Below, piece after piece: positions 1 through 64,000 of a stretch of DNA of 64,000 bases. The notes beneath the pieces are model-generated. The model searched no databases, was not told the origin of the DNA, and was given only the letters and a program-made list of their open reading frames with translations. How positions within the stretch are numbered: the first letter of the stretch is position 1; the number at the start of each line of letters is the position of its first letter. Source of the DNA: Actinomycetota bacterium (lineage in GTDB: Bacteria > Actinomycetota > Actinomycetes > Nanopelagicales > Nanopelagicaceae); the NCBI GenBank assembly GCA_009701575.1, contig WLJX01000001.1, positions 61,844 through 125,843 of the forward strand, given 5' to 3'. A program made the position numbers and the translations under genes.

Positions 1-1220
1 TGGCTAGGTAATTTCATGCCTTCAAACGGGGTGTTCTTACTCTTAGAGCTGAGTCTATTGCGGTCAACAATCCACGTCTTATCCGTGTCAATGATTGTTA
101 AATTCGCTTGTGCGCCCTTAATGATTTGATTTCCATGCTTGGAATAACCTGCGATTTTAGCCGGGGCAATAGACATCCGATCAACCAAATCAGACCAGTT
201 CATCAAATTGCTCTCAACCATGGATTTAACCACGACCGAAAGTGCCGTTTCGAGTCCGACCATTCCAAAAGCTGCGCTCTGCCATTCACAATCTTTATCT
301 TCAGTCGGATGAGGCGCGTGATCTGTGCCCACAATATCGATTGTCCCATCGGCTAAACCATTGCGTAACGCTAGGACATCCTTTTCGGTGCGCAATGGTG
401 GGTTCACTTTGAAGATTGGATCATAATTTTGTACTAATTCATCAGTGAGGAGTAAGTGGTGTGGCGTAACTTCAGCGGTGACGTTAATCCCCCGTGATTT
501 TGCAAAGCGTACTAAGTCAACGCCACCTGCTGTTGTTAAATGACAGATATGAAGGCGGCTTCCTACATGTTCCGCCAGAAGAATATCTCGAGCGATAATC
601 GCCTCTTCCGCTACCGCAGGCCAACCTGTAAGGCCAAGGCGGGCAGAAACGATTCCCTCGTTCATCTGCGACCCAACAGTTAGCGCAGGATCTTGTGCGT
701 GTTGGGCAATAATTCCATTAAAAGTTTTGACATATTCGAGTGCTCGGCGCATTAACAACGGATCCGAAACGCACTTTCCGTCATCACTAAAAATTCTCAC
801 CTTAGCTTTTGAATTTGCCATTGCCCCAAGTTCCGCAAGTGCTTCGCCTTTAAGACCTTGTGTCACGGCACCAATAGGGAAGACATCACATAAGCCTGCT
901 TCTTGACCCAACCTATAAACCTGTTCAACTACTCCCGCTGTATCTGCAACTGGGAAAGTATTCGCCATTGCAGAGATTGCGGTGTAACCACCCTTTGCTG
1001 CTGCCGCACTTCCCGTGGCCACGGTCTCAGAATCTTCTCGACCAGGTTCGCGCAAATGAGTATGCAAATCAACCAACCCAGGAATAAGCAAATTCTTTTT
1101 GGCATCGATAAATTCACCAACTTTTAACCCACTACCGATTTCGGAAATCACATCACCGTTAATAACTACATCAACGATATTTCCATCCAACATTCGGGCA
1201 TTTCCAATTGTGAAATGCAT
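1..1220 (-). CDS. pyrC: Dihydroorotase (PyrC), C-terminus cut by window edge
   Basis: Cyclises N-carbamoyl-aspartate to dihydroorotate, step 3 of de novo pyrimidine synthesis, in the cytosol. It is absent from the ORF track because the frame has no stop inside the window. Reading the minus strand from the ATG at 1220 gives MHFTIGNARML and then the class I metal-binding motif DLHTHLREPG. A later GTDHAPH motif carries the catalytic Asp. About 406 residues are visible and the reading frame runs off at base 1, so only a short C-terminal piece is missing. The start codon lies one base from the pyrB stop, so it is the third gene of a pyrR-pyrB-pyrC operon. The product call is very secure; only the 3' end is unseen. 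Confidence 0.95.
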   Translation of the reverse strand, partial: MHFTIGNARMLDGNIVDVVINGDVISEIGSGLKVGEFIDAKKNLLIPGLVDLHTHLREPGREDSETVATGSAAAAKGGYTAISAMANTFPVADTAGVVEQVYRLGQEAGLCDVFPIGAVTQGLKGEALAELGAMANSKAKVRIFSDDGKCVSDPLLMRRALEYVKTFNGIIAQHAQDPALTVGSQMNEGIVSARLGLTGWPAVAEEAIIARDILLAEHVGSRLHICHLTTAGGVDLVRFAKSRGINVTAEVTPHHLLLTDELVQNYDPIFKVNPPLRTEKDVLALRNGLADGTIDIVGTDHAPHPTEDKDCEWQSAAFGMVGLETALSVVVKSMVESNLMNWSDLVDRMSIAPAKIAGYSKHGNQIIKGAQANLTIIDTDKTWIVDRNRLSSKSKNTPFEGMKLPS

Positions 1221-2174
1221 TTACGCACTCACCTCTCCGGCAAGTGCTGCCCCTCCAAGTAATTGATAAAGAACTGCCATCCGTACGAGAACACCATTCG
1301 AAACCTGTGCAAGTACCACTGACTGATGAGAGTCCGCGCTCTCTGCAGAAATTTCTAACCCACGATTCATCGGACCGGGGTGCATAACTATTGCCTTGGA
1401 CTTCAAAGAATTTAACCTAGCCAAATCTAAACCGTAACCTCGCGAATATTCTCGTTCCGATGGGAAGAATGAATCGGCCATGCGTTCTGATTGCACCCGA
1501 AGAACCATAAGTACATCTACTTTATTAATTACCGAATCGAGGTCATAACTAACATCTACTTTCCAATCTGTAACACCTACTGGGATCAAAGTTGGTGGTG
1601 CGATAAGTGTTACGTGGGCTCCAAGTTTAGTTAGCAACAAGACGTTGCTACGGGCGACCCGAGAATGGAGAATATCGCCAACAATTCCAACCTTTAAGCC
1701 GGCAAAACTCTCGCGAAACTCCGGAAACTTACTGCGGATTGTGTAGGCATCTAAAAGCGCTTGGGTCGGATGTTCATGGGTTCCATCACCCGCGTTGATT
1801 ACCGACGCGCTTATCCAACCTGAATCTGCTAATCGTTGAGCAGCGCCCGAGGCACCATGTCGAATGACTACTGCATCCGCGCCCATGGCTTGGAGAGTTT
1901 GCGCCGTGTCCTTAAGAGATTCACCCTTGCTAACGCTCGAACCTTTTGCTGAAAAATTTATAACATCAGCAGATAACCGCTTTGCCGCGGATTCAAAGGA
2001 GATCCTTGTTCTAGTCGAATCTTCAAAGAAAAGATTTACAACTGTTCGCCCACGCAAGGTAGGGAGCTTCTTCATTGGTCCATCGGAAATCTTCGCTAAT
2101 TCACTCGCGGTGTTCAATATCTCAAGCGCATCCGAAGCACTTAAATCGTTTATCGAGAGCAGATGTTTTTTCAT
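1221..2174 (-). CDS. pyrB: Aspartate carbamoyltransferase catalytic chain (PyrB)
   Basis: Condenses carbamoyl phosphate with aspartate, the committed step of pyrimidine synthesis. The 317-residue length is normal for a catalytic chain. The carbamoyl-phosphate motif FEDSTRTR is at residues 50-57, followed by [14 protein letters not shown] near residues 128-141 and HPGPMNRG in the C-terminal aspartate domain. No regulatory PyrI gene is adjacent, as expected in Actinobacteria. It abuts pyrR upstream (2174/2175) and pyrC downstream (1221/1220), so the three genes are probably one transcript controlled at the pyrR leader. Confidence 0.97.
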
Positions 2175-2702
2175 TTACGCACCTGCCATTATCTCAACGC
2201 TATCTTCGCCGTCGATCTCGCTAAGGCGAACCTTTACGGATTCTGTGGCGGCCGTTGGAATATTCTTGCCTACGTAATCAGCTCGAATCGGTAGCTCGCG
2301 GTGACCGCGATCTACTAAAACTGCCAACTGCACAGTTCTCGGTCGACCGATTTCACCAAGTGCATCTAAGGCGGCACGAATAGTTCGACCAGAAAATAGA
2401 ACATCATCTACAAGAACAACATCTTTTCCTTCAATTCCACCACTTGGAATTAGCGTTGGCAACAAAGGTCGAGGTGGACGCAGTCTAAGGTCATCTCTAT
2501 GGAGCGTTATATCTAACGTTCCAACAGGAACTGGAGACTGTATTTCTCCTAAAAATTGTGCAATACGCTCCCCAAGGAATGCGCCTCGGGTTGGTATTCC
2601 AAGTAGAACAACGTTATCTAAACCGCGATTATGTTCAATGATTTCATGTGCAATGCGCTTTAGTGCTCGGCCAATTTCGCCGGCGTCCAGGACTGTAGCC
2701 AT
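2175..2702 (-). CDS. pyrR: Pyr operon RNA-binding regulator / uracil phosphoribosyltransferase PyrR
   Basis: PyrR binds pyr mRNA when UMP/UTP is plentiful and represses pyrimidine synthesis; it often keeps weak UPRTase activity. The 175-residue protein has the PRPP-binding motif [10 protein letters not shown] at about residues 98-107, typical of type I phosphoribosyltransferases. The start ATG at 2702 is preceded by an excellent SD (GAAGGAG, 2708-2714). The leader immediately upstream carries a consensus PyrR recognition loop, described separately. First gene of the pyrR-pyrB-pyrC operon and divergent from bldD, the same arrangement as in Streptomyces (recalled). Confidence 0.96.
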
Positions 2703-2707
2703 TTTTT

Positions 2708-2743
2708 CTCCTTCGCCGCCTCTCTGGACGGATCGTTAAAGGA
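2708..2743 (-). promoter_or_regulatory. PyrR-binding hairpin sequestering the pyrR ribosome binding site
   Basis: In mRNA sense the leader contains GTCCAGAGAGGC (2729-2718), which matches the conserved PyrR recognition loop (consensus around UCCNGNGAGGY). It is closed by CCG/CGG and by a longer stem in which UCCUU (2743-2739) pairs perfectly with AAGGA (2713-2709) of the SD. Stabilising this hairpin by PyrR binding would hide the SD and block translation, as reported for mycobacterial pyrR leaders. Motif and pairing are seen directly; function is by family knowledge. There is no T-run after the hairpin, so transcription attenuation is less likely. Confidence 0.8.
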
Positions 2744-2814
2744 CCTTATTGCCTCTCGGGCGGGGAAAAGATACCACCTGTGGACAGGCAAATCCATCTG
2801 CGACTCCCCGTGCC

Positions 2815-2826
2815 TATTCTCGGGCA
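2815..2826 (+). promoter_or_regulatory. Leaderless -10 element of bldD
   Basis: TATTCT (2815-2820) is followed by six bases and then the bldD ATG. A -10 box at this distance puts the transcription start on or next to the A of ATG, predicting a leaderless mRNA. No SD precedes the ATG. A clear -35 is not visible. The same spacing recurs at many genes in the window. Confidence 0.6.
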
Positions 2827-3312
2827 ATGATAATAATTCCAGAACTTTCAATAGAAGAGATTGCCGTATCGATTAAGGCAGTACGTAAAGCTAAAGGTCT
2901 AACGCTGCGCCAGGTGGAGGAGAAATCTGGCGGGCTGTGGAAGGCGGTAGTCATAGGTTCATATGAAAGATGCGACCGCGCGCTATCTGTAAAGAAGGCA
3001 ATAACTCTTGCAAATTTTTACCAAGTTCCCCTAGATGAACTATTAGGACTTCACAAAGATGTAAAGGCCACTCCAAGAGAGAAGATAACTCTAGATATCC
3101 GAGCGACAAATAATCTGAGTCCAAGTGATAACGAGAGCGCAAATATCAGAAATTTCGCCACATTAATCTGCGCAAAACGACGAGATTGGAATGGCGAGGT
3201 ACTGTCTATTCGTAACTCTGATTTAACAACTATTGCTCTACTGCTAAATAAGGATGAGGCAACTTCATACGATTGGCTTTTGAACCGCGGATTACTCTTA
3301 GCAAAACCCTAA
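2827..3312 (+). CDS. bldD: BldD-family transcriptional regulator with intact c-di-GMP motif
   Basis: Small DNA-binding regulator of 161 residues. The N-terminal XRE-type HTH spans about residues 11-75 and includes the BldD-like block GLWKAVVIGSYERCDRA (residues 37-52). The C-terminal domain contains RRDWNGEVLSIRNSD (residues 118-132), which fits the c-di-GMP-binding signature RxD-x8-RxxD of Streptomyces BldD. The ORF track begins at 2749, but the ATG at 2827 matches BldD length and has a leaderless -10 box. It is divergent from pyrR and nearly abuts nusB (5 nt), as in Streptomyces. In that genus BldD represses development genes; the role in a non-sporulating planktonic cell is unknown. Confidence 0.92.
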   Translation: MIIIPELSIEEIAVSIKAVRKAKGLTLRQVEEKSGGLWKAVVIGSYERCDRALSVKKAITLANFYQVPLDELLGLHKDVKATPREKITLDIRATNNLSPSDNESANIRNFATLICAKRRDWNGEVLSIRNSDLTTIALLLNKDEATSYDWLLNRGLLLAKP

Positions 3313-3317
3313 TTAAA

Positions 3318-3725
3318 TTAAAGCGCGAATGATGGTTTGAGAATTATGATTCGACCCAAGACGCCATTAATATATTTTGCAGAGTCATCAGTCGAAAGTT
3401 CAGTAGCGATTTCTACCGCTTCAGAGACCGCGATTTGATCATCTAAGCCATCTACCCAGAGCAGTTCAAATAGTGCAATCCGCAAAATATTACGATCTAT
3501 TGCAGGCATCCGATCCATATCCCAGCCTTGGGCGTAAGTCGTAATCAATTCATCGATCTTGCTTCGATGTTCTGCAACCCCAACCAGCAACTCGGCTACA
3601 TATTCACCTTGTGATAGTTCTTCAGCTGGTCGCAGCGCTAGAAGATCAAGGGCACTTGCACCACGAATATCAGCCTCGTAAAGGAAATCTAAAGCACGCT
3701 TGCGCGCCTTTCGGCGTGCGCTCAC
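3318..3725 (-). CDS. nusB: Transcription antitermination factor NusB
   Basis: All-helical RNA-binding protein of 135 residues that, with NusE (S10), loads on boxA RNA to support antitermination of rRNA transcription. It starts with the typical SARRKARKRALDFLYEADIRG and has the family blocks MPAIDRNILRIALFEL and VSEAVEIATELS. The GTG start (3725-3723) overlaps the last base of the efp stop codon, so the two genes are translationally coupled. It converges on bldD with only 5 nt between the stops, leaving no room for a separate terminator. Confidence 0.96.
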   Translation of the reverse strand: MSARRKARKRALDFLYEADIRGASALDLLALRPAEELSQGEYVAELLVGVAEHRSKIDELITTYAQGWDMDRMPAIDRNILRIALFELLWVDGLDDQIAVSEAVEIATELSTDDSAKYINGVLGRIIILKPSFAL

Positions 3726-4285
3726 TAGTTTGCTCGACCTAGATATGCACCTGTGCGGGTATCAACTAAAACTTTCTCATCTTGCTTTATAAACAATGGC
3801 ACTTGAACAGTTATGCCTGTCTCTAGTGTGGCTGGCTTTGTTCCACCAGAAGAGCGGTCGCCCTGCAACCCAGGTTCGGTATAAGTGATAGTTAATTCAA
3901 CCGAAGCTGGAAGATCAATATAAAGTGGATTGCCTTCATGGATGGCAACATTCGCTTCACAGTTTTCAAGCATGTAATCTGCAGAATCACCCACCACGGT
4001 CGCAGAAATATTCATCTGATCAAAGGTCTTCTGATCCATGAAAACAAAATCATCACCATCTCGATAAAGGAAAGTCATATCGCGCTTTTCAAGAATCGCA
4101 ACATCTACTTTTACGCCGGCATTTAGCGTGCGATCGATTACTTTTCCAGTAGTCACTGATTTCAATTTGGTCCGAACGAAGGCTGGCCCTTTGCCCGGTT
4201 TGACGTGTTGGAACTCAACAACATTCCAGAGCTGACCTTCGATCTCTAAACACATGCCGTTCTTTAAATCATTTGTTGTTGCCAT
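3725..4285 (-). CDS. efp: Translation elongation factor P
   Basis: Relieves ribosome stalling at polyproline stretches. The 186-residue protein has the three-beta-barrel EF-P layout. The loop [14 protein letters not shown] places Lys32 at the usual modification position; the P-G-K-G-P context is like other actinobacterial EF-P proteins. The C-terminal block [16 protein letters not shown] is the standard OB-fold signature. The start ATG at 4285 follows a 98-bp gap after aroQ in which nothing coding is visible; Streptomyces has an Xaa-Pro peptidase gene there (recalled), so loss of that gene is a fair inference. Confidence 0.97.
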
Positions 4286-4383
4286 TATCGAATTTCCGTT
4301 TCCAAGAAGCTTTGGCTGCGATTTGCGCCCGATGCAATGCCTTAAGAATACCTGAAGAGTTTGGTTGGATTTACTTACTGCGG

Positions 4384-4815
4384 CTACTTAGCCATGCGAG
4401 AAATTGCGAGCAGCGCGAGGCGATACGAATCTGGGCCAAAACCAGCGATCGTTCCGTTGGCAACTCCTGAGATAACGGAGGTATGGCGGAACTCCTCGCG
4501 AGACATCGGATTAGATAGATGAACTTCGATTAATGGCGCCTTCACCATATCTGCGGCATCGCGAATTGCATACGAATAATGAGTAAATGCTGCTGGGTTA
4601 ATGACCACGGGGATGTTTTTGTCAGCCGCTTCATGCAACCAAGAAATTATTTCTACTTCGCTATCGCTTTGCCTGACATCACATTCGATATTCAATTCCT
4701 TGCCCGCAGAAATAATGAGCTCGGTTAACGAAGGGAAATCGATATCACCATATACCTTTGAATCACGCAGATCTAAGCGACCTAGATTTGGCCCATTTAA
4801 AACTAAAATTTTCAT
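4384..4815 (-). CDS. aroQ: 3-dehydroquinate dehydratase, type II
   Basis: Dehydrates 3-dehydroquinate to 3-dehydroshikimate (shikimate pathway step 3). The 143-residue length is typical of the dodecameric type II enzyme. Visible active-site elements are NGPNLGRL near the N-terminus, Arg17 and Tyr22 in the flexible lid (RDSKVYG), [15 protein letters not shown] and REEFRHTS. The start overlaps the aroB stop by 4 nt (ATGA), so it is coupled to aroB in the aro operon. The lid motif is slightly divergent, but the catalytic pair is present. Confidence 0.95.
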
Positions 4816-5852
4816 GAGCTAATTCTCTCATAAGCGCTTGCTAATTGGTCGTTAGTTACATTTTCTAACCAGATGGGTTTAGCAACCCCTTCCAAACCGA
4901 TAAATCTCAAGCTCGCTCCTCGAGCCTTCTTATCACTCGACATTAAACTCAAGAGCTTCGGGAATTCACCACTCTTGTAAGATACGGGCAGTTCGTATTT
5001 CTGAAGAAGTTCGCGATGTTGAACAACAATTTCACTGGCAATTTTTCCAAGTTGATTACTCAATTCTGCGGCAAAAACTAACCCGATCGAAACCGCTTCG
5101 CCATGACGAAGTTTGTAACCTTCCAACTTCTCAACCGCATGCCCAAGGGTGTGACCATAGTTGAGAATTTCACGAAGACGGTTCTCCTTGAAATCAGAGC
5201 TGACAATTTTCGCTTTCACATCGATACTGCGCCAGATCAACTCAGAAATATTTTTCTTTCCATCATTCGCTAAATCCAAAATAACTGTGTCGGCAATAAA
5301 ACCAGCCTTAATGACTTCAGCCATTCCGGCGTTGAAGTCTCTAGCAGGTAGCGATTGCAGAAAACTTTCGTCAATTGTTACAGAAACTGGTGAATGAAAT
5401 GATCCAATTAAATTCTTTCCATGCTCGCTATTTATTCCAGTCTTTCCACCAATCGCTGCATCAACCATGCCAGCTAGTGAAGTTGGAATTGCATGCCAGG
5501 CGATACCACGGAGCCAAGTCGCGGCCACAAACCCAGCTAAATCAGTTGTTGCTCCCCCACCGATGCCCACTATGCAATCGCTCCGGGTCAAACCGAATTC
5601 ACCACAAACCTCCCACATCTCCAGTAGGAAATCGGGTGATTTTGCAGCTTCACCACTTGGCGTACTAACTAGCTGAACCTGCGAATCTAAGCTCTTCGCG
5701 ATGTTGTCAATTTTCAAAAGAGTTACCAGTTCAACTGGAGCAACTATCAATATTTTCTCGTAACTTTTAGAAATTTCGACCAGGGCATCGCGCCATTTGC
5801 GATCAAAATTTATCGAATACTCTCTCTCGGCTGAAATAGAAATAGATCTCAT
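4812..5852 (-). CDS. aroB: 3-dehydroquinate synthase
   Basis: Converts DAHP to 3-dehydroquinate using NAD and a divalent metal. 346 residues. The NAD/substrate region GIGGGATTDLAGFVAATWLRG and the block HAIPTSLAGMVDAAIGGKTGIN are characteristic. Metal ligands are expected in AEVIKAG (Glu) and in NYGHTLGHAVE (His), both present, with a further His in RHGEAVSIG. It lies between aroK and aroQ with 4-nt overlaps on both sides. Confidence 0.97.
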   Translation of the reverse strand: MRSISISAEREYSINFDRKWRDALVEISKSYEKILIVAPVELVTLLKIDNIAKSLDSQVQLVSTPSGEAAKSPDFLLEMWEVCGEFGLTRSDCIVGIGGGATTDLAGFVAATWLRGIAWHAIPTSLAGMVDAAIGGKTGINSEHGKNLIGSFHSPVSVTIDESFLQSLPARDFNAGMAEVIKAGFIADTVILDLANDGKKNISELIWRSIDVKAKIVSSDFKENRLREILNYGHTLGHAVEKLEGYKLRHGEAVSIGLVFAAELSNQLGKIASEIVVQHRELLQKYELPVSYKSGEFPKLLSLMSSDKKARGASLRFIGLEGVAKPIWLENVTNDQLASAYERISS

Positions 5853-6361
5853 ATTTTGATTCCCAACGCTGAAATAATCTCTTGCGCCACCTCAATTGGC
5901 TTTCGGTTGTCCGTCGCTATCTGCATTGTTGAAAGCGATTCATAAATAGGTCTCCGAACCTCCATCAAAGCCATCCACTGCTGACGCGGATTGATTGTTA
6001 AGAGCGGACGCTCCTTATTGAACCCAACTCTCGGTGCAGCTTGTGAAATAGAAACCTGTAAGTAGGCGACAGGTAAGCCACTCTTCTTTAGCAACTCAGA
6101 AACATCTGAATCCAAAACTGATCCGCCACCAAGTGCGACCACGCCGCTTGCCTGCGTCAAGGCTTCAATCACTACCTCTTTTTCCATTGCACGGAATACA
6201 GGCTCACCATCTTCGGTAAAAATCTCTGAGATCTTCTTGCCGCATCGCTTTTCGATTTCCAAATCTGTATCCAAAATTTCACATTGCAACAACTTCGCGA
6301 GCTGTCTTCCTACTGAGGATTTACCCGCTCCTGGCGGACCGATTAGAACCGCCTTTGGCAT
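5849..6361 (-). CDS. aroK: Shikimate kinase
   Basis: Phosphorylates shikimate at the 3-OH using ATP. The 170-residue P-loop kinase has Walker A GPPGAGKSS at residues 8-16, a DTDLEIEKRCG segment whose Asp binds shikimate, VVALGGGSV (shikimate-binding GGG) and the lid Arg in ERPLL. The start ATG overlaps the aroC stop by one base. Neighbours are aroC upstream and aroB downstream, the canonical actinobacterial aroC-aroK-aroB order. Confidence 0.97.
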   Translation of the reverse strand: MPKAVLIGPPGAGKSSVGRQLAKLLQCEILDTDLEIEKRCGKKISEIFTEDGEPVFRAMEKEVVIEALTQASGVVALGGGSVLDSDVSELLKKSGLPVAYLQVSISQAAPRVGFNKERPLLTINPRQQWMALMEVRRPIYESLSTMQIATDNRKPIEVAQEIISALGIKI

Positions 6362-7545
6362 TATGCGATTCCGAGGTTCTCGATGAAATTCTTATAGTTG
6401 CGTGCTACTTCGCCAACGCTATCGCCACCAAATTTTTCAAGAACTGCATCCGCTAAAACAAGTGCGACCATCGCCTCGGCAACAATTCCTGCTGCTGGAA
6501 CCGCGCAGACATCAGAACGTTGATTGATGGCCTTTGCTGCTTCACCAGTTGCAGTATCGATTGTGTCTAGGGCTTTAGGTACTGTTGATATAGGTTTCAT
6601 GGCAGCGCGAACACGTAAAATTTCTCCGTTAGTTATTCCACCCTCTGTTCCACCAGCGCGATCCGTGCGTCTAACAATTTTCCCAGCTGCGTTCTTCTCA
6701 ATTTCATCATGTGCTGATGATCCGCGTCGCCTGGCAGATTCAAATCCATCGCCAAGTTCTACGCCTTTGATTGCCTGAATTCCCATTAATGCACCTGCCA
6801 GTTTTGAATCCAGTCGGCGGTCCCAATGAGTGTGCGATCCAAGTCCTACTGGAACATTAAAAGCTAAAACCTCTACAACTCCACCCAATGTGTCGCCATC
6901 TTTATGGGCGCTTTCGATCTCTTTCACCATCTCTGCACTGAGCGATGTATCAGCGGCTCTAACGGGATCTTCATCAACAGCAAGACGATCCGCATAAGTT
7001 GGCAATTTATAACCAGCTTTCGCGACAGCACCGCCTATTGAGATAACGTGGCTCATAATTTTTATACCAATTGCTTGATCTAGGAATGCTCTGGCTACAG
7101 CGCCAAGTGCAACACGAGCGGCAGTTTCACGTGCGCTAGCTCTCTCTAAAATTGGGCGGGCATCATCAAAGTCGTACTTCTGCATTCCAACTAAATCTGC
7201 ATGTCCTGGTCTAGGTCGAGTCAGCGGCGCATTTCTAGCTAATTCACTTAACTCATTTGGATCTACTACTTCTGGGGCCATTACCTTCGACCATTTTGGC
7301 CATTCTGAATTACCAATCTGAAGGGCAATGGGACCACCTTGTGATTTCCCATGTCGAACTCCACCAAGAATTGAAACCACATCTGCCTCAAAAGTTTGTC
7401 TCGCCCCTCGACCAAAACCTAATCGACGGCGTTGCAGGTCCGCATCGATCATCTCTTTAGTGATTTCAATATGTGCGGGCATTCCTTCGAGGATTGCACT
7501 GAGTGCAGGTCCATGAGATTCACCAGCGGTTAACCAACGAATCAC
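6361..7545 (-). CDS. aroC: Chorismate synthase
   Basis: Makes chorismate from EPSP with reduced FMN. I moved the start from the ORF-track position (7695) to GTG 7545. There the protein begins [21 protein letters not shown], the standard chorismate synthase N-terminus, and a GAGGGAG SD lies five bases upstream. The upstream 50 residues of the ORF look like read-through of non-coding DNA. The resulting 394 residues match the family. Signatures include [22 protein letters not shown] and [11 protein letters not shown]. Bases 7546-7639 hold no gene. Confidence 0.96.
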
Positions 7546-7639
7546 AGCGACTCCCTCTAATCTCTCCAAAATAATCCGCCAAAGCGGATTGCAGGCTCCT
7601 ATTGTGTCAGAAGTTTGATGCTCCGCGCTTGAAATAGCG

Positions 7640-8053
7640 CTATACCGAAGCGAGAAAAGCCAGAAAAATAAAAGGTGCAAATGGAATGCTGCCACTGAAT
7701 TTTCGCGAATATAGGGACGAAGCGATGCTAAATAATCCTCCCAATATCCAACTCCATGAAAAATACACTAACCAACCAGTGAAAACTGGGGCCCAAATCG
7801 TCATAACCCAGAAGAGCTTTAAATCCCCTGGACCTATCCGTCCGTTGAAAATTATATGGGCGGCGATCATCAGGAAAGTTGTGAGGCCTACGCAAATTAG
7901 AGCACCTGAATCGAAGGATTTTAGATTGGCAAGAATCGAGAATATCGCGAAGAAAGCAAGACTTCTATTTCTAATAATTCGATTTTTAATATCACTCCAT
8001 GAAATTAGGAGTGCGGAAATGAGATAACCACCGAGTGCAAATAATTCAAACAC
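7640..8053 (-). CDS. Small A24-type prepilin peptidase
   Basis: Membrane aspartic peptidase (TadV/CpaA-type, 137 residues) that cleaves prepilin-like signal peptides at the cytoplasmic face. The two catalytic Asp motifs are visible: [12 protein letters not shown] (Asp21) and the hallmark GPGDLK (Asp77). About four to five hydrophobic segments fill the rest. The N-terminal methyltransferase domain of PilD is absent, as in short archaeal/Tad-type enzymes. The start is GTG 8053 with a leaderless -10 box (TAAATT, then 6 nt). A similar gene sits between aroC and aroE in Streptomyces (recalled). It implies that pilin substrates exist elsewhere in the genome. Confidence 0.88.
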
Positions 8054-8065
8054 TCTGGAAATTTA
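8054..8065 (-). promoter_or_regulatory. Leaderless -10 element of the prepilin peptidase gene
   Basis: On the minus strand TAAATT (8065-8060) is followed by six bases (TCCAGA) and then GTG at 8053. No SD is seen. This predicts a leaderless GTG-start transcript internal to the aro cluster. Confidence 0.55.
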
Positions 8066-8105
8066 GCTTAGAAAGCTTCCCCGTTTCTGAAGGCTGTGGA
8101 TATCG

Positions 8106-8894
8106 CTAATCCTTCGAAACGTGCGACAGCAATTGTGTGCGCATTGAATCGAAGCTGAAAGTTTTACCTGTGAATATTTCTATTTGGAAAAGCGCCTGTT
8201 CCACGAGCAAATCACGCCCACTAATTACCTTACCTCCCAGCTCGGAGTATCGCTTAGCGAAATCGGTCGGCCAAGGTTTATAGAGACATTCGACCAAAGT
8301 GCCTTGCGCATTTTTCAAGTTGTTTACATAACTGTCGTACACATTTACTGGAGTGCTTTGAATTATCAAATCATATGAATCCAAGTTTGCAGACATCTCT
8401 AGGTGAGTTAACGAAACCTCAGGCGCTGCTTTTGCCATACCTATTAAGCGATCTGGCGAACGAAGCAATACATCTATCTTGCCCACCTTAGAGTTGAGTG
8501 CGCCGGCAGCGGCTCGAGCCGTTCCTCCGCCACCAATGATGGCAACTTTCGAATCTTGCGAAACCTTAAGAAGATTTGCGAAGGCTAGGTAATCAGTTGA
8601 TGTAGCGTGCCATTCACTTTCCAACCTATACAGAGTGTTCGCTGAATTAATACGAAGAGCAGTTTCGCTTACCGAGTCGCAATATCCAATTGCAATTTCC
8701 TTAAGTGGCATCGTCAAAGAGAATCCAGTCCAACCATTCTTCGCGCTTTCTGAAAAGAAGCTCGGAAAAATTTTTTCATCAACCTCAATAGCGGTGTATT
8801 CACCAACAGAACCGAGTATCTCGTAGGCTTTCTTGTGAATTTTTGGTGAGAGCGAATGTGTTATCGGTGAACCCAAAACCGCGGCTTTAATCAT
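8106..8894 (-). CDS. aroE: Shikimate dehydrogenase
   Basis: NADP-dependent reduction of 3-dehydroshikimate to shikimate. 262 residues. The N-terminal substrate domain has SLSP (residues 14-17), catalytic Lys65 in TMPLKEI and Asn86 in NSANT. The catalytic Asp is D101 in TSTDYLAF; the usual Asn before Thr-Asp is Ser here. The Rossmann glycine motif GGGGTARA is at residues 121-128 and the C-terminal GRDLLVEQALFQ is typical. The start overlaps the mltG stop by 4 nt. Downstream, 52 bp separate it from the prepilin peptidase, which has its own promoter-like element. Confidence 0.94.
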   Translation of the reverse strand: MIKAAVLGSPITHSLSPKIHKKAYEILGSVGEYTAIEVDEKIFPSFFSESAKNGWTGFSLTMPLKEIAIGYCDSVSETALRINSANTLYRLESEWHATSTDYLAFANLLKVSQDSKVAIIGGGGTARAAAGALNSKVGKIDVLLRSPDRLIGMAKAAPEVSLTHLEMSANLDSYDLIIQSTPVNVYDSYVNNLKNAQGTLVECLYKPWPTDFAKRYSELGGKVISGRDLLVEQALFQIEIFTGKTFSFDSMRTQLLSHVSKD

Positions 8895-9892
8895 TTGAAT
8901 TTACCTGCCGCAACATTCTTATTGAACTCCGTATTCCAATTTGAGAATTCTGCGAAATCCTTGGTGAATCGAGTATCACCTGGAGCAACAGTAATGAAAT
9001 ACAGCCAATCCCCGCTTGCAGGTTTCAGGCTTGCAGTTATGGCATCGAGGCTAGGGTTAGAGATCGGTGTAGGCGGTAGACCGACATGCTTATAAGTGTT
9101 GTAGGGCGAATTTATTTTGGTCGCATTATTTGAGAGGGTAATTTTACCTCGTAAATTTGCCGCGTATTGAACCGTAGAATTCAATTGCAGTGCCATTCCA
9201 ATTTTAAGTCGGTTATAAATCACTCTTGCAACTTTAGAGAAATCCTTAGCATCACCTTCAACTTGGACCATCGATGCAATCGTTAGGACATCGAAGGGTT
9301 TGTATTTGTCGAAACCAGTATTTATCCCTGTTCCAAAGCTTTCAACTTTTGCCTTTTTTACCATAGTCTCTAGCGCATCAGAAAGAGATGTACCGGGTGC
9401 GAAAGAATAATGTGCCGGGAAGAGTGAGCCTTCCAATGATTTTGTGTTAGCGGGAAAGAGCGATTTAACAGTTGAGTAACCTGAATTGCTCTTTGAGATA
9501 TGGTCATTTCTCATTAAAAGATTCATCACATCAGCGAAGGTAGATCCCTCTTTAACTACCAGTAAGTTATTTAGCCGTTTTGAATCTAGGAGTTGCGAAA
9601 TTGCAACACTGGCTGGAATATGAAGTTCGATCGAATGCGATCCTGCACTTATCCCCTGAGCCTTTGGATCTCTTGTGAACTCTTCTACAAAACGTGATGC
9701 GCTCTTGATAACACCGAGTTTCTCCAAATTAGTCGCGATAGAACTTCCGAGTTCCCCGTCTGCGACTACAAAATCAATGAGCTCGCCAGGTTTGTTATCT
9801 GGAAAATCATTCTGTGGTCGAAATTGAAAAAGTCCAACGACTATTAATAGTCCAACTAGACCCATAGCTAAGAATTTAATTCTCGTATTCAT
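8891..9892 (-). CDS. mltG: Endolytic murein transglycosylase MltG (YceG-like)
   Basis: Membrane-anchored enzyme thought to cut nascent peptidoglycan glycan strands and terminate their elongation. 333 residues with one N-terminal membrane anchor (about residues 5-24), a short linker, a LysM-like region and the YceG catalytic domain. The active-site region reads ASMVQVEGDAKDFSKVARVIYNRL and then GMALQLNSTVQYA. The first of the two Glu seen in E. coli (EKE) is Gln here while the second Glu remains. It sits between ruvX and aroE with 4-nt overlaps, the usual actinobacterial order. Confidence 0.92.
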   Translation of the reverse strand: MNTRIKFLAMGLVGLLIVVGLFQFRPQNDFPDNKPGELIDFVVADGELGSSIATNLEKLGVIKSASRFVEEFTRDPKAQGISAGSHSIELHIPASVAISQLLDSKRLNNLLVVKEGSTFADVMNLLMRNDHISKSNSGYSTVKSLFPANTKSLEGSLFPAHYSFAPGTSLSDALETMVKKAKVESFGTGINTGFDKYKPFDVLTIASMVQVEGDAKDFSKVARVIYNRLKIGMALQLNSTVQYAANLRGKITLSNNATKINSPYNTYKHVGLPPTPISNPSLDAITASLKPASGDWLYFITVAPGDTRFTKDFAEFSNWNTEFNKNVAAGKFK

Positions 9893-10338
9893 GCTTCAAA
9901 ACTCTTGATTGGCGCGCCCTGAATACGTTCTTGATTTAGCGCGGACTCAAGAATTGCGACCGCCGCCATCGAATCAATCTCCCCTTTGGCCGATTTAGAA
10001 TTCAAACCAGCTTCACGAAGGGTACGGCTGGCAGAAACCGTGGTCATTCGTTCATCTATCAAGTAGATCGGGTTTCGCGTGATCTCGCTAATTAACGAAG
10101 CGAATTGAGTAACGCTCTCACTTTTAACACTCTCACTACCTGATAAATGCAGTGGAAATCCAATGGCAGAGTAAATTGGATCATATTGTTCAAAAAGTTC
10201 AACCAAATCAGTACGCAACTTGTCTGCAGAATTAGTAATGAAATCTAGTGGTGAGGCAAGTATTCCTGACGAGTCAGTAATAGCTACACCGATACGAACA
10301 TCACCGAAATCGAAGGCAATTCGTCGTCCCGGTCTCAT
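9889..10338 (-). CDS. ruvX: RuvX/YqgF-type Holliday junction resolvase-like nuclease
   Basis: RNase H-fold protein of 149 residues linked to pre-16S rRNA processing and/or Holliday junction cleavage. The first acidic motif is FDFGDVRIGVAITD; the second is YLIDERMTTVSA; the third acidic region is GEIDSMAAVAIL. The size fits the family. It directly abuts alaS (10338/10339) and overlaps mltG by 4 nt, giving alaS-ruvX-mltG-aroE as one operon. Confidence 0.93.
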   Translation of the reverse strand: MRPGRRIAFDFGDVRIGVAITDSSGILASPLDFITNSADKLRTDLVELFEQYDPIYSAIGFPLHLSGSESVKSESVTQFASLISEITRNPIYLIDERMTTVSASRTLREAGLNSKSAKGEIDSMAAVAILESALNQERIQGAPIKSFEA

Positions 10339-13035
10339 TTACTTACCCGCTGTTTGGCCTATTGACTTACTAATTGCGCTCAATGCGTTAGCAATCTCGG
10401 AATGGTTTGCGCCGCCGCCTTGTGCAAAATCATCTTTCCCGCCGCCGCCACCGCCAAGTATCTCTGAGCCCAACTTAACAAGCGCACCAGCTTTTATTCC
10501 CAACTTTATAGCGCTCGGAGAAACTGCAACAACAAGTGTTGATCTGTCGGATCCCTTAGATGCAAGAACCACAATTCCATCGGAAATTCGATTGCGTAAG
10601 TCTAGTGAGATAGTCCGGAGATCGTCACCGGAAATATTTGGTTCTAATTCTGCGCTGAGGACTTCAAAACCTCCAACTTTCGATGTGGATTTTAAGAGTT
10701 CCGAAGCTGTGGCCAGTATCTGTGCTGTCTTAAAAGTTGCCAGCTCTTTCTCGACACTCTTCAATCTATCTATTAAATCTGAAATCCTTGCGGGTAACTC
10801 TTCAATCCGCGCGCCCTTAATTATTTCGGTAAGTGAATTTAATAATAAGTGTTCGCGGGCTAGAAATCCGTAAGCGTCCCGACCAACTAAAGCTTCGACG
10901 CGACGAACTCCTGCGCCAATAGATGCTTCAGAGAGCAATTTCACTACTCCTAATTCACCAGATGATTTAACGTGCGTGCCGCCGCAAAGTTCATGGGCCC
11001 AATCACCAACGCTTACAACCCGAACTTGATCGCCATATTTTTCTCCGAAAAGCGCCATTGCGCCCATTGCCTTAGCTTCAGGCTGCGTCATTACCTTCGC
11101 TGTAACGCTTAAGTTATCCAACAATAAATTATTCACTCGTCCTTCTACCTCTTCTAAGACGCTCGCCGGTACTGCTCCCGTTGAAGGAAAATCAAATCTA
11201 AATCTCCCAGGTGAATTCTCTGAACCTGCTTGTGTTGCAGTCTCCCCAAGAATCTCACGGAAGGCTTTATGCACCATATGCGTTGCGGTATGAGCTCTAG
11301 AAATTGCTAAGCGTCTTTCGATATCAATTGTTGCGATGGCACCGCTCTTGGTATCAATCGCCCCAGAAATCACTTGTCCTCTGTGAATATATAAACCAGG
11401 TACAGGTGTTTGAACATCATCAATTTCGACAACTGCACCATTGGAAAGTGTTATCAAACCACCGTCCGGTAATTGTCCGCCACCTTCTGCATAAAACGGA
11501 GTGCGATCCAAAATAAGCTCAACATCGGTATTTATGTCAGCTTCCTGTACGGACTTACCGTCGACCATTATTGCTGCAATTTTTGACTCGCTGCTCGTCT
11601 CGGTATATCCCGTGAACTTCGTAGCACCACTCGCATCAAGAATTTTTCGATATTCACTGACATCGGTGTGGCCAGTTTTCTTTGTACGCGCATCAGCTTT
11701 CGCGCGATCTTTCTGTTCCTTCATCAATTTCCGGAAACCTTCTTCATCTACAGAAAGGCCGGCTTCACTTGCCATCTCTAAGGTGAGATCAAATGGGAAG
11801 CCATAGGTATCGTGCAATTTAAACACCGTATCGCCATCCAACTTTGTAGATTTTGACTTCTTTACACTTCCTGCAGCAACATCAAATATTTGGGTACCAC
11901 TTTTGAGAGTCGTAAGGAAAGATTCTTCTTCGTTAACCGTAACGGCAGTGATACGTTCTTTACTCTCAACCAATTCTGGATATTGCGTTCCCATTGCCCC
12001 AATCGCAGCTGCAACCAATTCACGAGAGGTTGGGTCGCCTGCGCCAAGAATTCGCATATTTCTTATTATGCGACGCATCATGCGACGGAGAACATATCCT
12101 CGCCCTTCATTCCCCGGTAGAACGCCATCACCAATCAACATCATTGAAGTTCGCGCATGGTCGGCAATAACTCGAAGTGCGACATCGCTCTTCTCATTTG
12201 CCCCATATTTAACGCCCGTTAATTCGGATGCGACGCTCAAAATCTGCATCGTGGTATCGATTTCATAAATATTTTCCACGCCCTGAAGCAGCGCAGCCAT
12301 TCGCTCTAAGCCCAACCCGGTATCAATGCTTTTTGCAGGAAGTTCACCGAGAATGGGGAAATCATCTTTACCAGAACCAGGACCACGCATATTCTGCATG
12401 AAAACTAAATTCCAAACCTCTAAGTATCGATCTTCATCTGCAATTGGTCCGCCATCGCGACCATATTCTGGACCCCGGTCATAATAAATTTCGGAGCAAG
12501 GCCCGCAAGGTCCTGGAACTCCCATTGACCAAAAATTATCTTCCATTCCGCGACGTTGAATGCGTTCTTTTGGAATACCAATCTTCTTATGCCAAATATC
12601 AGCAGCTTCATCATCGTTTTGAAACACGGTAACCCAGAGTTTCTCTTCCGGAAATCCATATCCACCATCGGCTACCGGTTTAGTTAACAACTCCCAGGCA
12701 AGAGCGATTGCTCCCTCTTTAAAGTAATCGCCAAAGGAGAAATTTCCACACATTTGGAAGAAAGAGGCATGTCTAGTTGTTTTTCCTACTTCATCGATAT
12801 CTAAAGTTCGAACACACTTTTGGACCGAGGTTGCCCTCGCATATGGCGGCGTAATCTCGCCGAGAAAAAATGGTTTAAATGGCACCATTCCCGCATTAAC
12901 TAGAAGAAGGTTTGGATCGTCTGCAATTAAAGAGGCCGATGGCACAACTGTGTGTTTTAGACCTTGGCTATTTCCAGATTCGAAAAAATTGAGCCAACGA
13001 GTTCTTATCTCAGCGGAATTCACGCGACTACTCAA
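10339..13035 (-). CDS. alaS: Alanyl-tRNA synthetase
   Basis: Charges tRNA-Ala and edits mischarged Ser/Gly. The 898-residue length is complete. The class II catalytic core is at the N-terminus ([25 protein letters not shown]). The editing domain has the zinc motif HTATHMVH and CGGTHV. The C-terminal C-Ala domain ends in a glycine-rich stretch [15 protein letters not shown]. The start overlaps the upstream DUF948 gene by 8 nt, so expression probably begins at the leaderless promoter of that gene. Confidence 0.98.
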
Positions 13036-13423
13036 ACTCCTCGTCGGGCGCGTTCTGTTTGCTCTTCTTTTTCTTCTTAGCTCCTGAATCCTTTTTCAAC
13101 TTAGAGACCGCAAGCAGAGCCCCCGCTGCGTTCATTGCCATTTTATTCTTATCCAAGAAACCTTCAGTTGTATCTGAAATCTTCGTTGTAAGACCTTCGA
13201 CAGTCTTCGTAACCTTATTAATACTTTGGAGAGGTCCATTAATTAATTCAACGGTTAACGTCACCTCTTCTAAAAGAGGTGTGACTTCTGCGGTTAAATC
13301 AGTTATCGCGGCTCCGGCTTGATCTACTAACTTACCGACACGAATAACGGCATAACCGAGTGCCAGCGCAATCACGAGAAGCGAAATCGCTGCGATTATT
13401 GTTGCAATTCCACCTGGACCCAT
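13028..13423 (-). CDS. DUF948 membrane-anchored protein
   Basis: 131 residues with one N-terminal membrane segment (about residues 6-27), then an alpha-helical, coiled-coil-like stretch and a Lys-rich, acidic tail (KKKKKSKQ...DEEFE). This is the DUF948 pattern; in Actinobacteria such a gene commonly precedes alaS. Function is not established. It overlaps alaS by 8 nt. Its ATG has no SD but is preceded by a leaderless -10 (TAGGCT plus 6 nt), so it is probably the promoter-proximal gene of the alaS-ruvX-mltG-aroE operon. Confidence 0.8.
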
Positions 13424-13435
13424 GGTTCAAGCCTA
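13424..13435 (-). promoter_or_regulatory. Leaderless -10 element before the DUF948-alaS operon
   Basis: TAGGCT (13435-13430, minus strand), six bases TGAACC, then the ATG at 13423. Same architecture as the other leaderless sites. No convincing -35 is visible. Confidence 0.55.
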
Positions 13436-13448
13436 CCCGATGGCGGAC

Positions 13449-15707
13449 TTAAGAGGCTTCAAATACTGGGATAGGAAGATCAGGGCGTTCGTGTTTTTGA
13501 TGAGCGACAACGGCCGCTAAATGATAATTCCAAATCAAATCTAGATTTCCTTGAACTGCGTAAGGTCGACCATCTACAAGCGGCCCCTTCTCGCCGTTCA
13601 TCACGGCAATAACATCATCACCGGAAATAGTTTTATAAGTTTCTAGGGCATGCGCTAGCGCAAGTACTTTGAACTTATTCTCACTCAAAATTTCTTCAGC
13701 GCGAATCAGCAAGGATGAAAGGTTGTTTTCAATTCGATCCCCAAGAGCCATTCTTAAATCTTTTGTAGTGTCATCTTTACCGCGGTTTCCTCCTGGGGCG
13801 CCTACCTCGTTACGACGATTGGAAGCGTGTGACGAAATTGTGGAACCCATCCCCCAATGACCTTCCATAAAACTAGCAATAGTAGTTGCGCTCTCTAGAT
13901 CTCCTGAAACTCCTGAAGAGTTATCTCCAGCGAAGAACATCCGTTCACCAGCAAGTGAGGCGACTGAAACTAAAATATCGGCTTCATATTCCGTACGCCA
14001 TCTCGTGAATTGATCATCCGGCGGGATGCTTGCAACCATGCCGAGATAATCCGAACCTTTTTCAATAGTGGCTAGGTCGATTGCCATATGTTGTCTAACT
14101 AAATGCGCCATCACTCCGTGACACGCTTCATGGACAGCAACGGCATGACGTTCACGTTCAATATATTCAACATCTTCCGCCGGCCCTAAATCCTTCAACT
14201 GCTTAGCTTTGATTACATCGCTCAAAGTAATAGAGGTTCGATCATTTCTAATTGCCATGATTAGCGCTTCATTAATTGTGTCTTTGATGATTGCGCCCGT
14301 TGCATATGGTGTGATGATCGCCAATTTATCAATCTCTTCAGCAGTCAAGGAATGCGAAACTTTTGCTAAATAACCCTCGTAAGTTCTAATTCTTCCAGCC
14401 TTGCTTGGATAACCGACTCGATACATTCGATCTATTCGACCAGGACGCAAGAGCGCTTCGTCGAGAGCTTCGGGCATGTTTGTAGCCATCACAACCAGAA
14501 TTCGATACTTCGGTGGATTCTTAGGTCGCATTCCGAGTGCTCGACGAACTACCCGATTAATAAATCCTCTAGGTTTCTTCAACCCGGAAAGTTCGGTCAA
14601 GAGTGCTTGTAGCGTTCCACTTCCCCCACCGCCACCACCTGCGCCGCCCATGACAAATTGATTGCTTGTTAATGCAGCGTTAGTTACAAGTGATTTACCT
14701 GGATCAGATAAATAGTTTCCACCATTACATGGCGTACCAAAAATGCTCTTACTATTTTCATTTGTATACATCTGAGGTCGACTAATGCCTCGGTTGCCCA
14801 AAGAATCCGCCTCGTCGAAAAAGACGACAACACCGCCGTATCGCAACGCAAGCTTTCGTAATTTTCTAAACAGACTCTTCACTTTAAGAATGCCAACACC
14901 CATAAACATATTTGTGAAGGCGCCTGGGTCAACAAAAACAAAGGGCTTTCCGGTTTCACCAGCCATTGATTCGGCCATAAGTGTTTTTCCAGTGCCTGGA
15001 GGTCCCCAGAGGAGGATTCCACCCGGAACATATCCACCATGCTTTTCAATTAGTTCAGGAGTTTCAAGGAAGAGAAGATTCTCGCGAATTCGATTAAGAA
15101 CGTGATCTTGTCCCCAAACATCAGAGAATCTGGTGCGAATGTCATCCGGGAAGTAAGTATCAACTCCACCTCGACTCAAGAACCAGAAGATCGCGCCAAA
15201 TTGAATAATTACGAAGAAAACCGCGAAGAGAAGTTGTCCAAGCATTGGAAGCGCAGACCATAAAGCTTTGGGAGCGAAAAACAGGGCGCGAACTGGAGTC
15301 TCTTTATAAATAGCCCCGAGAACCACTGATAGCAAGGCGACGAAAATTAGCCACTTAATTACTCTTCCTAATCTGAAGCGGTTCCAGTCACTTAGCTTAT
15401 GGAGAATTCGATCTACAAAGGCAAAGTATTTAACCCAAATACCGTGATACGGCGCAAGTAATTCAGCAAGCGCAAAGTGAATCTGCCTAACAACTTCAAC
15501 AGCAACAAGAACTAAAAGCCAAGACTTGGTATTAGCCGTTCTTGAAAGCGCATCACTAAAAGAGAGAAGTGGGTTGTCTGCCATATTGGCCCAAGCTAAA
15601 ACAAAAAAGACAATCGCAAAGAGCATTAAGAACTTAGCCCGGTCGTAAATTGATAGATGGATTCGAGTGCTTCTATCCGTGTCTCGGGGCCGGCTTTGTA
15701 CGCTCAT
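13449..15707 (-). CDS. Divergent FtsH-like membrane AAA+ metalloprotease
   Basis: A 752-residue membrane ATPase-protease related to FtsH but not canonical. About four hydrophobic segments lie in the first 180 residues (near 26-42, 62-80, 117-134 and 157-178), where FtsH has two and a periplasmic domain. Walker A GPPGTGKT is at 235-242, Walker B VVVFFDEAD at 293-301 and the second region of homology MATNMPEALDEALLRPGRIDR at about 407-427 with both Arg fingers. The zinc motif HEACH is at 526-530 and a third-ligand-like Asp lies in SGDLESAT (603). Between Walker B and the second region there are about 105 residues rather than about 45, including a poly-Gly tract (GGAGGGGGG). It overlaps an upstream lipoprotein gene by 4 nt. 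All catalytic residues look intact; its substrate is unknown. Confidence 0.82.
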   Translation of the reverse strand: MSVQSRPRDTDRSTRIHLSIYDRAKFLMLFAIVFFVLAWANMADNPLLSFSDALSRTANTKSWLLVLVAVEVVRQIHFALAELLAPYHGIWVKYFAFVDRILHKLSDWNRFRLGRVIKWLIFVALLSVVLGAIYKETPVRALFFAPKALWSALPMLGQLLFAVFFVIIQFGAIFWFLSRGGVDTYFPDDIRTRFSDVWGQDHVLNRIRENLLFLETPELIEKHGGYVPGGILLWGPPGTGKTLMAESMAGETGKPFVFVDPGAFTNMFMGVGILKVKSLFRKLRKLALRYGGVVVFFDEADSLGNRGISRPQMYTNENSKSIFGTPCNGGNYLSDPGKSLVTNAALTSNQFVMGGAGGGGGGSGTLQALLTELSGLKKPRGFINRVVRRALGMRPKNPPKYRILVVMATNMPEALDEALLRPGRIDRMYRVGYPSKAGRIRTYEGYLAKVSHSLTAEEIDKLAIITPYATGAIIKDTINEALIMAIRNDRTSITLSDVIKAKQLKDLGPAEDVEYIERERHAVAVHEACHGVMAHLVRQHMAIDLATIEKGSDYLGMVASIPPDDQFTRWRTEYEADILVSVASLAGERMFFAGDNSSGVSGDLESATTIASFMEGHWGMGSTISSHASNRRNEVGAPGGNRGKDDTTKDLRMALGDRIENNLSSLLIRAEEILSENKFKVLALAHALETYKTISGDDVIAVMNGEKGPLVDGRPYAVQGNLDLIWNYHLAAVVAHQKHERPDLPIPVFEAS

Positions 15708-16363
15708 TTATTGCCTCTCACTGTAAACGAATCACCAATTGCTTGAAGTTCTGGGCCATGCTTCTTGTAGTACTCCGTCGGAGCGCGAATTAAAAGAACA
15801 TATATTCGTGACCGATCATCAGAAACTAGCGCAGTTTGATCTACGGTTTCAGAGATGCCTGATGGATCCCCAAAGGTAAAAATGGTCCGAACTCCCCTAG
15901 CAATTTTCTCAACTCGTTCATAATCGTCGTGTAAAACGAATTTAGTATTTGCTTTCTCTGGGTCTTTAAGCCACGTCGTAATAGGAAGAATTAGGTTTCG
16001 CAGCGAATTGTAAGAAATCGAATTTAAATCATCATAATTTAGATCGCGCACACGAACATAAACGACTGCGCCTTTTGGGGCCTCTAGACTAAAAATAGAT
16101 GAAGGAATCGTTTCAGGGTATGTTGTATATGCTTCCTGCCAAATCACGCTAGCAAGTCTCTCAGCAGCACCTTCGGCAGTTGATTTAGCCTCGGCGCTAT
16201 TTAGTTGCTTTGTAGAAATCTTATGCCAGCCATTTGGTACGGCTACATAGACGCCGCTGGATTTATCAGCTGCATAAATCTGCGATTGCGAGCAGCTAGT
16301 GAGACCAAAAAGTGAAATTGCCATCAGCGTTCCGAGAGCGAATCGCTTCGACAATTTTTGCAT
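15704..16363 (-). CDS. Lipoprotein, possible LpqN/PsbP-like fold, partner of the FtsH-like protease
   Basis: 219 residues with a lipoprotein signal: basic start MQKLSKR, hydrophobic core, lipobox LTSC (Cys24). The mature part begins near VAVPNGWHKIS and ends EYYKKHGPELQAIGDSFTV, an arrangement reminiscent of the PsbP/Mog1/LpqN fold in which a late helix precedes a terminal SF strand; that assignment is a guess from pattern only. It overlaps the protease gene by 4 nt, so the two are made together. A TAGAGT hexamer sits 5 nt upstream of the ATG, possibly another leaderless promoter. It may be a substrate or an adaptor of the protease. Confidence 0.65.
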   Translation of the reverse strand: MQKLSKRFALGTLMAISLFGLTSCSQSQIYAADKSSGVYVAVPNGWHKISTKQLNSAEAKSTAEGAAERLASVIWQEAYTTYPETIPSSIFSLEAPKGAVVYVRVRDLNYDDLNSISYNSLRNLILPITTWLKDPEKANTKFVLHDDYERVEKIARGVRTIFTFGDPSGISETVDQTALVSDDRSRIYVLLIRAPTEYYKKHGPELQAIGDSFTVRGNK

Positions 16364-16371
16364 ACGGCACT

Positions 16372-18132
16372 CTATCCCTGAGGCTTCTTTTCTGCCACGT
16401 GATCTACGCCGGCCTCTTTACGCTGTGGGGCCGTAATGGGTGTTGGCGCACCAGTGAGTGGATCTCCACCACTTGCGGTTTTAGGAAAGGCGATTACTTC
16501 ACGAATAGATTCCGCGCCAACCAATAGCGCACAAAGACGATCAAGTCCTAGCGCGATTCCACCGTGTGGAGGTGGGCCGTAATTAAAAGCTTCTAGTAAG
16601 AAACCAAATTTGCTTTCAGCTTCCTCTTTCGAAAGACCTATTGTTTCGAATACACGCGCTTGCATCTTTCGGTCATGGATACGAATTGAACCGCCACCAA
16701 TTTCATTTCCATTCAAGACTATGTCGTAAGCATAAGCAAGTGCGTTCGCTGGATCTTTATCAAAGGTATCTGCAAATTCTGGCTTCGGTCCAGTAAATGG
16801 ATGATGTACCGCGGTCCAACCACTATTTGAATCGGCGCTATCAATTTGCTCAAACATAGGTGCATCAACAATCCACAAGAAATTCCAAGATTTTTCATTG
16901 ATCAAGTTGCAACGTTTGCCGATTTCGAGTCGCACAGCACCGAGCAAGTTAAGAGATGAAATTCGGTCGCCAGCAGCAAAAAATATGGCATCTCCTGGCT
17001 TCGCCCCAACATGTCCAACAATTCCTGCAGCTTCCTTTTCTGAAAGATTTTTTGCTACGGGACCGCCAAGCACACCATCAGTACCGACCAAGATATACGC
17101 GAGACCTTTTGCGCCGCGAGCTTTTGCCCAATCTTGCCACGCATCTAATTCGCGTCTTGGAGAATCGGCGCCACCAGGCATGACAACGGCTCCTACATAA
17201 GGAGACTGGAAAACTCTAAATGTTGTGTCTGCATAGAAATCAGTGCAGTCAATTAGTTCATTTGCAAAACGTAAATCTGGTTTGTCAGAACCATATCGAC
17301 GCATAGCTTCCCAATAGGTCATTCTCGGGATCGGTAACGGAATATCGAAATCAACAACCTTCTTAAATACTCTAGATAAAATCTCCTCCGCTACTTGCAG
17401 AATGTCCTCTTGGTCAACAAATGACATTTCAATATCCAATTGCGTGAATTCAGGTTGACGATCTGCTCGAAAATCCTCATCACGGAAACAGCGTGCGATT
17501 TGGTAATAGCGTTCCATGCCTGCAACCATCAACAATTGTTTGAAGAGTTGTGGAGATTGAGGAAGTGCATACCAAGAGCCAGGTTGAAGTCGAACCGGGA
17601 CTAAGAAATCGCGCGCACCTTCAGGGGTAGAGCGCGTTAAATATGGAGTTTCTATCTCTAAGAAATTTTCATCATCCATAACGGTTCTAATTACCGATGT
17701 CACCTTCGAACGGATTCGAAGGTTCTTTGCTGGGCCTTCTCTACGTAGATCCAAATATCGATACTTCAAACGTACTTCTTCGCTGATTGTGTTTAGGTCT
17801 CCACTATCAACTGGAAACGGAAGAGCGGCCGCTTCGCTAAGAACTTCGAGCTCCTCGCAAACAACTTCAATTTCGCCAGTTGGAATATTTGCATTTTCAT
17901 TACCGGCGGGACGGATTCGAACTGTGCCCGTAATCAAAACACACCACTCAGCGCGTAAAGAACCTGCTAAAGCTTCATCGTTAATCACAACTTGCGATGC
18001 ACCGGATGAATCACGGAGATCGATAAAAGCTACACCACCATGATCCCGGCGTCTTGCTACCCAACCAGCGAGAACAACTTTCGATCCCACATCGCTCTTT
18101 CGCAATGAACCTGCAGTGTGCGTTCTTATCAT
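16372..18132 (-). CDS. aspS: Aspartyl-tRNA synthetase
   Basis: Class IIb synthetase of 586 residues. The N-terminal OB fold (anticodon binding) is followed by motif 2 [20 protein letters not shown], a bacterial GAD insertion domain and motif 3 [10 protein letters not shown]. Whether it is discriminating or also makes Asp-tRNA-Asn depends on a gatCAB operon elsewhere. The ATG at 18132 is preceded by GGAG at about 11 nt. It lies downstream of hisS (gap 23 nt), the usual hisS-aspS order. Confidence 0.97.
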
Positions 18133-18155
18133 CTTAAATGCGCTCCGATAATTGC

Positions 18156-19418
18156 TTAGTTGGATTTAAATTCAGTAGCCAAGGAGTTGATTCTAACTTC
18201 TTTTGACTCCCCTGAATCCATGTTTTTAATTGCTACCGACCCCGATTTGATTTCATCAGAACCAATTACCGCACTGAATTTGGCACCACTCTTATCAGCC
18301 GATTTCATAGCCCCCTTTAGGGCACGATCGCCATAGGCCATGTCGCAGGAAATACCAGAATTACGAAGTTCATTAACAAGGTTTGAAACGTAGCCCTTTT
18401 CTTCCGCAGTTAATGCGATTATGAAAAGGTCCAATTGTGGGTTGTTTACTGACGAATCAAATATTCCCTCAGCCTCACATGCAAGCAGAATCCGATCAAC
18501 GCCAAGTCCAAACCCGATTCCAGATAAATCATTGCCGCCAAGCTCTGCCATTAATCCGTCGTATCGCCCACCTCCACCGATTCCGGATTGCGCGCCCAAC
18601 TTATCGCTAACAAATTCGAAGGTAGTTCCGGTGTAGTAATCAAGCCCACGAACCATTCTTGGGTTAATTGTGAATTCGATCTTTGCGTCTTGCAATAACT
18701 CTTGCACTCTTTGGAAATTAACTCTACTTTCTTCCGATAAATAATCCAGTAGAAGCGGCGCCTTAGCCATCGCCTCTTGTACTTCAGGCCGCTTATCATC
18801 GAATAGGCGCAGCGGATTTAGCCCAGCTTTTTTGACAGTCGCCTCATCCAAATTCAATTTCGAAATGTAGGCGACTAAATCTTTCCGATGACTGGCTCGA
18901 CTCTTTGCATCACCTAATGACGTAATATCTAACCGATAAGATTTCAGCCCTAACTTCTTAAATGCCCGATCCGCTACAGCGATCACTTCGAAATCAATTT
19001 CTGGATCGTTCAATCCAATAGCTTCAATTCCAACTTGATAGAACTGACGGTATCTACCAGCTTGTGGCCGTTCGGCACGGAAGTAAGCACCGGAATACCA
19101 AACCTTTAGCGGAAGAGTTAATTTATCTAAGTTATGTTCTATGACGCTGCGCATAACGCCAGCGGTTCCTTCTGGGCGAAGCGTTATTGAGCGACCACCG
19201 CGATCTTCAAAGGTATACATCTCTTTTGAAACCACATCGGTAGATTCGCCAACACCACGTATAAATAATTCAGTATCTTCAAATACGGGTAACTCCATAA
19301 GTTGATAGCCAGATATCTTCGCTGATTCAATCAATGTCTCGCGTACAAATTCGAAATACTGGGAGCGCGGAGGAAAATATTCACTCACGCCTTTAGGGGC
19401 CTGTAACTCTCGCATCAC
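18156..19418 (-). CDS. hisS: Histidyl-tRNA synthetase
   Basis: Class II synthetase of 420 residues. Visible motifs are [11 protein letters not shown] at the N-terminus, [13 protein letters not shown] (motif 2 region), [10 protein letters not shown] and the His-specific [13 protein letters not shown]. The C-terminal anticodon-binding domain follows. The start may be GTG 19418 or the adjacent ATG 19415; a purine-rich AGGACGGGGGGAG stretch precedes both, and both overlap the TGA of the upstream hydrolase gene, so translation is coupled. Confidence 0.96.
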
Positions 19419-20134
19419 TCCCCCCGTCCTGGCTTTGAATGCAGAAATTCTTCCTGCAAGTAAGGATTGCTCGATAGTTCACGCCCAATTGTAGTTTGTG
19501 GACCATGTCCTGGAAGGACTATTAATTCGCTATTCAGGGGCAATATTTTCGAGATTAGCGAATTACGCATTGCGCTAGGCGAGCCAGTTGGTAAATCTGT
19601 TCTCCCGATTGCGCCAGCAAATAAGAGATCACCAGAAATCAAGAACTCGTCGTTTACTGTGAAAATTGCCGAGCCCGCGGTGTGCCCTGGTGCATGGCCA
19701 ACTTCAATATCAAAACCTGCGAGTTGAAACTTCTCGCCATCAACAACTTCACGAACGATTTCTGGCTCTTCGAATTTCGTCACACCCAAGGCGGCCATTA
19801 TTTGCTGACTCTCACCACCTGCATTTAAGGCTCGATATGGATCGGCTAACAATTTTCTATCTGCGGTATGAATGAGGGTTGGAACGCCATATTCATTTGC
19901 GAATGCTCGCACCGAAAATGTGTGATCCAAATGCCCGTGAGTTACAAGCGTTGCTATCGGCTTTAAATTATGTTTATTTAGAACACTCTTAATTGCAGAG
20001 AGGAGGTTCGGATTAGCCATTCCTGGATCCACGATGAAACATTCGGAATTCTTAGTCGGGGCAAGAATCCAACAGTTTGTTGCGAAATATGGAGCCGCAA
20101 TCACCTCAAGAATCAAAGGTTCACCCCTATCCAT
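19415..20134 (-). CDS. MBL-fold metallo-hydrolase (glyoxalase II-like)
   Basis: Cytosolic metallo-beta-lactamase-fold hydrolase. The zinc motif THGHLDH is clear, followed by HAPGHTAGS, SGDLLFAGAIGRTDLP and LPGHGPQTT. This is the actinobacterial group encoded next to relA and hisS; the true substrate is not known. The start is uncertain. The ORF track uses TTG 20191, which curiously has a TACCCT-N6 leaderless-type box, but the ATG at 20134 gives a protein beginning just before the first conserved strand and of normal family length, so I use it. ATG 20152 is a further alternative. Confidence 0.85.
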   Translation of the reverse strand: MDRGEPLILEVIAAPYFATNCWILAPTKNSECFIVDPGMANPNLLSAIKSVLNKHNLKPIATLVTHGHLDHTFSVRAFANEYGVPTLIHTADRKLLADPYRALNAGGESQQIMAALGVTKFEEPEIVREVVDGEKFQLAGFDIEVGHAPGHTAGSAIFTVNDEFLISGDLLFAGAIGRTDLPTGSPSAMRNSLISKILPLNSELIVLPGHGPQTTIGRELSSNPYLQEEFLHSKPGRGE

Positions 20135-20294
20135 CACGCGTAAGCGGCCCATATTGGGGCTACTTGCGATCGACCACTTTTGCCATCGCAACGGTTAAGG
20201 GTATCTTTAGCCCGCACGCATAACTAATCAGATAAGTCATAACGAATGGTTTGCAACCCCGTGAACCTAACGCGCAACGAAAGCGAGTATCACC

Positions 20295-21629
20295 ATGATG
20301 GACATCAACCCAACCGAAGTAGCTCAAGCCTCAACACCTGGCGATTCAAATTTAAGTGCCGCATCCGCGCTAATCGGAGATCCTTCGAAATTTGGCCGCG
20401 TTGATCAAGATGGCACTGTTTATGTTTTAACTCCATCCGGTGAAAAAGCAGTTGGCTCATATCCAGGCAAGAGCCCGGAAGAAGCGCTCGCATATTTCGT
20501 CCGCAAATTTGAAGCAGTCGCATCTGAAGTAGCACTTCTTGCTGCCCGCATCAAGAGTGGCGCAATGGTTCCATCCGACGCCTCCGAGGCTGTCCTGAAA
20601 TTGCGCGAAACAGTTGCAAATCTAAATGGCGTTGGGGATCTAGCAACTCTCGCCGCATCTGTAGACCAGATACCAAATTTAATTGAAGATCACCGTGCTG
20701 CTTATCAAGAGCGCAAAGATATTGAATCAGCCGTGCGTGAGGCCAAGCGAGCAGCATCTTTAATTGTTAAAGAGAAGTTAGTTACTGAAGCCGAATCACT
20801 TGCACTGTCAGAGAGTTGGAAGGCTACAAGTGAGCGACTGAAAGTTCTCTTGGATGAATGGAAGGCCGCGCCTCGTCTAGACAAGACAACGGACACTGAA
20901 CTATGGAAGCGCTTCTCATCATCCCGCAATAAATTCGATAAGCGTCGACGTACTCATTTCGCTGCACTTGAATCAGTTCAACACGAAGTTGCAGCCAAGA
21001 AAGAAGAGATTGTTAAGCAAGCAGAAGCGCTCGCTACTTCAAAGGAATGGCTGCCAACTGCTCATAAATTTAAAGAACTTATGGATGCTTGGAAAGCATC
21101 TGGCAGAGGCAAGCAGAGCGTTGATGCAAAACTTTGGAGTCGATTTAAAGCGGCGCAAGATCAATTCTTCGCAGCCAAAAATAGTGATCTCGATAAGCGC
21201 CAAGTAACAATGGCAGCGAATCTTGCAAAGCGTGAAGAGTTAATTGTAAAGATTGAAGAGATTCTTCCAATTACTGATTTACAGAGCGCAAAGAAGAATT
21301 TCCGCGCTCTTATGGAGCAATGGCAGAAGATTGGTATGACCGAGCGAAGCAAGAAAGCTGCTCTTGATACCCGTCTCTCACGAGTTGAGGATGAGATTCA
21401 TTCGCTTACTGAAGAGCAAAATCGTCGTACTGATCCAACCGCTATCGCACGCGCGAATGATGTTGTTCAAGGTCTGGTTGATGCAATCGCGGGTTACGAA
21501 GCACAAGCTACTAAGGCTGAAGCTGCAGGTAACGCAGCTAAGGCAAAGACAGCGCGCGAAGCAGCAGAAGCTCGCAAAGTTTGGTTAGCTGAAGCTCAAA
21601 AGGGTTTGGCAGATTTCAAAAGTAATTAA
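20295..21629 (+). CDS. DUF349 repeat protein
   Basis: 444 residues, strongly helical and charged, containing several DUF349 repeats recognisable by the W-K pattern (SESWKATSERLKVLLDEWKA, then SKEWLPTAHKFKELMDAWKA, then a shorter copy around FRALMEQWQKIG). A conserved N-terminal segment resembles other actinobacterial members (FGRVDQDGTVYVLTPSGEKAVGSYPG). Function is not established; the repeat family is widespread. It is encoded divergently from the MBL hydrolase and converges on rel with 3 nt between the stops. ATG 20295 and ATG 20298 are adjacent candidate starts. Confidence 0.88.
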   Translation: MMDINPTEVAQASTPGDSNLSAASALIGDPSKFGRVDQDGTVYVLTPSGEKAVGSYPGKSPEEALAYFVRKFEAVASEVALLAARIKSGAMVPSDASEAVLKLRETVANLNGVGDLATLAASVDQIPNLIEDHRAAYQERKDIESAVREAKRAASLIVKEKLVTEAESLALSESWKATSERLKVLLDEWKAAPRLDKTTDTELWKRFSSSRNKFDKRRRTHFAALESVQHEVAAKKEEIVKQAEALATSKEWLPTAHKFKELMDAWKASGRGKQSVDAKLWSRFKAAQDQFFAAKNSDLDKRQVTMAANLAKREELIVKIEEILPITDLQSAKKNFRALMEQWQKIGMTERSKKAALDTRLSRVEDEIHSLTEEQNRRTDPTAIARANDVVQGLVDAIAGYEAQATKAEAAGNAAKAKTAREAAEARKVWLAEAQKGLADFKSN

Positions 21630-21632
21630 CAA

Positions 21633-23804
21633 CTAATTGTTGGTGACCCGATAAACATCGTAAACACCCTCAACTGACCTAACGCTGGCTAGTACTGCAT
21701 CCAAGTGTGATGCGTCTGCCATCTCAAAAGTGAACCTCGAAATCGCTGTCCGATCTTTCGATGTGCTTACTGCAGCATTCAAGATGTTCACATGCTGATC
21801 CGAAAGGGTGCGAGTTACATCAGAGAGTAAACGCGCTCTATCTAAGGCCTCAACTTGGATATTGACTAAGAATGAAGTCTTCGCCGAGTTGTTCCACCGC
21901 ACGGAAACTATGCGATCTCCTTGATGTTCACGCAAATCTGTGACATTTATACAATCTTTTCGATGTACCGATACGCCACTGCCTCTAGTAATAAATCCAA
22001 CGATGTCATCACCTGGAACCGGTGTGCAGCACCGAGCTAACTTAACTAAAACATCATCCGCGCCTTCAACATCAATGCCAGATGAGTTACGCCTAACATG
22101 TTCGAAGGAATGAGTGGGATTTGTATGGCTTTCGACTTCAGTATCAGGCTCATGCAAATCTGTATTTGCCACTAACTTCTCAATAACAAATTGTGCGCTT
22201 ATGTGCCCATTTCCGACAGCCGCATACATGCTTTCAATATCTGGATAGTGAAGATCGTGTGAAAGTTCTAAGAATGCTTGACCTGCAAAAATTTTCTGAA
22301 GCGGTAGACCAACTTTTCTCATCTGCCGCGCAATTGATTCCCGGCCAGCATCGATTGCTTCTTCTTTACGCTCTTTTGAAAACCAGGCCTTAATTTTCGA
22401 TCGGGCTCTTGGTGATGAAACAAAGTTAAGCCAATCTCTACTTGGCGCCGCATTTGGACTCTTGTTGGTAACAACTTCAACAACATCGCCATTTGTCAGA
22501 ATTGACTCCAAAGGAACCAATTTTCCATTTACCTTTGCACCAACACACCTATCCCCTACTTCGGTATGAACTGAATACGCGAAGTCAACTGGAGTGGAAC
22601 CTGATGGAAGAGCAACAACGCTCCCCTTCGGAGTGAAGACAAATACCTCAGGCGTTCTAAGGTCGTAACGGAGGGTGTCTAAGAATTCACCAACGTCCTC
22701 AGTTTCCTGTTGCCATTCATGCAACTGCTTTAACCAAATCATTTCTGGTTTGTTTGTAGCTCCTTCGCCTACGGAGGCTAACTTGTACTTCCAATGAGCA
22801 GCAATTCCATATTCTGCGCGCGCATGCATATCGAAAGTTCGAATTTGAATTTCGACTGCCCGCCCATTAGGTCCGATTACGGTTGTGTGTAGAGATTGAT
22901 AAAGATTAAATTTGGGCATCGCGATGTAATCTTTAAAGCGACCTGGAATTGGACTCCATCTTGCATGAATTGCTCCTAATACCGCATAGCAATCTCGAAC
23001 ACTCTCGACCAAGACTCGAATACCAACTAAGTCATAAATCTCATTGAAATCGCGACCTCGGATAACCATTTTTTGGTACACGCTATAAAGGTGCTTCTGT
23101 CGCCCTAAAACTTTTGCCGTGATCCCATCAGCGTTCAAATCTTTGGCAACGAGTTGCAGAACCTCACCGGTCATAGCTTCCCTGGCGGGATTACGTTCCT
23201 GGACTAACCTTTCAATTTCATCATAAATTTTTGGTTCCAAGAATTTAAAGGATAAATCTTCCAACTCCCACTTAATGGCGCTCATACCCAATCGATTTGC
23301 TAGCGGTGCATAAATATCCAAAGTTTCACGTGCCTTGCGTTGGGCAGATTCTATTTCTACGAACTGCCAGGTTCTCGCATTGTGCAATCGATCCGCTAGT
23401 TTAATTACGAGTACACGAATATCACGGGACATTGCGATAACCATCTTGCGAAGCGTTTCAGCCTCTGCGGTTGGTCCATAATTCAATTTATCTAACTTCG
23501 TAACACCATCAACCAGATTGGCAACATCTTTTCCGAAATCCTTCTTAAGCGCGGCAAGCGAATACTTTGTATCTTCTACAGTGTCATGCAATAGAGCAGC
23601 GATTATTGTTTCAAGATCTAGACCAATCTCCGCCAAAATTTCGGAGACTGCAAGCGGGTGCGTAATATATTTCTCACCAGATTTCCGCATTTGGCCTTCA
23701 TGAGCATCCGCTGCAATATCGTATGCGCGTTCTAGTTCAACTAAAGAGGCGTCGGGATGATGTGAAATCAACGCCTTAGCTAGAACGTCTAGAACTGGAT
23801 TCAT
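21633..23804 (-). CDS. rel: Bifunctional (p)ppGpp synthetase/hydrolase Rel
   Basis: Makes and degrades the stringent-response alarmone. The 723-residue long RSH protein has an N-terminal HD hydrolase (ALLHDTVEDTKYS), a synthetase domain (YQSLHTTVIGPNGRAVEIQIRT), a TGS domain (VFVFTPKGSVVALPSGSTPVDFAYSVH), a zinc-finger/CC region (LARCCTPVPGDDIVGF) and a C-terminal ACT domain. All domains are present, so it is probably the only long RSH enzyme of the cell. ATG 23804 is preceded by TAAGAT plus 6 nt, a leaderless promoter, although secF lies just 46 nt upstream. Confidence 0.97.
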   Translation of the reverse strand: MNPVLDVLAKALISHHPDASLVELERAYDIAADAHEGQMRKSGEKYITHPLAVSEILAEIGLDLETIIAALLHDTVEDTKYSLAALKKDFGKDVANLVDGVTKLDKLNYGPTAEAETLRKMVIAMSRDIRVLVIKLADRLHNARTWQFVEIESAQRKARETLDIYAPLANRLGMSAIKWELEDLSFKFLEPKIYDEIERLVQERNPAREAMTGEVLQLVAKDLNADGITAKVLGRQKHLYSVYQKMVIRGRDFNEIYDLVGIRVLVESVRDCYAVLGAIHARWSPIPGRFKDYIAMPKFNLYQSLHTTVIGPNGRAVEIQIRTFDMHARAEYGIAAHWKYKLASVGEGATNKPEMIWLKQLHEWQQETEDVGEFLDTLRYDLRTPEVFVFTPKGSVVALPSGSTPVDFAYSVHTEVGDRCVGAKVNGKLVPLESILTNGDVVEVVTNKSPNAAPSRDWLNFVSSPRARSKIKAWFSKERKEEAIDAGRESIARQMRKVGLPLQKIFAGQAFLELSHDLHYPDIESMYAAVGNGHISAQFVIEKLVANTDLHEPDTEVESHTNPTHSFEHVRRNSSGIDVEGADDVLVKLARCCTPVPGDDIVGFITRGSGVSVHRKDCINVTDLREHQGDRIVSVRWNNSAKTSFLVNIQVEALDRARLLSDVTRTLSDQHVNILNAAVSTSKDRTAISRFTFEMADASHLDAVLASVRSVEGVYDVYRVTNN

Positions 23805-23816
23805 AGTTCTATCTTA
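23805..23816 (-). promoter_or_regulatory. Leaderless -10 element of rel
   Basis: TAAGAT (23816-23811, minus strand), AGAACT, then the ATG at 23804. TAAGAT is close to the sigma-A -10 consensus. It predicts a dedicated leaderless rel transcript besides read-through from secDF. Confidence 0.6.
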
Positions 23817-23850
23817 ACTAACCACAAAGAACTAACCCGAAATTAAAAGA

Positions 23851-24921
23851 TTAGCGACCTTTGCGTTTAGGTTGATTACGAGGACCTCTAGACCATGAAG
23901 TCTTAGCTTCAGAACCAGAATTAGCAGAGTTCAATCCGCCCTTTGCTTCAAGAGTTACTGCTCCAGGGGCATGCTGAGCAACACGCTTAGTTAGCGCACG
24001 CATGGCTGGTTCGCGTTCTCTTAGTTGAGCCAAGATTGGAGTAGCTATAAAGATTGATGAATAGGTTCCTGTCGCAAGACCCACGAATAGCGCAAGCGAT
24101 AAATCTTTAAGAGTTCCAGCGCCCAATAATCCTGCACCCACGAATAAAATCGAGCCAACAGGAAGTAGCGCGATGAGTGAGGTATTGAAAGAACGTACCA
24201 AGGTTTGATTGACAGCTAGATTTGCAGCAGCAGAGTAAGTGATCTTGCCGGTGCTAGTGATCGATTTGGTATTTTCGCGAACTTTATCAAACACAACAAC
24301 AGTGTCATAAAGTGAGTATCCAAGAATCGTTAGGAATCCGATAACCGTCGCTGGCGTCACATCAAAACCTACTAAGGCATAAATCCCAACGGTAATAAAT
24401 ACGTCGTGGATAGTCGCGATAATCGCAGCAATCGCCATTTTTGATTCAAATGCAACAGTTAGAAAAAGCATTACAACCAAGATGAACCCGATTAATCCAT
24501 AGAGCGCCTTCTTGGTAATTTCCTTACCCCAAGATGGACCAATAATTTGAGTATCAATATCATCGACATTCACTCCGAAACTCTCCGCGAGTGAAGCCTT
24601 AACTGTTTCAAAGGAGGCTAACGCACCAGTTTGAATTCTTAGGCGATCATTCCCAACTTTTTGAACAACGCTTTCGCCTGTAACTCCTGCCTTGGAGATT
24701 GCAGCACGACCTTCTTCTACAGTTGAACCAACTTTTGTTATAGAGAATTCAGACCCGCCTTTAAATTCAATTCCTAAGTGCAGGCCCTGAGTTCCGAGAA
24801 CCACCGCCGAAATAATTATGATAATTCCCGAGAAGGCATACCAGCGACGTCGCAACCCTATGAAATCAATTGAGGTTTCGCCGCGATATAAACGTCCGCC
24901 AATGCCTGAAAGTGAACTCAT
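23851..24921 (-). CDS. secF: Protein translocase subunit SecF
   Basis: RND-type membrane protein that, with SecD, uses the proton-motive force to help pull secreted proteins through SecYEG. 356 residues with six expected membrane segments and the large extracytoplasmic loop between the first two. Typical blocks are GLHLGIEFKGGSEF, IIGPSWGKEITKKAL and SLYDTVVVFDKVREN. It has a basic C-terminal tail (SRGPRNQPKRKGR). It follows secD after 4 nt. Confidence 0.96.
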   Translation of the reverse strand: MSSLSGIGGRLYRGETSIDFIGLRRRWYAFSGIIIIISAVVLGTQGLHLGIEFKGGSEFSITKVGSTVEEGRAAISKAGVTGESVVQKVGNDRLRIQTGALASFETVKASLAESFGVNVDDIDTQIIGPSWGKEITKKALYGLIGFILVVMLFLTVAFESKMAIAAIIATIHDVFITVGIYALVGFDVTPATVIGFLTILGYSLYDTVVVFDKVRENTKSITSTGKITYSAAANLAVNQTLVRSFNTSLIALLPVGSILFVGAGLLGAGTLKDLSLALFVGLATGTYSSIFIATPILAQLREREPAMRALTKRVAQHAPGAVTLEAKGGLNSANSGSEAKTSWSRGPRNQPKRKGR

Positions 24922-24925
24922 GTGT

Positions 24926-26482
24926 TTAACCCTTCAACTCTGCTGAACCATCTGTTTTGATTTTCATACCTAAACTCTTGGCTGAAAATCCTGACAACTT
25001 ATGACCACTAGCGAAGAATGAAGTTCTTGCAAGAAGTGCGACAAGTGGATGTGTGAAAGCGAATACGACAAGAAGATCGATAAGTGTTGTCAATCCAAGA
25101 GTGAATGCAAATCCACGAACTCCACCCACCGCAAAGAAGTAAAGAAGCACTGCAGCGATCATCGAAACCATGTCAGCAATAATGATTGTGTGTCGGGCCT
25201 TCACCCAGCCACTTTCTACAGCTGATCTAAGTGAACGACCTTCGCGTACTTCATCACGTAGACGTTCAAAGAAGACAACGAATGAGTCGGCAGTAATACC
25301 AATGGCAACGATTGCACCAGCGATACCCGCCAGTGTGAGAGTGAAACCAATCCACTCGCCGAGAAGCAGGAATGAAAGATACGCAATAGCTGCCGCTACT
25401 AAGAGCGAAGCAACAGTGACGAGTCCAAGACCCTTGTAGTACATAAATGAATACAAGAAAATCAATACAAATCCAAGTAACCCGGCGAGCAACCCTGCAT
25501 GTAGTTGATCAGCGCCTAGAGTTGGAGAAACTTGTAGTACTTCACCCTGGTCAAAAGCTAAAGGTAGCGCGCCATACTTCAAGACATTCGCCAAGTTCGA
25601 AGCCTCTTCTTGGCTAAAGCTTCCAGTAATTTGAGCACTTCCACCATTAATTGCTTCATTGATTCTTGGCGCCGAAACGACTAAACCATCAAGAACTATT
25701 GCTACTTGATTCTGTGGTGTAGCTAAAGTTGTGACCGATGTAGTTAACGCACCAAACTTTTTCGTACCTTCACCATTGAATGACAGCATTACGTACCAAC
25801 CAGCAGCTCCTTGTTGATCAATTGCTGCGCTTGCTTTCGAAACCATGCTACCCACAACTTGTGCAGGGGCAAGAATAAATTTTTGACTTCCAGTTCGGTC
25901 GCAACCTACTACGGCAATATCTGGTGATTCAGTCGAACCACCTTGCAAACTCTCCGGCTTAGTACAATCTAAAGCGGCATATGCAGCGTTTAGTTCTGGA
26001 GTTACTCCAGCTGGAAGGGTTGCAGTAGTTGTATCACCAGCAGCAGTGATTGCATTCGGTGCACCTTCAACCAAGACCTGACGGAAACGAAGTTCGGCGG
26101 TCTGCCCAACTAGTTGAACAATCTTTTCACCAGTTTGTCCCGGGACTGAAATAACAATCTGGCGATTTGTTCCAGAACCTTGTGCAGCAACTTCACTTTC
26201 TGCAACACCCAAAGAGTTAACGCGTTGTCTAATAATCTCAACTGCTTGATCGATAGCTTCAGTCGTGACTTTAGTTCCTTCACTTGGGCGAGGAGTAAGC
26301 GTGACGCTCGTGCCACCTCGAAGATCCAAACCTAATTTAATTTTGGTCGCGCCTTGTATTACGGCGACCGCGCTGAAGACAATTAACCCAATCGCAAGGA
26401 TTGCTATCGACTTCGCTGATTTGGCTGAACTCTTTACAGCCTTTGGACTCTGGGAATTATTAAGGGCAGACATGAGACGCAA
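24926..26482 (-). CDS. secD: Protein translocase subunit SecD
   Basis: SecD half of the SecDF accessory complex. The 518-residue protein has the N-terminal membrane segment and LGLDLRGGTSVTL. The extracytoplasmic P1 domain follows, then five more membrane segments with GITADSFVVFFERLRDEVREG. It is encoded between ruvB (2-nt gap) and secF, the common actinobacterial order ruvC-ruvA-ruvB-secD-secF-rel. Confidence 0.96.
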   Translation of the reverse strand: MRLMSALNNSQSPKAVKSSAKSAKSIAILAIGLIVFSAVAVIQGATKIKLGLDLRGGTSVTLTPRPSEGTKVTTEAIDQAVEIIRQRVNSLGVAESEVAAQGSGTNRQIVISVPGQTGEKIVQLVGQTAELRFRQVLVEGAPNAITAAGDTTTATLPAGVTPELNAAYAALDCTKPESLQGGSTESPDIAVVGCDRTGSQKFILAPAQVVGSMVSKASAAIDQQGAAGWYVMLSFNGEGTKKFGALTTSVTTLATPQNQVAIVLDGLVVSAPRINEAINGGSAQITGSFSQEEASNLANVLKYGALPLAFDQGEVLQVSPTLGADQLHAGLLAGLLGFVLIFLYSFMYYKGLGLVTVASLLVAAAIAYLSFLLLGEWIGFTLTLAGIAGAIVAIGITADSFVVFFERLRDEVREGRSLRSAVESGWVKARHTIIIADMVSMIAAVLLYFFAVGGVRGFAFTLGLTTLIDLLVVFAFTHPLVALLARTSFFASGHKLSGFSAKSLGMKIKTDGSAELKG

Positions 26483-26484
26483 GT

Positions 26485-27549
26485 CTAGGCATCTGAGGCT
26501 GGTGTGTCGAAAAGACCAATCTGATTTTGAGCGAGATTTGGCGCACCTATTGGGGCTTTCATGCCTAAATGCTCAAATCCTGCAGGCGTAGCAATTCTTC
26601 CCCGCGGGGTTCTTGAGATAAAGCCCATTCGAACTAAGAATGGTTCAGCTAGCGATTCGATTGTTTCTGACTCTTCGCCTATAGCCATCGCCAAAGTCGA
26701 AATACCAACCGGTCCCCCATTAAATCTTTTCACCAGGGCTTCTAGCACCCCTAGATCCAGGCGATCCAATCCAATTGCATCCACCTCATACATCTCAAGG
26801 GCCGCCTTCGCCTCCTTTGCGCCAACTTTTCCATCCGAATGAACCTGCGCGTAGTCTCTTACGCGGCGCAATAATCTATTTGCAACTCTAGGAGTTCCAC
26901 GAGAACGAGAACCGAGTTCTTCAATTGCCGCTTTATCAATTTGAATACCCATCAAATCGGCGCTTCGTTTAACGATGACAGAAATCTCTGAATCTTCATA
27001 AAAATCTAACTGCGCTGTAAATCCAAAGCGGTCTCGTAGTGGACTTGGGAGAAGTCCAGCGCGAGTTGTAGCACCAACTAACGTGAAGTGCGGCAGTTCT
27101 AGCGGAATTGCTGTTGCACCTGCACCCTTCCCTACAATCACATCAACTCTAAAATCTTCCATCGCTAAATACAAAAGTTCTTCTGCCGGCCGAGACATCC
27201 GATGGATTTCATCCAGAAATAAAATCTCACCCTCCACAAGTGAGGAGAGAATCGAAGCTAAATCTCCGGCATGTTGTATTGCTGGTCCGCTAGTAATTCG
27301 GATTGGTGCGCTCATCTCGGATGCAATAATCATTGCAAGAGTGGTCTTTCCTAAACCGGGTGGACCAGAAAGCAGGACGTGGTCTGCTGGTGCGTTTCGG
27401 TTTCGAGCCGCGGACAATAAGAGATCTAGTTGATCTGCAACTCGTTTTTGACCTACAAATTCTCCGAGAGTTTTTGGGCGAAGGGCTAACTCTTGCGATC
27501 TCTCAAAATCATCCGAATTTGAATCAATTACTCTCATGTCATCACTCAC
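26485..27549 (-). CDS. ruvB: Holliday junction branch-migration ATPase RuvB
   Basis: Hexameric AAA+ motor that drives branch migration with RuvA. 354 residues; Walker [10 protein letters not shown], Walker [10 protein letters not shown], sensor 1 LVGATTRAG and the C-terminal winged-helix domain with FISRTPRGR. It overlaps nothing but lies 2 nt from both ruvA and secD. Length and motifs are fully normal. Confidence 0.97.
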
Positions 27550-27551
27550 TT

Positions 27552-28154
27552 TTAACCACGACCCCGATTTTGTAACGCCAATTTTAGAAGTTGGGCAATA
27601 TCAGTCTCATCAATTTTTGCACCGAGATCGCTAGCAACGCTATCTATTGTCGCCTCAGCATCCCGCGCGGTAAAGCCAAGCCCAATCAATGCGCTCTGCA
27701 ATTGAGTCCGCCAATGTGACTTTGAAGCATTTGTACTCTTCGTTGAAAGCGCTAAATCTTTTACCTTATCTTTAAGTTCAAGAACGGCTCGTTGCGCGCC
27801 TTTCTTACCTAAGCCCGGAATACGCTCGAGAGCCGCAGAATTTTCTCCCGCAATTGCACTTGCGATTTCTTCAGGTTCATACATCGATAGCGCTGATTGT
27901 GCGACCTTAGGTCCAATTCCGCTCACAGTTTGCAGCAATTCAAAGAAATCACGCGCACTAGCGCGATCAAAACCAAAAAGCGTAAGTGAATCTTCACGGA
28001 CAACCAAGGTAGTAAAGAATTCGGCATGCGTTCCAACATTGAGTGAGGCGGCATATCTAGCCGGTAGTGAAACCTGCAGGCCAACTCCCCCAACTTCGAT
28101 GACGGCAGAATTCAGCGTTGTTGCTTTCACAACACCTGAAATCGAGGCAATCAT
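27552..28154 (-). CDS. ruvA: Holliday junction DNA helicase subunit RuvA
   Basis: Tetrameric junction-binding protein of 200 residues. I place the start at ATG 28154, giving [21 protein letters not shown], the standard RuvA N-terminus; the ORF track extends 26 residues into ruvC. The HhH motifs appear as [20 protein letters not shown] and [20 protein letters not shown]. The C-terminal domain III that contacts RuvB follows. It overlaps the ruvC stop by 4 nt. Confidence 0.95.
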
Positions 28155-28690
28155 TTCTTGACCACTTTCTTTAGGCGCGCCCGCTCTTTCGACAGCGCTG
28201 CTTCTATTCGTGCATTTCCAGAACCTCGCCAATGATGACAGATGGCTAAGGCAAGTGCGTCGGTGCTGTCAACGGGTTTCGGGATTTCTTTTAGCAAAAG
28301 TAATTTTTGAACCATCAGAGCAACTTGTTTCTTATCTGCCCGACCGGATCCTGTGACTGCTGCCTTAACTTCGGTTGGTGTGTGCATCGCAACTGGAATT
28401 CCAGATCTGGCCGCAATTAGCAGTGCAACGCCGGCAGCTTGACCTGTCGACATTGCGGTCCGAATATTCAATTGGGAGAAAACTCGCTCGACCGCAATTA
28501 CATCTGGCTTAAATTCCTTTATCCAAACTATTAATTCAGTTTCAAGTGCCAGCAATCTCTGGGAGAGTTCGAGGTCAGCAGATGTTTGAATAACACCAAC
28601 ACCAACCATTACCAATTTCTGAGCAGTGCCATTTTCAACAATTCCGAGACCGCATCTTGTTAAACCTGGATCGACCCCAAGAACGCGCAT
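28151..28690 (-). CDS. ruvC: Crossover junction endodeoxyribonuclease RuvC
   Basis: Resolves Holliday junctions. The start at ATG 28690 gives [21 protein letters not shown], the canonical N-terminus with the first catalytic Asp; the ORF-track start is 21 residues too long and enters yebC. The second acidic motif is [16 protein letters not shown], the third region is [10 protein letters not shown] and the last acidic pair is in [15 protein letters not shown]. 179 residues. One base separates it from the yebC stop. Confidence 0.95.
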
Positions 28691-28691
28691 G

Positions 28692-29441
28692 TTAAAGGGT
28701 AGCCATAACCTCATCAGATACATCAAAGTTACCGAAGACGTTCTGAACGTCATCTAGCTCTTCGATCGCATCAATCAGTGCGAAAACTTTTGTAGCACCC
28801 TCTGCGTCAAGTGGAACTGAAACTGAAGGTAAGAATGAGGTATCAGCAGATTCGTAATCTATCCCCGCGCTTTGAAGCGCAGTTCTGACTGCAACCAAAT
28901 CACTAGGTTCACTTACGATTTCAAATGACTCTCCGAGATCAGTTACATCTTCAGCACCTGCATCTAGAACATGTTCAAGAATTTTATCCTCAGTTATTCC
29001 ATCAACTTTTGCGACGATAATTACGCCTTTGCGATTGAACATATATGAAACCGATCCTGGATCGGCCATGTTTCCACCATTGCGAGTTACCGCAACGCGT
29101 ACTTCAGATGCAGCGCGATTTCGATTATCAGATAAGCACTCAATTAAAAGCGCAACACCATTTGGCCCATATCCCTCATACATAATTGTCTGCCAATCAG
29201 CGCCACCAGACTCAAGGCCAGCGCCACGTTTAACAGCGCGATCAATATTGTCAGCAGGCATCGAGTTTTTCTTGGCTTTAGCAATTGCGTCAAAGAGAGT
29301 TGGATTTCCAGAAATATCGGCACCACCATTACGTGCCGCAACTTCAATACCCTTAATTAACTTTGCAAAATTCTTTGCACGACGCGAATCAATGACCGCC
29401 TTCTTGTGCTTGGTCGTTGCCCATTTGGAATGGCCTGACAC
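28692..29441 (-). CDS. yebC: YebC/TACO1-family protein
   Basis: 249 residues beginning [25 protein letters not shown] (GTG start at 29441), the invariant N-terminus of the family. Members were annotated as transcription regulators; more recent work on the family links them to translation of difficult (for example polyproline) sequences. It has the usual three-domain length. A G-rich AGGGGG stretch about 8 nt upstream may act as the SD. It lies between pdxT and ruvC, its typical actinobacterial position. Confidence 0.95.
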
Positions 29442-29492
29442 GATGAAACCCCCTATGAATTCCCTAAAACTATGGCTGTACTTTATCTTGAA

Positions 29493-30083
29493 TTACTTAT
29501 TACAAACCTCTTCTAGGAAATATCGATGCACCCGATTATCTCCCGTTAGCTCTGGGTGAAACGCGGTGGCTAAGACCCGACCCTGCGCAACGGCGACTGG
29601 GTGGCTCTTGCCATCAACTTCAAGGCTGCCAAGTACATCAACGCCAGATCCACAACTTTCAACCCAAGGCGCGCGAATAAATATGCTACGAATTGGCGCT
29701 CCCGAAATTCCAGCGAACGCGAGATCAACTTCAAAAGATTCTGTCTGTCTACCAAATGCATTACGTCGAACCTGCATATCAATTCCACCGAAAGTTTCTT
29801 GACCCGATGCAGGATCGAGAATCGATTTCGCAACGAGAATCATTCCAGCACAAGAACCGTAAGTTGGCATGCCATCTGCAATTCGTTTCGAGATTAGATC
29901 AAAGAGGCCGAAGGATTTTGCTAATTTACTAATTGTCGTAGATTCGCCCCCCGGAATGATGAGGGCATCAACCTCCGAAACTTCCGAAGGCGTTTTAACT
30001 AATTTACCTGTAACACCGCATTCACCAAGAGCAGAAAGATGTTCGCGGAAATCACCTTGGAGCGCTAATACTCCAACTTTCAT
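29493..30083 (-). CDS. pdxT: Pyridoxal 5'-phosphate synthase glutaminase subunit PdxT
   Basis: Class I glutamine amidotransferase (196 residues) that feeds ammonia to PdxS. The nucleophile elbow GSCAGMI contains the catalytic Cys, and the His/Glu pair is in TAFHPELTGD. The N-terminal VGVLALQGDFREH and IIPGGESTT blocks are diagnostic. It follows pdxS after 2 nt. The cell therefore makes PLP by the DXP-independent route. Confidence 0.96.
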   Translation of the reverse strand: MKVGVLALQGDFREHLSALGECGVTGKLVKTPSEVSEVDALIIPGGESTTISKLAKSFGLFDLISKRIADGMPTYGSCAGMILVAKSILDPASGQETFGGIDMQVRRNAFGRQTESFEVDLAFAGISGAPIRSIFIRAPWVESCGSGVDVLGSLEVDGKSHPVAVAQGRVLATAFHPELTGDNRVHRYFLEEVCNK

Positions 30084-30085
30084 TC

Positions 30086-30985
30086 TTACCAGCCCCGCTC
30101 GGCCAATCGATGAGGAACAGGGATGTCTGCAACATTTATACCAACCATTGCTTCGCCAAGTCCGCGAGACGCATCGGCAACAATCTTTGGATCAGTGAAA
30201 TATGTTGTTGCTTTTACACAAGCTGCTGCACGCTTTGCGGCATCTCCTGATTTGAAAATACCAGAACCAATAAATACGCCATCAGCACCAAGTTGCATCA
30301 TCATTGCTGCATCTGCAGGAGTTGCTATTCCGCCAGCAGTGAAAAGAACAACTGGAAGTTTTCCAGTTTCAGCAACTTCTTTCACCAAGGCATAAGGCGC
30401 TTGAAGTTCCTTTGCCGCGACATAAAGTTCATCTTCGCGCATCGAGGTTAAGCGACGAATTTCGCCACCAATCTTGCGCATATGTGTTGTTGCATTCGAT
30501 ACATCGCCAGTTCCCGCTTCACCCTTTGAACGGATCATCGCAGCGCCTTCGCTAATGCGACGAAGAGCTTCACCAAGATTTGTAGCGCCGCAGACAAAGG
30601 GAATTGTGAAATTCCACTTATTAATATGGTGTTCGTAATCTGCTGGTGTTAAAACTTCAGATTCATCAATGTAATCAACGTTCAAAGTTTGCAGGATTTG
30701 TGCTTCCGCAAAGTGACCGATTCGAACTTTCGCCATTACTGGAATAGAAACGGCCGCTTGAATCTTTTCGATCATATCTGGATCAGACATTCGAGATACG
30801 CCACCTTGTGCACGAATATCCGCAGGGACACGTTCAAGTGCCATAACCGCTACAGCTCCGGCATCTTCTGCGATCTTTGCTTGTTCGACATTTACAACGT
30901 CCATGATGACGCCGCCCTTAAGCATTTCGGCCATGCCGCGTTTAACTCTCGCGCCGCCTACTTCTGTTTCATTCGCTTTGGACAT
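30086..30985 (-). CDS. pdxS: Pyridoxal 5'-phosphate synthase lyase subunit PdxS
   Basis: TIM-barrel enzyme that builds PLP from ribose 5-phosphate, glyceraldehyde 3-phosphate and ammonia supplied by PdxT. About 299 residues. Landmarks are [23 protein letters not shown] split over the first strands, [15 protein letters not shown] with an active-site Lys, and [11 protein letters not shown]. Two ATGs are adjacent (30988 and 30985); GGGAG lies 6 nt before the second, so I choose 30985. Bases 30986-31038 separate it from the DUF3048 gene upstream. Confidence 0.96.
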
Positions 30986-31038
30986 CATCTGCTCCCATAA
31001 CTAATCTCGTGAAAATCTCTCAACGTAAGGAGAGGAGT

Positions 31039-32058
31039 CTACTTTGACTTTACTGGGCTCGCACTCGCAGCGGGAGCTGGGTATGTGAACGCGGGTTCAT
31101 TGTCGGTCAATGCGATCCAGACTTGGCCATCGGCAAAATTAGCCACTTTGCCATCAGAAAGCGTCCAGATCGTTCCCACTTCTGCGCTTGGCCGCTGCCA
31201 ATTTATTGGGACCACTTTTCCATCGCGGAGTAAGTACCCAGTTCCAGAACCCACAGTATTGCTCATTGGTGTTATGCCACCAACCTTGTCGTGATAAATC
31301 GAGTTAGTGATTGAAACTTTTTGAATCACAAAATTTGCAGATCCTAGTTGTCGACCAGTTGAATCAAGATTCGGAATACCGTTATACGAAAGCAACCACC
31401 GCTTCTCCGCCTTTGACCAAGTAGCGCTGTATCTAGAGGCCGGCCATTTGATTGAAAAACTTGTAATCTTTTTGCCTAACTCGGAGCCATCTCCAAATTG
31501 CCAACCAACTGACTTAACTGTGTCAATCTTCCTGCCTTCTACTTCAATGGTTTTCTTTAGTAGCGCAGCAGCATCGACCATCATATTTGTCGGAGAAAAT
31601 CTTGTTGTGTCGGTCTGATAAATAGATGGTGGGTTTCGTTCCGCACTCATATTCTCCAAATTTGCAGCGGTAAGGACTGGACGCATTTTGCTCTGGGCAC
31701 CGCTGTAAGCAAAACCGACTCGACCATATTGCGCAAGTATTTCGATGTCACTAATTCTTGCAGATCTAACTGGCCCAATTAGAGCGGGTACTTTGCTAGT
31801 GAAAATAGCGGCCAATCTAGTTAATCCACCTTCGACTTGTTCGATGTATATGACATCCGCAGATCCCAAACCAACTTGTGGATGGGCGGCGCTCGTGTCA
31901 TCAATTTTCACTGCAAGTAGGGGGCCATTCTTTCCAGGGAGGTTTGTAAGAATATTCTTTTCAACGCTTTTGCCTGAAACATTCTTCACAATATTTGAAG
32001 GTGAAGAACATGAACTCAGAACTATCAAAATTGAAAGAGCTGCTAATAACTTTTTCAT
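31039..32058 (-). CDS. DUF3048 (YerB-like) lipoprotein
   Basis: 339 residues with a lipoprotein signal peptide (MKKLLAALSILIVLSSC, lipobox LSSC). The mature protein has the DUF3048 pattern: LLAVKIDDTSAAHPQVGLGSADVIYIEQVEGGLTRLAAIF and GPVRSARISDIEI. The function is unknown; it is expected on the outer face of the membrane. Its ATG overlaps the TGA of the LemA-like gene, so both are at the end of the pgsA-patA-pimA transcript. The C-terminal tail is Ala/Pro/Ser-rich. Confidence 0.88.
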   Translation of the reverse strand: MKKLLAALSILIVLSSCSSPSNIVKNVSGKSVEKNILTNLPGKNGPLLAVKIDDTSAAHPQVGLGSADVIYIEQVEGGLTRLAAIFTSKVPALIGPVRSARISDIEILAQYGRVGFAYSGAQSKMRPVLTAANLENMSAERNPPSIYQTDTTRFSPTNMMVDAAALLKKTIEVEGRKIDTVKSVGWQFGDGSELGKKITSFSIKWPASRYSATWSKAEKRWLLSYNGIPNLDSTGRQLGSANFVIQKVSITNSIYHDKVGGITPMSNTVGSGTGYLLRDGKVVPINWQRPSAEVGTIWTLSDGKVANFADGQVWIALTDNEPAFTYPAPAASASPVKSK

Positions 32059-32561
32059 AAAATATCATCCTCAAATGAATATCGCATTGGTAAGGGAGCA
32101 TGTCCAGCTAGTCGGAAAAATTTGAAAAGAATCTTGTTACGCAGAAATTGCGCGCTTTGTACTGCTTCGGTATGTATCGTTATTCCCACCGAAATCTTTT
32201 CCGTAATCACTTCCAAAGCAGATAGCAGTTCAACTTCAATTCCACTTGGCGCAGATAATTCATCGCTGAGAATTAACTTCAGACTCTGCGAAAGTGCTAT
32301 TTCAGCCTCACTTCGCTCAACAATGTTCGCCTCTCTTGCTTGGTATGCAGCGGCAGTTAATACCAAACTTGTTGCCGCATCAACACTCGGTGAATGCGCG
32401 ATTTCTAGTGATATCGAAGCTCTTTTTTGAAGAAGCGCATCTAAATGTGCCCACGAAGTTTCAACCCGATGATGTAGCGAATCGAGTCTCGAAGCCAGAT
32501 AAGAGAGATACCAACCTGCGAGTAGCAGAAAAAAGACTACAGCGACAATTGTTTTAACCAT
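32055..32561 (-). CDS. LemA-like membrane-anchored helical protein
   Basis: 168 residues from ATG 32561 (the TTG start used in the ORF track adds 13 unlikely residues). One N-terminal membrane segment (TIVAVVFFLLLAGWYLSYL) is followed by long helices. The stretch RVETSWAHLDALLQKRASISLEIA resembles LemA proteins, which have a VEEAWANIDVQLKRR-like segment at this point. The function of LemA is unsettled. It overlaps pimA by 8 nt and DUF3048 by 4 nt. A comparable small membrane gene follows pimA in Streptomyces (recalled). Confidence 0.65.
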   Translation of the reverse strand: MVKTIVAVVFFLLLAGWYLSYLASRLDSLHHRVETSWAHLDALLQKRASISLEIAHSPSVDAATSLVLTAAAYQAREANIVERSEAEIALSQSLKLILSDELSAPSGIEVELLSALEVITEKISVGITIHTEAVQSAQFLRNKILFKFFRLAGHAPLPMRYSFEDDIL

Positions 32562-33726
32562 TAGAACGTAATCTATTCCAGAATCGGTTTTCTGAAGCAA
32601 GGCTCACTTTAGAGTTCCCAACTAAAACCATTTCATAAACTGACAAGATCTGTTCACCGACCGCATTCCAATCGAAGATTTTTGCCTTTTCATAACCGGC
32701 ACCCGCTATCTTTTTTCGAGCAGTTTCATCCCCTAGTAAATTAAGCACAGCAGATGCTAGAGCGCTGGAATCTCCAGTCACAAATAATTGACCTGATTTT
32801 CCATTATCTAAAAGGCTCTCAAAAGCTGGTAAGTCACTTGCAATAATTGGTGTTCTGGATGCCATCGCCTCAGCCAGAATTATTCCGAAAGATTCGCCAC
32901 CCGTATTTGGGGCGATGTATAACGAAATAGATTTGAAGAATTGAGCCTTCTCTAACTCTGAAATTCGACCGAGAAAAGTGATTCGGTCTCGGAGATGTGC
33001 CGGTACTTGTTTCTGAAAATCTTCCGTTTCACCTGGCCCCGCAACTAATACCCGCAAATTTGGAACTTGCGAAACTATTTTAGGAATCGCATCAAGTAGC
33101 ACTGATAGACCTTTGCGTGGTTCATCAAACCTGCCGATAAAACCTATTGTGTTTGGCAACGCCCATTCAGCACGCGTTCCAATCCCCTCGAATTTACTCA
33201 TACTTATGCCATTAGGTATAACAACCGCTTCGGTATTGAATCGATCTTTAAGAGTTTGTCTAGCAATTTCACTCACCGCGATCTTTGCAGTGATTCGTTC
33301 TATTAATGGATCTAGCATCGTGCCGATTGCATTAGCGATCTTTTGGGAGTTTGTTGCAGCATGGAAGGTTGCAACCATAGGTCCATCACCCGCCCACCCA
33401 GCTAATAAAGAGAGAGATGGGATTGCTGGTTCGTGCAAATGCAACAGATCGAATTCGCCACTTGATATCCACTGCTTGACTCTCGACGATGCGAGCGGAC
33501 CGAAAATCACTTTCGCAACCGCCCCGTTGTATGGAATTGAAATCGGACGACCTGCAGAAACTACCCAAGGTTCAATATTTCCATCTTCATCTGTCACTGG
33601 CGCAAGTACAGAAACTTCGTGGCCTTTGGAAAGCAACCACTCCGCTTGTTCTTTGATGTGAATCTGAACGCCACCGGGCGTATCCCAACCATAGGGACAG
33701 ACGATTCCAATTCGCAGCTTACGCAT
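32554..33726 (-). CDS. pimA: Phosphatidylinositol alpha-mannosyltransferase PimA
   Basis: GT4-family GT-B glycosyltransferase that transfers the first mannose from GDP-mannose to phosphatidylinositol. The start is set to ATG 33726 (MRKLRIGIVCPYGWDTPGGVQ); the TTG at 33735 in the ORF track is less likely. Features are the N-terminal GGVQIHIKEQA, LLHLHEPAIPSL, GRFDEPRKGLSVLLDA and the donor-site motif GESFGIILAEAMASRTPI. 390 residues. It overlaps patA by 8 nt. With pgsA and patA it forms a PI-mannoside initiation cassette, a clear actinobacterial marker. Confidence 0.93.
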   Translation of the reverse strand: MRKLRIGIVCPYGWDTPGGVQIHIKEQAEWLLSKGHEVSVLAPVTDEDGNIEPWVVSAGRPISIPYNGAVAKVIFGPLASSRVKQWISSGEFDLLHLHEPAIPSLSLLAGWAGDGPMVATFHAATNSQKIANAIGTMLDPLIERITAKIAVSEIARQTLKDRFNTEAVVIPNGISMSKFEGIGTRAEWALPNTIGFIGRFDEPRKGLSVLLDAIPKIVSQVPNLRVLVAGPGETEDFQKQVPAHLRDRITFLGRISELEKAQFFKSISLYIAPNTGGESFGIILAEAMASRTPIIASDLPAFESLLDNGKSGQLFVTGDSSALASAVLNLLGDETARKKIAGAGYEKAKIFDWNAVGEQILSVYEMVLVGNSKVSLASENRFWNRLRSNG

Positions 33727-34603
33727 TTGAATCAACCCAAATGCGTTGCAACATATGCCAATCCACTGTGTTCGCTGCGATCTGCTTAGCGAATCGATCA
33801 GCCATGATTTGCGTCATTGCGGCGGCCTTCTCATTCACGCTACCTGTCTCAGGAACTTTTATTGCCGCTTCAAAAATTATATGAATCCCAGATTTTTCAT
33901 ACTTAACATAAGCGGTTATCAAATCTGCTCCAGTTTGAATAGCAAGCAACGCTGGTCCGCCAGGCATCTGTGCACCGTCACCAAAAAACTTAACTGGAAT
34001 TCCATTCTTAGAAAGATCCCGGTCCGCAACAAGTGCGACCAGTTTTCCAGAACGTAGCCTCTGCGAAAGTGTTGCGATGCTTCTTGAATTAAGGTCAAGA
34101 ACTTCCATGCCGATTTTTGTTCGATACTCTAAAAATTTACGGAACAACTTCTCCGGCTTTAAATGTTCTGCCACAGTCGTGAATTGAATACCTGTTGCAC
34201 AGAAATATGCGCCTGCGTGATCCCAATTTCCTGCATGAGGCAGCGCAACAATGCAACCCCTCTTAGCCGCTATTGGCTCACGGAGAAAATCTTCATTAGT
34301 ACAGGTGGTGCTTGAAATTAAGTCCTCTTTGCTCCAACTGGGAAAGCGAAAAGTGTCACACCAATAGCGCAGATAAGAACGCATTCCTGCACTAACTAAA
34401 AACTCTATTTCGTCCGCATCTAATTCGGGGCGCACGCGTTGGTAATTCGAACGGAGACGAACTATTCCCTTACCATTTCGACCGTAGAGATAATCAGCAA
34501 ATCGATCGGCAAGACCATAAGCAGTCTTAGCTGGAAGTAAACGCACAATTTTCCAGGCGGCGTTATAGCCGAAATAAATCAGCGCTTCATTAATCTTTTT
34601 CAA
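33719..34603 (-). CDS. patA: PIM acyltransferase (PatA-like, HtrB/LpxL family)
   Basis: Acylates mannosylated phosphatidylinositol at the membrane. 294 residues after start correction. The ORF-track start (34672) runs deep into pgsA; I use TTG 34603, which overlaps the pgsA TGA in a TTGA junction and has AAAGG six bases upstream. The catalytic HX4D motif is in LPHAGNWDHAG. Other family blocks are LVALVADRDLSKNGIPVKFFG and MPGGPALLAIQTGA. Placement between pgsA and pimA supports the PIM role rather than lipid A synthesis. Confidence 0.88.
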   Translation of the reverse strand: MKKINEALIYFGYNAAWKIVRLLPAKTAYGLADRFADYLYGRNGKGIVRLRSNYQRVRPELDADEIEFLVSAGMRSYLRYWCDTFRFPSWSKEDLISSTTCTNEDFLREPIAAKRGCIVALPHAGNWDHAGAYFCATGIQFTTVAEHLKPEKLFRKFLEYRTKIGMEVLDLNSRSIATLSQRLRSGKLVALVADRDLSKNGIPVKFFGDGAQMPGGPALLAIQTGADLITAYVKYEKSGIHIIFEAAIKVPETGSVNEKAAAMTQIMADRFAKQIAANTVDWHMLQRIWVDSNA

Positions 34604-35196
34604 TGTGAACCTTTGTAAACGATTACCAAGCGCTGGAAAACCGTAACCAAACTTGCAATAGCCAATACCCAAAATCCGACTGCAAGAGCATGAGGAACTC
34701 CTAGACCAGCAAAACCAGTTGTGGTAACTAAGATGATTAACCGCTCGCTTCGTTCAGCAAAGCCACCATTACATTCGATTCCTAAAGATTCTGACCGGGC
34801 CTTTATGTATGAGATGAGGAATCCAAGAACCGCCGTGACTAGAACGAGTGGAACCAAGGCATCATCTATATCAATCAAATGCCAAAGTACCGAGCCAATA
34901 ATCACTGCGTCAGTTAGGCGATCTAGCGTCGAATCAAGGAGAGCGCCCCAAGCGCTAGAACCTTTTGGTGATAAGCGCGCAATAGTTCCATCAAGCAAAT
35001 CAAAGAGCACAAAAAATATTATGAACATTGTGCCAGCAAAGAATCGTCCATTTGGAAAAGTAAACAGCGCCGCCAAAATCGTAAACAGCGCTCCGACTGC
35101 CGTCACCATATTGGCGCTCACACCGGCCCGGATTAAGCCACGACAGATTGGAGTAATTAATCTGGTGACTGGGGCGCGTAAGGTTTCTTGTAACAT
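34600..35196 (-). CDS. pgsA: Phosphatidylinositol phosphate synthase (CDP-alcohol phosphatidyltransferase)
   Basis: Integral membrane enzyme joining CDP-diacylglycerol to inositol phosphate, the first step of PI and PIM lipids. The signature DGTIARLSPKGSSAWGALLD continues to STLDR, fitting DGx2ARx8Gx3Dx3D completely. The ORF track starts at 35481, inside an opposing gene. ATG 35196 gives MLQETLRAPVTRLITPICRGL, which matches the usual PIP synthase N-terminus and 198-residue length, and has TACGAT seven bases upstream. About five to six membrane segments. First gene of the PIM operon. Confidence 0.92.
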   Translation of the reverse strand: MLQETLRAPVTRLITPICRGLIRAGVSANMVTAVGALFTILAALFTFPNGRFFAGTMFIIFFVLFDLLDGTIARLSPKGSSAWGALLDSTLDRLTDAVIIGSVLWHLIDIDDALVPLVLVTAVLGFLISYIKARSESLGIECNGGFAERSERLIILVTTTGFAGLGVPHALAVGFWVLAIASLVTVFQRLVIVYKGSH

Positions 35197-35213
35197 CTTT
35201 CCCATCGTAGGCT
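35197..35213. promoter_or_regulatory. Overlapping divergent -10 elements, pgsA versus EF-G-like gene
   Basis: On the minus strand TACGAT (35209-35204) lies 7 nt before pgsA ATG 35196. On the plus strand TAGGCT (35208-35213) lies 8 nt before GTG 35222 of the EF-G-like gene. The two hexamers share bases 35208-35209. The start codons are about 25 nt apart, so ordinary promoters with leaders do not fit; overlapping leaderless or near-leaderless promoters would. Inferred from motif and spacing only. Confidence 0.45.
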
Positions 35214-35221
35214 TCGTGGTT

Positions 35222-35812
35222 GTGAGCAACCAAATCTTCCCACTAATTACGCCCAATCTACAGGTCTGTGTAATTGGTAAATCGGGTGTTGAAATTGCTA
35301 AGTATTTTGGAGTTAGCCCTTCACCCCTAGAGGCTAGCGATGCCGCAATATTTGAAGTCAGCGCTATCGATGGCATATCCCCAGCCGATGTCGAAAAATG
35401 GAATACCGCCCGGGAGCTATATATCCCTTCGCTAATCGTAATTACTGATTTAAGTAATGGTGAAATAGATTTCGATGACATGAGTGCAATTGCAGGAAAA
35501 CTATTGGATCCCGTTTTGACTCCCTATTTAGTTCTTCATGATGATTCTGGAAATCCAACAGCGCTTATAGATCTTAATTCATTGAAAATTTCCGACTACT
35601 CAACAGGAGAGCGCGAAGAACGAGAGAGCGATTCGGAACACAAGGTTCTAGTGTTTGAATTTCGCAAGGAGTATTTAGAAGCGCTTGAAGAATTTGGCCC
35701 AACTGGTTTTATTGATGCCCTTAATTTTCCTGCAATTCCATTTATAGAAAGCAACAACCTTGGAAGTTTTGAGATTGCGACTCTTTTAAATACGTTACCA
35801 AGCAGCCGCTAG
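35222..35812 (+). CDS. Degenerate EF-G-type G-domain protein
   Basis: Only the last 196 residues of ORF 34721-35812 look like protein; the upstream part is the antisense shadow of pgsA. From GTG 35222 it reads MSNQIFPLITPNLQVCVIG. The stretch SDAAIFEVSAIDGISPADVEKWNTARELYIPSLIVITDL aligns well with the G3-G4 part of EF-G GTPase domains (ADAALFVVSAVDGVQ...). The P-loop and the NKxD motif are missing (ITDLSNGEIDFDD occupies the NKLD region), and domains II-V are absent. It therefore cannot be a normal GTPase. A GTG at 35216 is an alternative start. The 3' end overlaps the HIT gene by 18 nt. I recall an EF-G-like gene at this locus in Streptomyces. Confidence 0.65.
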   Translation: MSNQIFPLITPNLQVCVIGKSGVEIAKYFGVSPSPLEASDAAIFEVSAIDGISPADVEKWNTARELYIPSLIVITDLSNGEIDFDDMSAIAGKLLDPVLTPYLVLHDDSGNPTALIDLNSLKISDYSTGEREERESDSEHKVLVFEFRKEYLEALEEFGPTGFIDALNFPAIPFIESNNLGSFEIATLLNTLPSSR

Positions 35813-36328
35813 TTGGGCGCGCGTCTCACTTAGCAATTGCGGAAGAACTTTGGTTTGGCCAATTAACGGCATAAAATTCGAATCTCCCGCCCATCTTGGA
35901 ATGACATGTTGATGAATATGGTCAGCAACGCCAGCACCTGAGACCGCACCCTGATTCATCCCGAGATTAAAGCCAGCAGCTCCACTTACCTTTCGCAACG
36001 TCTCCATCGCGTGCGCTGAAAGTTCCAAAATTTCATTTCGTTCGCTCGTTGTTAAGTCTGTTAAATCTGCAACATGACGATTCGAACAAATTAAGAGGTG
36101 TCCGGCGTTGTATGGATACAAATTCATTACAACATAGGCCTCACGTCCTCTTGCAACGACTAAGCCATCTTCATCACTCAACTTCAATATCCGGCAGAAC
36201 GGACATTCAATTTCATTTCCTGGGAGTGGTCGATTCTCGCCTTCTAGATAAGACATGCGATGAGGTGCCCACAAGCGTTGCCAACGATCGGGCATTCCAG
36301 CTCCGCCGTGCATCTCTTCTTCGCTCAT
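35795..36328 (-). CDS. HIT-family hydrolase (AP4A phosphorylase/hydrolase-like)
   Basis: 177 residues with the histidine triad HIHQHVIP and an N-terminal zinc-type CPFC. The N-terminal LQRLWAPHRMSYL-like segment (WQRLWAPHRMSYLEG) and the C-terminal SNFMPLIGQTKVLPQLL resemble the mycobacterial AP4A phosphorylase-type HIT protein found next to thrS and pgsA. It probably acts on dinucleoside polyphosphates or nucleotidyl adducts. It follows thrS by 8 nt and converges on the EF-G-like gene with an 18-nt overlap. Confidence 0.9.
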   Translation of the reverse strand: MSEEEMHGGAGMPDRWQRLWAPHRMSYLEGENRPLPGNEIECPFCRILKLSDEDGLVVARGREAYVVMNLYPYNAGHLLICSNRHVADLTDLTTSERNEILELSAHAMETLRKVSGAAGFNLGMNQGAVSGAGVADHIHQHVIPRWAGDSNFMPLIGQTKVLPQLLSETRAQLAAAW

Positions 36329-36336
36329 GAAAATTC

Positions 36337-38328
36337 CTAAATTTGAATTCGATTTGCTACAGCAGCAAGAACTTCGGCGATTGCGTCATCAATTGAAATC
36401 CCATTCTTTTGTTCACCGTTCCGGTACCTAAATGAGACCCCACCAGCTTTTTGATCTTCTTCTCCTGCAATCATCATGAAGGGAATTTTCTCAAGTTGAG
36501 CGGTACGAACTTTCTTCTGCATGCGATCGTCAGATGCATCAATATCAACTCGAATACCCGCCTTACGCATCTTGGCAATTACCTCTTCGAGATAAGGAGT
36601 GAAGGAATCGGCAACTGGAATTCCGCGTACCTGTACCGGTGCCAGCCATGGAGGGAATGCACCTGCATAATGTTCAGTTAAAACACCGAAGAATCTCTCG
36701 ATCGAACCGAATAGGGCACGGTGAATCATTACAGGTTGTTGTCTTGTTCCATCTGATGCCTGATATTCCAAATCAAATCTCTGCGGCAATTGGAAATCAA
36801 CTTGAATCGTAGACATCTGCCAGGTGCGACCGATTGCATCTTTCGCTTGCACGGAAATCTTTGGACCATAGAACGCAGCGCCTTCTGGATCTAATACAAG
36901 TTCTAGATTCTGTTTTGTTGCTGCGATCCGAAGTGCTTCGGTTGCGGACTCCCAATCCGCATCACTTCCAACAGATTTCTCGGGATTGCGTGTCGATAGC
37001 TCTAGATAAAAATCCTCTAAGCCGTAATCGCGAAGCAAATTCAGTACGAATGTCAGCAGGCTATCAAGTTCTCCGAGCATCTGATCCTTGGTGCAATAAA
37101 TATGCGCATCATCTTGAGTGAATCCGCGGGCTCGAGTTAAACCATGGATTACTCCGGATTTCTCATAGCGATAAACGGTTCCAAATTCAAAGAGTCGAAG
37201 TGGAAGTTCGCGATAGGAACGTGAAGATGATTTATAAATTAAATTATGGAACGGACAGTTCATTGGCTTCATGTAGTACTTCTGCCCCGCACGTTTTATT
37301 GTGCCATCAGCATGCAACTCTTCATCCATAATCATTGGTGGATACATGCCTTCGGAATACCATTGCAAATGTCCGGAGGTTTCAAATAAAGCGGCCTTGG
37401 TTAAATGAGGTGAATAAACAAATTGATAATCCTCTTCTTCGTGACGCTTACGTGAATAATCTTCCATCGCTCGACGAATGATTCCGCCCTTTGGATGAAA
37501 CACCGCCAGCCCAGAACCAACTTCTTCTGGAAATGAGAAGAGATCTAACTCAGTACCTAAGCGACGGTGGTCTCGCTTCTCTGCTTCAGCCAATAAATTC
37601 AGATACGCATCGAGTTTCTCTTGTGATGGCCAAGCAGTTCCATAAATTCGCTGCAACATTGGATTCTTCTCTGAGCCTCGCCAGTAGGCAGCTGCAGTAC
37701 GCATTAATTTAAATGCTGGGATGTGTTTCGTGGATGGTAGGTGTGGACCTCGGCACAGATCGCTCCACGCTGGCTGACCATCACGCCCTAAATTGTCATA
37801 AATTGTTAACTCACCGGCACCAACTTCAACACTTGCTTCATCATCAACGCTGCCGGACTTGAGCCCAATTAATTCGCACTTATATGGTTCGTTCGCAAGT
37901 TCAGCCAAAGCTTCTTTCTCAGTTACAACACGTCTGCGAAATCTTTGGCCTGCTTTTATAATTTTGCGCATTGCAGATTCAAGCTTCTCTAAATCATCCG
38001 GATTAAATGGTCTCTGCGAATCGAAGTCGTAATAAAACCCATCAGTGATCGGTGGTCCGATACCCAACTTCGTGTCAGCGAAAACTTCTTGAACAGCCTG
38101 TGCCATTACATGTGCTGTTGAGTGGCGCAAAACCGATAGGCCCTCCGCGGAATCAATGCTGACGCCTTCAATTACATCGCCCTCTTTAAGTTCCGTCCAA
38201 AGATCTTTCAGTTGACCATTCACTTTGCACACAACAATTTGAGTATTCTCGGCAAAAATTTGGGTTGGGCGAATCTCCGACTCAATCGATTGCTTAATTC
38301 CATCAACGGAAATTGAAATGCTCGCCAT
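36337..38328 (-). CDS. thrS: Threonyl-tRNA synthetase
   Basis: Class II synthetase of 663 residues. Domain order is TGS, the editing N2 domain ([16 protein letters not shown] with HSTAH, zinc-like), the catalytic core with [12 protein letters not shown] (zinc Cys) and [30 protein letters not shown], and the anticodon-binding domain. No internal oddities. The gene lies 4 nt after pabBC, so both may be co-transcribed from the pabBC promoter. Confidence 0.98.
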
Positions 38329-38332
38329 GTTC

Positions 38333-40033
38333 TTAGCCTACCGAATGGGCTAGGCGAATTTCGCGCAATTTATCGCTCCACTGCTTACTAATCTCATCTT
38401 CCATCAATTTTCGTCCAGAGATTTCTATAACAGGTTGCGCAATTCTTAGGGCAGATAGCGCAAAGGCGTGAGTCGCTCTATCCAATTCTGCAGCATCAAT
38501 TTCTGCCTCAATCGCCAATCCTGATGAGACAACTAAGCCTCGAATAATTCCAGGAAGTACTCCAGAATCAAGGCTTGAGGTAACCCACAAACCATCTATT
38601 CTAAATACGAAATTTGAAACCGCGCCTTCGCAAACCTTGCCATTCTGATTCACAACAATGATTTCATCAAACCCATCAACTCTCGCTTCAGTCAACATCG
38701 CAAGATTTGAAGTGTACGGAAATGTTTTATGGAGCTTTGCTTGCGTATCGATTTCCAGATTTCGTATTCCGATACGAGCGCCGTGAGTGGTGTCTACATA
38801 TGGATCTACCGAGACTTGGAAGGTTTCGCCAAAAGTTAGCCGCATTCTGCCAAGTTCTACGCGATCTAGTGAACCAAGTTTTTGGAATATCTCCGCATCC
38901 GAAGGTATTTCATATCCAAGTATCGCCGCGCTCTTTCGCGCCCTCGCTAGGTGTTCTCGAAGAAGTTGGGGGGTCCCGTTTTCAATGCGAACTGTTTCGA
39001 ATAATCCAGAACCAAAAGGCCAGCGATCGCTTCTAAATCCACCTGCAATTGCAAGAAGTTTCGCTGCCTTTAATTCGGTCTCTTCCCATTCCTTTGTTGG
39101 ATCACTCGACCAAGTTATTCCAGCACCAGTCCCAAATTTAAGTTTGTTACCAACTTTCCAAAATATTCGAATCGCGACGCTAAGAACTGCGTTATCGCCT
39201 TCTATCCAACCGAGTGCGCCACAATAAGGACCACGCTGCGTTGGTTCGATCTCCGATATCAAATTAACCGCAGAGAACTTTGGTGCTCCACTAACCGAAC
39301 CAGGCGGAAGTATTTCGCGGAAGATTTCAGCCCAGCCTAATTCCTCGCGAACTTCACCAACGACATCAGACACCAAATGTTCTAGTCCTGGATGTAACTC
39401 GCTTCGAAAGAGTTCAGAAACTTTCACAGTTCCGGTAGAACAGATTCGCGCGAAATCGTTGCGCATTAGATCAACAATCATCACATTCTCTGCTCGATCT
39501 TTCTCCGAGAAAAGCGAACCCGTCTCCGATAACTTTCGCGTCCCCTTTATGGGGCTCGTTTTTAGCTGTGAGCCTTCGCGCAGAAGAAAAAGCTCCGGTG
39601 AAGCCGAGGCTATTTCAAAATCAGGTAGCTTTAAATAGGAAGCACTTGGCGCAGGATTCTTTGCCAAGATCTTTGCAAAGAGCGGAGCAAGTGAACGCTC
39701 CTTCTCAATTTGAGTTCCAAGTACTCGGCATGCATTTACCTGATAGACATTTCCTAATTCAATTTGGGTTCTAATCTCTGAGACATAACTCTCGAAATCG
39801 CTCTTTGATATCGAACTCTCCCAAACTTCATTTAGGCCGGTCCATTGATTCATCTCTGGGAAAGCCACACCTCGTGAAACTTTTCTAAATTTTGCGAAGG
39901 TGTATTTACCTTCAAATGTTGTTGAGACCGCCCAAAACCCGCCATCGTTTAAGGATTCGGGATCGCTGCTTATTTCGATTAAGTCAGTCGCGAGAACCCC
40001 ATTCATCCAGAAAAAGGGCTGATTAATATCCAC
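38333..40033 (-). CDS. pabBC: Fused aminodeoxychorismate synthase component I / 4-amino-4-deoxychorismate lyase
   Basis: A 566-residue fusion for p-aminobenzoate (folate) synthesis. Residues about 1-340 are Pab[48 protein letters not shown] and [18 protein letters not shown], the chorismate-binding fold. From about residue 350 it is a fold-type IV PLP lyase: [15 protein letters not shown], then a catalytic Lys probably in [11 protein letters not shown], and [18 protein letters not shown]. Amidotransferase PabA must be encoded elsewhere. The GTG start 40033 has a leaderless -10 (TAGCGT plus 6 nt). Confidence 0.92.
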
Positions 40034-40045
40034 GACCTAACGCTA
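40034..40045 (-). promoter_or_regulatory. Leaderless -10 element of pabBC
   Basis: TAGCGT (40045-40040), TAGGTC, then GTG at 40033 on the minus strand. No SD is visible. The tRNA-Gly gene starts about 107 bp away on the other strand. Confidence 0.55.
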
Positions 40046-40151
40046 GATGAAGCCCTGCCCATTAATCTCTTTGGCACACGCTTTGGCGCTTGTCCGTTTG
40101 GTGCGCTAGATTTGCCCTCTTGATTCCGCCGAAAGGCAGATGAATAGAAAT

Positions 40152-40224
40152 GCGGACGTAGCGCAGTTGGTAGCGCGGAACCTTGCCAAGGTTCAGGTCG
40201 CCGGTTCGAACCCGGTCGTCCGCT
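40152..40224 (+). tRNA. tRNA-Gly (GCC)
   Basis: Complete cloverleaf of 73 nt: acceptor GCGGACG pairs with CGTCCGC, D-arm GCGCAGTTGGTAGCGC, anticodon loop CTTGCCAAG with anticodon GCC, T-arm CCGGTTCGAACCCGG, discriminator T. No encoded CCA. A TTGATT (40120) and AATAGA (40143) with 17-nt spacing may be its promoter. Confidence 0.96.
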
Positions 40225-40262
40225 CTGGTGAACTTTCTTCATTGCATCATGCAGGAAAAGAT

Positions 40263-40333
40263 GGTCGGATGGCCGAGAGGCGAGGCTCAGGACTGCAAAT
40301 CCTGCTACACGGGTTCAAATCCCGTTCCGACCT
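40263..40333 (+). tRNA. tRNA-Cys (GCA)
   Basis: 71-nt cloverleaf: acceptor GGTCGGA pairs with TCCGACC, anticodon stem CAGGA/TCCTG around loop CTGCAAA with anticodon GCA, T-arm CGGGTTCAAATCCCG, discriminator T. It lies 38 nt after tRNA-Gly and is probably co-transcribed with it. Confidence 0.96.
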
Positions 40334-40374
40334 CCATAATTATCTAATACATAAATACTAGGTAAGGGTGTTGC

Positions 40375-40725
40375 ATGAGTGAGTTAGAGAAATCGGAACG
40401 ACCATGGGGTCGATATGAAGTTCTCCAGGAATCAGAAACTCATAAAGTTAAATGCATCTGGATGAAACCAGGATCAAGACTTTCCTATCAACGTCATAAA
40501 CATCGCTCTGAACATTGGTTTATCGTGCAAGGCACAGGCGAAGTTACGATTGATGGAAAAATTTCTCATGTTAAGCCCGGCGACACTGTTGAATTCGAGG
40601 TTGGCGTTCTTCACAGACTCGCAAACACCGGCAAGAACGAAATAATCTTTGTAGAAGTACAGACCGGAACCTACTTCGGTGAAGACGATATCGAACGTTT
40701 AGAAGATGACTTCGGCCGCGCTTAA
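40375..40725 (+). CDS. Cupin, type II phosphomannose isomerase-like
   Basis: Single cupin domain of 116 residues. Motif 1 is GSRLSYQRHKHRSEHWFIVQG (metal ligands His and Glu) and motif 2 is PGDTVEFEVGVLHRLANTG. ERPWGRYEVL at the N-terminus and the general layout match the isomerase half of mannose-6-phosphate isomerase/mannose-1-phosphate guanylyltransferase proteins. It may make mannose 6-phosphate for GDP-mannose and hence PIMs; unproven. AAGGG lies 6 nt before the ATG. It is just downstream of tRNA-Cys and its end overlaps the convergent tryptophanase gene by 4 nt. Confidence 0.8.
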   Translation: MSELEKSERPWGRYEVLQESETHKVKCIWMKPGSRLSYQRHKHRSEHWFIVQGTGEVTIDGKISHVKPGDTVEFEVGVLHRLANTGKNEIIFVEVQTGTYFGEDDIERLEDDFGRA

Positions 40726-42095
40726 AGCGGTGCAAACTCAGCAGTGAAATGGCGCAACGCCGGCGGTTCTTGGACGATCTTGTAACCACCAAGTTTCGGA
40801 GCGCGCTTCAAGACTTCCGCACAAACTTCGATTACATAATCGATATGGCTCTGGGTGTATGTGCGCCTAGGAATAGCAAGACGAACTAGCTCCATAGCAG
40901 CCGGTACCTCACTTCCATCTGGCTTACGCCCAAACATCACAGTTCCAATTTCACAGCCGCGAATTCCACCAACTTTATAGAGCTCGACTGCAAGTGCCTG
41001 CCCTGGATATTGCAGCGCAGGAATTTGTGGCAATAAAGCTTTCGCATCAATATAAACCGCATGCCCACCAATCGGAAGAACAACAGGTATCCCCATCTTC
41101 GAAAGAGCATTGCCAAGATATGCCGTTGACTGAATCCGATACTTTAAATAATCATGTGAAACAACTTCAGTTAACCCGACCGCTAGTGCTTCCAAATCTC
41201 GACCGGCAAGACCACCATAAGTTGGGAAACCCTCGGTAAGAATTAATAGGTTTCGACAAACTCCAGCGAGTGCATCATCATTTAGCGCAAGCCAACCACC
41301 GATATTTCCAAGTGGATCTTTCTTCGCACTCATAGTCATTCCATCAGCAAGTCCCGCAATTTCACGAATAATGTCAACGACATCTCGATCACCTTGTCCC
41401 GCTTCACGCTCTCGAATAAACCAAGCGTTCTCTGCGAAACGGCAGGCATCTAAGAAGAATGGAATTCCATACTTCTTACAGATCGCACTTACGCCCTTTA
41501 AATTTTCTAGCGATACTGGCTGTCCCCCACCAGAATTATTAGTAATCGTCATCATCACAACAGGAATTTTCGCAACACCCGTATCGTTGATGAATTTTTC
41601 CAACGCTTCCAAATCCATATTTCCCTTGAAGGGATGCAAGCTTGAAGGATCACGCCCTTCGGCTATAACTAAATCAACGGCCTCCGCTTTTGAATATTCG
41701 ATATTTGCTCGAGTTGTATCGAAGTGCGTATTGCTTGGGATCAATTTTCCTTCACCGCCCATTGCAGTGAAGAGAATCTTCTCGGCCGCACGACCTTGGT
41801 GAGTTGGTATTACATGCTTATACGGAAATAGATTCTGTACCGCCGCTCTAAACAACAACCAAGATGGTGAGCCCGCATAAGACTCATCTCCGTGTTGTAT
41901 CGCAGCCCATTGATTTCGACTCATTGCGCCAGTACCAGAATCCGTAAGGAGATCAATTAATACATTGTCGGATTCAAGAGAGAAGAGGTTGTATCCAACA
42001 TCGGCTATAAATTTTTCGCGCTGTGCCTCTGTCGTCATAGCTATAGGTGCAACAGAGTGAATCTTGAAGGGCTCGATAATCGTTTTGAATTCCAT
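40722..42095 (-). CDS. tnaA: Tryptophanase
   Basis: PLP beta-eliminating lyase of 457 residues splitting tryptophan to indole, pyruvate and ammonia. The PLP-lysine region is MTMSAKKDPLGNIGG, followed by EGFPTYGGLAGRDLEALAVGL. The choice over tyrosine phenol-lyase rests on the C-terminal substrate loop: GGIRGCEIGTVMFGRKPDG resembles TnaA (AGIRAVEIGSFLLGRDP), whereas TPL has an Arg there (SMERG). IPRRTYTQSHIDYVIE also favours TnaA. No TnaC-like leader is present; instead a leaderless -10 (TAGCCT plus 6 nt) precedes ATG 42095. No indole or Trp transporter is nearby. Confidence 0.85.
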   Translation of the reverse strand: MEFKTIIEPFKIHSVAPIAMTTEAQREKFIADVGYNLFSLESDNVLIDLLTDSGTGAMSRNQWAAIQHGDESYAGSPSWLLFRAAVQNLFPYKHVIPTHQGRAAEKILFTAMGGEGKLIPSNTHFDTTRANIEYSKAEAVDLVIAEGRDPSSLHPFKGNMDLEALEKFINDTGVAKIPVVMMTITNNSGGGQPVSLENLKGVSAICKKYGIPFFLDACRFAENAWFIREREAGQGDRDVVDIIREIAGLADGMTMSAKKDPLGNIGGWLALNDDALAGVCRNLLILTEGFPTYGGLAGRDLEALAVGLTEVVSHDYLKYRIQSTAYLGNALSKMGIPVVLPIGGHAVYIDAKALLPQIPALQYPGQALAVELYKVGGIRGCEIGTVMFGRKPDGSEVPAAMELVRLAIPRRTYTQSHIDYVIEVCAEVLKRAPKLGGYKIVQEPPALRHFTAEFAPL

Positions 42096-42107
42096 GAATC
42101 GAGGCTA
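42096..42107 (-). promoter_or_regulatory. Leaderless -10 element of tnaA
   Basis: TAGCCT (42107-42102), CGATTC, then the ATG at 42095 on the minus strand. Such a transcript would have no leader, which rules out TnaC-type attenuation. Confidence 0.55.
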
Positions 42108-42195
42108 GCCCTAACTAACAGATAGCACTACTCTCCTCGCAAGTTTCACCCCTCAAAACATTTAAGGTAACATTCCACACCTTAGGTTTACTTAA

Positions 42196-42267
42196 GGATC
42201 GTTGGCTCAGCGGTAGAGCACCACATTGACATTGTGGGGGTCACTGGTTCGATCCCAGTACGGTCCA
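42196..42267 (+). tRNA. tRNA-Val (GAC)
   Basis: 72-nt cloverleaf: acceptor GGATCGT pairs with ACGGTCC (one G-T wobble), D-arm GGCTCAGCGGTAGAGC, anticodon stem CCACA/TGTGG around loop TTGACAT with anticodon GAC, T-arm CTGGTTCGATCCCAG, discriminator A. TAGGTT at 42183-42188 is suitably placed as its -10 box. Confidence 0.95.
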
Positions 42268-42301
42268 CGTTTAATAGATCATTAATTTGGAGGCTTCTAA
42301 A

Positions 42302-42898
42302 ATGGGTCCGCGGATACAAGAAGCGACTATTGCTGAACAACGCAAGATGCGTCAGCGCCAATTAATGGATGCCGCTCTTAGTCTTGCGATCGATGGTGGG
42401 ATTGATTCAGTAACTGTTTCTGCGGTTGCCAAGAAGGCTGGGTTATCAAGATCTTCTATCTATGAATATTTCTTGTCATCTGCGGATTTAATTGCAGACT
42501 TGATTATGGAAGAGATGGCTTACTACAACCATCTCCTTCTAAAGGCTGTTACTGATGTTGAAGACCCATACACATATATCGAATTATGGATTGCCGAAAC
42601 TTTGCAATATGTCGTCGATGGCCGACATTTATTGGTTAAAAGTTTGAATTCAGCTTCGACCCCGAATTTTCGTAAATCCGATATCGCCCAGGGTCATAAG
42701 CAACTTATGGCAACTATTACTAAGCCATTGCGCAGTATCGGCTTGGATGATTTAGCTCTCGGCCTTACATATCTGCAGAACACAATTGATGCAGCTTCGG
42801 TAAGAATTGAATCTGGTAATGACGCACAACTCGAAATCCTTTATGCACAAAAATACGCACTTGCCGGACTGAAGGCACTCGTTAAACTGTCAAAATAA
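42302..42898 (+). CDS. TetR-family transcriptional regulator
   Basis: 198 residues. The N-terminal HTH reads QLMDAALSLAIDGGIDSVTVSAVAKKAGLSRSSIYEYF, a standard TetR DNA-binding domain; the C-terminal ligand domain is not recognisable. The ORF-track TTG start is replaced by ATG 42302 because GGAGG lies 8 nt upstream, one of the few strong SD sites here. The gene begins 34 nt after tRNA-Val and may be read from the tRNA promoter. It converges on an alpha/beta hydrolase gene. Likely targets are unknown; neighbouring hydrolase, GNAT and exporter genes are candidates. Confidence 0.87.
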   Translation: MGPRIQEATIAEQRKMRQRQLMDAALSLAIDGGIDSVTVSAVAKKAGLSRSSIYEYFLSSADLIADLIMEEMAYYNHLLLKAVTDVEDPYTYIELWIAETLQYVVDGRHLLVKSLNSASTPNFRKSDIAQGHKQLMATITKPLRSIGLDDLALGLTYLQNTIDAASVRIESGNDAQLEILYAQKYALAGLKALVKLSK

Positions 42899-42906
42899 AT
42901 TAGAAA

Positions 42907-43767
42907 TTATTTGAGCATTTCGATTGCTTGGGCGATAATTTCAGTTCTATAACTTTCACCAAGTGAGATGTGTCCGTGACCTGGAAGAAAATTCAATTTT
43001 GCAGTCGTAATATGTTTCGCAAGCCATTCACTATGCGCTCTGGGAACCATAAAGTCGTCATCGCCCTGCCAGACATATACCGGCTTAGAAATTTCTGAGA
43101 GCTTAAATCCAAACGGTTTCACAAATGCCAAATCGTCATCTAGCCAGCCAAAATAACTTACGGATAGAGCTCTGCGGTAAGAAGCGGCATCAAGGTCTGC
43201 AACTTGCGGAGTAAGCGCTTTTTTATCTGCGTCGCCAATTAGCCCACCAAAAGATTCGATTAAGTCGGAACCTTGTACGTTCTTAAATGCACCAGCATTA
43301 ATTTTCATCCAGCTTTCAATGCTCTCTTCACCTTGTAAGGCGGCGCCAAACTCTTCATGATTCTCTGGTCCCATTCCATTTAAGAAATCAAGATCTGGAT
43401 TCCCCCACTCACCAACTCCGGCAAGAGTGATTGCTCCCTTACAACGAGAATCTCTTGTCATATTTATTGCATGTGGTCCGCCACCAGACCAACCGATAGA
43501 CACAAAACTTTCGATTCCCAGGTGATCTAAAAGTTCACGTTGATCGTCGATATCACTTGCAACGCTTCGGCTTCTTCGGCGATCACTTAACCCATAACCT
43601 GGGCGACTTGCGGCAATTGCCGCTACCTCCGAAATATCGCCAAACCATTTCAACCAACCAGTGCACTCTCCTGGGGTGCCATGATGAAAGAGAATTGCAC
43701 TCTTGCTTGTCGAGTCATTAAAGACAAAGTCAAGGCTTCTGTCATCGCGTAGCTTCAATAAACTCAT
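42907..43767 (-). CDS. Alpha/beta hydrolase
   Basis: 286 residues with the alpha/beta hydrolase fold: oxyanion region FHHGTPGECTGW, SRPGYGLSDRR, nucleophile elbow GWSGGGPHA (Ser) and the catalytic His in LPGHGHISLGESY. The Asp is probably in VWQGDDDFMVP. No signal peptide, so cytosolic. The substrate cannot be told from sequence. It follows a GNAT gene after 6 nt and is likely co-transcribed from the GNAT's leaderless promoter. AAAGGAG stands about 11 nt upstream of the ATG. Confidence 0.85.
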   Translation of the reverse strand: MSLLKLRDDRSLDFVFNDSTSKSAILFHHGTPGECTGWLKWFGDISEVAAIAASRPGYGLSDRRRSRSVASDIDDQRELLDHLGIESFVSIGWSGGGPHAINMTRDSRCKGAITLAGVGEWGNPDLDFLNGMGPENHEEFGAALQGEESIESWMKINAGAFKNVQGSDLIESFGGLIGDADKKALTPQVADLDAASYRRALSVSYFGWLDDDLAFVKPFGFKLSEISKPVYVWQGDDDFMVPRAHSEWLAKHITTAKLNFLPGHGHISLGESYRTEIIAQAIEMLK

Positions 43768-43773
43768 TTGAAT

Positions 43774-44226
43774 TTAATCTCCTTTAACCAGCGGGATTCG
43801 ATACTGGACTTTCCCTGATTCCAATTCATACGAATCATAAAGTTTTCGGGCTGTTTCATTTGTTGAATCTGTATTCCAGTACAACCTAGAGGAACCCGCG
43901 CGTTCTGCGATTTCTCGTACCGCGTCAATCAGTGAACGCCCAACTCCCCCACCTCGTAGCGTAGGCTCAACATATAAATCTTCAAGGTAGCAATAACTCT
44001 TTGCCGCCCAAGTTGAGTTCTGAAACGAATAATGAGTAATTCCTTTTATTGCTCCGTCAACTTCCGCAACTAAACAGAATAGATTGAAATCTGGATCCAA
44101 TAACCGTTGCCAAGTTAATTCACTCTGCTCATCACTTAACTCAGTTTTGTAGAACTTGAGATATCCCTGCCACAGCGGATCCCATGCGGGTTTATCACTG
44201 GCTGCTAGAGGTCGAATAGATTTCAT
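43774..44226 (-). CDS. GNAT-family N-acetyltransferase
   Basis: 150 residues from ATG 44226 (MKSIRPLAASDKPAWDPLW), 14 shorter than the ORF-track version, chosen for its leaderless -10 (TACTAT plus 6 nt) and family-like N-terminus. The acetyl-CoA loop is in LEDLYVEPTLRGGGVGRSLIDAV. Similar proteins act on diamines/polyamines or small molecules, but the substrate is unknown. Divergent from the LysE-type exporter. Confidence 0.82.
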   Translation of the reverse strand: MKSIRPLAASDKPAWDPLWQGYLKFYKTELSDEQSELTWQRLLDPDFNLFCLVAEVDGAIKGITHYSFQNSTWAAKSYCYLEDLYVEPTLRGGGVGRSLIDAVREIAERAGSSRLYWNTDSTNETARKLYDSYELESGKVQYRIPLVKGD

Positions 44227-44238
44227 GGCTAGATAGTA
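44227..44238 (-). promoter_or_regulatory. Leaderless -10 element of the GNAT gene
   Basis: TACTAT (44238-44233), CTAGCC, then ATG 44226 on the minus strand. It faces the leaderless box of lysE 25 nt away. Confidence 0.6.
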
Positions 44239-44262
44239 GAAGGTCGGAATCACTTCCCCAAG

Positions 44263-44274
44263 TATCATTCTCGA
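44263..44274 (+). promoter_or_regulatory. Leaderless -10 element of the LysE-type exporter gene
   Basis: TATCAT (44263-44268), TCTCGA, then ATG 44275. With the GNAT box it makes a compact divergent promoter pair with no 5' leaders. Confidence 0.6.
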
Positions 44275-44880
44275 ATGTTCGCTTTCATTCCTGGACTTCT
44301 AGCCGGCCTCTCATTAATAATCGCAATTGGTGCCCAGAACGCATTTGTAATCCGCCAAGGTCTAACCAAGAAGTATGTTTTTCTAACCGTTGCTATCTGT
44401 TCGGTCTCGGATGCCTTGTTAATTGCTCTAGGTGCAAGCGGACTTGGCGCTTTAATCAAATCAAATACTCCTGTACTAGAAATAGTCAGATGGTTTGGTG
44501 TTAGCTACCTAATTTGGTTTGGAATAAAGAGCGTTCGCTCTGCTCTTAAAATTCAGGTCTTAACCGCTGCTGGCGAAGCTTCCGGAAGTCGCAAGAACGT
44601 AATCACCACAGTCCTTGCTTTAACTTTTTTAAACCCACATGTTTACTTAGATACCGTTATTTTGCTCGGAAGTATTTCAAATCAATTCGGCGACAATAAA
44701 TGGTCTTTCGCTGCCGGCGCCGCACTGGGAAGTATTCTCTGGTTTACAGCGATTGGCTATGGCGCAAAGTCAGCATCTCGCTTCATGTCAAAGCCAATTT
44801 TCTGGAAGATACTTGATTCGCTAATTGCAGTAATTATGTTCTCAATCGCTGCGTTCTTAGCGCTTTACAATTTCAACTAG
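44275..44880 (+). CDS. LysE/ArgO-family amino acid exporter
   Basis: 201-residue membrane protein with about six hydrophobic segments. The LysE family signature is in GLSLIIAIGAQNAFVIRQGL at the N-terminus; the mid-protein TFLNPHVYLDTVILLGSI is particularly like ArgO/LysE, which export arginine or lysine. No LysG/ArgP regulator gene is adjacent. The stop overlaps the convergent GNAT gene by 4 nt. Confidence 0.88.
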   Translation: MFAFIPGLLAGLSLIIAIGAQNAFVIRQGLTKKYVFLTVAICSVSDALLIALGASGLGALIKSNTPVLEIVRWFGVSYLIWFGIKSVRSALKIQVLTAAGEASGSRKNVITTVLALTFLNPHVYLDTVILLGSISNQFGDNKWSFAAGAALGSILWFTAIGYGAKSASRFMSKPIFWKILDSLIAVIMFSIAAFLALYNFN

Positions 44881-45428
44881 AGCTTTATTCGCCAATACAT
44901 AATCTCACCTTTGCCATGCTGTGGCGGAAGTGGGACCTGCTTCAGAAATTCTCCACCGTTTTTCTTGATAACACCTTGGGATGAAATATTTTCTGGATCA
45001 GTTGTAAGGTCTACAAAAGGAAGTCCGACTTTTCTTGCCTCATCAAGCATTAGATTCAAAGCTTTTGATGCATATCCTTTACGACGCTTATGCGGAAGTA
45101 TCCAATATCCAATGTGCCCTAAACAAGTTGGTGGCAAGTTAGTTGTCCCGGGGCTCCAACGAAATCCAATTCGTCCGCAAATTTCACCATCCCACATGTG
45201 TCGAACGATGCTCGGAAGTCTCTTTACGAAAGTTCCATCTGGCATCTCTATATCCGCACCAAGACCCAGCGGGTCATCTTGTTCTCTAATAAATCGTTCC
45301 GGATCGCTGACAGCTTCTTCGTATAGCTTGTCTACGTCCATATGCAACATATCTGCATCAGCCATTACTAACTTAATTGCAGCAAGAAATTCCGGAAGAT
45401 GCTTCTCTTCTAGTCGAATTAACTCCAT
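44877..45428 (-). CDS. GNAT-family N-acetyltransferase
   Basis: 183 residues. The core GNAT region is HIGYWILPHKRRKGYASKALNLMLDEA (Q/RxxGxG/A-type loop, here KRRKGYA) followed by TDPENISSQGVIKKNGGEF, as in ribosomal-protein or small-molecule acetyltransferases. The substrate is unknown. It lies 6 nt downstream of mmsA and is probably in the same transcript. It is unrelated in sequence to the GNAT at 43774. Confidence 0.8.
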   Translation of the reverse strand: MELIRLEEKHLPEFLAAIKLVMADADMLHMDVDKLYEEAVSDPERFIREQDDPLGLGADIEMPDGTFVKRLPSIVRHMWDGEICGRIGFRWSPGTTNLPPTCLGHIGYWILPHKRRKGYASKALNLMLDEARKVGLPFVDLTTDPENISSQGVIKKNGGEFLKQVPLPPQHGKGEIMYWRIKL

Positions 45429-45434
45429 AAAGAT

Positions 45435-46928
45435 TTAGTCGTTTTGCGGAAAGCCTAAGTTAATTCCGCCATGGCTTGGATCTAACCAGCGACTAGTAAC
45501 AACTTTGCCACGAGTGAAGAAGTGAACGCCTTCAGTACCGTGCGCATGACTGTCGCCGAACAGAGAATTCTTCCAACCACCGAATGAGAAGTAAGCCATT
45601 GGAACTGGGATCGGAACGTTAATTCCAACCATTCCAACTTCAACTTCATTTTGGAATCTACGTGCCGCGCCACCATCGTTAGTGAAAATTGCTGTTCCAT
45701 TTCCGTATGGATGGCTGTTTACAAGAGCTAAGGCTTCGTCATAAGTATTAACACGAAGCACACTTAGAACTGGTCCAAAAATCTCTTCCTTATAAATGCT
45801 CATTTCAGGAGTTACATTGTCGAAAAGTGTTGGTCCAAGGAAGAAGCCATCTCCGTCAAACTTCACATTACGGCCATCTTCAACAAGAGTGGCCCCAGCC
45901 TTCTCGCCAGCTTCAATATATGAAGCGACTTTATCGCGATGAACTTTTGTAACTAATGGACCCATGTCTGAACCTTGGGTTCCATCGCCGGTTTTAATAT
46001 TCGCCATGCGAGATTTAATTCGTGCAACTAGCGCACTTGCAATTGGTTCGACAGCAACAATTGCTGAGATTGCCATGCAACGTTCTCCTGCTGAACCAAA
46101 ACCAGCATTAATCGCAGCATCTGCGGCAAGTTCAAGATCTGAATCTGGAAGTACGACCATATGGTTCTTTGCGCCACCAAGTGCCTGTACCCGTTTTCCC
46201 GCTTTAGTTCCAGTTTCATAAACATATCTAGCGATTGGTGTTGAACCGACGAAGGAAACTGATTTAACTCCTGGATGATTTAGTAAAGCATCAACAGCTT
46301 CTTTATCGCCGTGAACAATATTGAATACACCATCTGGTAATCCAGCTTGCTTCCATAGTTCGGCAAGCAACATTGCAGCACTCGGATCTTTTTCAGATGG
46401 TTTCAAAACAACGGTATTTCCGCAAGCGATTGCGATTGGGAAGAACCACATCGGAACCATTGCAGGAAAATTGAAGGGAGAAATAATTGCTACAGGTCCA
46501 AGTGGCTGGCGAATTGAATAAACATCTACGCCAGTTGAAACTTCCTCAGAAAAACCACCTTTGAGTAAATGCGGAATTCCACAGGCGAATTCAACAACTT
46601 CGAGTCCGCGCGTTACTTCACCAGCGGCATCACTTAAAACTTTTCCATGTTCTGCGGTAATTAACGCAGCAATTTTCTCTTTGTTCTGAAGAACCAATTC
46701 ACGGAATGCAAATAAAACTTGGGTGCGCTTTGTTAGCGAACTATGTCGCCATTCGGCGAAGGCTTCAGTTGCTACGTTGACAGCTCGATCTACTGTGGCC
46801 GTGCTAGCTAGCGCAACGTTGCCCGATACTTTTCCAGTCGCCGGGTTGAAAACCTCGCTAGTGCGTTCTGGTTTTTGGGTATCAAGGGCGCCGTTTATCC
46901 AATGTGAAATAGGAGTTATCTGATTCAT
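45435..46928 (-). CDS. mmsA: CoA-acylating methylmalonate-semialdehyde dehydrogenase
   Basis: Oxidises methylmalonate or malonate semialdehyde to propionyl-CoA or acetyl-CoA with NAD. 497 residues from ATG 46928 (MNQITPISHWINGALDTQ); the ORF-track start is 26 residues too long. The active-site Cys is in GSAGERCMAISAIV; LGGAKNHMVVLPD and IISPFNFPAMVPMWFFPIAIA are characteristic of MmsA rather than other ALDHs, which have a Glu where GAKN occurs. TACATT plus 6 nt precedes the ATG. Divergent from a class III aminotransferase that could supply its semialdehyde. Confidence 0.92.
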   Translation of the reverse strand: MNQITPISHWINGALDTQKPERTSEVFNPATGKVSGNVALASTATVDRAVNVATEAFAEWRHSSLTKRTQVLFAFRELVLQNKEKIAALITAEHGKVLSDAAGEVTRGLEVVEFACGIPHLLKGGFSEEVSTGVDVYSIRQPLGPVAIISPFNFPAMVPMWFFPIAIACGNTVVLKPSEKDPSAAMLLAELWKQAGLPDGVFNIVHGDKEAVDALLNHPGVKSVSFVGSTPIARYVYETGTKAGKRVQALGGAKNHMVVLPDSDLELAADAAINAGFGSAGERCMAISAIVAVEPIASALVARIKSRMANIKTGDGTQGSDMGPLVTKVHRDKVASYIEAGEKAGATLVEDGRNVKFDGDGFFLGPTLFDNVTPEMSIYKEEIFGPVLSVLRVNTYDEALALVNSHPYGNGTAIFTNDGGAARRFQNEVEVGMVGINVPIPVPMAYFSFGGWKNSLFGDSHAHGTEGVHFFTRGKVVTSRWLDPSHGGINLGFPQND

Positions 46929-46940
46929 AGTCGCAATGTA
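46929..46940 (-). promoter_or_regulatory. Leaderless -10 element of mmsA
   Basis: TACATT (46940-46935), GCGACT, then ATG 46928 on the minus strand. It decides the start codon against the longer ORF. Confidence 0.55.
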
Positions 46941-47017
46941 CGCCAGTCGAATATGATGGCGCCAATTAGTTGCGACACCATGGGTGTCCAAAACGTCCAA
47001 CCGCAAGGGGCTTAGGC

Positions 47018-48361
47018 ATGAGTGCAGAGAAGAAGACCAACGCGCAAGTTAGCGCCGCTGACCACCAATTCGTATTCCACTCATGGTCTGCGCAAGGAGC
47101 CATCTCCCCTATCCCGGTTGCCAAGAGTTCAGGTTCTAGATTTTGGGACCACGATGGAAAAGAATTTCTAGACTTCTCATCACAGTTAGTTTTTACAAAT
47201 ATTGGTCACCAACATCCAAAGGTCGTAGCCGCTATCCAGGAACAAGCTGGAACATTGACCGCTCTTGCGCCACAACATGCAAGTGATGTTAGAAATGAAG
47301 CCGCTGAAAGAATTGTTGGTGTTGCGGGTTCAAAGTTTGCGAAGGTTTTCTTTACTAATGGTGGCGCTGATGCGATAGAAAATGCGATCCGTATGGCGCG
47401 AATACATACAAGAAAGCATAAAGTTCTGTCGACCTACCGTTCATATCACGGCAATACTGGTTCAGCAATAAATGCAACAGGCGATCCACGCAGATTCCCA
47501 AATGAGTTTGCCTTTGGCCACGTACATTTCTGGGGTCCATATCTTTATCGCACACCATTTTGGGCGACAACCGAAGTCGAAGAATGTGCTCGTGCGCTCG
47601 AGCATTTAGAGCAGACAATTATCTTTGAAGGTCCAAATACGATTGCCGCAATTTTGCTTGAAACCGTTCCAGGTACTGCGGGCGTATTAATACCACCAGC
47701 TGGATATCTTGAGGGTATCCGTGCGCTGTGCGACAAGTACAAGATTATGTGGATTGCAGATGAAGTAATGGCTGGTTTCGGCCGAACCGGAAAATGGTTT
47801 GCATTTCAAAGCACAAATGTAGTTCCAGATTTAATTACCTTTGCAAAGGGAGTGACATCTGGTTACGTACCACTTGGCGGCGTTGTTATTAGCGAAGAGA
47901 TCTCAAAAACTTTCGATGAAACCGTATTCCCTGGTGGACTTACCTACATGGGCCATCCACTCGCAGCCGCTGCCGCTGTTGCCACAATTGATGTTATGAA
48001 GGAAGAGAAGATGTTAGAGAACGCGGCATCAATTGGCGAAAAGATATTCGCTCCAGGTCTCGCGGAATTGGCTAAGAAACATAATGTAATTGGTGATATT
48101 CGGGGCGCCGGTGTTTTCTGGGGAATTGATTTAGTAAGCGATCGCAAAACACATGCCCCACTTGCACCTTATGGTGGTTCAAGTCCAGCGATGAACGAGC
48201 TAGTTGCGGCTTGTAAAGCAAACGGCATGATGCCATTCACGAACTTCAATCGAATTCATCTCTGCCCACCTTGCAATATCTCGGAAGCAGATGCCAAGTT
48301 GGGACTTGAAATTCTTGATAAATCATTGGGTGAGATTGCAAAGTATTACACCGGTGAGTAA
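47018..48361 (+). CDS. Class III aminotransferase (omega-amino acid type)
   Basis: PLP enzyme of 447 residues. The cofactor motif is IMWIADEVMAGFGRTGKW and the Schiff-base Lys lies in LITFAKGVTSGYVPLGGVVIS. It resembles taurine/beta-alanine:pyruvate-type transaminases. ATG 47018 (MSAEKKTNAQVS) with AAGGGG eight nt upstream is preferred over the ORF-track start. Opposite mmsA, so beta-alanine or 3-aminoisobutyrate, products of pyrimidine breakdown, are plausible substrates; taurine or GABA are alternatives. It overlaps the next gene by 8 nt. Confidence 0.87.
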   Translation: MSAEKKTNAQVSAADHQFVFHSWSAQGAISPIPVAKSSGSRFWDHDGKEFLDFSSQLVFTNIGHQHPKVVAAIQEQAGTLTALAPQHASDVRNEAAERIVGVAGSKFAKVFFTNGGADAIENAIRMARIHTRKHKVLSTYRSYHGNTGSAINATGDPRRFPNEFAFGHVHFWGPYLYRTPFWATTEVEECARALEHLEQTIIFEGPNTIAAILLETVPGTAGVLIPPAGYLEGIRALCDKYKIMWIADEVMAGFGRTGKWFAFQSTNVVPDLITFAKGVTSGYVPLGGVVISEEISKTFDETVFPGGLTYMGHPLAAAAAVATIDVMKEEKMLENAASIGEKIFAPGLAELAKKHNVIGDIRGAGVFWGIDLVSDRKTHAPLAPYGGSSPAMNELVAACKANGMMPFTNFNRIHLCPPCNISEADAKLGLEILDKSLGEIAKYYTGE

Positions 48362-49214
48362 TTTGAAATGGGGAACGCCAGATATGGTCTCCCCACTCAC
48401 AAGAGTTCTTGTGCGCACGCCAACCACGGTTGGAAAATTTGTCGAAGAAGGATCTTGGCGCGAGCCAGATACTGTCGCACTAGTTGCGGAGCACCAATCT
48501 TTCGTTGAGCTTCTTCAATCACTAGGCGCAGTCGTAGATGTCGCCGAAAGCATCGATGGTCTTGTCGATTCGGTATATATGCATGATCCAATGATCATGA
48601 CACCGCATGGAGCGATCCTGCTTCGAATGGCCAAACCGATCCGTAGCGATGAGCCAAATCATTTTCGTAAAACGCTTGATGGGATAGGCGTTCCAATTCT
48701 TGGTGAGTTAACAGCGCCAGGATTTGCAGATGGCGGCGATAAAGTTTGGTTAGATGAGAAAACTCTTTTAATTGGTCACAGTTATCGCACCAATGAAGAA
48801 GGCATCGGACAGATTCGTGAATTGTTAGCGCCTTTTGGTGTTGAGGTTATCTCCTTTGATTTACCGCACTATGAGGGCCCTGGCGCAGTCCTACATTTAA
48901 TGAGCGTCCTATCTCCTATCTCCTACGATAAAGCGGTGGTTTATGAACCGCTTGCACCTGTGCGTTTATTGGAGTTCTTGAAATCACGAGGAATATCTTG
49001 GTTCACAGTGAGTGAAAAAGAGATGCTGACACAAGGTTCTAACATCTTGGCGATCGCACCAAACGTTGTTGTTTTGGCTGCGGGAAATCCAGAGATTGAA
49101 AGTAAATTGCGTAGCGCCGGAATTTCTGTGCACTTATTCAGTGGTGAAAATGTTGCAGTTAAAGGTGATGGCGGACCAACGTGCCTTACCGCTCCGTTAT
49201 CGCGGATCAAATAA
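48354..49214 (+). CDS. DDAH-like amidinohydrolase (guanidine-modifying superfamily)
   Basis: 286 residues of the arginine deiminase/amidinotransferase fold, closest in look to dimethylarginine dimethylaminohydrolase. The start GTG 48354 yields WGTPDMVSPLTRVLVRTP near the N-terminus, a conserved opening for the family. Active-site elements: FADGGDKVW, a His in GPGAVLHLMSVLSPIS and the nucleophilic Cys in GDGGPTCLTAPLSR. It would hydrolyse a guanidino compound to an ureido product plus amine or ammonia. The 8-nt overlap with the aminotransferase implies a shared pathway; the actual substrate is unproven. Confidence 0.8.
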   Translation: MSNLKWGTPDMVSPLTRVLVRTPTTVGKFVEEGSWREPDTVALVAEHQSFVELLQSLGAVVDVAESIDGLVDSVYMHDPMIMTPHGAILLRMAKPIRSDEPNHFRKTLDGIGVPILGELTAPGFADGGDKVWLDEKTLLIGHSYRTNEEGIGQIRELLAPFGVEVISFDLPHYEGPGAVLHLMSVLSPISYDKAVVYEPLAPVRLLEFLKSRGISWFTVSEKEMLTQGSNILAIAPNVVVLAAGNPEIESKLRSAGISVHLFSGENVAVKGDGGPTCLTAPLSRIK

Positions 49215-49276
49215 CTTCAATTGACTCCTTGAGTGCCACCCCTCGAAAAATTGAGGAGCGCTTCAATACTCACATT

Positions 49277-49288
49277 TAGACTCGCAAC
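49277..49288 (+). promoter_or_regulatory. Leaderless -10 element of the nitronate monooxygenase-like gene
   Basis: TAGACT (49277-49282), CGCAAC, then ATG 49289. No SD. Confidence 0.55.
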
Positions 49289-50719
49289 ATGTCGGAGACT
49301 CAAATAGCCGCATTGCCAGATGTAATTCAAGGTGGCATGGGTATTGCAGTTTCAACTTGGCTACTTGCAAGAGAGGTTTCAAAAACAGGTGGACTTGGAG
49401 TCGTTTCTGCAACCGCCATCGATTCAGTTGTCGCACGCAGATTGCAAGATGGGGATCCAGCGGAAGATATTCGCCGAGCATTTGCTCATTTCCCAAACCC
49501 TGATATCGCTGAAGAAGTTCTGCACTTCTATTTTAAAGAGGGTGGTCGAACTACTGGAGCCCCATATTTAGATGTTCCAAAGTTGAGTTTGAAACCCTCG
49601 AAGCTTACAAATAATCTCTTAGTCATTAGCGCCTTCACCGAGGTTTGGTTAGCGAAGGAGAATAACTCTGGACTAATTGGTATTAATCTTTTGGAAAAAA
49701 TTCAATTGGCTACGCCAGCAACTCTTTATGGTGCGATGTTGGCAGGCGTCGATTACGTACTCATGGGTGCTGGAATACCAACAGAGATTCCAGAACTTCT
49801 TAGACAACTATCCGACAATAATGGAGTAAAAATTGCAGTTGATGTAAGCGAAGCAAAGAGCAAACATTTCTTGGCTTTTGATCCTAAACAAATTTCACAG
49901 AAAGTTCCTAAGTTAAATAGGCCCCAATTCCTAGCAATAATTTCATCTCACGCTCTCGCCGCCTATCTGGCGAAAGATGATAAGACTCGACCAGATGGCT
50001 TCATTGTCGAAGGCGCAACTGCAGGTGGGCATAACGCTCCCCCTCGAAGTAAGGATGCGATAGGTGAAGATGGGCAGAGCAAATTTACTGCCCTCGATGA
50101 AGCAGATCTAACGAAAGTTGCTAAAACCCAATTACCTTTCTGGTTGGCCGGTGGATATGGCACTCCAGAAAACCTTGCAAACGCGAAGGCCCTTGGCGCA
50201 ATTGGAATTCAAGTTGGTTCACTATTCGCACTTGCTAACGAATCCGGATTCACCAGGGAAATAAAAGATGAGTTACTTGACCAACTCTCAACTGACACTC
50301 TTAATGTGAAGACTGATCCCTTCGCATCACCAACTGGCTTTCCATTTAAAGTTGTTGAAATTGAGGGAACTCTCTCGGGCGCATCTGCATTCGATGAACG
50401 AGCACGTAATTGTGATCTCGGCTATCTACGTGTTCCATTCGAACGTCCACAAGGTGGTATTGGCTACCGATGTCCGGCAGAGCCGTTAAAAACATTCGAA
50501 TTCAAAGGTGGAACGTCTCAACACAATTCAAGGTCTAAATGTTTATGCAATGCCTTAATGGCTGATATCGGGCTTGGTCAATTGCGGGTTGATGGCAAGG
50601 TGGAATTGCCACTGGTTACATTTGGATCAGATCTTGCAGGAGCTAAAGAGCTATCGAAAATTCATCCAGATGGCTGGAGCGCAATCCAAGTTATGGACTT
50701 TTTACATAAAACAAATTAA
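49289..50719 (+). CDS. Nitronate monooxygenase-like FMN oxidoreductase
   Basis: 476-residue TIM-barrel flavoprotein of the 2-nitropropane dioxygenase/nitronate monooxygenase superfamily. Features: PDVIQGGMGIAVSTWLLAREVSKTGGLGVVS at the N-terminus (substrate/FMN), VEGATAGGHNAPPRS and PFWLAGGYGTPENLANAKALGAIGIQVGSLFAL for FMN phosphate binding. It is longer than the about 320-residue class I enzymes, with an extra C-terminal region containing several Cys (CDLGYLR, RCPAEP, CLCNAL). This long form may have another function. It stands alone with its own leaderless promoter. Confidence 0.8.
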   Translation: MSETQIAALPDVIQGGMGIAVSTWLLAREVSKTGGLGVVSATAIDSVVARRLQDGDPAEDIRRAFAHFPNPDIAEEVLHFYFKEGGRTTGAPYLDVPKLSLKPSKLTNNLLVISAFTEVWLAKENNSGLIGINLLEKIQLATPATLYGAMLAGVDYVLMGAGIPTEIPELLRQLSDNNGVKIAVDVSEAKSKHFLAFDPKQISQKVPKLNRPQFLAIISSHALAAYLAKDDKTRPDGFIVEGATAGGHNAPPRSKDAIGEDGQSKFTALDEADLTKVAKTQLPFWLAGGYGTPENLANAKALGAIGIQVGSLFALANESGFTREIKDELLDQLSTDTLNVKTDPFASPTGFPFKVVEIEGTLSGASAFDERARNCDLGYLRVPFERPQGGIGYRCPAEPLKTFEFKGGTSQHNSRSKCLCNALMADIGLGQLRVDGKVELPLVTFGSDLAGAKELSKIHPDGWSAIQVMDFLHKTN

Positions 50720-50748
50720 ATATCGCGCAGATATGACAAACTGCCGCC

Positions 50749-51363
50749 ATGGCCCAACTTATTTATTACTGCGGAACGATGGATAGCGGAAAATCGACTC
50801 TTGCACTTCAGACCGCTCATAACTACGAAAGTCGTGGCCGTCATGGTCTCGTTTTCACTAACCAGGATCGAGCGGGAGCTGGAATAATTTCTTCAAGGTT
50901 AGGTTTACAAAGTCCAGCAATCGAAGTTGGCAGTGGAATGGATATCTTTGCCTTCGTTGAGAACCACCAGAAAACAAATGGAAAATTGGATTATCTAATC
51001 TTCGACGAAGCTCAGTTTTACGAGAGTGAACAGATAGATCAACTCGCACGGATTGTGGATATTTTGGAAGTTGATGTATTCGCATTTGGAATTCTTAGTG
51101 ATTTTAGAACTTCACTCTTTCCAGGCTCTATGCGCTTAATTGAATTGGCGGATCGAGTAAATCCACTACAAGTTGAAGCCTTGTGTTGGTGTGGAGTTAG
51201 GGCAACACATAATGCCCGAATTGTCGGTGGTCGCATGACACGTGAAGGCGACCAACTACTTCCAGGAGATACTGCGCCTGATGCAACTGTTTTATATGAG
51301 GTGCTCTGCCGTAAACACCATATGGCCAATATGAGCTCTAAAGATCACGACAAGAACGGGTAA
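50749..51363 (+). CDS. tdk: Thymidine kinase
   Basis: Type II (TK1-like) thymidine kinase, 204 residues. P-loop GTMDSGKSTLA, Walker B FDEAQFY with the catalytic Glu, lasso region with zinc Cys pairs (CWCG and CRKHH) and the thymidine-binding LFPGSMRLIELAD. It salvages thymidine to dTMP. It opens the plus-strand half of the nucleoside module; its stop codon is part of the -10 box for the next gene. Confidence 0.95.
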   Translation: MAQLIYYCGTMDSGKSTLALQTAHNYESRGRHGLVFTNQDRAGAGIISSRLGLQSPAIEVGSGMDIFAFVENHQKTNGKLDYLIFDEAQFYESEQIDQLARIVDILEVDVFAFGILSDFRTSLFPGSMRLIELADRVNPLQVEALCWCGVRATHNARIVGGRMTREGDQLLPGDTAPDATVLYEVLCRKHHMANMSSKDHDKNG

Positions 51364-51372
51364 GTTAAAGCC
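51361..51372 (+). promoter_or_regulatory. Leaderless -10 element of the purine nucleoside phosphorylase gene
   Basis: TAAGTT (51361-51366), AAAGCC, then ATG 51373. The first three bases are the tdk stop codon, so a separate promoter has been fitted into the gene junction. Confidence 0.5.
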
Positions 51373-52191
51373 ATGAGTGATTTATATTCAGATCCAATCG
51401 CCACTGCTGTTCTAGCCGCTGCGCGGATATCAGAGCTAACTGGAAAACCAAAACATGATGTTGCACTTGTCATGGGATCTGGTTGGACGCCTGCAACCGA
51501 TGCACTTGGTAAACCAACTCACGAATTTGCTGTAACCGAAGTTCCCGGATTTCCTGCGCCCACAGTGGTCGGCCATGGTGGACTTATCCGTTCCTATGAA
51601 ATTGACGGAGCGAATGGAAAATTACAAGCTCTCGTATTTCTGGGGCGCACTCATTTGTATGAGGGCAAAGGCCTCGAACCAGTTGTTCATGGGGTTCGAA
51701 CTGCGGTTAAAGCCGGTTGCAAAGTAGTTGTTCTTACAAATGCCTGTGGGGGAATTAATCGAGATTACAAAGTTGGGCAACCTGTTTTGATTCGAGATCA
51801 CATTTCAATGACTGCAACTAGCCCATTGATTGGCGCAGATTTTGTTGACCTAACAGATTTATATAGCAAGCGAGTTCGCGAACTTGTAAAACGTGAAGAC
51901 CCATCACTTGCTGAAGGTGTTTATGTGCATTGGCGCGGGCCAGCTTATGAGACTCCGGCCGAGATAAATATGTTACGAATAATGGGCGCAGATTTAGTTG
52001 GTATGTCTACCGTCCCAGAAGCAATTGCCGCGCACGCACTAGGTGCTGAGATCTTAGGAATCTCACTAGTCACAAATGCTGCTGCCGGAGTTACAGGTGA
52101 AAAACTTAGCCATACTGAAGTTATGGAAGCTGGAAAAGCTGCCGCGGGACGCATGGGTGAATTGCTTGCGAAAGTTTTAAAACAACTGTGA
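51373..52191 (+). CDS. Purine nucleoside phosphorylase
   Basis: Trimeric PNP type (PNP/MTAP family), 272 residues. It cleaves inosine and guanosine (and deoxy forms) with phosphate to base plus (deoxy)ribose 1-phosphate. Motifs: VALVMGSGWTPATD, phosphate region GRTHLYEG, VVLTNACGGIN, and GADLVGMSTVPEAIAAHALG with the purine-site residues. The last bases overlap the GTG of the phosphosugar mutase (GTGA). Confidence 0.93.
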   Translation: MSDLYSDPIATAVLAAARISELTGKPKHDVALVMGSGWTPATDALGKPTHEFAVTEVPGFPAPTVVGHGGLIRSYEIDGANGKLQALVFLGRTHLYEGKGLEPVVHGVRTAVKAGCKVVVLTNACGGINRDYKVGQPVLIRDHISMTATSPLIGADFVDLTDLYSKRVRELVKREDPSLAEGVYVHWRGPAYETPAEINMLRIMGADLVGMSTVPEAIAAHALGAEILGISLVTNAAAGVTGEKLSHTEVMEAGKAAAGRMGELLAKVLKQL

Positions 52192-53804
52192 TCGAGGAGC
52201 AATTCCGATTAGAAGTATTGGATTGGATAGCGCAAGATCCTGATCCTAAAACGGCAGAGCTTTTAACCAAATGGTTAGATGATGACAATGAGATAGAACT
52301 TCGGAAATCTTTTAACGGATTCCTAGAATTTGGAACAGCGGGTCTGCGTGGGCCAGTACGTCCAGGGCCTTCAGGAATGAATCGCGCAGTCGTCGGTCGA
52401 ACAGCCGCCGGAATCGCTTCGTACTTAAGCTCACGTGGGCTTTCTAAAATAGTTATTGGACGCGATGCAAGATACGGCTCAGTCGAATTTATGGAGGAGA
52501 GTGCCGAAATTTTTTCTGGTGCTGGGATGGAAGTGCACTTACTCCCCCGCGAACTACCGACACCGATATTGGCATTTGCCGTTAATCACTTGGGTTTTGA
52601 TTGTGGAGTAATGGTTACGGCAAGCCACAATCCTGCAATTGATAATGGCTACAAGGTTTATCTTGGAAAAAGCGTTGATGGCGTCGAATATCGCGGCAGT
52701 CAAATAATTTCACCTGCGGATGCCCAAATATCTGCAGAAATAGCGAAGGTACAACTTCCTAGCCCAAAAAGTGATACTTGGAGCATTGTCAGTGAAGATT
52801 TAATTGAAAGCTACATAACAATGGCGGCAGAAAGCGCCAGGGAAAAATCACCGCAGAAAATTATTTACACGGCAATGCATGGCGTCGGAACAGAAACGCT
52901 GCTGTCACTCTTTGCCCTAGCGAATTTTTCCGAGCCACTTCTTGTGAATGAGCAATCTAAACCCGATCCAGATTTTCCAACTGTTGCCTTTCCTAACCCT
53001 GAAGAAGCTGGAGCGATGGATTTAGCATTCGCACTTGCGATGAAAGAAGACGCTGACTTAATTATTGCAAACGATCCAGACGCCGATAGATGCGCTGTTG
53101 CCGCCAAAGATAAAAAGGGTGATTGGAGAACACTTCGCGGTGATGAACTTGGCACGCTCTTAGGACATTACATTTCCAAATCGTCCGATCTATCAGGAAA
53201 AACATTTGCGACAACGATTGTTTCATCTAGTGCACTTAGCAAAATTGCAGCAAAAAGTGGAGTTGAATACAGCGAAACTTTAACTGGATTCAAATGGATT
53301 TCGAAGGAAGCGAATTTAGTTTTTGGCTATGAAGAAGCGATCGGATATTGCGTAGACCCTGAAAATGTCAATGATAAAGATGGGTTATCTGCAGCGCTTA
53401 AGGTTGCCCAAATAAATTCCGAGTTGAAGGCTAAGGGGTCAAGTATCCTCGAGTATTTAGATGAGATCTGGAGTGAAATCGGTTATCACCGCACGCAACA
53501 GATATCTATTCGGGTCAATGATCTTGCAACAATTAAAAAAATTCTCTCCGATTTAGGTGGTACTCCCCCTAAAACTATCTCAGGCCTTTCTGTCACCAAG
53601 TTTGAGGATTTAAGTAAGAGCAAATTACCTACCGAGGGATTCCGTTTCTACTGCGGAGACAACGTTCGAATAATTATCCGCCCAAGTGGGACCGAACCTA
53701 AGCTCAAAACCTATATCGAAGTCGTCGGTGAGAGAGATTTTGCCGACACGAAAGTTTCAGAGATAGTTGAAGAATTTACGAAGTTATTCGCCAGATATAG
53801 CTAA
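52188..53804 (+). CDS. Phosphohexomutase/phosphopentomutase of the alpha-D-phosphohexomutase family
   Basis: 538 residues with the phosphoserine loop GVMVTASHNPAIDNGYKVY, the metal loop ANDPDADRCAVAA, the sugar-binding loop GYEEAIGY and the phosphate-binding RPSGTEPKLKTYIE. The size and GTAGLRGPVRPGPSGMN resemble PGM2/phosphopentomutase-type enzymes rather than ManB. Translational coupling to the PNP gene suggests it converts (deoxy)ribose 1-phosphate to the 5-phosphate. No deoC is in the window. The 3' end overlaps add by 21 nt. Confidence 0.9.
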   Translation: MIEEQFRLEVLDWIAQDPDPKTAELLTKWLDDDNEIELRKSFNGFLEFGTAGLRGPVRPGPSGMNRAVVGRTAAGIASYLSSRGLSKIVIGRDARYGSVEFMEESAEIFSGAGMEVHLLPRELPTPILAFAVNHLGFDCGVMVTASHNPAIDNGYKVYLGKSVDGVEYRGSQIISPADAQISAEIAKVQLPSPKSDTWSIVSEDLIESYITMAAESAREKSPQKIIYTAMHGVGTETLLSLFALANFSEPLLVNEQSKPDPDFPTVAFPNPEEAGAMDLAFALAMKEDADLIIANDPDADRCAVAAKDKKGDWRTLRGDELGTLLGHYISKSSDLSGKTFATTIVSSSALSKIAAKSGVEYSETLTGFKWISKEANLVFGYEEAIGYCVDPENVNDKDGLSAALKVAQINSELKAKGSSILEYLDEIWSEIGYHRTQQISIRVNDLATIKKILSDLGGTPPKTISGLSVTKFEDLSKSKLPTEGFRFYCGDNVRIIIRPSGTEPKLKTYIEVVGERDFADTKVSEIVEEFTKLFARYS

Positions 53805-54875
53805 ATATCCAGGCTTCACTATTTCTTCGATGATTGCTAGTCGCTCTTCAAAGGGAATGAAAGAACTTTTTAGCGCATTAATCGTGACGCGTTGCAGGTC
53901 CTGAAAGTTCCAATTAAATGCCTTAACAACTTCCACCATCTCATTTGTCATCGATGTTCGACTCATTAACCGGTTATCTGTATTAATTGTGACTCGAAAA
54001 CGTAACTTTGCGAGAGCACCAATCGGATGTGAAGCGATATCTTTTGCCGCACCGGTTTGTAAATTCGACGTTGGGCAGAGTTCCAGTGGAATACGGCGAT
54101 CTCTTACATATGCTGATAGGCGACCAAGTTTTGGTTTTGATCCAGTGAAATCAATATCCTCGATGATGCGCACGCCATGACCTAAGCGTTCAGCGCCACA
54201 CATTTGAATTGCCTGCCAGATTGATGGCAGACCATAAGCCTCGCCTGCGTGGATTGTGAAGTGAGCATCTTCTTGCCTCAAATAATTAAAGGTATCTAAT
54301 TGATTTGTCGGAGGGAAACCATCTTCCGGTCCAGCGATATCGAATCCAACTACGCCAAGGTCGCGATACTTCACAACCTTTTCAGCAATCTCTTGTGCAT
54401 GTGAATTTTGTCTAAGCGCACACAAAAGAGATTCAACTCTGATCGTAAATCCTTCGGCTTTCGCTTCTACTTCACCAAGTCGATATCCGACAATTGTTGC
54501 TTCAATAACTTCGTCTAGCGTTAATCCCTTTCGAGTAAACAACTCTGGAGCGCCACGTACTTCGGCATAGACCACACCATCTCTTGCTAAATCAAGTGCG
54601 CACTCTTTTGCCACACGAATTATTGCCTCTTTTGTTTGCATCACAGCAATTGTGTGTTCGAAAGTTTCGATATAGCGGACCAATGAACCAGAATTGCAAG
54701 CTTCGTAGAACCAATCGCCAAGAGCTTCTGGATCGCTAGCAGGAAGTTTGTAATTAATTTCCGCTGCTAATTCAATAATTGTTTGCGGTCTGAGGCCGCC
54801 ATCTAAGTGGTCATGAATTACCGCTTTTGGCAATCGTTTAATTTGTTCGGCCGTTGGAATACTTGTAAGTGTCAT
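53784..54875 (-). CDS. add: Adenosine deaminase
   Basis: Zinc TIM-barrel deaminase, 363 residues, converting adenosine and deoxyadenosine to inosine forms. Zinc ligands in IHDHLDGGLRPQT, then the TIHAGEAYG motif, GHGVRII and LCPTSNLQTG, and the catalytic Asp in INTDNRLMS. The product feeds the PNP encoded on the facing strand. It follows deoA after 1 nt and is the distal gene of the cdd-deoA-add group. Confidence 0.94.
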   Translation of the reverse strand: MTLTSIPTAEQIKRLPKAVIHDHLDGGLRPQTIIELAAEINYKLPASDPEALGDWFYEACNSGSLVRYIETFEHTIAVMQTKEAIIRVAKECALDLARDGVVYAEVRGAPELFTRKGLTLDEVIEATIVGYRLGEVEAKAEGFTIRVESLLCALRQNSHAQEIAEKVVKYRDLGVVGFDIAGPEDGFPPTNQLDTFNYLRQEDAHFTIHAGEAYGLPSIWQAIQMCGAERLGHGVRIIEDIDFTGSKPKLGRLSAYVRDRRIPLELCPTSNLQTGAAKDIASHPIGALAKLRFRVTINTDNRLMSRTSMTNEMVEVVKAFNWNFQDLQRVTINALKSSFIPFEERLAIIEEIVKPGYLAISGE

Positions 54876-54876
54876 C

Positions 54877-56172
54877 TCATCCCTCTATTTTCTCAATTAT
54901 AAGAGGTAAGCGATCAGCAACCGAACCATCTTGACTAATTGTAAAAGATCCATCTAGCGCACGTAGGGCGCGTTCAAAGCGAGCAGGTTCATCTGCATGC
55001 AAGGTATAAATCACTTCACCTTTCTTTATTTGCGCGCCAGGTTTTGCATGAATTTCAATTCCAGCACCTAGTGAAACGCTCTCACCCTGCTTTGAACGGC
55101 CGGCACCTAAACGCCAAGCCGCAATTCCAACTCCCATAGCATCCATTGAAGAAAGGGTGCCATCCGAAGTTGCGGTAACTTCAATTTTCTCTTTTGCTGT
55201 TGGCAGCTTTGCATCAGGATCTCCGCCTTGTGCACGAATCATTGCTTTCCAACTATCCATCGCCGCACCGTTCTTAAGCGCATCTGCTGGGTCCATCAAT
55301 TGTTTGATTCCTGCAGCATCTAACATTTCACCCGCTAGCACCAAAGTAAGTTCAACAACATCTCTTGGTCCACCACCCGCTAAAACTTCAACTGATTCCC
55401 GAACTTCGAGGGCATTGCCAGCTGTTAAACCAAGTGGAACATCCATTGCAGTAACCAACGCTCTGGTTTTTACGCCAGCACGCTTTCCAAGTTCAACCAT
55501 AACTCTTGCAAGCTCGCCCGCTTTTTTTGGATCAGACATGAATGCACCTGATCCTGTTTTTACATCTAAGACAAGCGCGCTTGTACCTTCAGCAATTTTT
55601 TTACTCATGATGCTTGAGGCGATTAATGGAATTGCTTGTACCGTTCCAGTTACGTCACGGAGTGCATAAAGCTTCTTATCAGCAGGTGCCAGGCCAGCAC
55701 CTGCCGCACAAATTACCGCGCCACAGCTCTTAATAACTTCTAACATCTCTGCATTTGTAAGTGAAGCGCGCCAACCCGGTATCGATTCCAATTTATCTAA
55801 GGTGCCACCCGTATGACCAAGACCTCGTCCAGAAAGTTGGGGAACAGCACCACCACAAGCAGCAACTAACGGTGCTAGTGGCAAAGTTATCTTGTCGCCA
55901 ACACCACCAGTTGAATGTTTATCAACGGTTTTGCGATCTAACATCGACCACTCCATGCGCTCACCGCTATTTATCATCGCATCGGTCCATCGTGAAATTT
56001 CGCGAGAATTCATGCCATTTAACAGAATTGCCATAAGCAAAGAAGACATCTGCTCATCAGCAACTTTGCCCTTCGTATAAGCGTCAATGATCCAATCAAT
56101 TTGCAGATCCGAAAGTTCATTTCGATCTCGTTTTGCGCAGATTATTTCAACAGCATCAAAGGCTTCGCTCAT
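54877..56172 (-). CDS. deoA: Thymidine (pyrimidine-nucleoside) phosphorylase
   Basis: 431-residue NP-II family phosphorylase. It cleaves thymidine, deoxyuridine and perhaps uridine to base and sugar 1-phosphate. Signatures: the N-terminal helical domain, KHSTGGVGDKITLPLAP (phosphate site), SGRGLGHTGGTLDKLESIPG, and KTGSGAFM. The start overlaps the cdd stop by 4 nt. Coupled with cdd it takes cytidine-type nucleosides through uridine to uracil. Confidence 0.95.
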   Translation of the reverse strand: MSEAFDAVEIICAKRDRNELSDLQIDWIIDAYTKGKVADEQMSSLLMAILLNGMNSREISRWTDAMINSGERMEWSMLDRKTVDKHSTGGVGDKITLPLAPLVAACGGAVPQLSGRGLGHTGGTLDKLESIPGWRASLTNAEMLEVIKSCGAVICAAGAGLAPADKKLYALRDVTGTVQAIPLIASSIMSKKIAEGTSALVLDVKTGSGAFMSDPKKAGELARVMVELGKRAGVKTRALVTAMDVPLGLTAGNALEVRESVEVLAGGGPRDVVELTLVLAGEMLDAAGIKQLMDPADALKNGAAMDSWKAMIRAQGGDPDAKLPTAKEKIEVTATSDGTLSSMDAMGVGIAAWRLGAGRSKQGESVSLGAGIEIHAKPGAQIKKGEVIYTLHADEPARFERALRALDGSFTISQDGSVADRLPLIIEKIEG

Positions 56173-56558
56173 TTTAATAAATCATCCGGACCAAATGCCC
56201 AAGGTAAAAGCGTCGACATAAGGGCTGGACCATCAGGGGTCATAAATAATAAATCGCTTCCGCCATGCTCAAAAAGTAATTGGCGACAACGCCCGCATGG
56301 TGAGAGGAAGTTCCCATCTGCATCAACACAAACAGCGGCAACTAACCTGCCACCGCCACTTGCAATCAAATTTGATACCAAACCACATTCGGCGCACAGT
56401 CCGAGTCCATAACTCGCATTCTCAACATTGCAACCAGAAATAATTCGACCATCATCTACTAGCGCAGCAACTCCCACAGGAAACTTTGAGTAAGGGGCGT
56501 AGGCCTTCTTCATAATATTTTTTGCCTCTAAATGAAGTTGATCCCAATTAATCTCCAT
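56169..56558 (-). CDS. cdd: Cytidine deaminase
   Basis: Small homotetrameric zinc deaminase of 129 residues. The substrate motif SGCNVENASYGLGLCAECG contains the CAE catalytic Glu and first zinc Cys, and the second motif PCGRCRQLLFEHG gives the other two Cys. It follows the transporter permease gene by 2 nt, so it is expressed with nucleoside uptake. Confidence 0.95.
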   Translation of the reverse strand: MEINWDQLHLEAKNIMKKAYAPYSKFPVGVAALVDDGRIISGCNVENASYGLGLCAECGLVSNLIASGGGRLVAAVCVDADGNFLSPCGRCRQLLFEHGGSDLLFMTPDGPALMSTLLPWAFGPDDLLK

Positions 56559-56560
56559 AA

Positions 56561-57823
56561 TTAGTGCGATCCTCCACGTAGATAAGGAATTCCGTCAGCA
56601 GCTGGCGCCCTAACTCGTCCTACTAATCCGGTAACGGCGATAATCGTGGCGATGTAGGGAACCATCAACATGAATTCAGATGGAATCGAAACCCCAATAA
56701 TTGTTAGTGTGCTCTGCAAGTTATCCGCGAAACCGAAAAGTAATGCTGCGAAAACTGCACCAATCGGGCTCCACTTACCGAAAATTAACGCTGCTAGTGC
56801 GATGAATCCTGCACCAGCAGTCATCTCTTTCCCAAAGGCGCCTACAGAACCAACTGTGTAATAAGCACCTCCTACACCTGCAACCAAACCGGCAATCATC
56901 ACATTTTTGAATCGGAGTTTATTTACATCAATCCCGACGGTATCAGCTGCAGTTGGGTGTTCACCGATTGCTCTAGTGCGCAACCCCCATTTGGTTTTGA
57001 ATAGTGCGTAAGTAATTGAAGCAACAATTGCGAACATTATGTAAACAACAATTGATTGACTGAAGAAAATGGGTCCTAAAATAGGAATTTTTGAAAGTAT
57101 TGGCAATTCAATCTTATTGAAAGTAGGAGCAGTGTTCCAAGTGTTTTGATATGGAACCAACAATTTCTTATACAAGAAATCAGTAAGTCCAATAACTAGA
57201 ACATTTAGTACAAATCCAAGAATTACCTGATCCACCGAGAACTTAATTGCAAATGTTGCAAGAAGAAATGAAATCGCCGCTCCCGCTATCGGAGCCGCTA
57301 TAAGTCCCCAGACAGTTTTGTGGGTAAGGCTTGCTACTACCCCAGATACGAAGGCGCTAGCTAATAGTTGGCCTTCGATTGCAATATTTATTACTCCTGA
57401 ACGCTCACAAATAAGTCCAGACATCGATCCAAAAATAAGCGGGACAGCAAGAAGCAGCGCACCTTGAAGTAAACCTGTCAATGGAATGAATTTCCCAGAA
57501 GCCGCCCAAGTAATAAATGACATCAAAATTCCAAATGAAGCTACCCCAACTGGAACTATTACTTGAATCCGCTTTCGGTAGGCAAGAATCGCAAGCAAGC
57601 TAGCAACCAAGGAAATACCAGAGAAAATTTTTGATCCAGTTGCTGACGCAATTATCCATTCCTTAATGAGAACCCACTCATTATTTAACACAAAACCAAA
57701 TGTGGTTTTCGCTTTTCCGGGACTTAGAAACCCGAAATAAAGCAGGGAGAAAAGAGAAAGGCCTGTAATAACTATTACTCCACGAAATCTACGTTTCTCG
57801 ACATTGGATCTAATCTCGCTCAT
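56561..57823 (-). CDS. Nucleoside ABC transporter permease (second subunit)
   Basis: BPD-transport type 2 (LIV-H/RbsC-like) permease of 420 residues with about ten hydrophobic segments. Blocks such as LICERSGVINIAIEGQLL and GLRTRAIGEHPTAADTVGIDVNKLRFKNV are typical of the NupQ/YufQ subunit of BMP-type nucleoside transporters. It has an unusual extra N-terminal membrane segment and linker (about residues 1-90). It overlaps the other permease by 4 nt. Confidence 0.9.
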   Translation of the reverse strand: MSEIRSNVEKRRFRGVIVITGLSLFSLLYFGFLSPGKAKTTFGFVLNNEWVLIKEWIIASATGSKIFSGISLVASLLAILAYRKRIQVIVPVGVASFGILMSFITWAASGKFIPLTGLLQGALLLAVPLIFGSMSGLICERSGVINIAIEGQLLASAFVSGVVASLTHKTVWGLIAAPIAGAAISFLLATFAIKFSVDQVILGFVLNVLVIGLTDFLYKKLLVPYQNTWNTAPTFNKIELPILSKIPILGPIFFSQSIVVYIMFAIVASITYALFKTKWGLRTRAIGEHPTAADTVGIDVNKLRFKNVMIAGLVAGVGGAYYTVGSVGAFGKEMTAGAGFIALAALIFGKWSPIGAVFAALLFGFADNLQSTLTIIGVSIPSEFMLMVPYIATIIAVTGLVGRVRAPAADGIPYLRGGSH

Positions 57824-58992
57824 CCGTTCCAGCCCTTCGAAGTTAGTCCTGCGGATGAATTGATCTTCTTCAATCTAAACACGAAGCGAACAAATGTAGG
57901 TGCCGCAATAAATAGCACAATTAAAGCTTGGGTAACAAGAACGATATCTAATGGAACTCCCGTGCTTGATTGCATTGTTCGGCCTCCCGCATGAAGCGCA
58001 CCGAAAAGAAGTGCCGCAAAAACTGTTCCAAGAGGTTGTGCTCGACCCAGAAGAGCGACAGTAATTGCATCAAAACCAAATGAACCAGCGATATCTGCAT
58101 TTAGCGCATGTTCACTTCCAAGTACTTGAACTGCGCCACCCAATCCTGCGAGAGCGCCACAAATCGCCATTGTTGCTGTCAGAACAAACGGTACTGAAAT
58201 TCCCGCAGTCTTAGATGCGGCACTATTTGCACCAACTGAACGAAACTTATAGCCGATTGTCGTCTTTGTTAGTAGCCACCAAACAAAGACTGCAGCAGCA
58301 AGCGCAATAAATATTCCTGCATGAATTCGCAAATTAGCACCTGCAAGGAGCGGCAATCGAGCGCTCTGATTTACTTCAGGGGCAATTGGATCGATTCGGC
58401 CAGGTCGCAAGAATTGACTTGTTTTTAGAGTCCATAAAATAAAATAGCCAGCAATGTAATTCATCATAATCGTCAAAATAACTTCATGGGCTCCTGTTTT
58501 CGCCTTCAATAATCCCACTGCTCCACCCCAGATTGCCGCTAACACCATTCCCGCTAAAGCTGCCGCTATTACGTGAATAACAATAGGGAGGTGGAAATGA
58601 AAACCCACATATGAAGCACCAATCGCGCCAAAAATAAATTGCCCCTGGGCGCCGATATTGAAGAGGCCAGATTTAAATGCCAGTGCAACTGAAAGACCAG
58701 TCAAAATTAATGGGGTCGAAATAACAATAGTTTCAGATAACGGGTAGAAGCCCTGGAAGAAGTTATGGCCCTTAGTTAAATTGATATCGAAAATCGAACC
58801 TTGAAAGAGAGCGAGATAGGCATTTCCTGCGGTAGCAACCGCGCTCTTAATAAAGGTTAAAGGTGATCCAATTTTGCTTAGAACTTTGGCATCTGAGAAA
58901 GCAATAATGAGACCTGTTAAAGTGAAAGCTAATCCGAAAGATAGCCCTGGCAATTTAATTGCTTGTCCGAATTTGACGAGTGAATTACGCAT
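57820..58992 (-). CDS. Nucleoside ABC transporter permease (first subunit)
   Basis: 390-residue multi-pass protein of the same family. GLFNIGAQGQFIFGAIGASYVG and TIGYKFRSVGANSAASKTAGI are the NupP/YufP-type motifs. A large extracytoplasmic loop lies between the first two membrane segments. Its start codon shares one base with the ATPase stop. With the ATPase, second permease and BMP binding protein it forms one importer. Confidence 0.9.
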   Translation of the reverse strand: MRNSLVKFGQAIKLPGLSFGLAFTLTGLIIAFSDAKVLSKIGSPLTFIKSAVATAGNAYLALFQGSIFDINLTKGHNFFQGFYPLSETIVISTPLILTGLSVALAFKSGLFNIGAQGQFIFGAIGASYVGFHFHLPIVIHVIAAALAGMVLAAIWGGAVGLLKAKTGAHEVILTIMMNYIAGYFILWTLKTSQFLRPGRIDPIAPEVNQSARLPLLAGANLRIHAGIFIALAAAVFVWWLLTKTTIGYKFRSVGANSAASKTAGISVPFVLTATMAICGALAGLGGAVQVLGSEHALNADIAGSFGFDAITVALLGRAQPLGTVFAALLFGALHAGGRTMQSSTGVPLDIVLVTQALIVLFIAAPTFVRFVFRLKKINSSAGLTSKGWNG

Positions 58993-60506
58993 TACGCACT
59001 TGCCTTCTTTGCAGCGACGCCTGCCATCAAAAGTCCTAGCTCTTCACGAGTAACATTCGAATCTACAATGTCGAGAATTTCCCCGCGATACATAACCGCT
59101 ATTCGATCAGCAAGAGCCATAACTTCATCAAGTTCGGTACTAAAAAGGATTACACCTCGACCCGCATCACGTTCGGCAAGTATTCGCTCATGTACGAATT
59201 CAATAGAACCAACATCTAGACCACGAGTTGGTTGAGAGGCTACTAAAACTTTGACAGGTCTAGATAACTCCCGAGCAATAACAACCTTCTGCTTATTTCC
59301 GCCAGATAGTGTTGAAACGGCATCTGATACGGATTGCGCCCTGATGTCGAATTCTTTTGCTCTCTTCTCCGCCTCCGCCATAACAACTCCTGCTGAAAGC
59401 ATAATTCCATTTGCATAAGGGGCTTGATCATGTAAATCAAGAATCAAATTCTCGGCTATTGAAAAGCTACCGACTAAACCATCCAACTCGCGGGATTCTG
59501 GGATAAAAGCAATACCTGCATGCAACGAGTCGTAAATACTTGCTCCACTTATCTCTTTGTCATCCAGCAGAATCGATCCCTCAATGTGATCTTCTAAGTT
59601 GATAAGTGCTCGGGCTAGTTCGGACTGACCATTTCCTTGAACCCCCGCGACAGCTAAAACCTCACCGGCACTAACGTGAAAGTTAACTTTGTTTACAACA
59701 GCCGCACCTAAAGTATTCCGAACTGTTAAATCTTTTGCCACCAGAATTGGGCTGCCAATTTCATGTTTAACCTTCTCAGGCGCTAGATCAACAGCCCTGC
59801 CCACCATTAGTGAGGCAAGTTCACCCTCGGACGTTTGCGGCGATACCGCCCCGACAACTTTGCCGCGTCTAATAATTGTGATTTGATCCGCAACTTCTCT
59901 AACCTCACGCAACTTATGAGTAATAAAAATAATTGAGGTGCCCTTAGCTTTTAGTTCGCGCATTGTTTTCAGTAGCTCATCAGTTTCTTGCGGTGTCAAG
60001 ACTGCTGTCGGTTCATCGAGGATTAGAACTTTTGCCTCATAGATAAGTGCCCTAATAATCTCCACTTTTTGTTGAATGCCAACCGGAAGAGTTTCAACAA
60101 TGGCATCCGGGTTAACTTCAAAGCCGAAATCTTTTGATACTTCTTTGATTGCCAGCCTCGCTGTTTCTATATCTAAAGCACCAAACTTTCCGCTTTTCTC
60201 ATGTCCGAGCACAATATTTTCTGCAACAGTGAAAACTGGAATCAGCATGAAATGTTGATGAACCATTCCGATACCCGCACTTAGCGCGTCACTTGGTTCC
60301 GTAATGTTAACTGCTTTTTCATCAACTAAAATTTCGCCTGAATCCGCTTTGAGCAATCCGTAGACAATATTCATTAAGGTGGATTTGCCGGCGCCATTTT
60401 CGCCGAGAATCGCATGGATTTGTCCAGTTTCGACACGTAAATTTATTGCATCATTGGCGGTAAAGGAACCAAAGGTTTTTGTAATTCCACGAAGTTCTAA
60501 TGACAC
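58992..60506 (-). CDS. Nucleoside ABC transporter ATPase (two NBDs)
   Basis: 504-residue tandem ABC protein. NBD1 has Walker A GENGAGKSTLMN, signature LPVGIQQKVEIIRAL and Walker B VLILDEPTAVLTPQE. NBD2 has a degenerate Walker A (GVQGNGQSEL), signature LSGGNKQKVVIARELS and a Walker B in which the usual DEPT is replaced (VLVASQPTRGLD), as is common in RbsA/YufO-type proteins. GTG start at 60506 with its own leaderless -10 just after the terminator of the binding-protein gene. Confidence 0.93.
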   Translation of the reverse strand: MSLELRGITKTFGSFTANDAINLRVETGQIHAILGENGAGKSTLMNIVYGLLKADSGEILVDEKAVNITEPSDALSAGIGMVHQHFMLIPVFTVAENIVLGHEKSGKFGALDIETARLAIKEVSKDFGFEVNPDAIVETLPVGIQQKVEIIRALIYEAKVLILDEPTAVLTPQETDELLKTMRELKAKGTSIIFITHKLREVREVADQITIIRRGKVVGAVSPQTSEGELASLMVGRAVDLAPEKVKHEIGSPILVAKDLTVRNTLGAAVVNKVNFHVSAGEVLAVAGVQGNGQSELARALINLEDHIEGSILLDDKEISGASIYDSLHAGIAFIPESRELDGLVGSFSIAENLILDLHDQAPYANGIMLSAGVVMAEAEKRAKEFDIRAQSVSDAVSTLSGGNKQKVVIARELSRPVKVLVASQPTRGLDVGSIEFVHERILAERDAGRGVILFSTELDEVMALADRIAVMYRGEILDIVDSNVTREELGLLMAGVAAKKASA

Positions 60507-60518
60507 CGTGGAATCTTA
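60507..60518 (-). promoter_or_regulatory. Leaderless -10 element of the nucleoside transporter ATPase gene
   Basis: TAAGAT (60518-60513), TCCACG, then GTG 60506 on the minus strand. It lies about 17 nt past the hairpin terminator, so the ABC genes can be transcribed independently of the binding protein. Confidence 0.6.
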
Positions 60519-60532
60519 GCGAATTAATGTGC

Positions 60533-60573
60533 AAAAAAATAGGAGGCCCGATTGCTCGGTGCCTCCTATTTTT
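60533..60573 (-). terminator. Strong intrinsic terminator after the BMP binding-protein gene
   Basis: Near-perfect 13-bp stem AAAAATAGGAGGC / GCCTCCTATTTTT with a nested CCGA/TCGG stem in the loop, and a T-run on the minus strand (A-run on plus). It begins 16 nt after the stop of the binding-protein gene. It is the best terminator in the window and probably sets high binding-protein to transporter ratio, with partial read-through. The symmetric A/T flanks would also work on the plus strand. Confidence 0.85.
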
Positions 60574-60588
60574 AAAGTTAATTAATGA

Positions 60589-61635
60589 TTAATTAACCTT
60601 TAGTGTTCCAGCGATGATTGCACCACGAATGGTACGTACTTCAGTTTTCAGACTTCCTGGCACACGAGCTGATAGATCGTGGTACTCAGCAATTGAAACA
60701 CCCTTGTTCTTTAGTGTTCCAACATACTTGTCACCAGTGAACTTCTTAGAAGCCACATCTTTTGCTACGGACTTGATTGAAGCACCGATCTCTTTTACAA
60801 CTGTTGTAAGGAGAATTGACTTACCAGCTGTTAGAAGGCCGTAACCATCTGAGTCAACCCAGATAGTTAGTGACTTCTTGCTCTTTTCAGATTCTGCAGC
60901 GTATGGCGCTCCAAGGCTTCCACCTACAGGAAGGATTACATCCGCACCCTGTTGTTCGAATCCCTTAGAAATTGTTAGCGCTTTGGCTTGATCAGAGAAG
61001 TTACCTACGAATGTTCCAGACTTTGGATTTGCTGGATCCCAACCAAGAACCTGCACGTTCTTGCCCTTTTGCTTGTTGTAATAAGCAACACCACGAGCAT
61101 ATCCATCCATGAAAATTGTAACTGTTGGATATGGAGCTCCACCGTATGTCGCGACCTTGCCGGTCTTTGACATTCCTGCTGCCAAGTAACCTGCCATGAA
61201 AGCGGCTTCGTCAGTTTGGAATGTAAGTCCCTTTACGTTTGGAACATTCTTGCAGTTCCAGTTTGCATCGCAATCTTGACCAGCATCGTCAACTACTGCG
61301 TACTTAATCTTTGGATTTGCCTTTGCAGACTTAACAATTTCTGCTGAAATCGCGAAACCAACACCAACGATTAAATCGCAACCCTTGTCAACAAACTTCT
61401 TGATATTTGGTGCGAAGTCTGCTGAAGAAGTAGCAGGTAGATATTCAGCAGTTGAGACAGTTGATGCTTGTGCACCTTTCCAGGCGCCTTCGTTAAATGA
61501 ACGATCGTCTACGCCACCAGTATCTAGTGCAAGACAGAGTTTAATTTTTGCTGCTTGTGAAGCGGGAGCAACTGCAACACCTGTAATAAGTGTCAAAGAT
61601 GCAACAACCGCCATGAGCTTTAATGACTTTTTCAA
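60589..61635 (-). CDS. BMP-family nucleoside-binding protein
   Basis: Extracytoplasmic solute-binding protein of the Bmp/Med/PnrA family, 348 residues from TTG 61635 (AGGAGG lies 4 nt upstream; the longer ORF-track start has no support). Family blocks: VDDRSFNEGAWKG, DLIVGVGFAIS, KGLTFQTDEAAFMAGYLAA, VATYGGAPYPTVTIFMDGYARG and VILPVGGSLG. The signal peptide (KKSLKLMAVVASLTLITGVAVAPASQA) has no lipobox Cys, unlike most family members in single-membrane bacteria. Located upstream of the transporter, so nucleosides are the likely ligands. Confidence 0.92.
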   Translation of the reverse strand: MKKSLKLMAVVASLTLITGVAVAPASQAAKIKLCLALDTGGVDDRSFNEGAWKGAQASTVSTAEYLPATSSADFAPNIKKFVDKGCDLIVGVGFAISAEIVKSAKANPKIKYAVVDDAGQDCDANWNCKNVPNVKGLTFQTDEAAFMAGYLAAGMSKTGKVATYGGAPYPTVTIFMDGYARGVAYYNKQKGKNVQVLGWDPANPKSGTFVGNFSDQAKALTISKGFEQQGADVILPVGGSLGAPYAAESEKSKKSLTIWVDSDGYGLLTAGKSILLTTVVKEIGASIKSVAKDVASKKFTGDKYVGTLKNKGVSIAEYHDLSARVPGSLKTEVRTIRGAIIAGTLKVN

Positions 61636-61681
61636 AGCGCCTCCTGATTTAACCCTTGTGAAAGGGATTGATGTGCGCGCA

Positions 61682-61709
61682 ACCCTATCGCCCACCAAAT
61701 TTCAATCAA
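61682..61709 (-). promoter_or_regulatory. Promoter of the BMP binding-protein gene
   Basis: On the minus strand TTGATT (61709-61704) and TAGGGT (61687-61682) are separated by 16 nt, one of the few recognisable -35/-10 pairs in the window. It leaves a leader of about 40 nt before the SD and TTG start, unlike the leaderless genes nearby. Confidence 0.45.
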
Positions 61710-61818
61710 GTTTCAAAGTGTCATGGCGCGGCAAGAAACTCTCAACCTAAACTCTAAAGTTCTGGGTTGCTTGCGACTACTGAACCTAAAAAGTGCCGGA
61801 AATGACAGTGCTTTGCTT

Positions 61819-61830
61819 TAACCTTCACAC
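61819..61830 (+). promoter_or_regulatory. Leaderless -10 element of the exonuclease gene
   Basis: TAACCT (61819-61824), TCACAC, then ATG 61831. No SD. The interval 61636-61830 otherwise holds only the divergent binding-protein promoter. Confidence 0.55.
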
Positions 61831-62532
61831 ATGTCGCCCTCAACGCCAAAAATCTCGCGGTCGAATTTCGATCCACCCGCAGATAATTGGCAACCGGGGT
61901 TTAGTGAACTTGGGCTACCGCTGAAGGATGTCACTTTCATTGTCCTAGATCTAGAAACTACTGGTGCCTCCCCGGCTCAAGGTTGCGCAATAACCGAGAT
62001 TGGCGCTGTTGCTGTCCGCGGCGGTGAAATACTTGCGGAATTTTCCACCTTTGTGAATCCCAAAGTTCCACTCCCGGAATACATAACAAATCTAACTGGC
62101 ATCACCGATGAGATGTTGAGCGATGCACCACAAATTGCTGAAGCGTATGAAAATTTTATAAAATTCATTAGCGCCCATAGTGAAAATGGTGCTCCATATT
62201 TTGTAGCGCACAATGCGCCCTTCGACCTTGGTTTTTTGAAAGCTGCTGCCCGCTCACTCTCCGAGCCCTGGCCAAAGCATGAAGTACTCGACACTGTGAG
62301 GTTTGCACGACTTGTTGTTGAACGTTCAGAAATCCTAAATTACAAACTTGGCACTTTGGCAGAATTTTTCCAAACGGCTGCTCTTCCGACTCACAGGGCG
62401 CTCGATGACGTTAAAACTACAGTCGAAGTTCTGCACCGTTTAATTGAACGGGCGGCAGGATTTGAAGTATTTACTATTCAGGATTTACTGCAATTTATGA
62501 AGCGACTTCCAGAGAAGAAATTCAAACCTTAA
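61831..62532 (+). CDS. DEDDh 3'-5' exonuclease (DNA polymerase III epsilon-like)
   Basis: 233 residues. Exo I FIVLDLETTGASP, Exo II FVAHNAPFDLGFLKAA and Exo III THRALDDVKTTVEVLHRL show the complete DEDDh active site. The single-domain size suits a stand-alone exonuclease of the DnaQ family; it lacks the UvrC-like nuclease domain that some actinobacterial homologues carry. It may proofread for DnaE or degrade small nucleic acids. It ends exactly where the convergent receiver-like gene ends (62532/62533). Confidence 0.87.
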   Translation: MSPSTPKISRSNFDPPADNWQPGFSELGLPLKDVTFIVLDLETTGASPAQGCAITEIGAVAVRGGEILAEFSTFVNPKVPLPEYITNLTGITDEMLSDAPQIAEAYENFIKFISAHSENGAPYFVAHNAPFDLGFLKAAARSLSEPWPKHEVLDTVRFARLVVERSEILNYKLGTLAEFFQTAALPTHRALDDVKTTVEVLHRLIERAAGFEVFTIQDLLQFMKRLPEKKFKP

Positions 62533-62943
62533 TTAACGATTGGCTACAGTTCTAGATTGAAGTAAACCCGCAACCTTTGAAGCCAAGTTAAAGGGATCGA
62601 TTGGATGAATCACAACATCATCGGCCTTCGACCAGGAAGCAAGCCAATTATCTTGAACCCGTCCTGTGATGACTAATACGGGTGGGCAGTTGAACACTTC
62701 ATCTTTCAATTGTCGAGCTAGACCTAAGCCACCTTCAGGAACCGCCTCACCATCAAGAATGAAAAGATCAACCGCCCCTTTTGAATCTAGGTAAAGGCGA
62801 AGGGCCGGGCCTGTGGCGAACTCAATAATTTGATGCTCTGGAATCTCTGCTGAAACTCTGCGACCCAACGCTGTTATAACCGAGGACCTGACAGATGAAT
62901 CATCTGAGTAGAGCGCAATTTTTAGGTTCTTTTCCGCAGCCAT
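62533..62943 (-). CDS. Divergent response-regulator receiver-like protein
   Basis: 136 residues from ATG 62943 (MAAEKNLKIALYSDDSSVRSS); the ORF-track TTG adds ten residues. A receiver fold is suggested by the acidic pair YSDDS, the candidate phospho-acceptor Asp in DLFILDGEA and the Thr in LVITGR. The usual Lys before Pro in the last strand is His (VVIHPID), so phosphorylation chemistry may be altered or absent. No output domain. A similar orphan receiver-like gene next to ctaE is, from memory, common in Actinobacteria. TAGACT lies 7 nt upstream of the ATG. Confidence 0.72.
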   Translation of the reverse strand: MAAEKNLKIALYSDDSSVRSSVITALGRRVSAEIPEHQIIEFATGPALRLYLDSKGAVDLFILDGEAVPEGGLGLARQLKDEVFNCPPVLVITGRVQDNWLASWSKADDVVIHPIDPFNLASKVAGLLQSRTVANR

Positions 62944-62956
62944 GGCCGAAAGTCTA
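62944..62956 (-). promoter_or_regulatory. Leaderless -10 element of the receiver-like gene
   Basis: TAGACT (62956-62951), seven bases, then ATG 62943 on the minus strand. One base longer than the modal spacing in the window. Confidence 0.45.
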
Positions 62957-63081
62957 GCCGCCAGTGACGCCAATTAATCGCGATATTTGCTCGGAAAATT
63001 CGTGATGAGTTTCACCCAAAGTAGCAGCCGTCTCAAGGGTAAAACATCTCATTTGGTCCAGGAATCGTGAATAATCCCCCT

Positions 63082-63723
63082 ATGACAACCAGTCCAGCAG
63101 CCATGCAAACATCGGCCCCTCAAAAGGTTAACCGTCCAAATATCGTTGCAGTTGGAACAATCGTCTGGCTGGCAAGTGAGTTGATGTTTTTTGCGGCGCT
63201 CTTTGCAATGTACTTCACTACTCGCGCTGTGCAAGGACCAGATGTTTGGCTGGAGTCAACGGGGCTATTAGATATTCCCTTTGCAGCAACCAACACAACA
63301 GTCCTAGTTCTTTCTTCCGTAACCTGTCAATTCGGTGTTTTCGCAGCAGAGCGTTTTCAAGCTAAGCGCTTAGGTTCGATCTGGCAATTTAATAAATGGG
63401 GAATGCGCGAATGGTTTGCTCTTACTTTTCTGATGGGCGCCTTCTTCATCGGTGGCCAAGTTTATGAATATGCAAATTTAGTAAGCGAAAGCCTGACGCT
63501 CTCTTCAAATGCTTACGGTTCAGTTTTCTATATGACAACTGGCTTCCACGGTATGCACGTTACCGGTGGCTTAATCGCATTCTTAATTGTGATGATTCGA
63601 GTGTTCCGTGCCCAGAAATTCGGCCACAAACAAGCCCAAACTGCAATTGTTGTTTCTTACTACTGGCACTTCGTTGACATTGTTTGGATCGCGCTTTTTT
63701 CTGCAATCTATTTAATAAAATAA
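63082..63723 (+). CDS. ctaE: Cytochrome c oxidase subunit III
   Basis: Membrane subunit of the aa3-type oxidase, 213 residues and five membrane segments as in the short actinobacterial form. Features: [34 protein letters not shown] and [17 protein letters not shown]. The ATG at 63082 is preferred over GTG 63067; AATAAT lies 6 nt before it, a weak variant of the leaderless box. It is followed by qcrC, the bc1-aa3 supercomplex arrangement of Actinobacteria. Confidence 0.94.
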
Positions 63724-63739
63724 TGGAGATGGTGAATAA

Positions 63740-64000
63740 TTGAAAAAGGTAAGAATTAATTCAGGGATCAAGAAGATCTCTCGCTATCGCCGCCATAGCT
63801 TTGCTGGCCCCGCGCTATTAGTTGTTGCGCTGATTTCACTAGGTGCCACATTTCAGGTTGCAAGTGCGCTTCCAAGCACAACCAAGATGGAGACAACTGT
63901 TAAGTCAACGCAAATTGAAGAGGGTAAGCGAATATTTGCTCTTGGTTGTTCTTCATGTCACGGACTTAATGCAGAAGGCGGTTCGATAGCGCCTTCTCTA
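63740..64000 (+). CDS. qcrC: Cytochrome bc1 diheme cytochrome c subunit QcrC, cut by window edge
   Basis: Not in the ORF track because it runs off the right edge. Reading from TTG 63740 gives MKKVRINSGIKKISRYRRHSF, then a membrane segment (GPALLVVALISLGATF), and a first haem c motif CSSCH in GCSSCHGLNAEGG. GGAGA about 11 nt upstream can serve as SD. The second haem domain and C-terminal anchor lie outside the window. QcrC replaces soluble cytochrome c in the actinobacterial bcc-aa3 supercomplex. The start codon is the main uncertainty. Confidence 0.9.
   Translation, partial: MKKVRINSGIKKISRYRRHSFAGPALLVVALISLGATFQVASALPSTTKMETTVKSTQIEEGKRIFALGCSSCHGLNAEGGSIAPSL

Follow-up and report, generated by a model that had tools for sequence, protein, structure and literature searches.

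A divergent FtsH relative and its own lipoprotein form a conserved gene pair in freshwater and other actinobacteria

Results

The locus

The window, that is, the whole stretch of 64,000 nt analysed here, comes from a Nanopelagicales (acI) MAG of 1.17 Mb that is 79% complete. Two overlapping genes on its minus strand, flanked by aspS (16372–18132) and by a DUF948 gene that is followed by alaS, encode a membrane protease and a lipoprotein. Their features, with the basis of each in brackets, are as follows.

13449–15707, minus strand: four-TM AAA+/M41 protease, 752 aa, ATG start (ORF, Pfam, tree)
15704–16363, minus strand: PsbP/Mog1-like lipoprotein, 219 aa, upstream gene of the pair (ORF, lipobox Cys, AF2, Foldseek)
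15704–15707, minus strand: 4 nt overlap of the lipoprotein and protease genes (ORF coordinates)
16292–16294, minus strand: lipobox cysteine C24 (invariant in 57 homologues)
15174–15650, minus strand: four predicted N-terminal membrane helices, residues 20–178, with short outer loops and no FtsH_ext domain (AF2, hydropathy, Pfam)
14982–15005, minus strand: Walker A GPPGTGKT, residues 235–242 (motif)
14805–14825, minus strand: Walker B VFFDEAD, residues 295–301 (motif, family alignment)
14616–14786, minus strand: insertion 1, putative enlarged pore loop 2, residues 308–364, with C-[HN]-G-x-x-Y-L and a Gly tract (alignment; pore loop 2 position from PMC12994072)
14727–14729, minus strand: insertion cysteine C327 (invariant, 127/127 members)
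14502–14579, minus strand: insertion 2, residues 377–402, basic KKPRGFxNRxxRRxLGMRPKxPPK, after the SGL (ISS-equivalent) site (alignment)
14430–14486, minus strand: second region of homology (SRH) with both Arg fingers, ATNMPEALDEALLRPGRID (motif)
14118–14132, minus strand: zinc motif HEACH, residues 526–530, C529 replacing the canonical Gly (C529 in 126/127)
13899–13901, minus strand: third zinc ligand D603 (SGDL; 127/127)

The protease

The larger gene product matches the Pfam families AAA (PF00004, 4.1e-24) and Peptidase_M41 (PF01434, 5.9e-23; 82.2 bits against a cut-off of 29.9), and it carries the Walker A and B motifs, Arg fingers and HExxH motif with distal Asp of the AAA+ M41 superfamily. 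The original prediction had noted the retention of Walker A and B, the two Arg fingers, HEACH and the last of the three zinc ligands. All are present (the Arg fingers in LLRPGR), and among 127 relatives spanning 48–97% identity they are invariant or almost so. H526, E527, H530 and D603 occur in every member, as do M267 and F268 of pore loop 1. Catalytic residues that stay invariant over such a range of identity indicate that selection maintains the protein as a working protease and that it is not a pseudo-enzyme; it would carry out ATP-dependent proteolysis as a hexamer. It might instead be a motor that remodels membranes without proteolysis, in the manner of FtsHi or Msp1, and with a structural M41 part, given that HEACH (Gly to Cys) and an Asp to Ser change at the intersubunit-signalling (ISS) site are unusual and that FtsHi motor complexes are among the structural matches. 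However, both His residues, the Glu and D603 are kept in 127/127 members, whereas FtsHi proteins are described as pseudo-proteases (PMC8197885), and we regard this explanation as highly unlikely.

The membrane anchor was expected to comprise about four segments, and four is the number obtained: Kyte–Doolittle analysis gives four hydrophobic segments within residues 18–182 and none downstream, and AlphaFold places helices at 20–44, 62–83, 107–134 and 138–178 with high confidence. No Pfam match was found N-terminal of residue 222, and the outer loops between the helices are of about 17–21 aa, so that this arrangement leaves no counterpart of the periplasmic domain seen in FtsH. Overall, the protease model from AlphaFold has a pLDDT of 66 and is poor in the AAA part, and the arguments about loops and cysteines below are not based on it.

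Two insertions and two cysteines

The distance from Walker B to the SRH is 106 aa, against 40 in the canonical FtsH of the same genome. The roughly 60 extra residues foreseen here are therefore present, but not as a single insertion; the extra residues of the AAA module (about 66) form two insertions, of +45 and +21. Insertion 1, from NRG to TLQ, has 57 aa against 12 in Escherichia coli, and by alignment, with pore loop 2 of YME1 (Y396) and of AFG3L2 as guides (PMC12994072), it appears to sit in pore loop 2, just ahead of the protease chamber. The glycine-rich tract that had been remarked on is there, but it is not a novelty: canonical FtsH is already Gly-rich at this site (GAGLGGG), and the tract is thus an old feature enlarged. 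Insertion 2, conserved and basic, follows the ISS site, where the canonical DGF is replaced by SGL (S374 in 124/127), and has 26 aa against 5. A segment resembling it is present in the nearest sister proteins (L023–L025), which places its origin before that of the family.

The window protease contains only two cysteines, C327 in insertion 1 (within C-[HN]-G-x-x-Y-L-S) and C529 in HEACH, and exactly two in total is also the count in 100 of the 127 members. Loop residues flanking the C327 motif vary freely, so that conservation of the motif is specific, and the nearest relatives of the family have HE[AS]GH together with a loop that has no cysteine. This pattern suggests a functional link between C327 and C529, possibly a thiol or zinc latch. 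One member (L020) has S529 together with C327, and C529 is therefore not strictly required. Matrix metalloproteases, in whose cysteine switch a cysteine occupies the catalytic zinc, provide a model for the zinc option. In its fullest form the scheme would have C327 reach the chamber and either bind the catalytic zinc or form a disulfide with C529, so that the enzyme would stay inactive until released by substrate, zinc or redox state, and the lipoprotein would act as a second input; as a complete account this is speculative, and we think it unlikely.

Separation from the housekeeping FtsH

FtsH is an essential membrane protease. Exactly two M41 genes were detected in the genome, one for a canonical FtsH of 694 aa (at G000:C33) and one for the 752 aa four-TM protease, and a canonical-like ftsH accompanies the family protease in each family-holding genome examined. 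Against the FtsH equivalog TIGR01241 the four-TM protease scores 241.7, below the 600-bit cut-off. In an unrooted maximum-likelihood tree of 61 rows, built from the AAA–M41 core after removal of most of the insertions, three groups are seen: the family (27 rows, 100/100), the canonical-like proteins (22 rows, 100/100), among which are E. coli FtsH and the 694 aa FtsH of this genome, and, adjoining the family, a set of divergent proteins with two TM segments (12 rows, 97/93). Given the long branches and the absence of a root, the split from canonical FtsH is more secure than this sister relation. The family lies outside all canonical FtsH sampled, as had been proposed, and the idea that the window protease is the sole or housekeeping FtsH was rejected on the strength of the second, canonical ftsH gene and the separate tree position.

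At five loci of families f100 and f101 (L133–L135, L151 and L152) aspS and alaS flank the pair, in the same order as in the window. Their lipoproteins group with those of the Nanopelagicales (97/97) and their proteases with those of f86 and f16, a conflict which suggests that one of the two genes was replaced in place, or else an artefact of the trees.

The lipoprotein

The upstream product, the predicted lipoprotein whose gene was correctly said to overlap that of the protease by 4 nt, carries the lipobox LTSC, and C24 is one of four invariant columns among the 57 homologues. Its match to the Pfam PsbP profile (PF01789) is below the gathering cut-off (15.3 against 23.5 bits), and 35 of the 57 homologues match the profile weakly at E<=0.1 (best 1.8e-5). 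The AF2 model has a pLDDT of 93.9, and its best Foldseek matches in the PDB are PsbP, CyanoP and Mog1p, with LpqN lower; a PsbP/Mog1/LpqN fold is confidently predicted. Weaker matches (2e-3 to 7e-3) are to the PsbP-fold proteins EagT6 and SciW, complexed with effector membrane segments. Most homologues have a C-x4-C pair near the C-terminus, which is absent from the window clade.

Conservation of the pair

Co-occurrence of the two genes across genomes, proposed as a check, was found. The lipoprotein gene is directly upstream of the protease gene in 68 of 80 database loci, being absent from nine and cut by contig ends in three. Among 247 genomes of the same class the protease is present in 36 and the lipoprotein in 34, and in both protease-only genomes the protease is at a contig end; among 297 genomes of the phylum the figures are 20 and 17. 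The lipoprotein alone was found in none of either sample (Fisher p = 9e-40 for the class and 6e-25 for the phylum, values that ignore relatedness and come from samples sharing some genomes). The pair also extends to further families and classes, Nonomuraea gerenzanensis included, where its neighbours are different: besides the aspS/alaS setting it is found ahead of a ROK-type kinase gene, ahead of a cysS-like gene and elsewhere. Such unrelated surroundings in different families mark the pair as a self-contained unit, and chance adjacency or operon hitch-hiking in the aspS–alaS cluster was rejected, since the two genes move together to other neighbourhoods. Across the phylum, in freshwater lineages and others, the two genes almost always stand together.

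A comparison between families revealed no third conserved partner gene, the widespread extra ORF clusters being overlapping frames of the pair itself, and neighbouring genes across families gave no pointer to clients. A mobile or plasmid origin was rejected, the only close match in the plasmid collection being an 11.85 Mb Nonomuraea record; this record (NZ_LT559118.1, L194, from N. gerenzanensis) is filed as plasmid I but has the size of a chromosome. An anti-phage role was likewise discarded, PADLOC returning only generic AAA matches (IetA, TRIP13) for the protease and none for the lipoprotein. A second copy of the lipoprotein gene lies at a contig end (G257:C43:29174–29806, L212) in a genome where the pair is present elsewhere, and this genome probably holds two pairs.

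Loss and replacement of the lipoprotein

Within the Nanopelagicales, one lineage (L084, L087, L088, L090–L093 and L095) has the lipoprotein nowhere in the genome, incomplete assembly having been allowed for. At L085 (5930–6000) the final lipoprotein codons persist between aspS and the protease gene, as a deletion scar (or a misassembly), and genome G074 has the protease without the lipoprotein. At least three losses with the protease kept can thus be counted (the Nanopelagicales lineage within L084–L095, L085 and G074), and such repeated loss means that the lipoprotein is not obligatory. In family f15 (genomes G021 and G006) the gene directly upstream of the protease encodes instead a PDZ and TPR-like lipoprotein (L163:6264–7430; L021:287–1399), and the PsbP-like lipoprotein was not found in f15 genomes. 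This replacement in one lineage suggests that a partner outside the membrane is needed and that its fold is exchangeable. The sister clade of two-TM proteases has no such lipoprotein.

Discussion

Bacterial AAA+ membrane proteolysis is usually told through FtsH alone, with its own periplasmic domain and its SPFH partners. We propose that the pair described here probably constitutes, with appreciable room for doubt, a dedicated machine for extraction and degradation of membrane proteins, separate from the housekeeping FtsH; it may serve membrane quality control. Our working model is that a protease hexamer would lie below the membrane with the lipoprotein on the outer leaflet above it, supplying in trans the outward sensing part for which FtsH has its own periplasmic domain. 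The lipoprotein may bind faulty or unassembled membrane proteins, or shield assembled ones, and so present or withhold them, and clients would be drawn by the motor into the M41 chamber, past F268 of pore loop 1 and past the enlarged pore loop 2. This longer loop, which bears the invariant cysteine, probably acts either as a gate to the chamber or as a sensor of redox or zinc state; in AFG3L2, pore loop 2 touches the protease domain and directs substrates (PMC12994072).

The original prediction offered the lipoprotein as adaptor or client, and of these the adaptor fits the one-way dependence better. A lipoprotein never found without the protease, and a protease sometimes found without the lipoprotein, are what an adaptor or regulator would give, more readily than an obligate subunit or a client. 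The overlapping genes and tight co-occurrence might also be expected if the lipoprotein were the principal client, with the protease setting its level or the operon forming a self-limiting pair. However, a lipoprotein with a job of its own should somewhere have outlasted the protease, which it did in none of 544 genome checks (in samples that share genomes), and a protease that persists without the lipoprotein would be left clientless, so that we judge this decidedly unlikely. In photosystem II assembly, CyanoP, a PsbP-fold lipoprotein, appears to guard the D2 module, with which FtsH2/3 co-purifies, against proteolysis (PMC11449106), a precedent for a PsbP-fold lipoprotein acting near FtsH. 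The lipoprotein could accordingly be a CyanoP-like inhibitor or shield that guards a particular envelope complex from the protease and delivers no substrate, a role that would agree with the tolerance of several lineages for the protease without it; yet families share no third gene that would identify the complex to be guarded, and we consider this role rather unlikely.

No named system with this pair had been recognized at the outset, and our literature search, which covered few subscription papers, likewise found neither a named FtsH–lipoprotein or FtsH–PsbP pair in actinobacteria nor a reported function for one. The tree sister of the family is an unnamed FtsH-like clade of Actinomycetota (L023–L032, L185–L187), whose nearest members share a basic segment like insertion 2 but which differs in having two TM segments, HE[AS]GH, no cysteine-bearing loop and no PsbP-like lipoprotein upstream. 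Its proteins are also without a periplasmic domain, and a possible relative, annotated only as an AAA family ATPase and 36% identical to the window protease, is encoded on a plasmid of Thermomicrobium roseum (Thermomicrobiota; L195). FtsH–HflKC and FtsH–prohibitin share with our pair the combination of a membrane AAA protease and a dedicated outward-facing partner; HflKC, however, is of the SPFH/Band-7 type, whereas the partner here is a lipoprotein of predicted PsbP fold from the same operon, and Pfam gave no SPFH/Band-7 match for the window proteins or the 57 lipoprotein homologues. CyanoP (2xb3), also lipid-anchored, reaches a TM-score of up to about 0.7 (normalized by target) with the predicted fold, but identity to PsbP, CyanoP, LpqN and Mog1 is only about 15%, and the lipoprotein here is the operon partner of a protease. 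Mitochondrial AFG3L2 (m-AAA) also has an insertion in pore loop 2, which engages substrate and protease domain (PMC12994072), but of four residues, against about 45 with an invariant cysteine in our family.

The housekeeping FtsH is the first match of the protease in Foldseek and profile searches, and the two share the fusion of AAA motor and M41 domain, the Phe of pore loop 1, the Arg fingers and the zinc ligands. The four-TM protease differs in having four TM segments and no periplasmic domain, where FtsH has two TM segments around one, and in the +45 aa of pore loop 2, the +21 aa after the ISS, SGL for DGF and HEACH for HEAGH. A divergent FtsH relative with its own lipoprotein is a modified version of a known machine and not a new kind of machine. 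The family is common in the abundant freshwater acI and is also present in culturable actinobacteria with larger genomes, Nonomuraea and Pseudonocardia among them, which opens the system to testing. Beside FtsH it represents a second, separately conserved design, with an apparently detachable lipoprotein as its outward part and an axial pore with a large cysteine-bearing loop.
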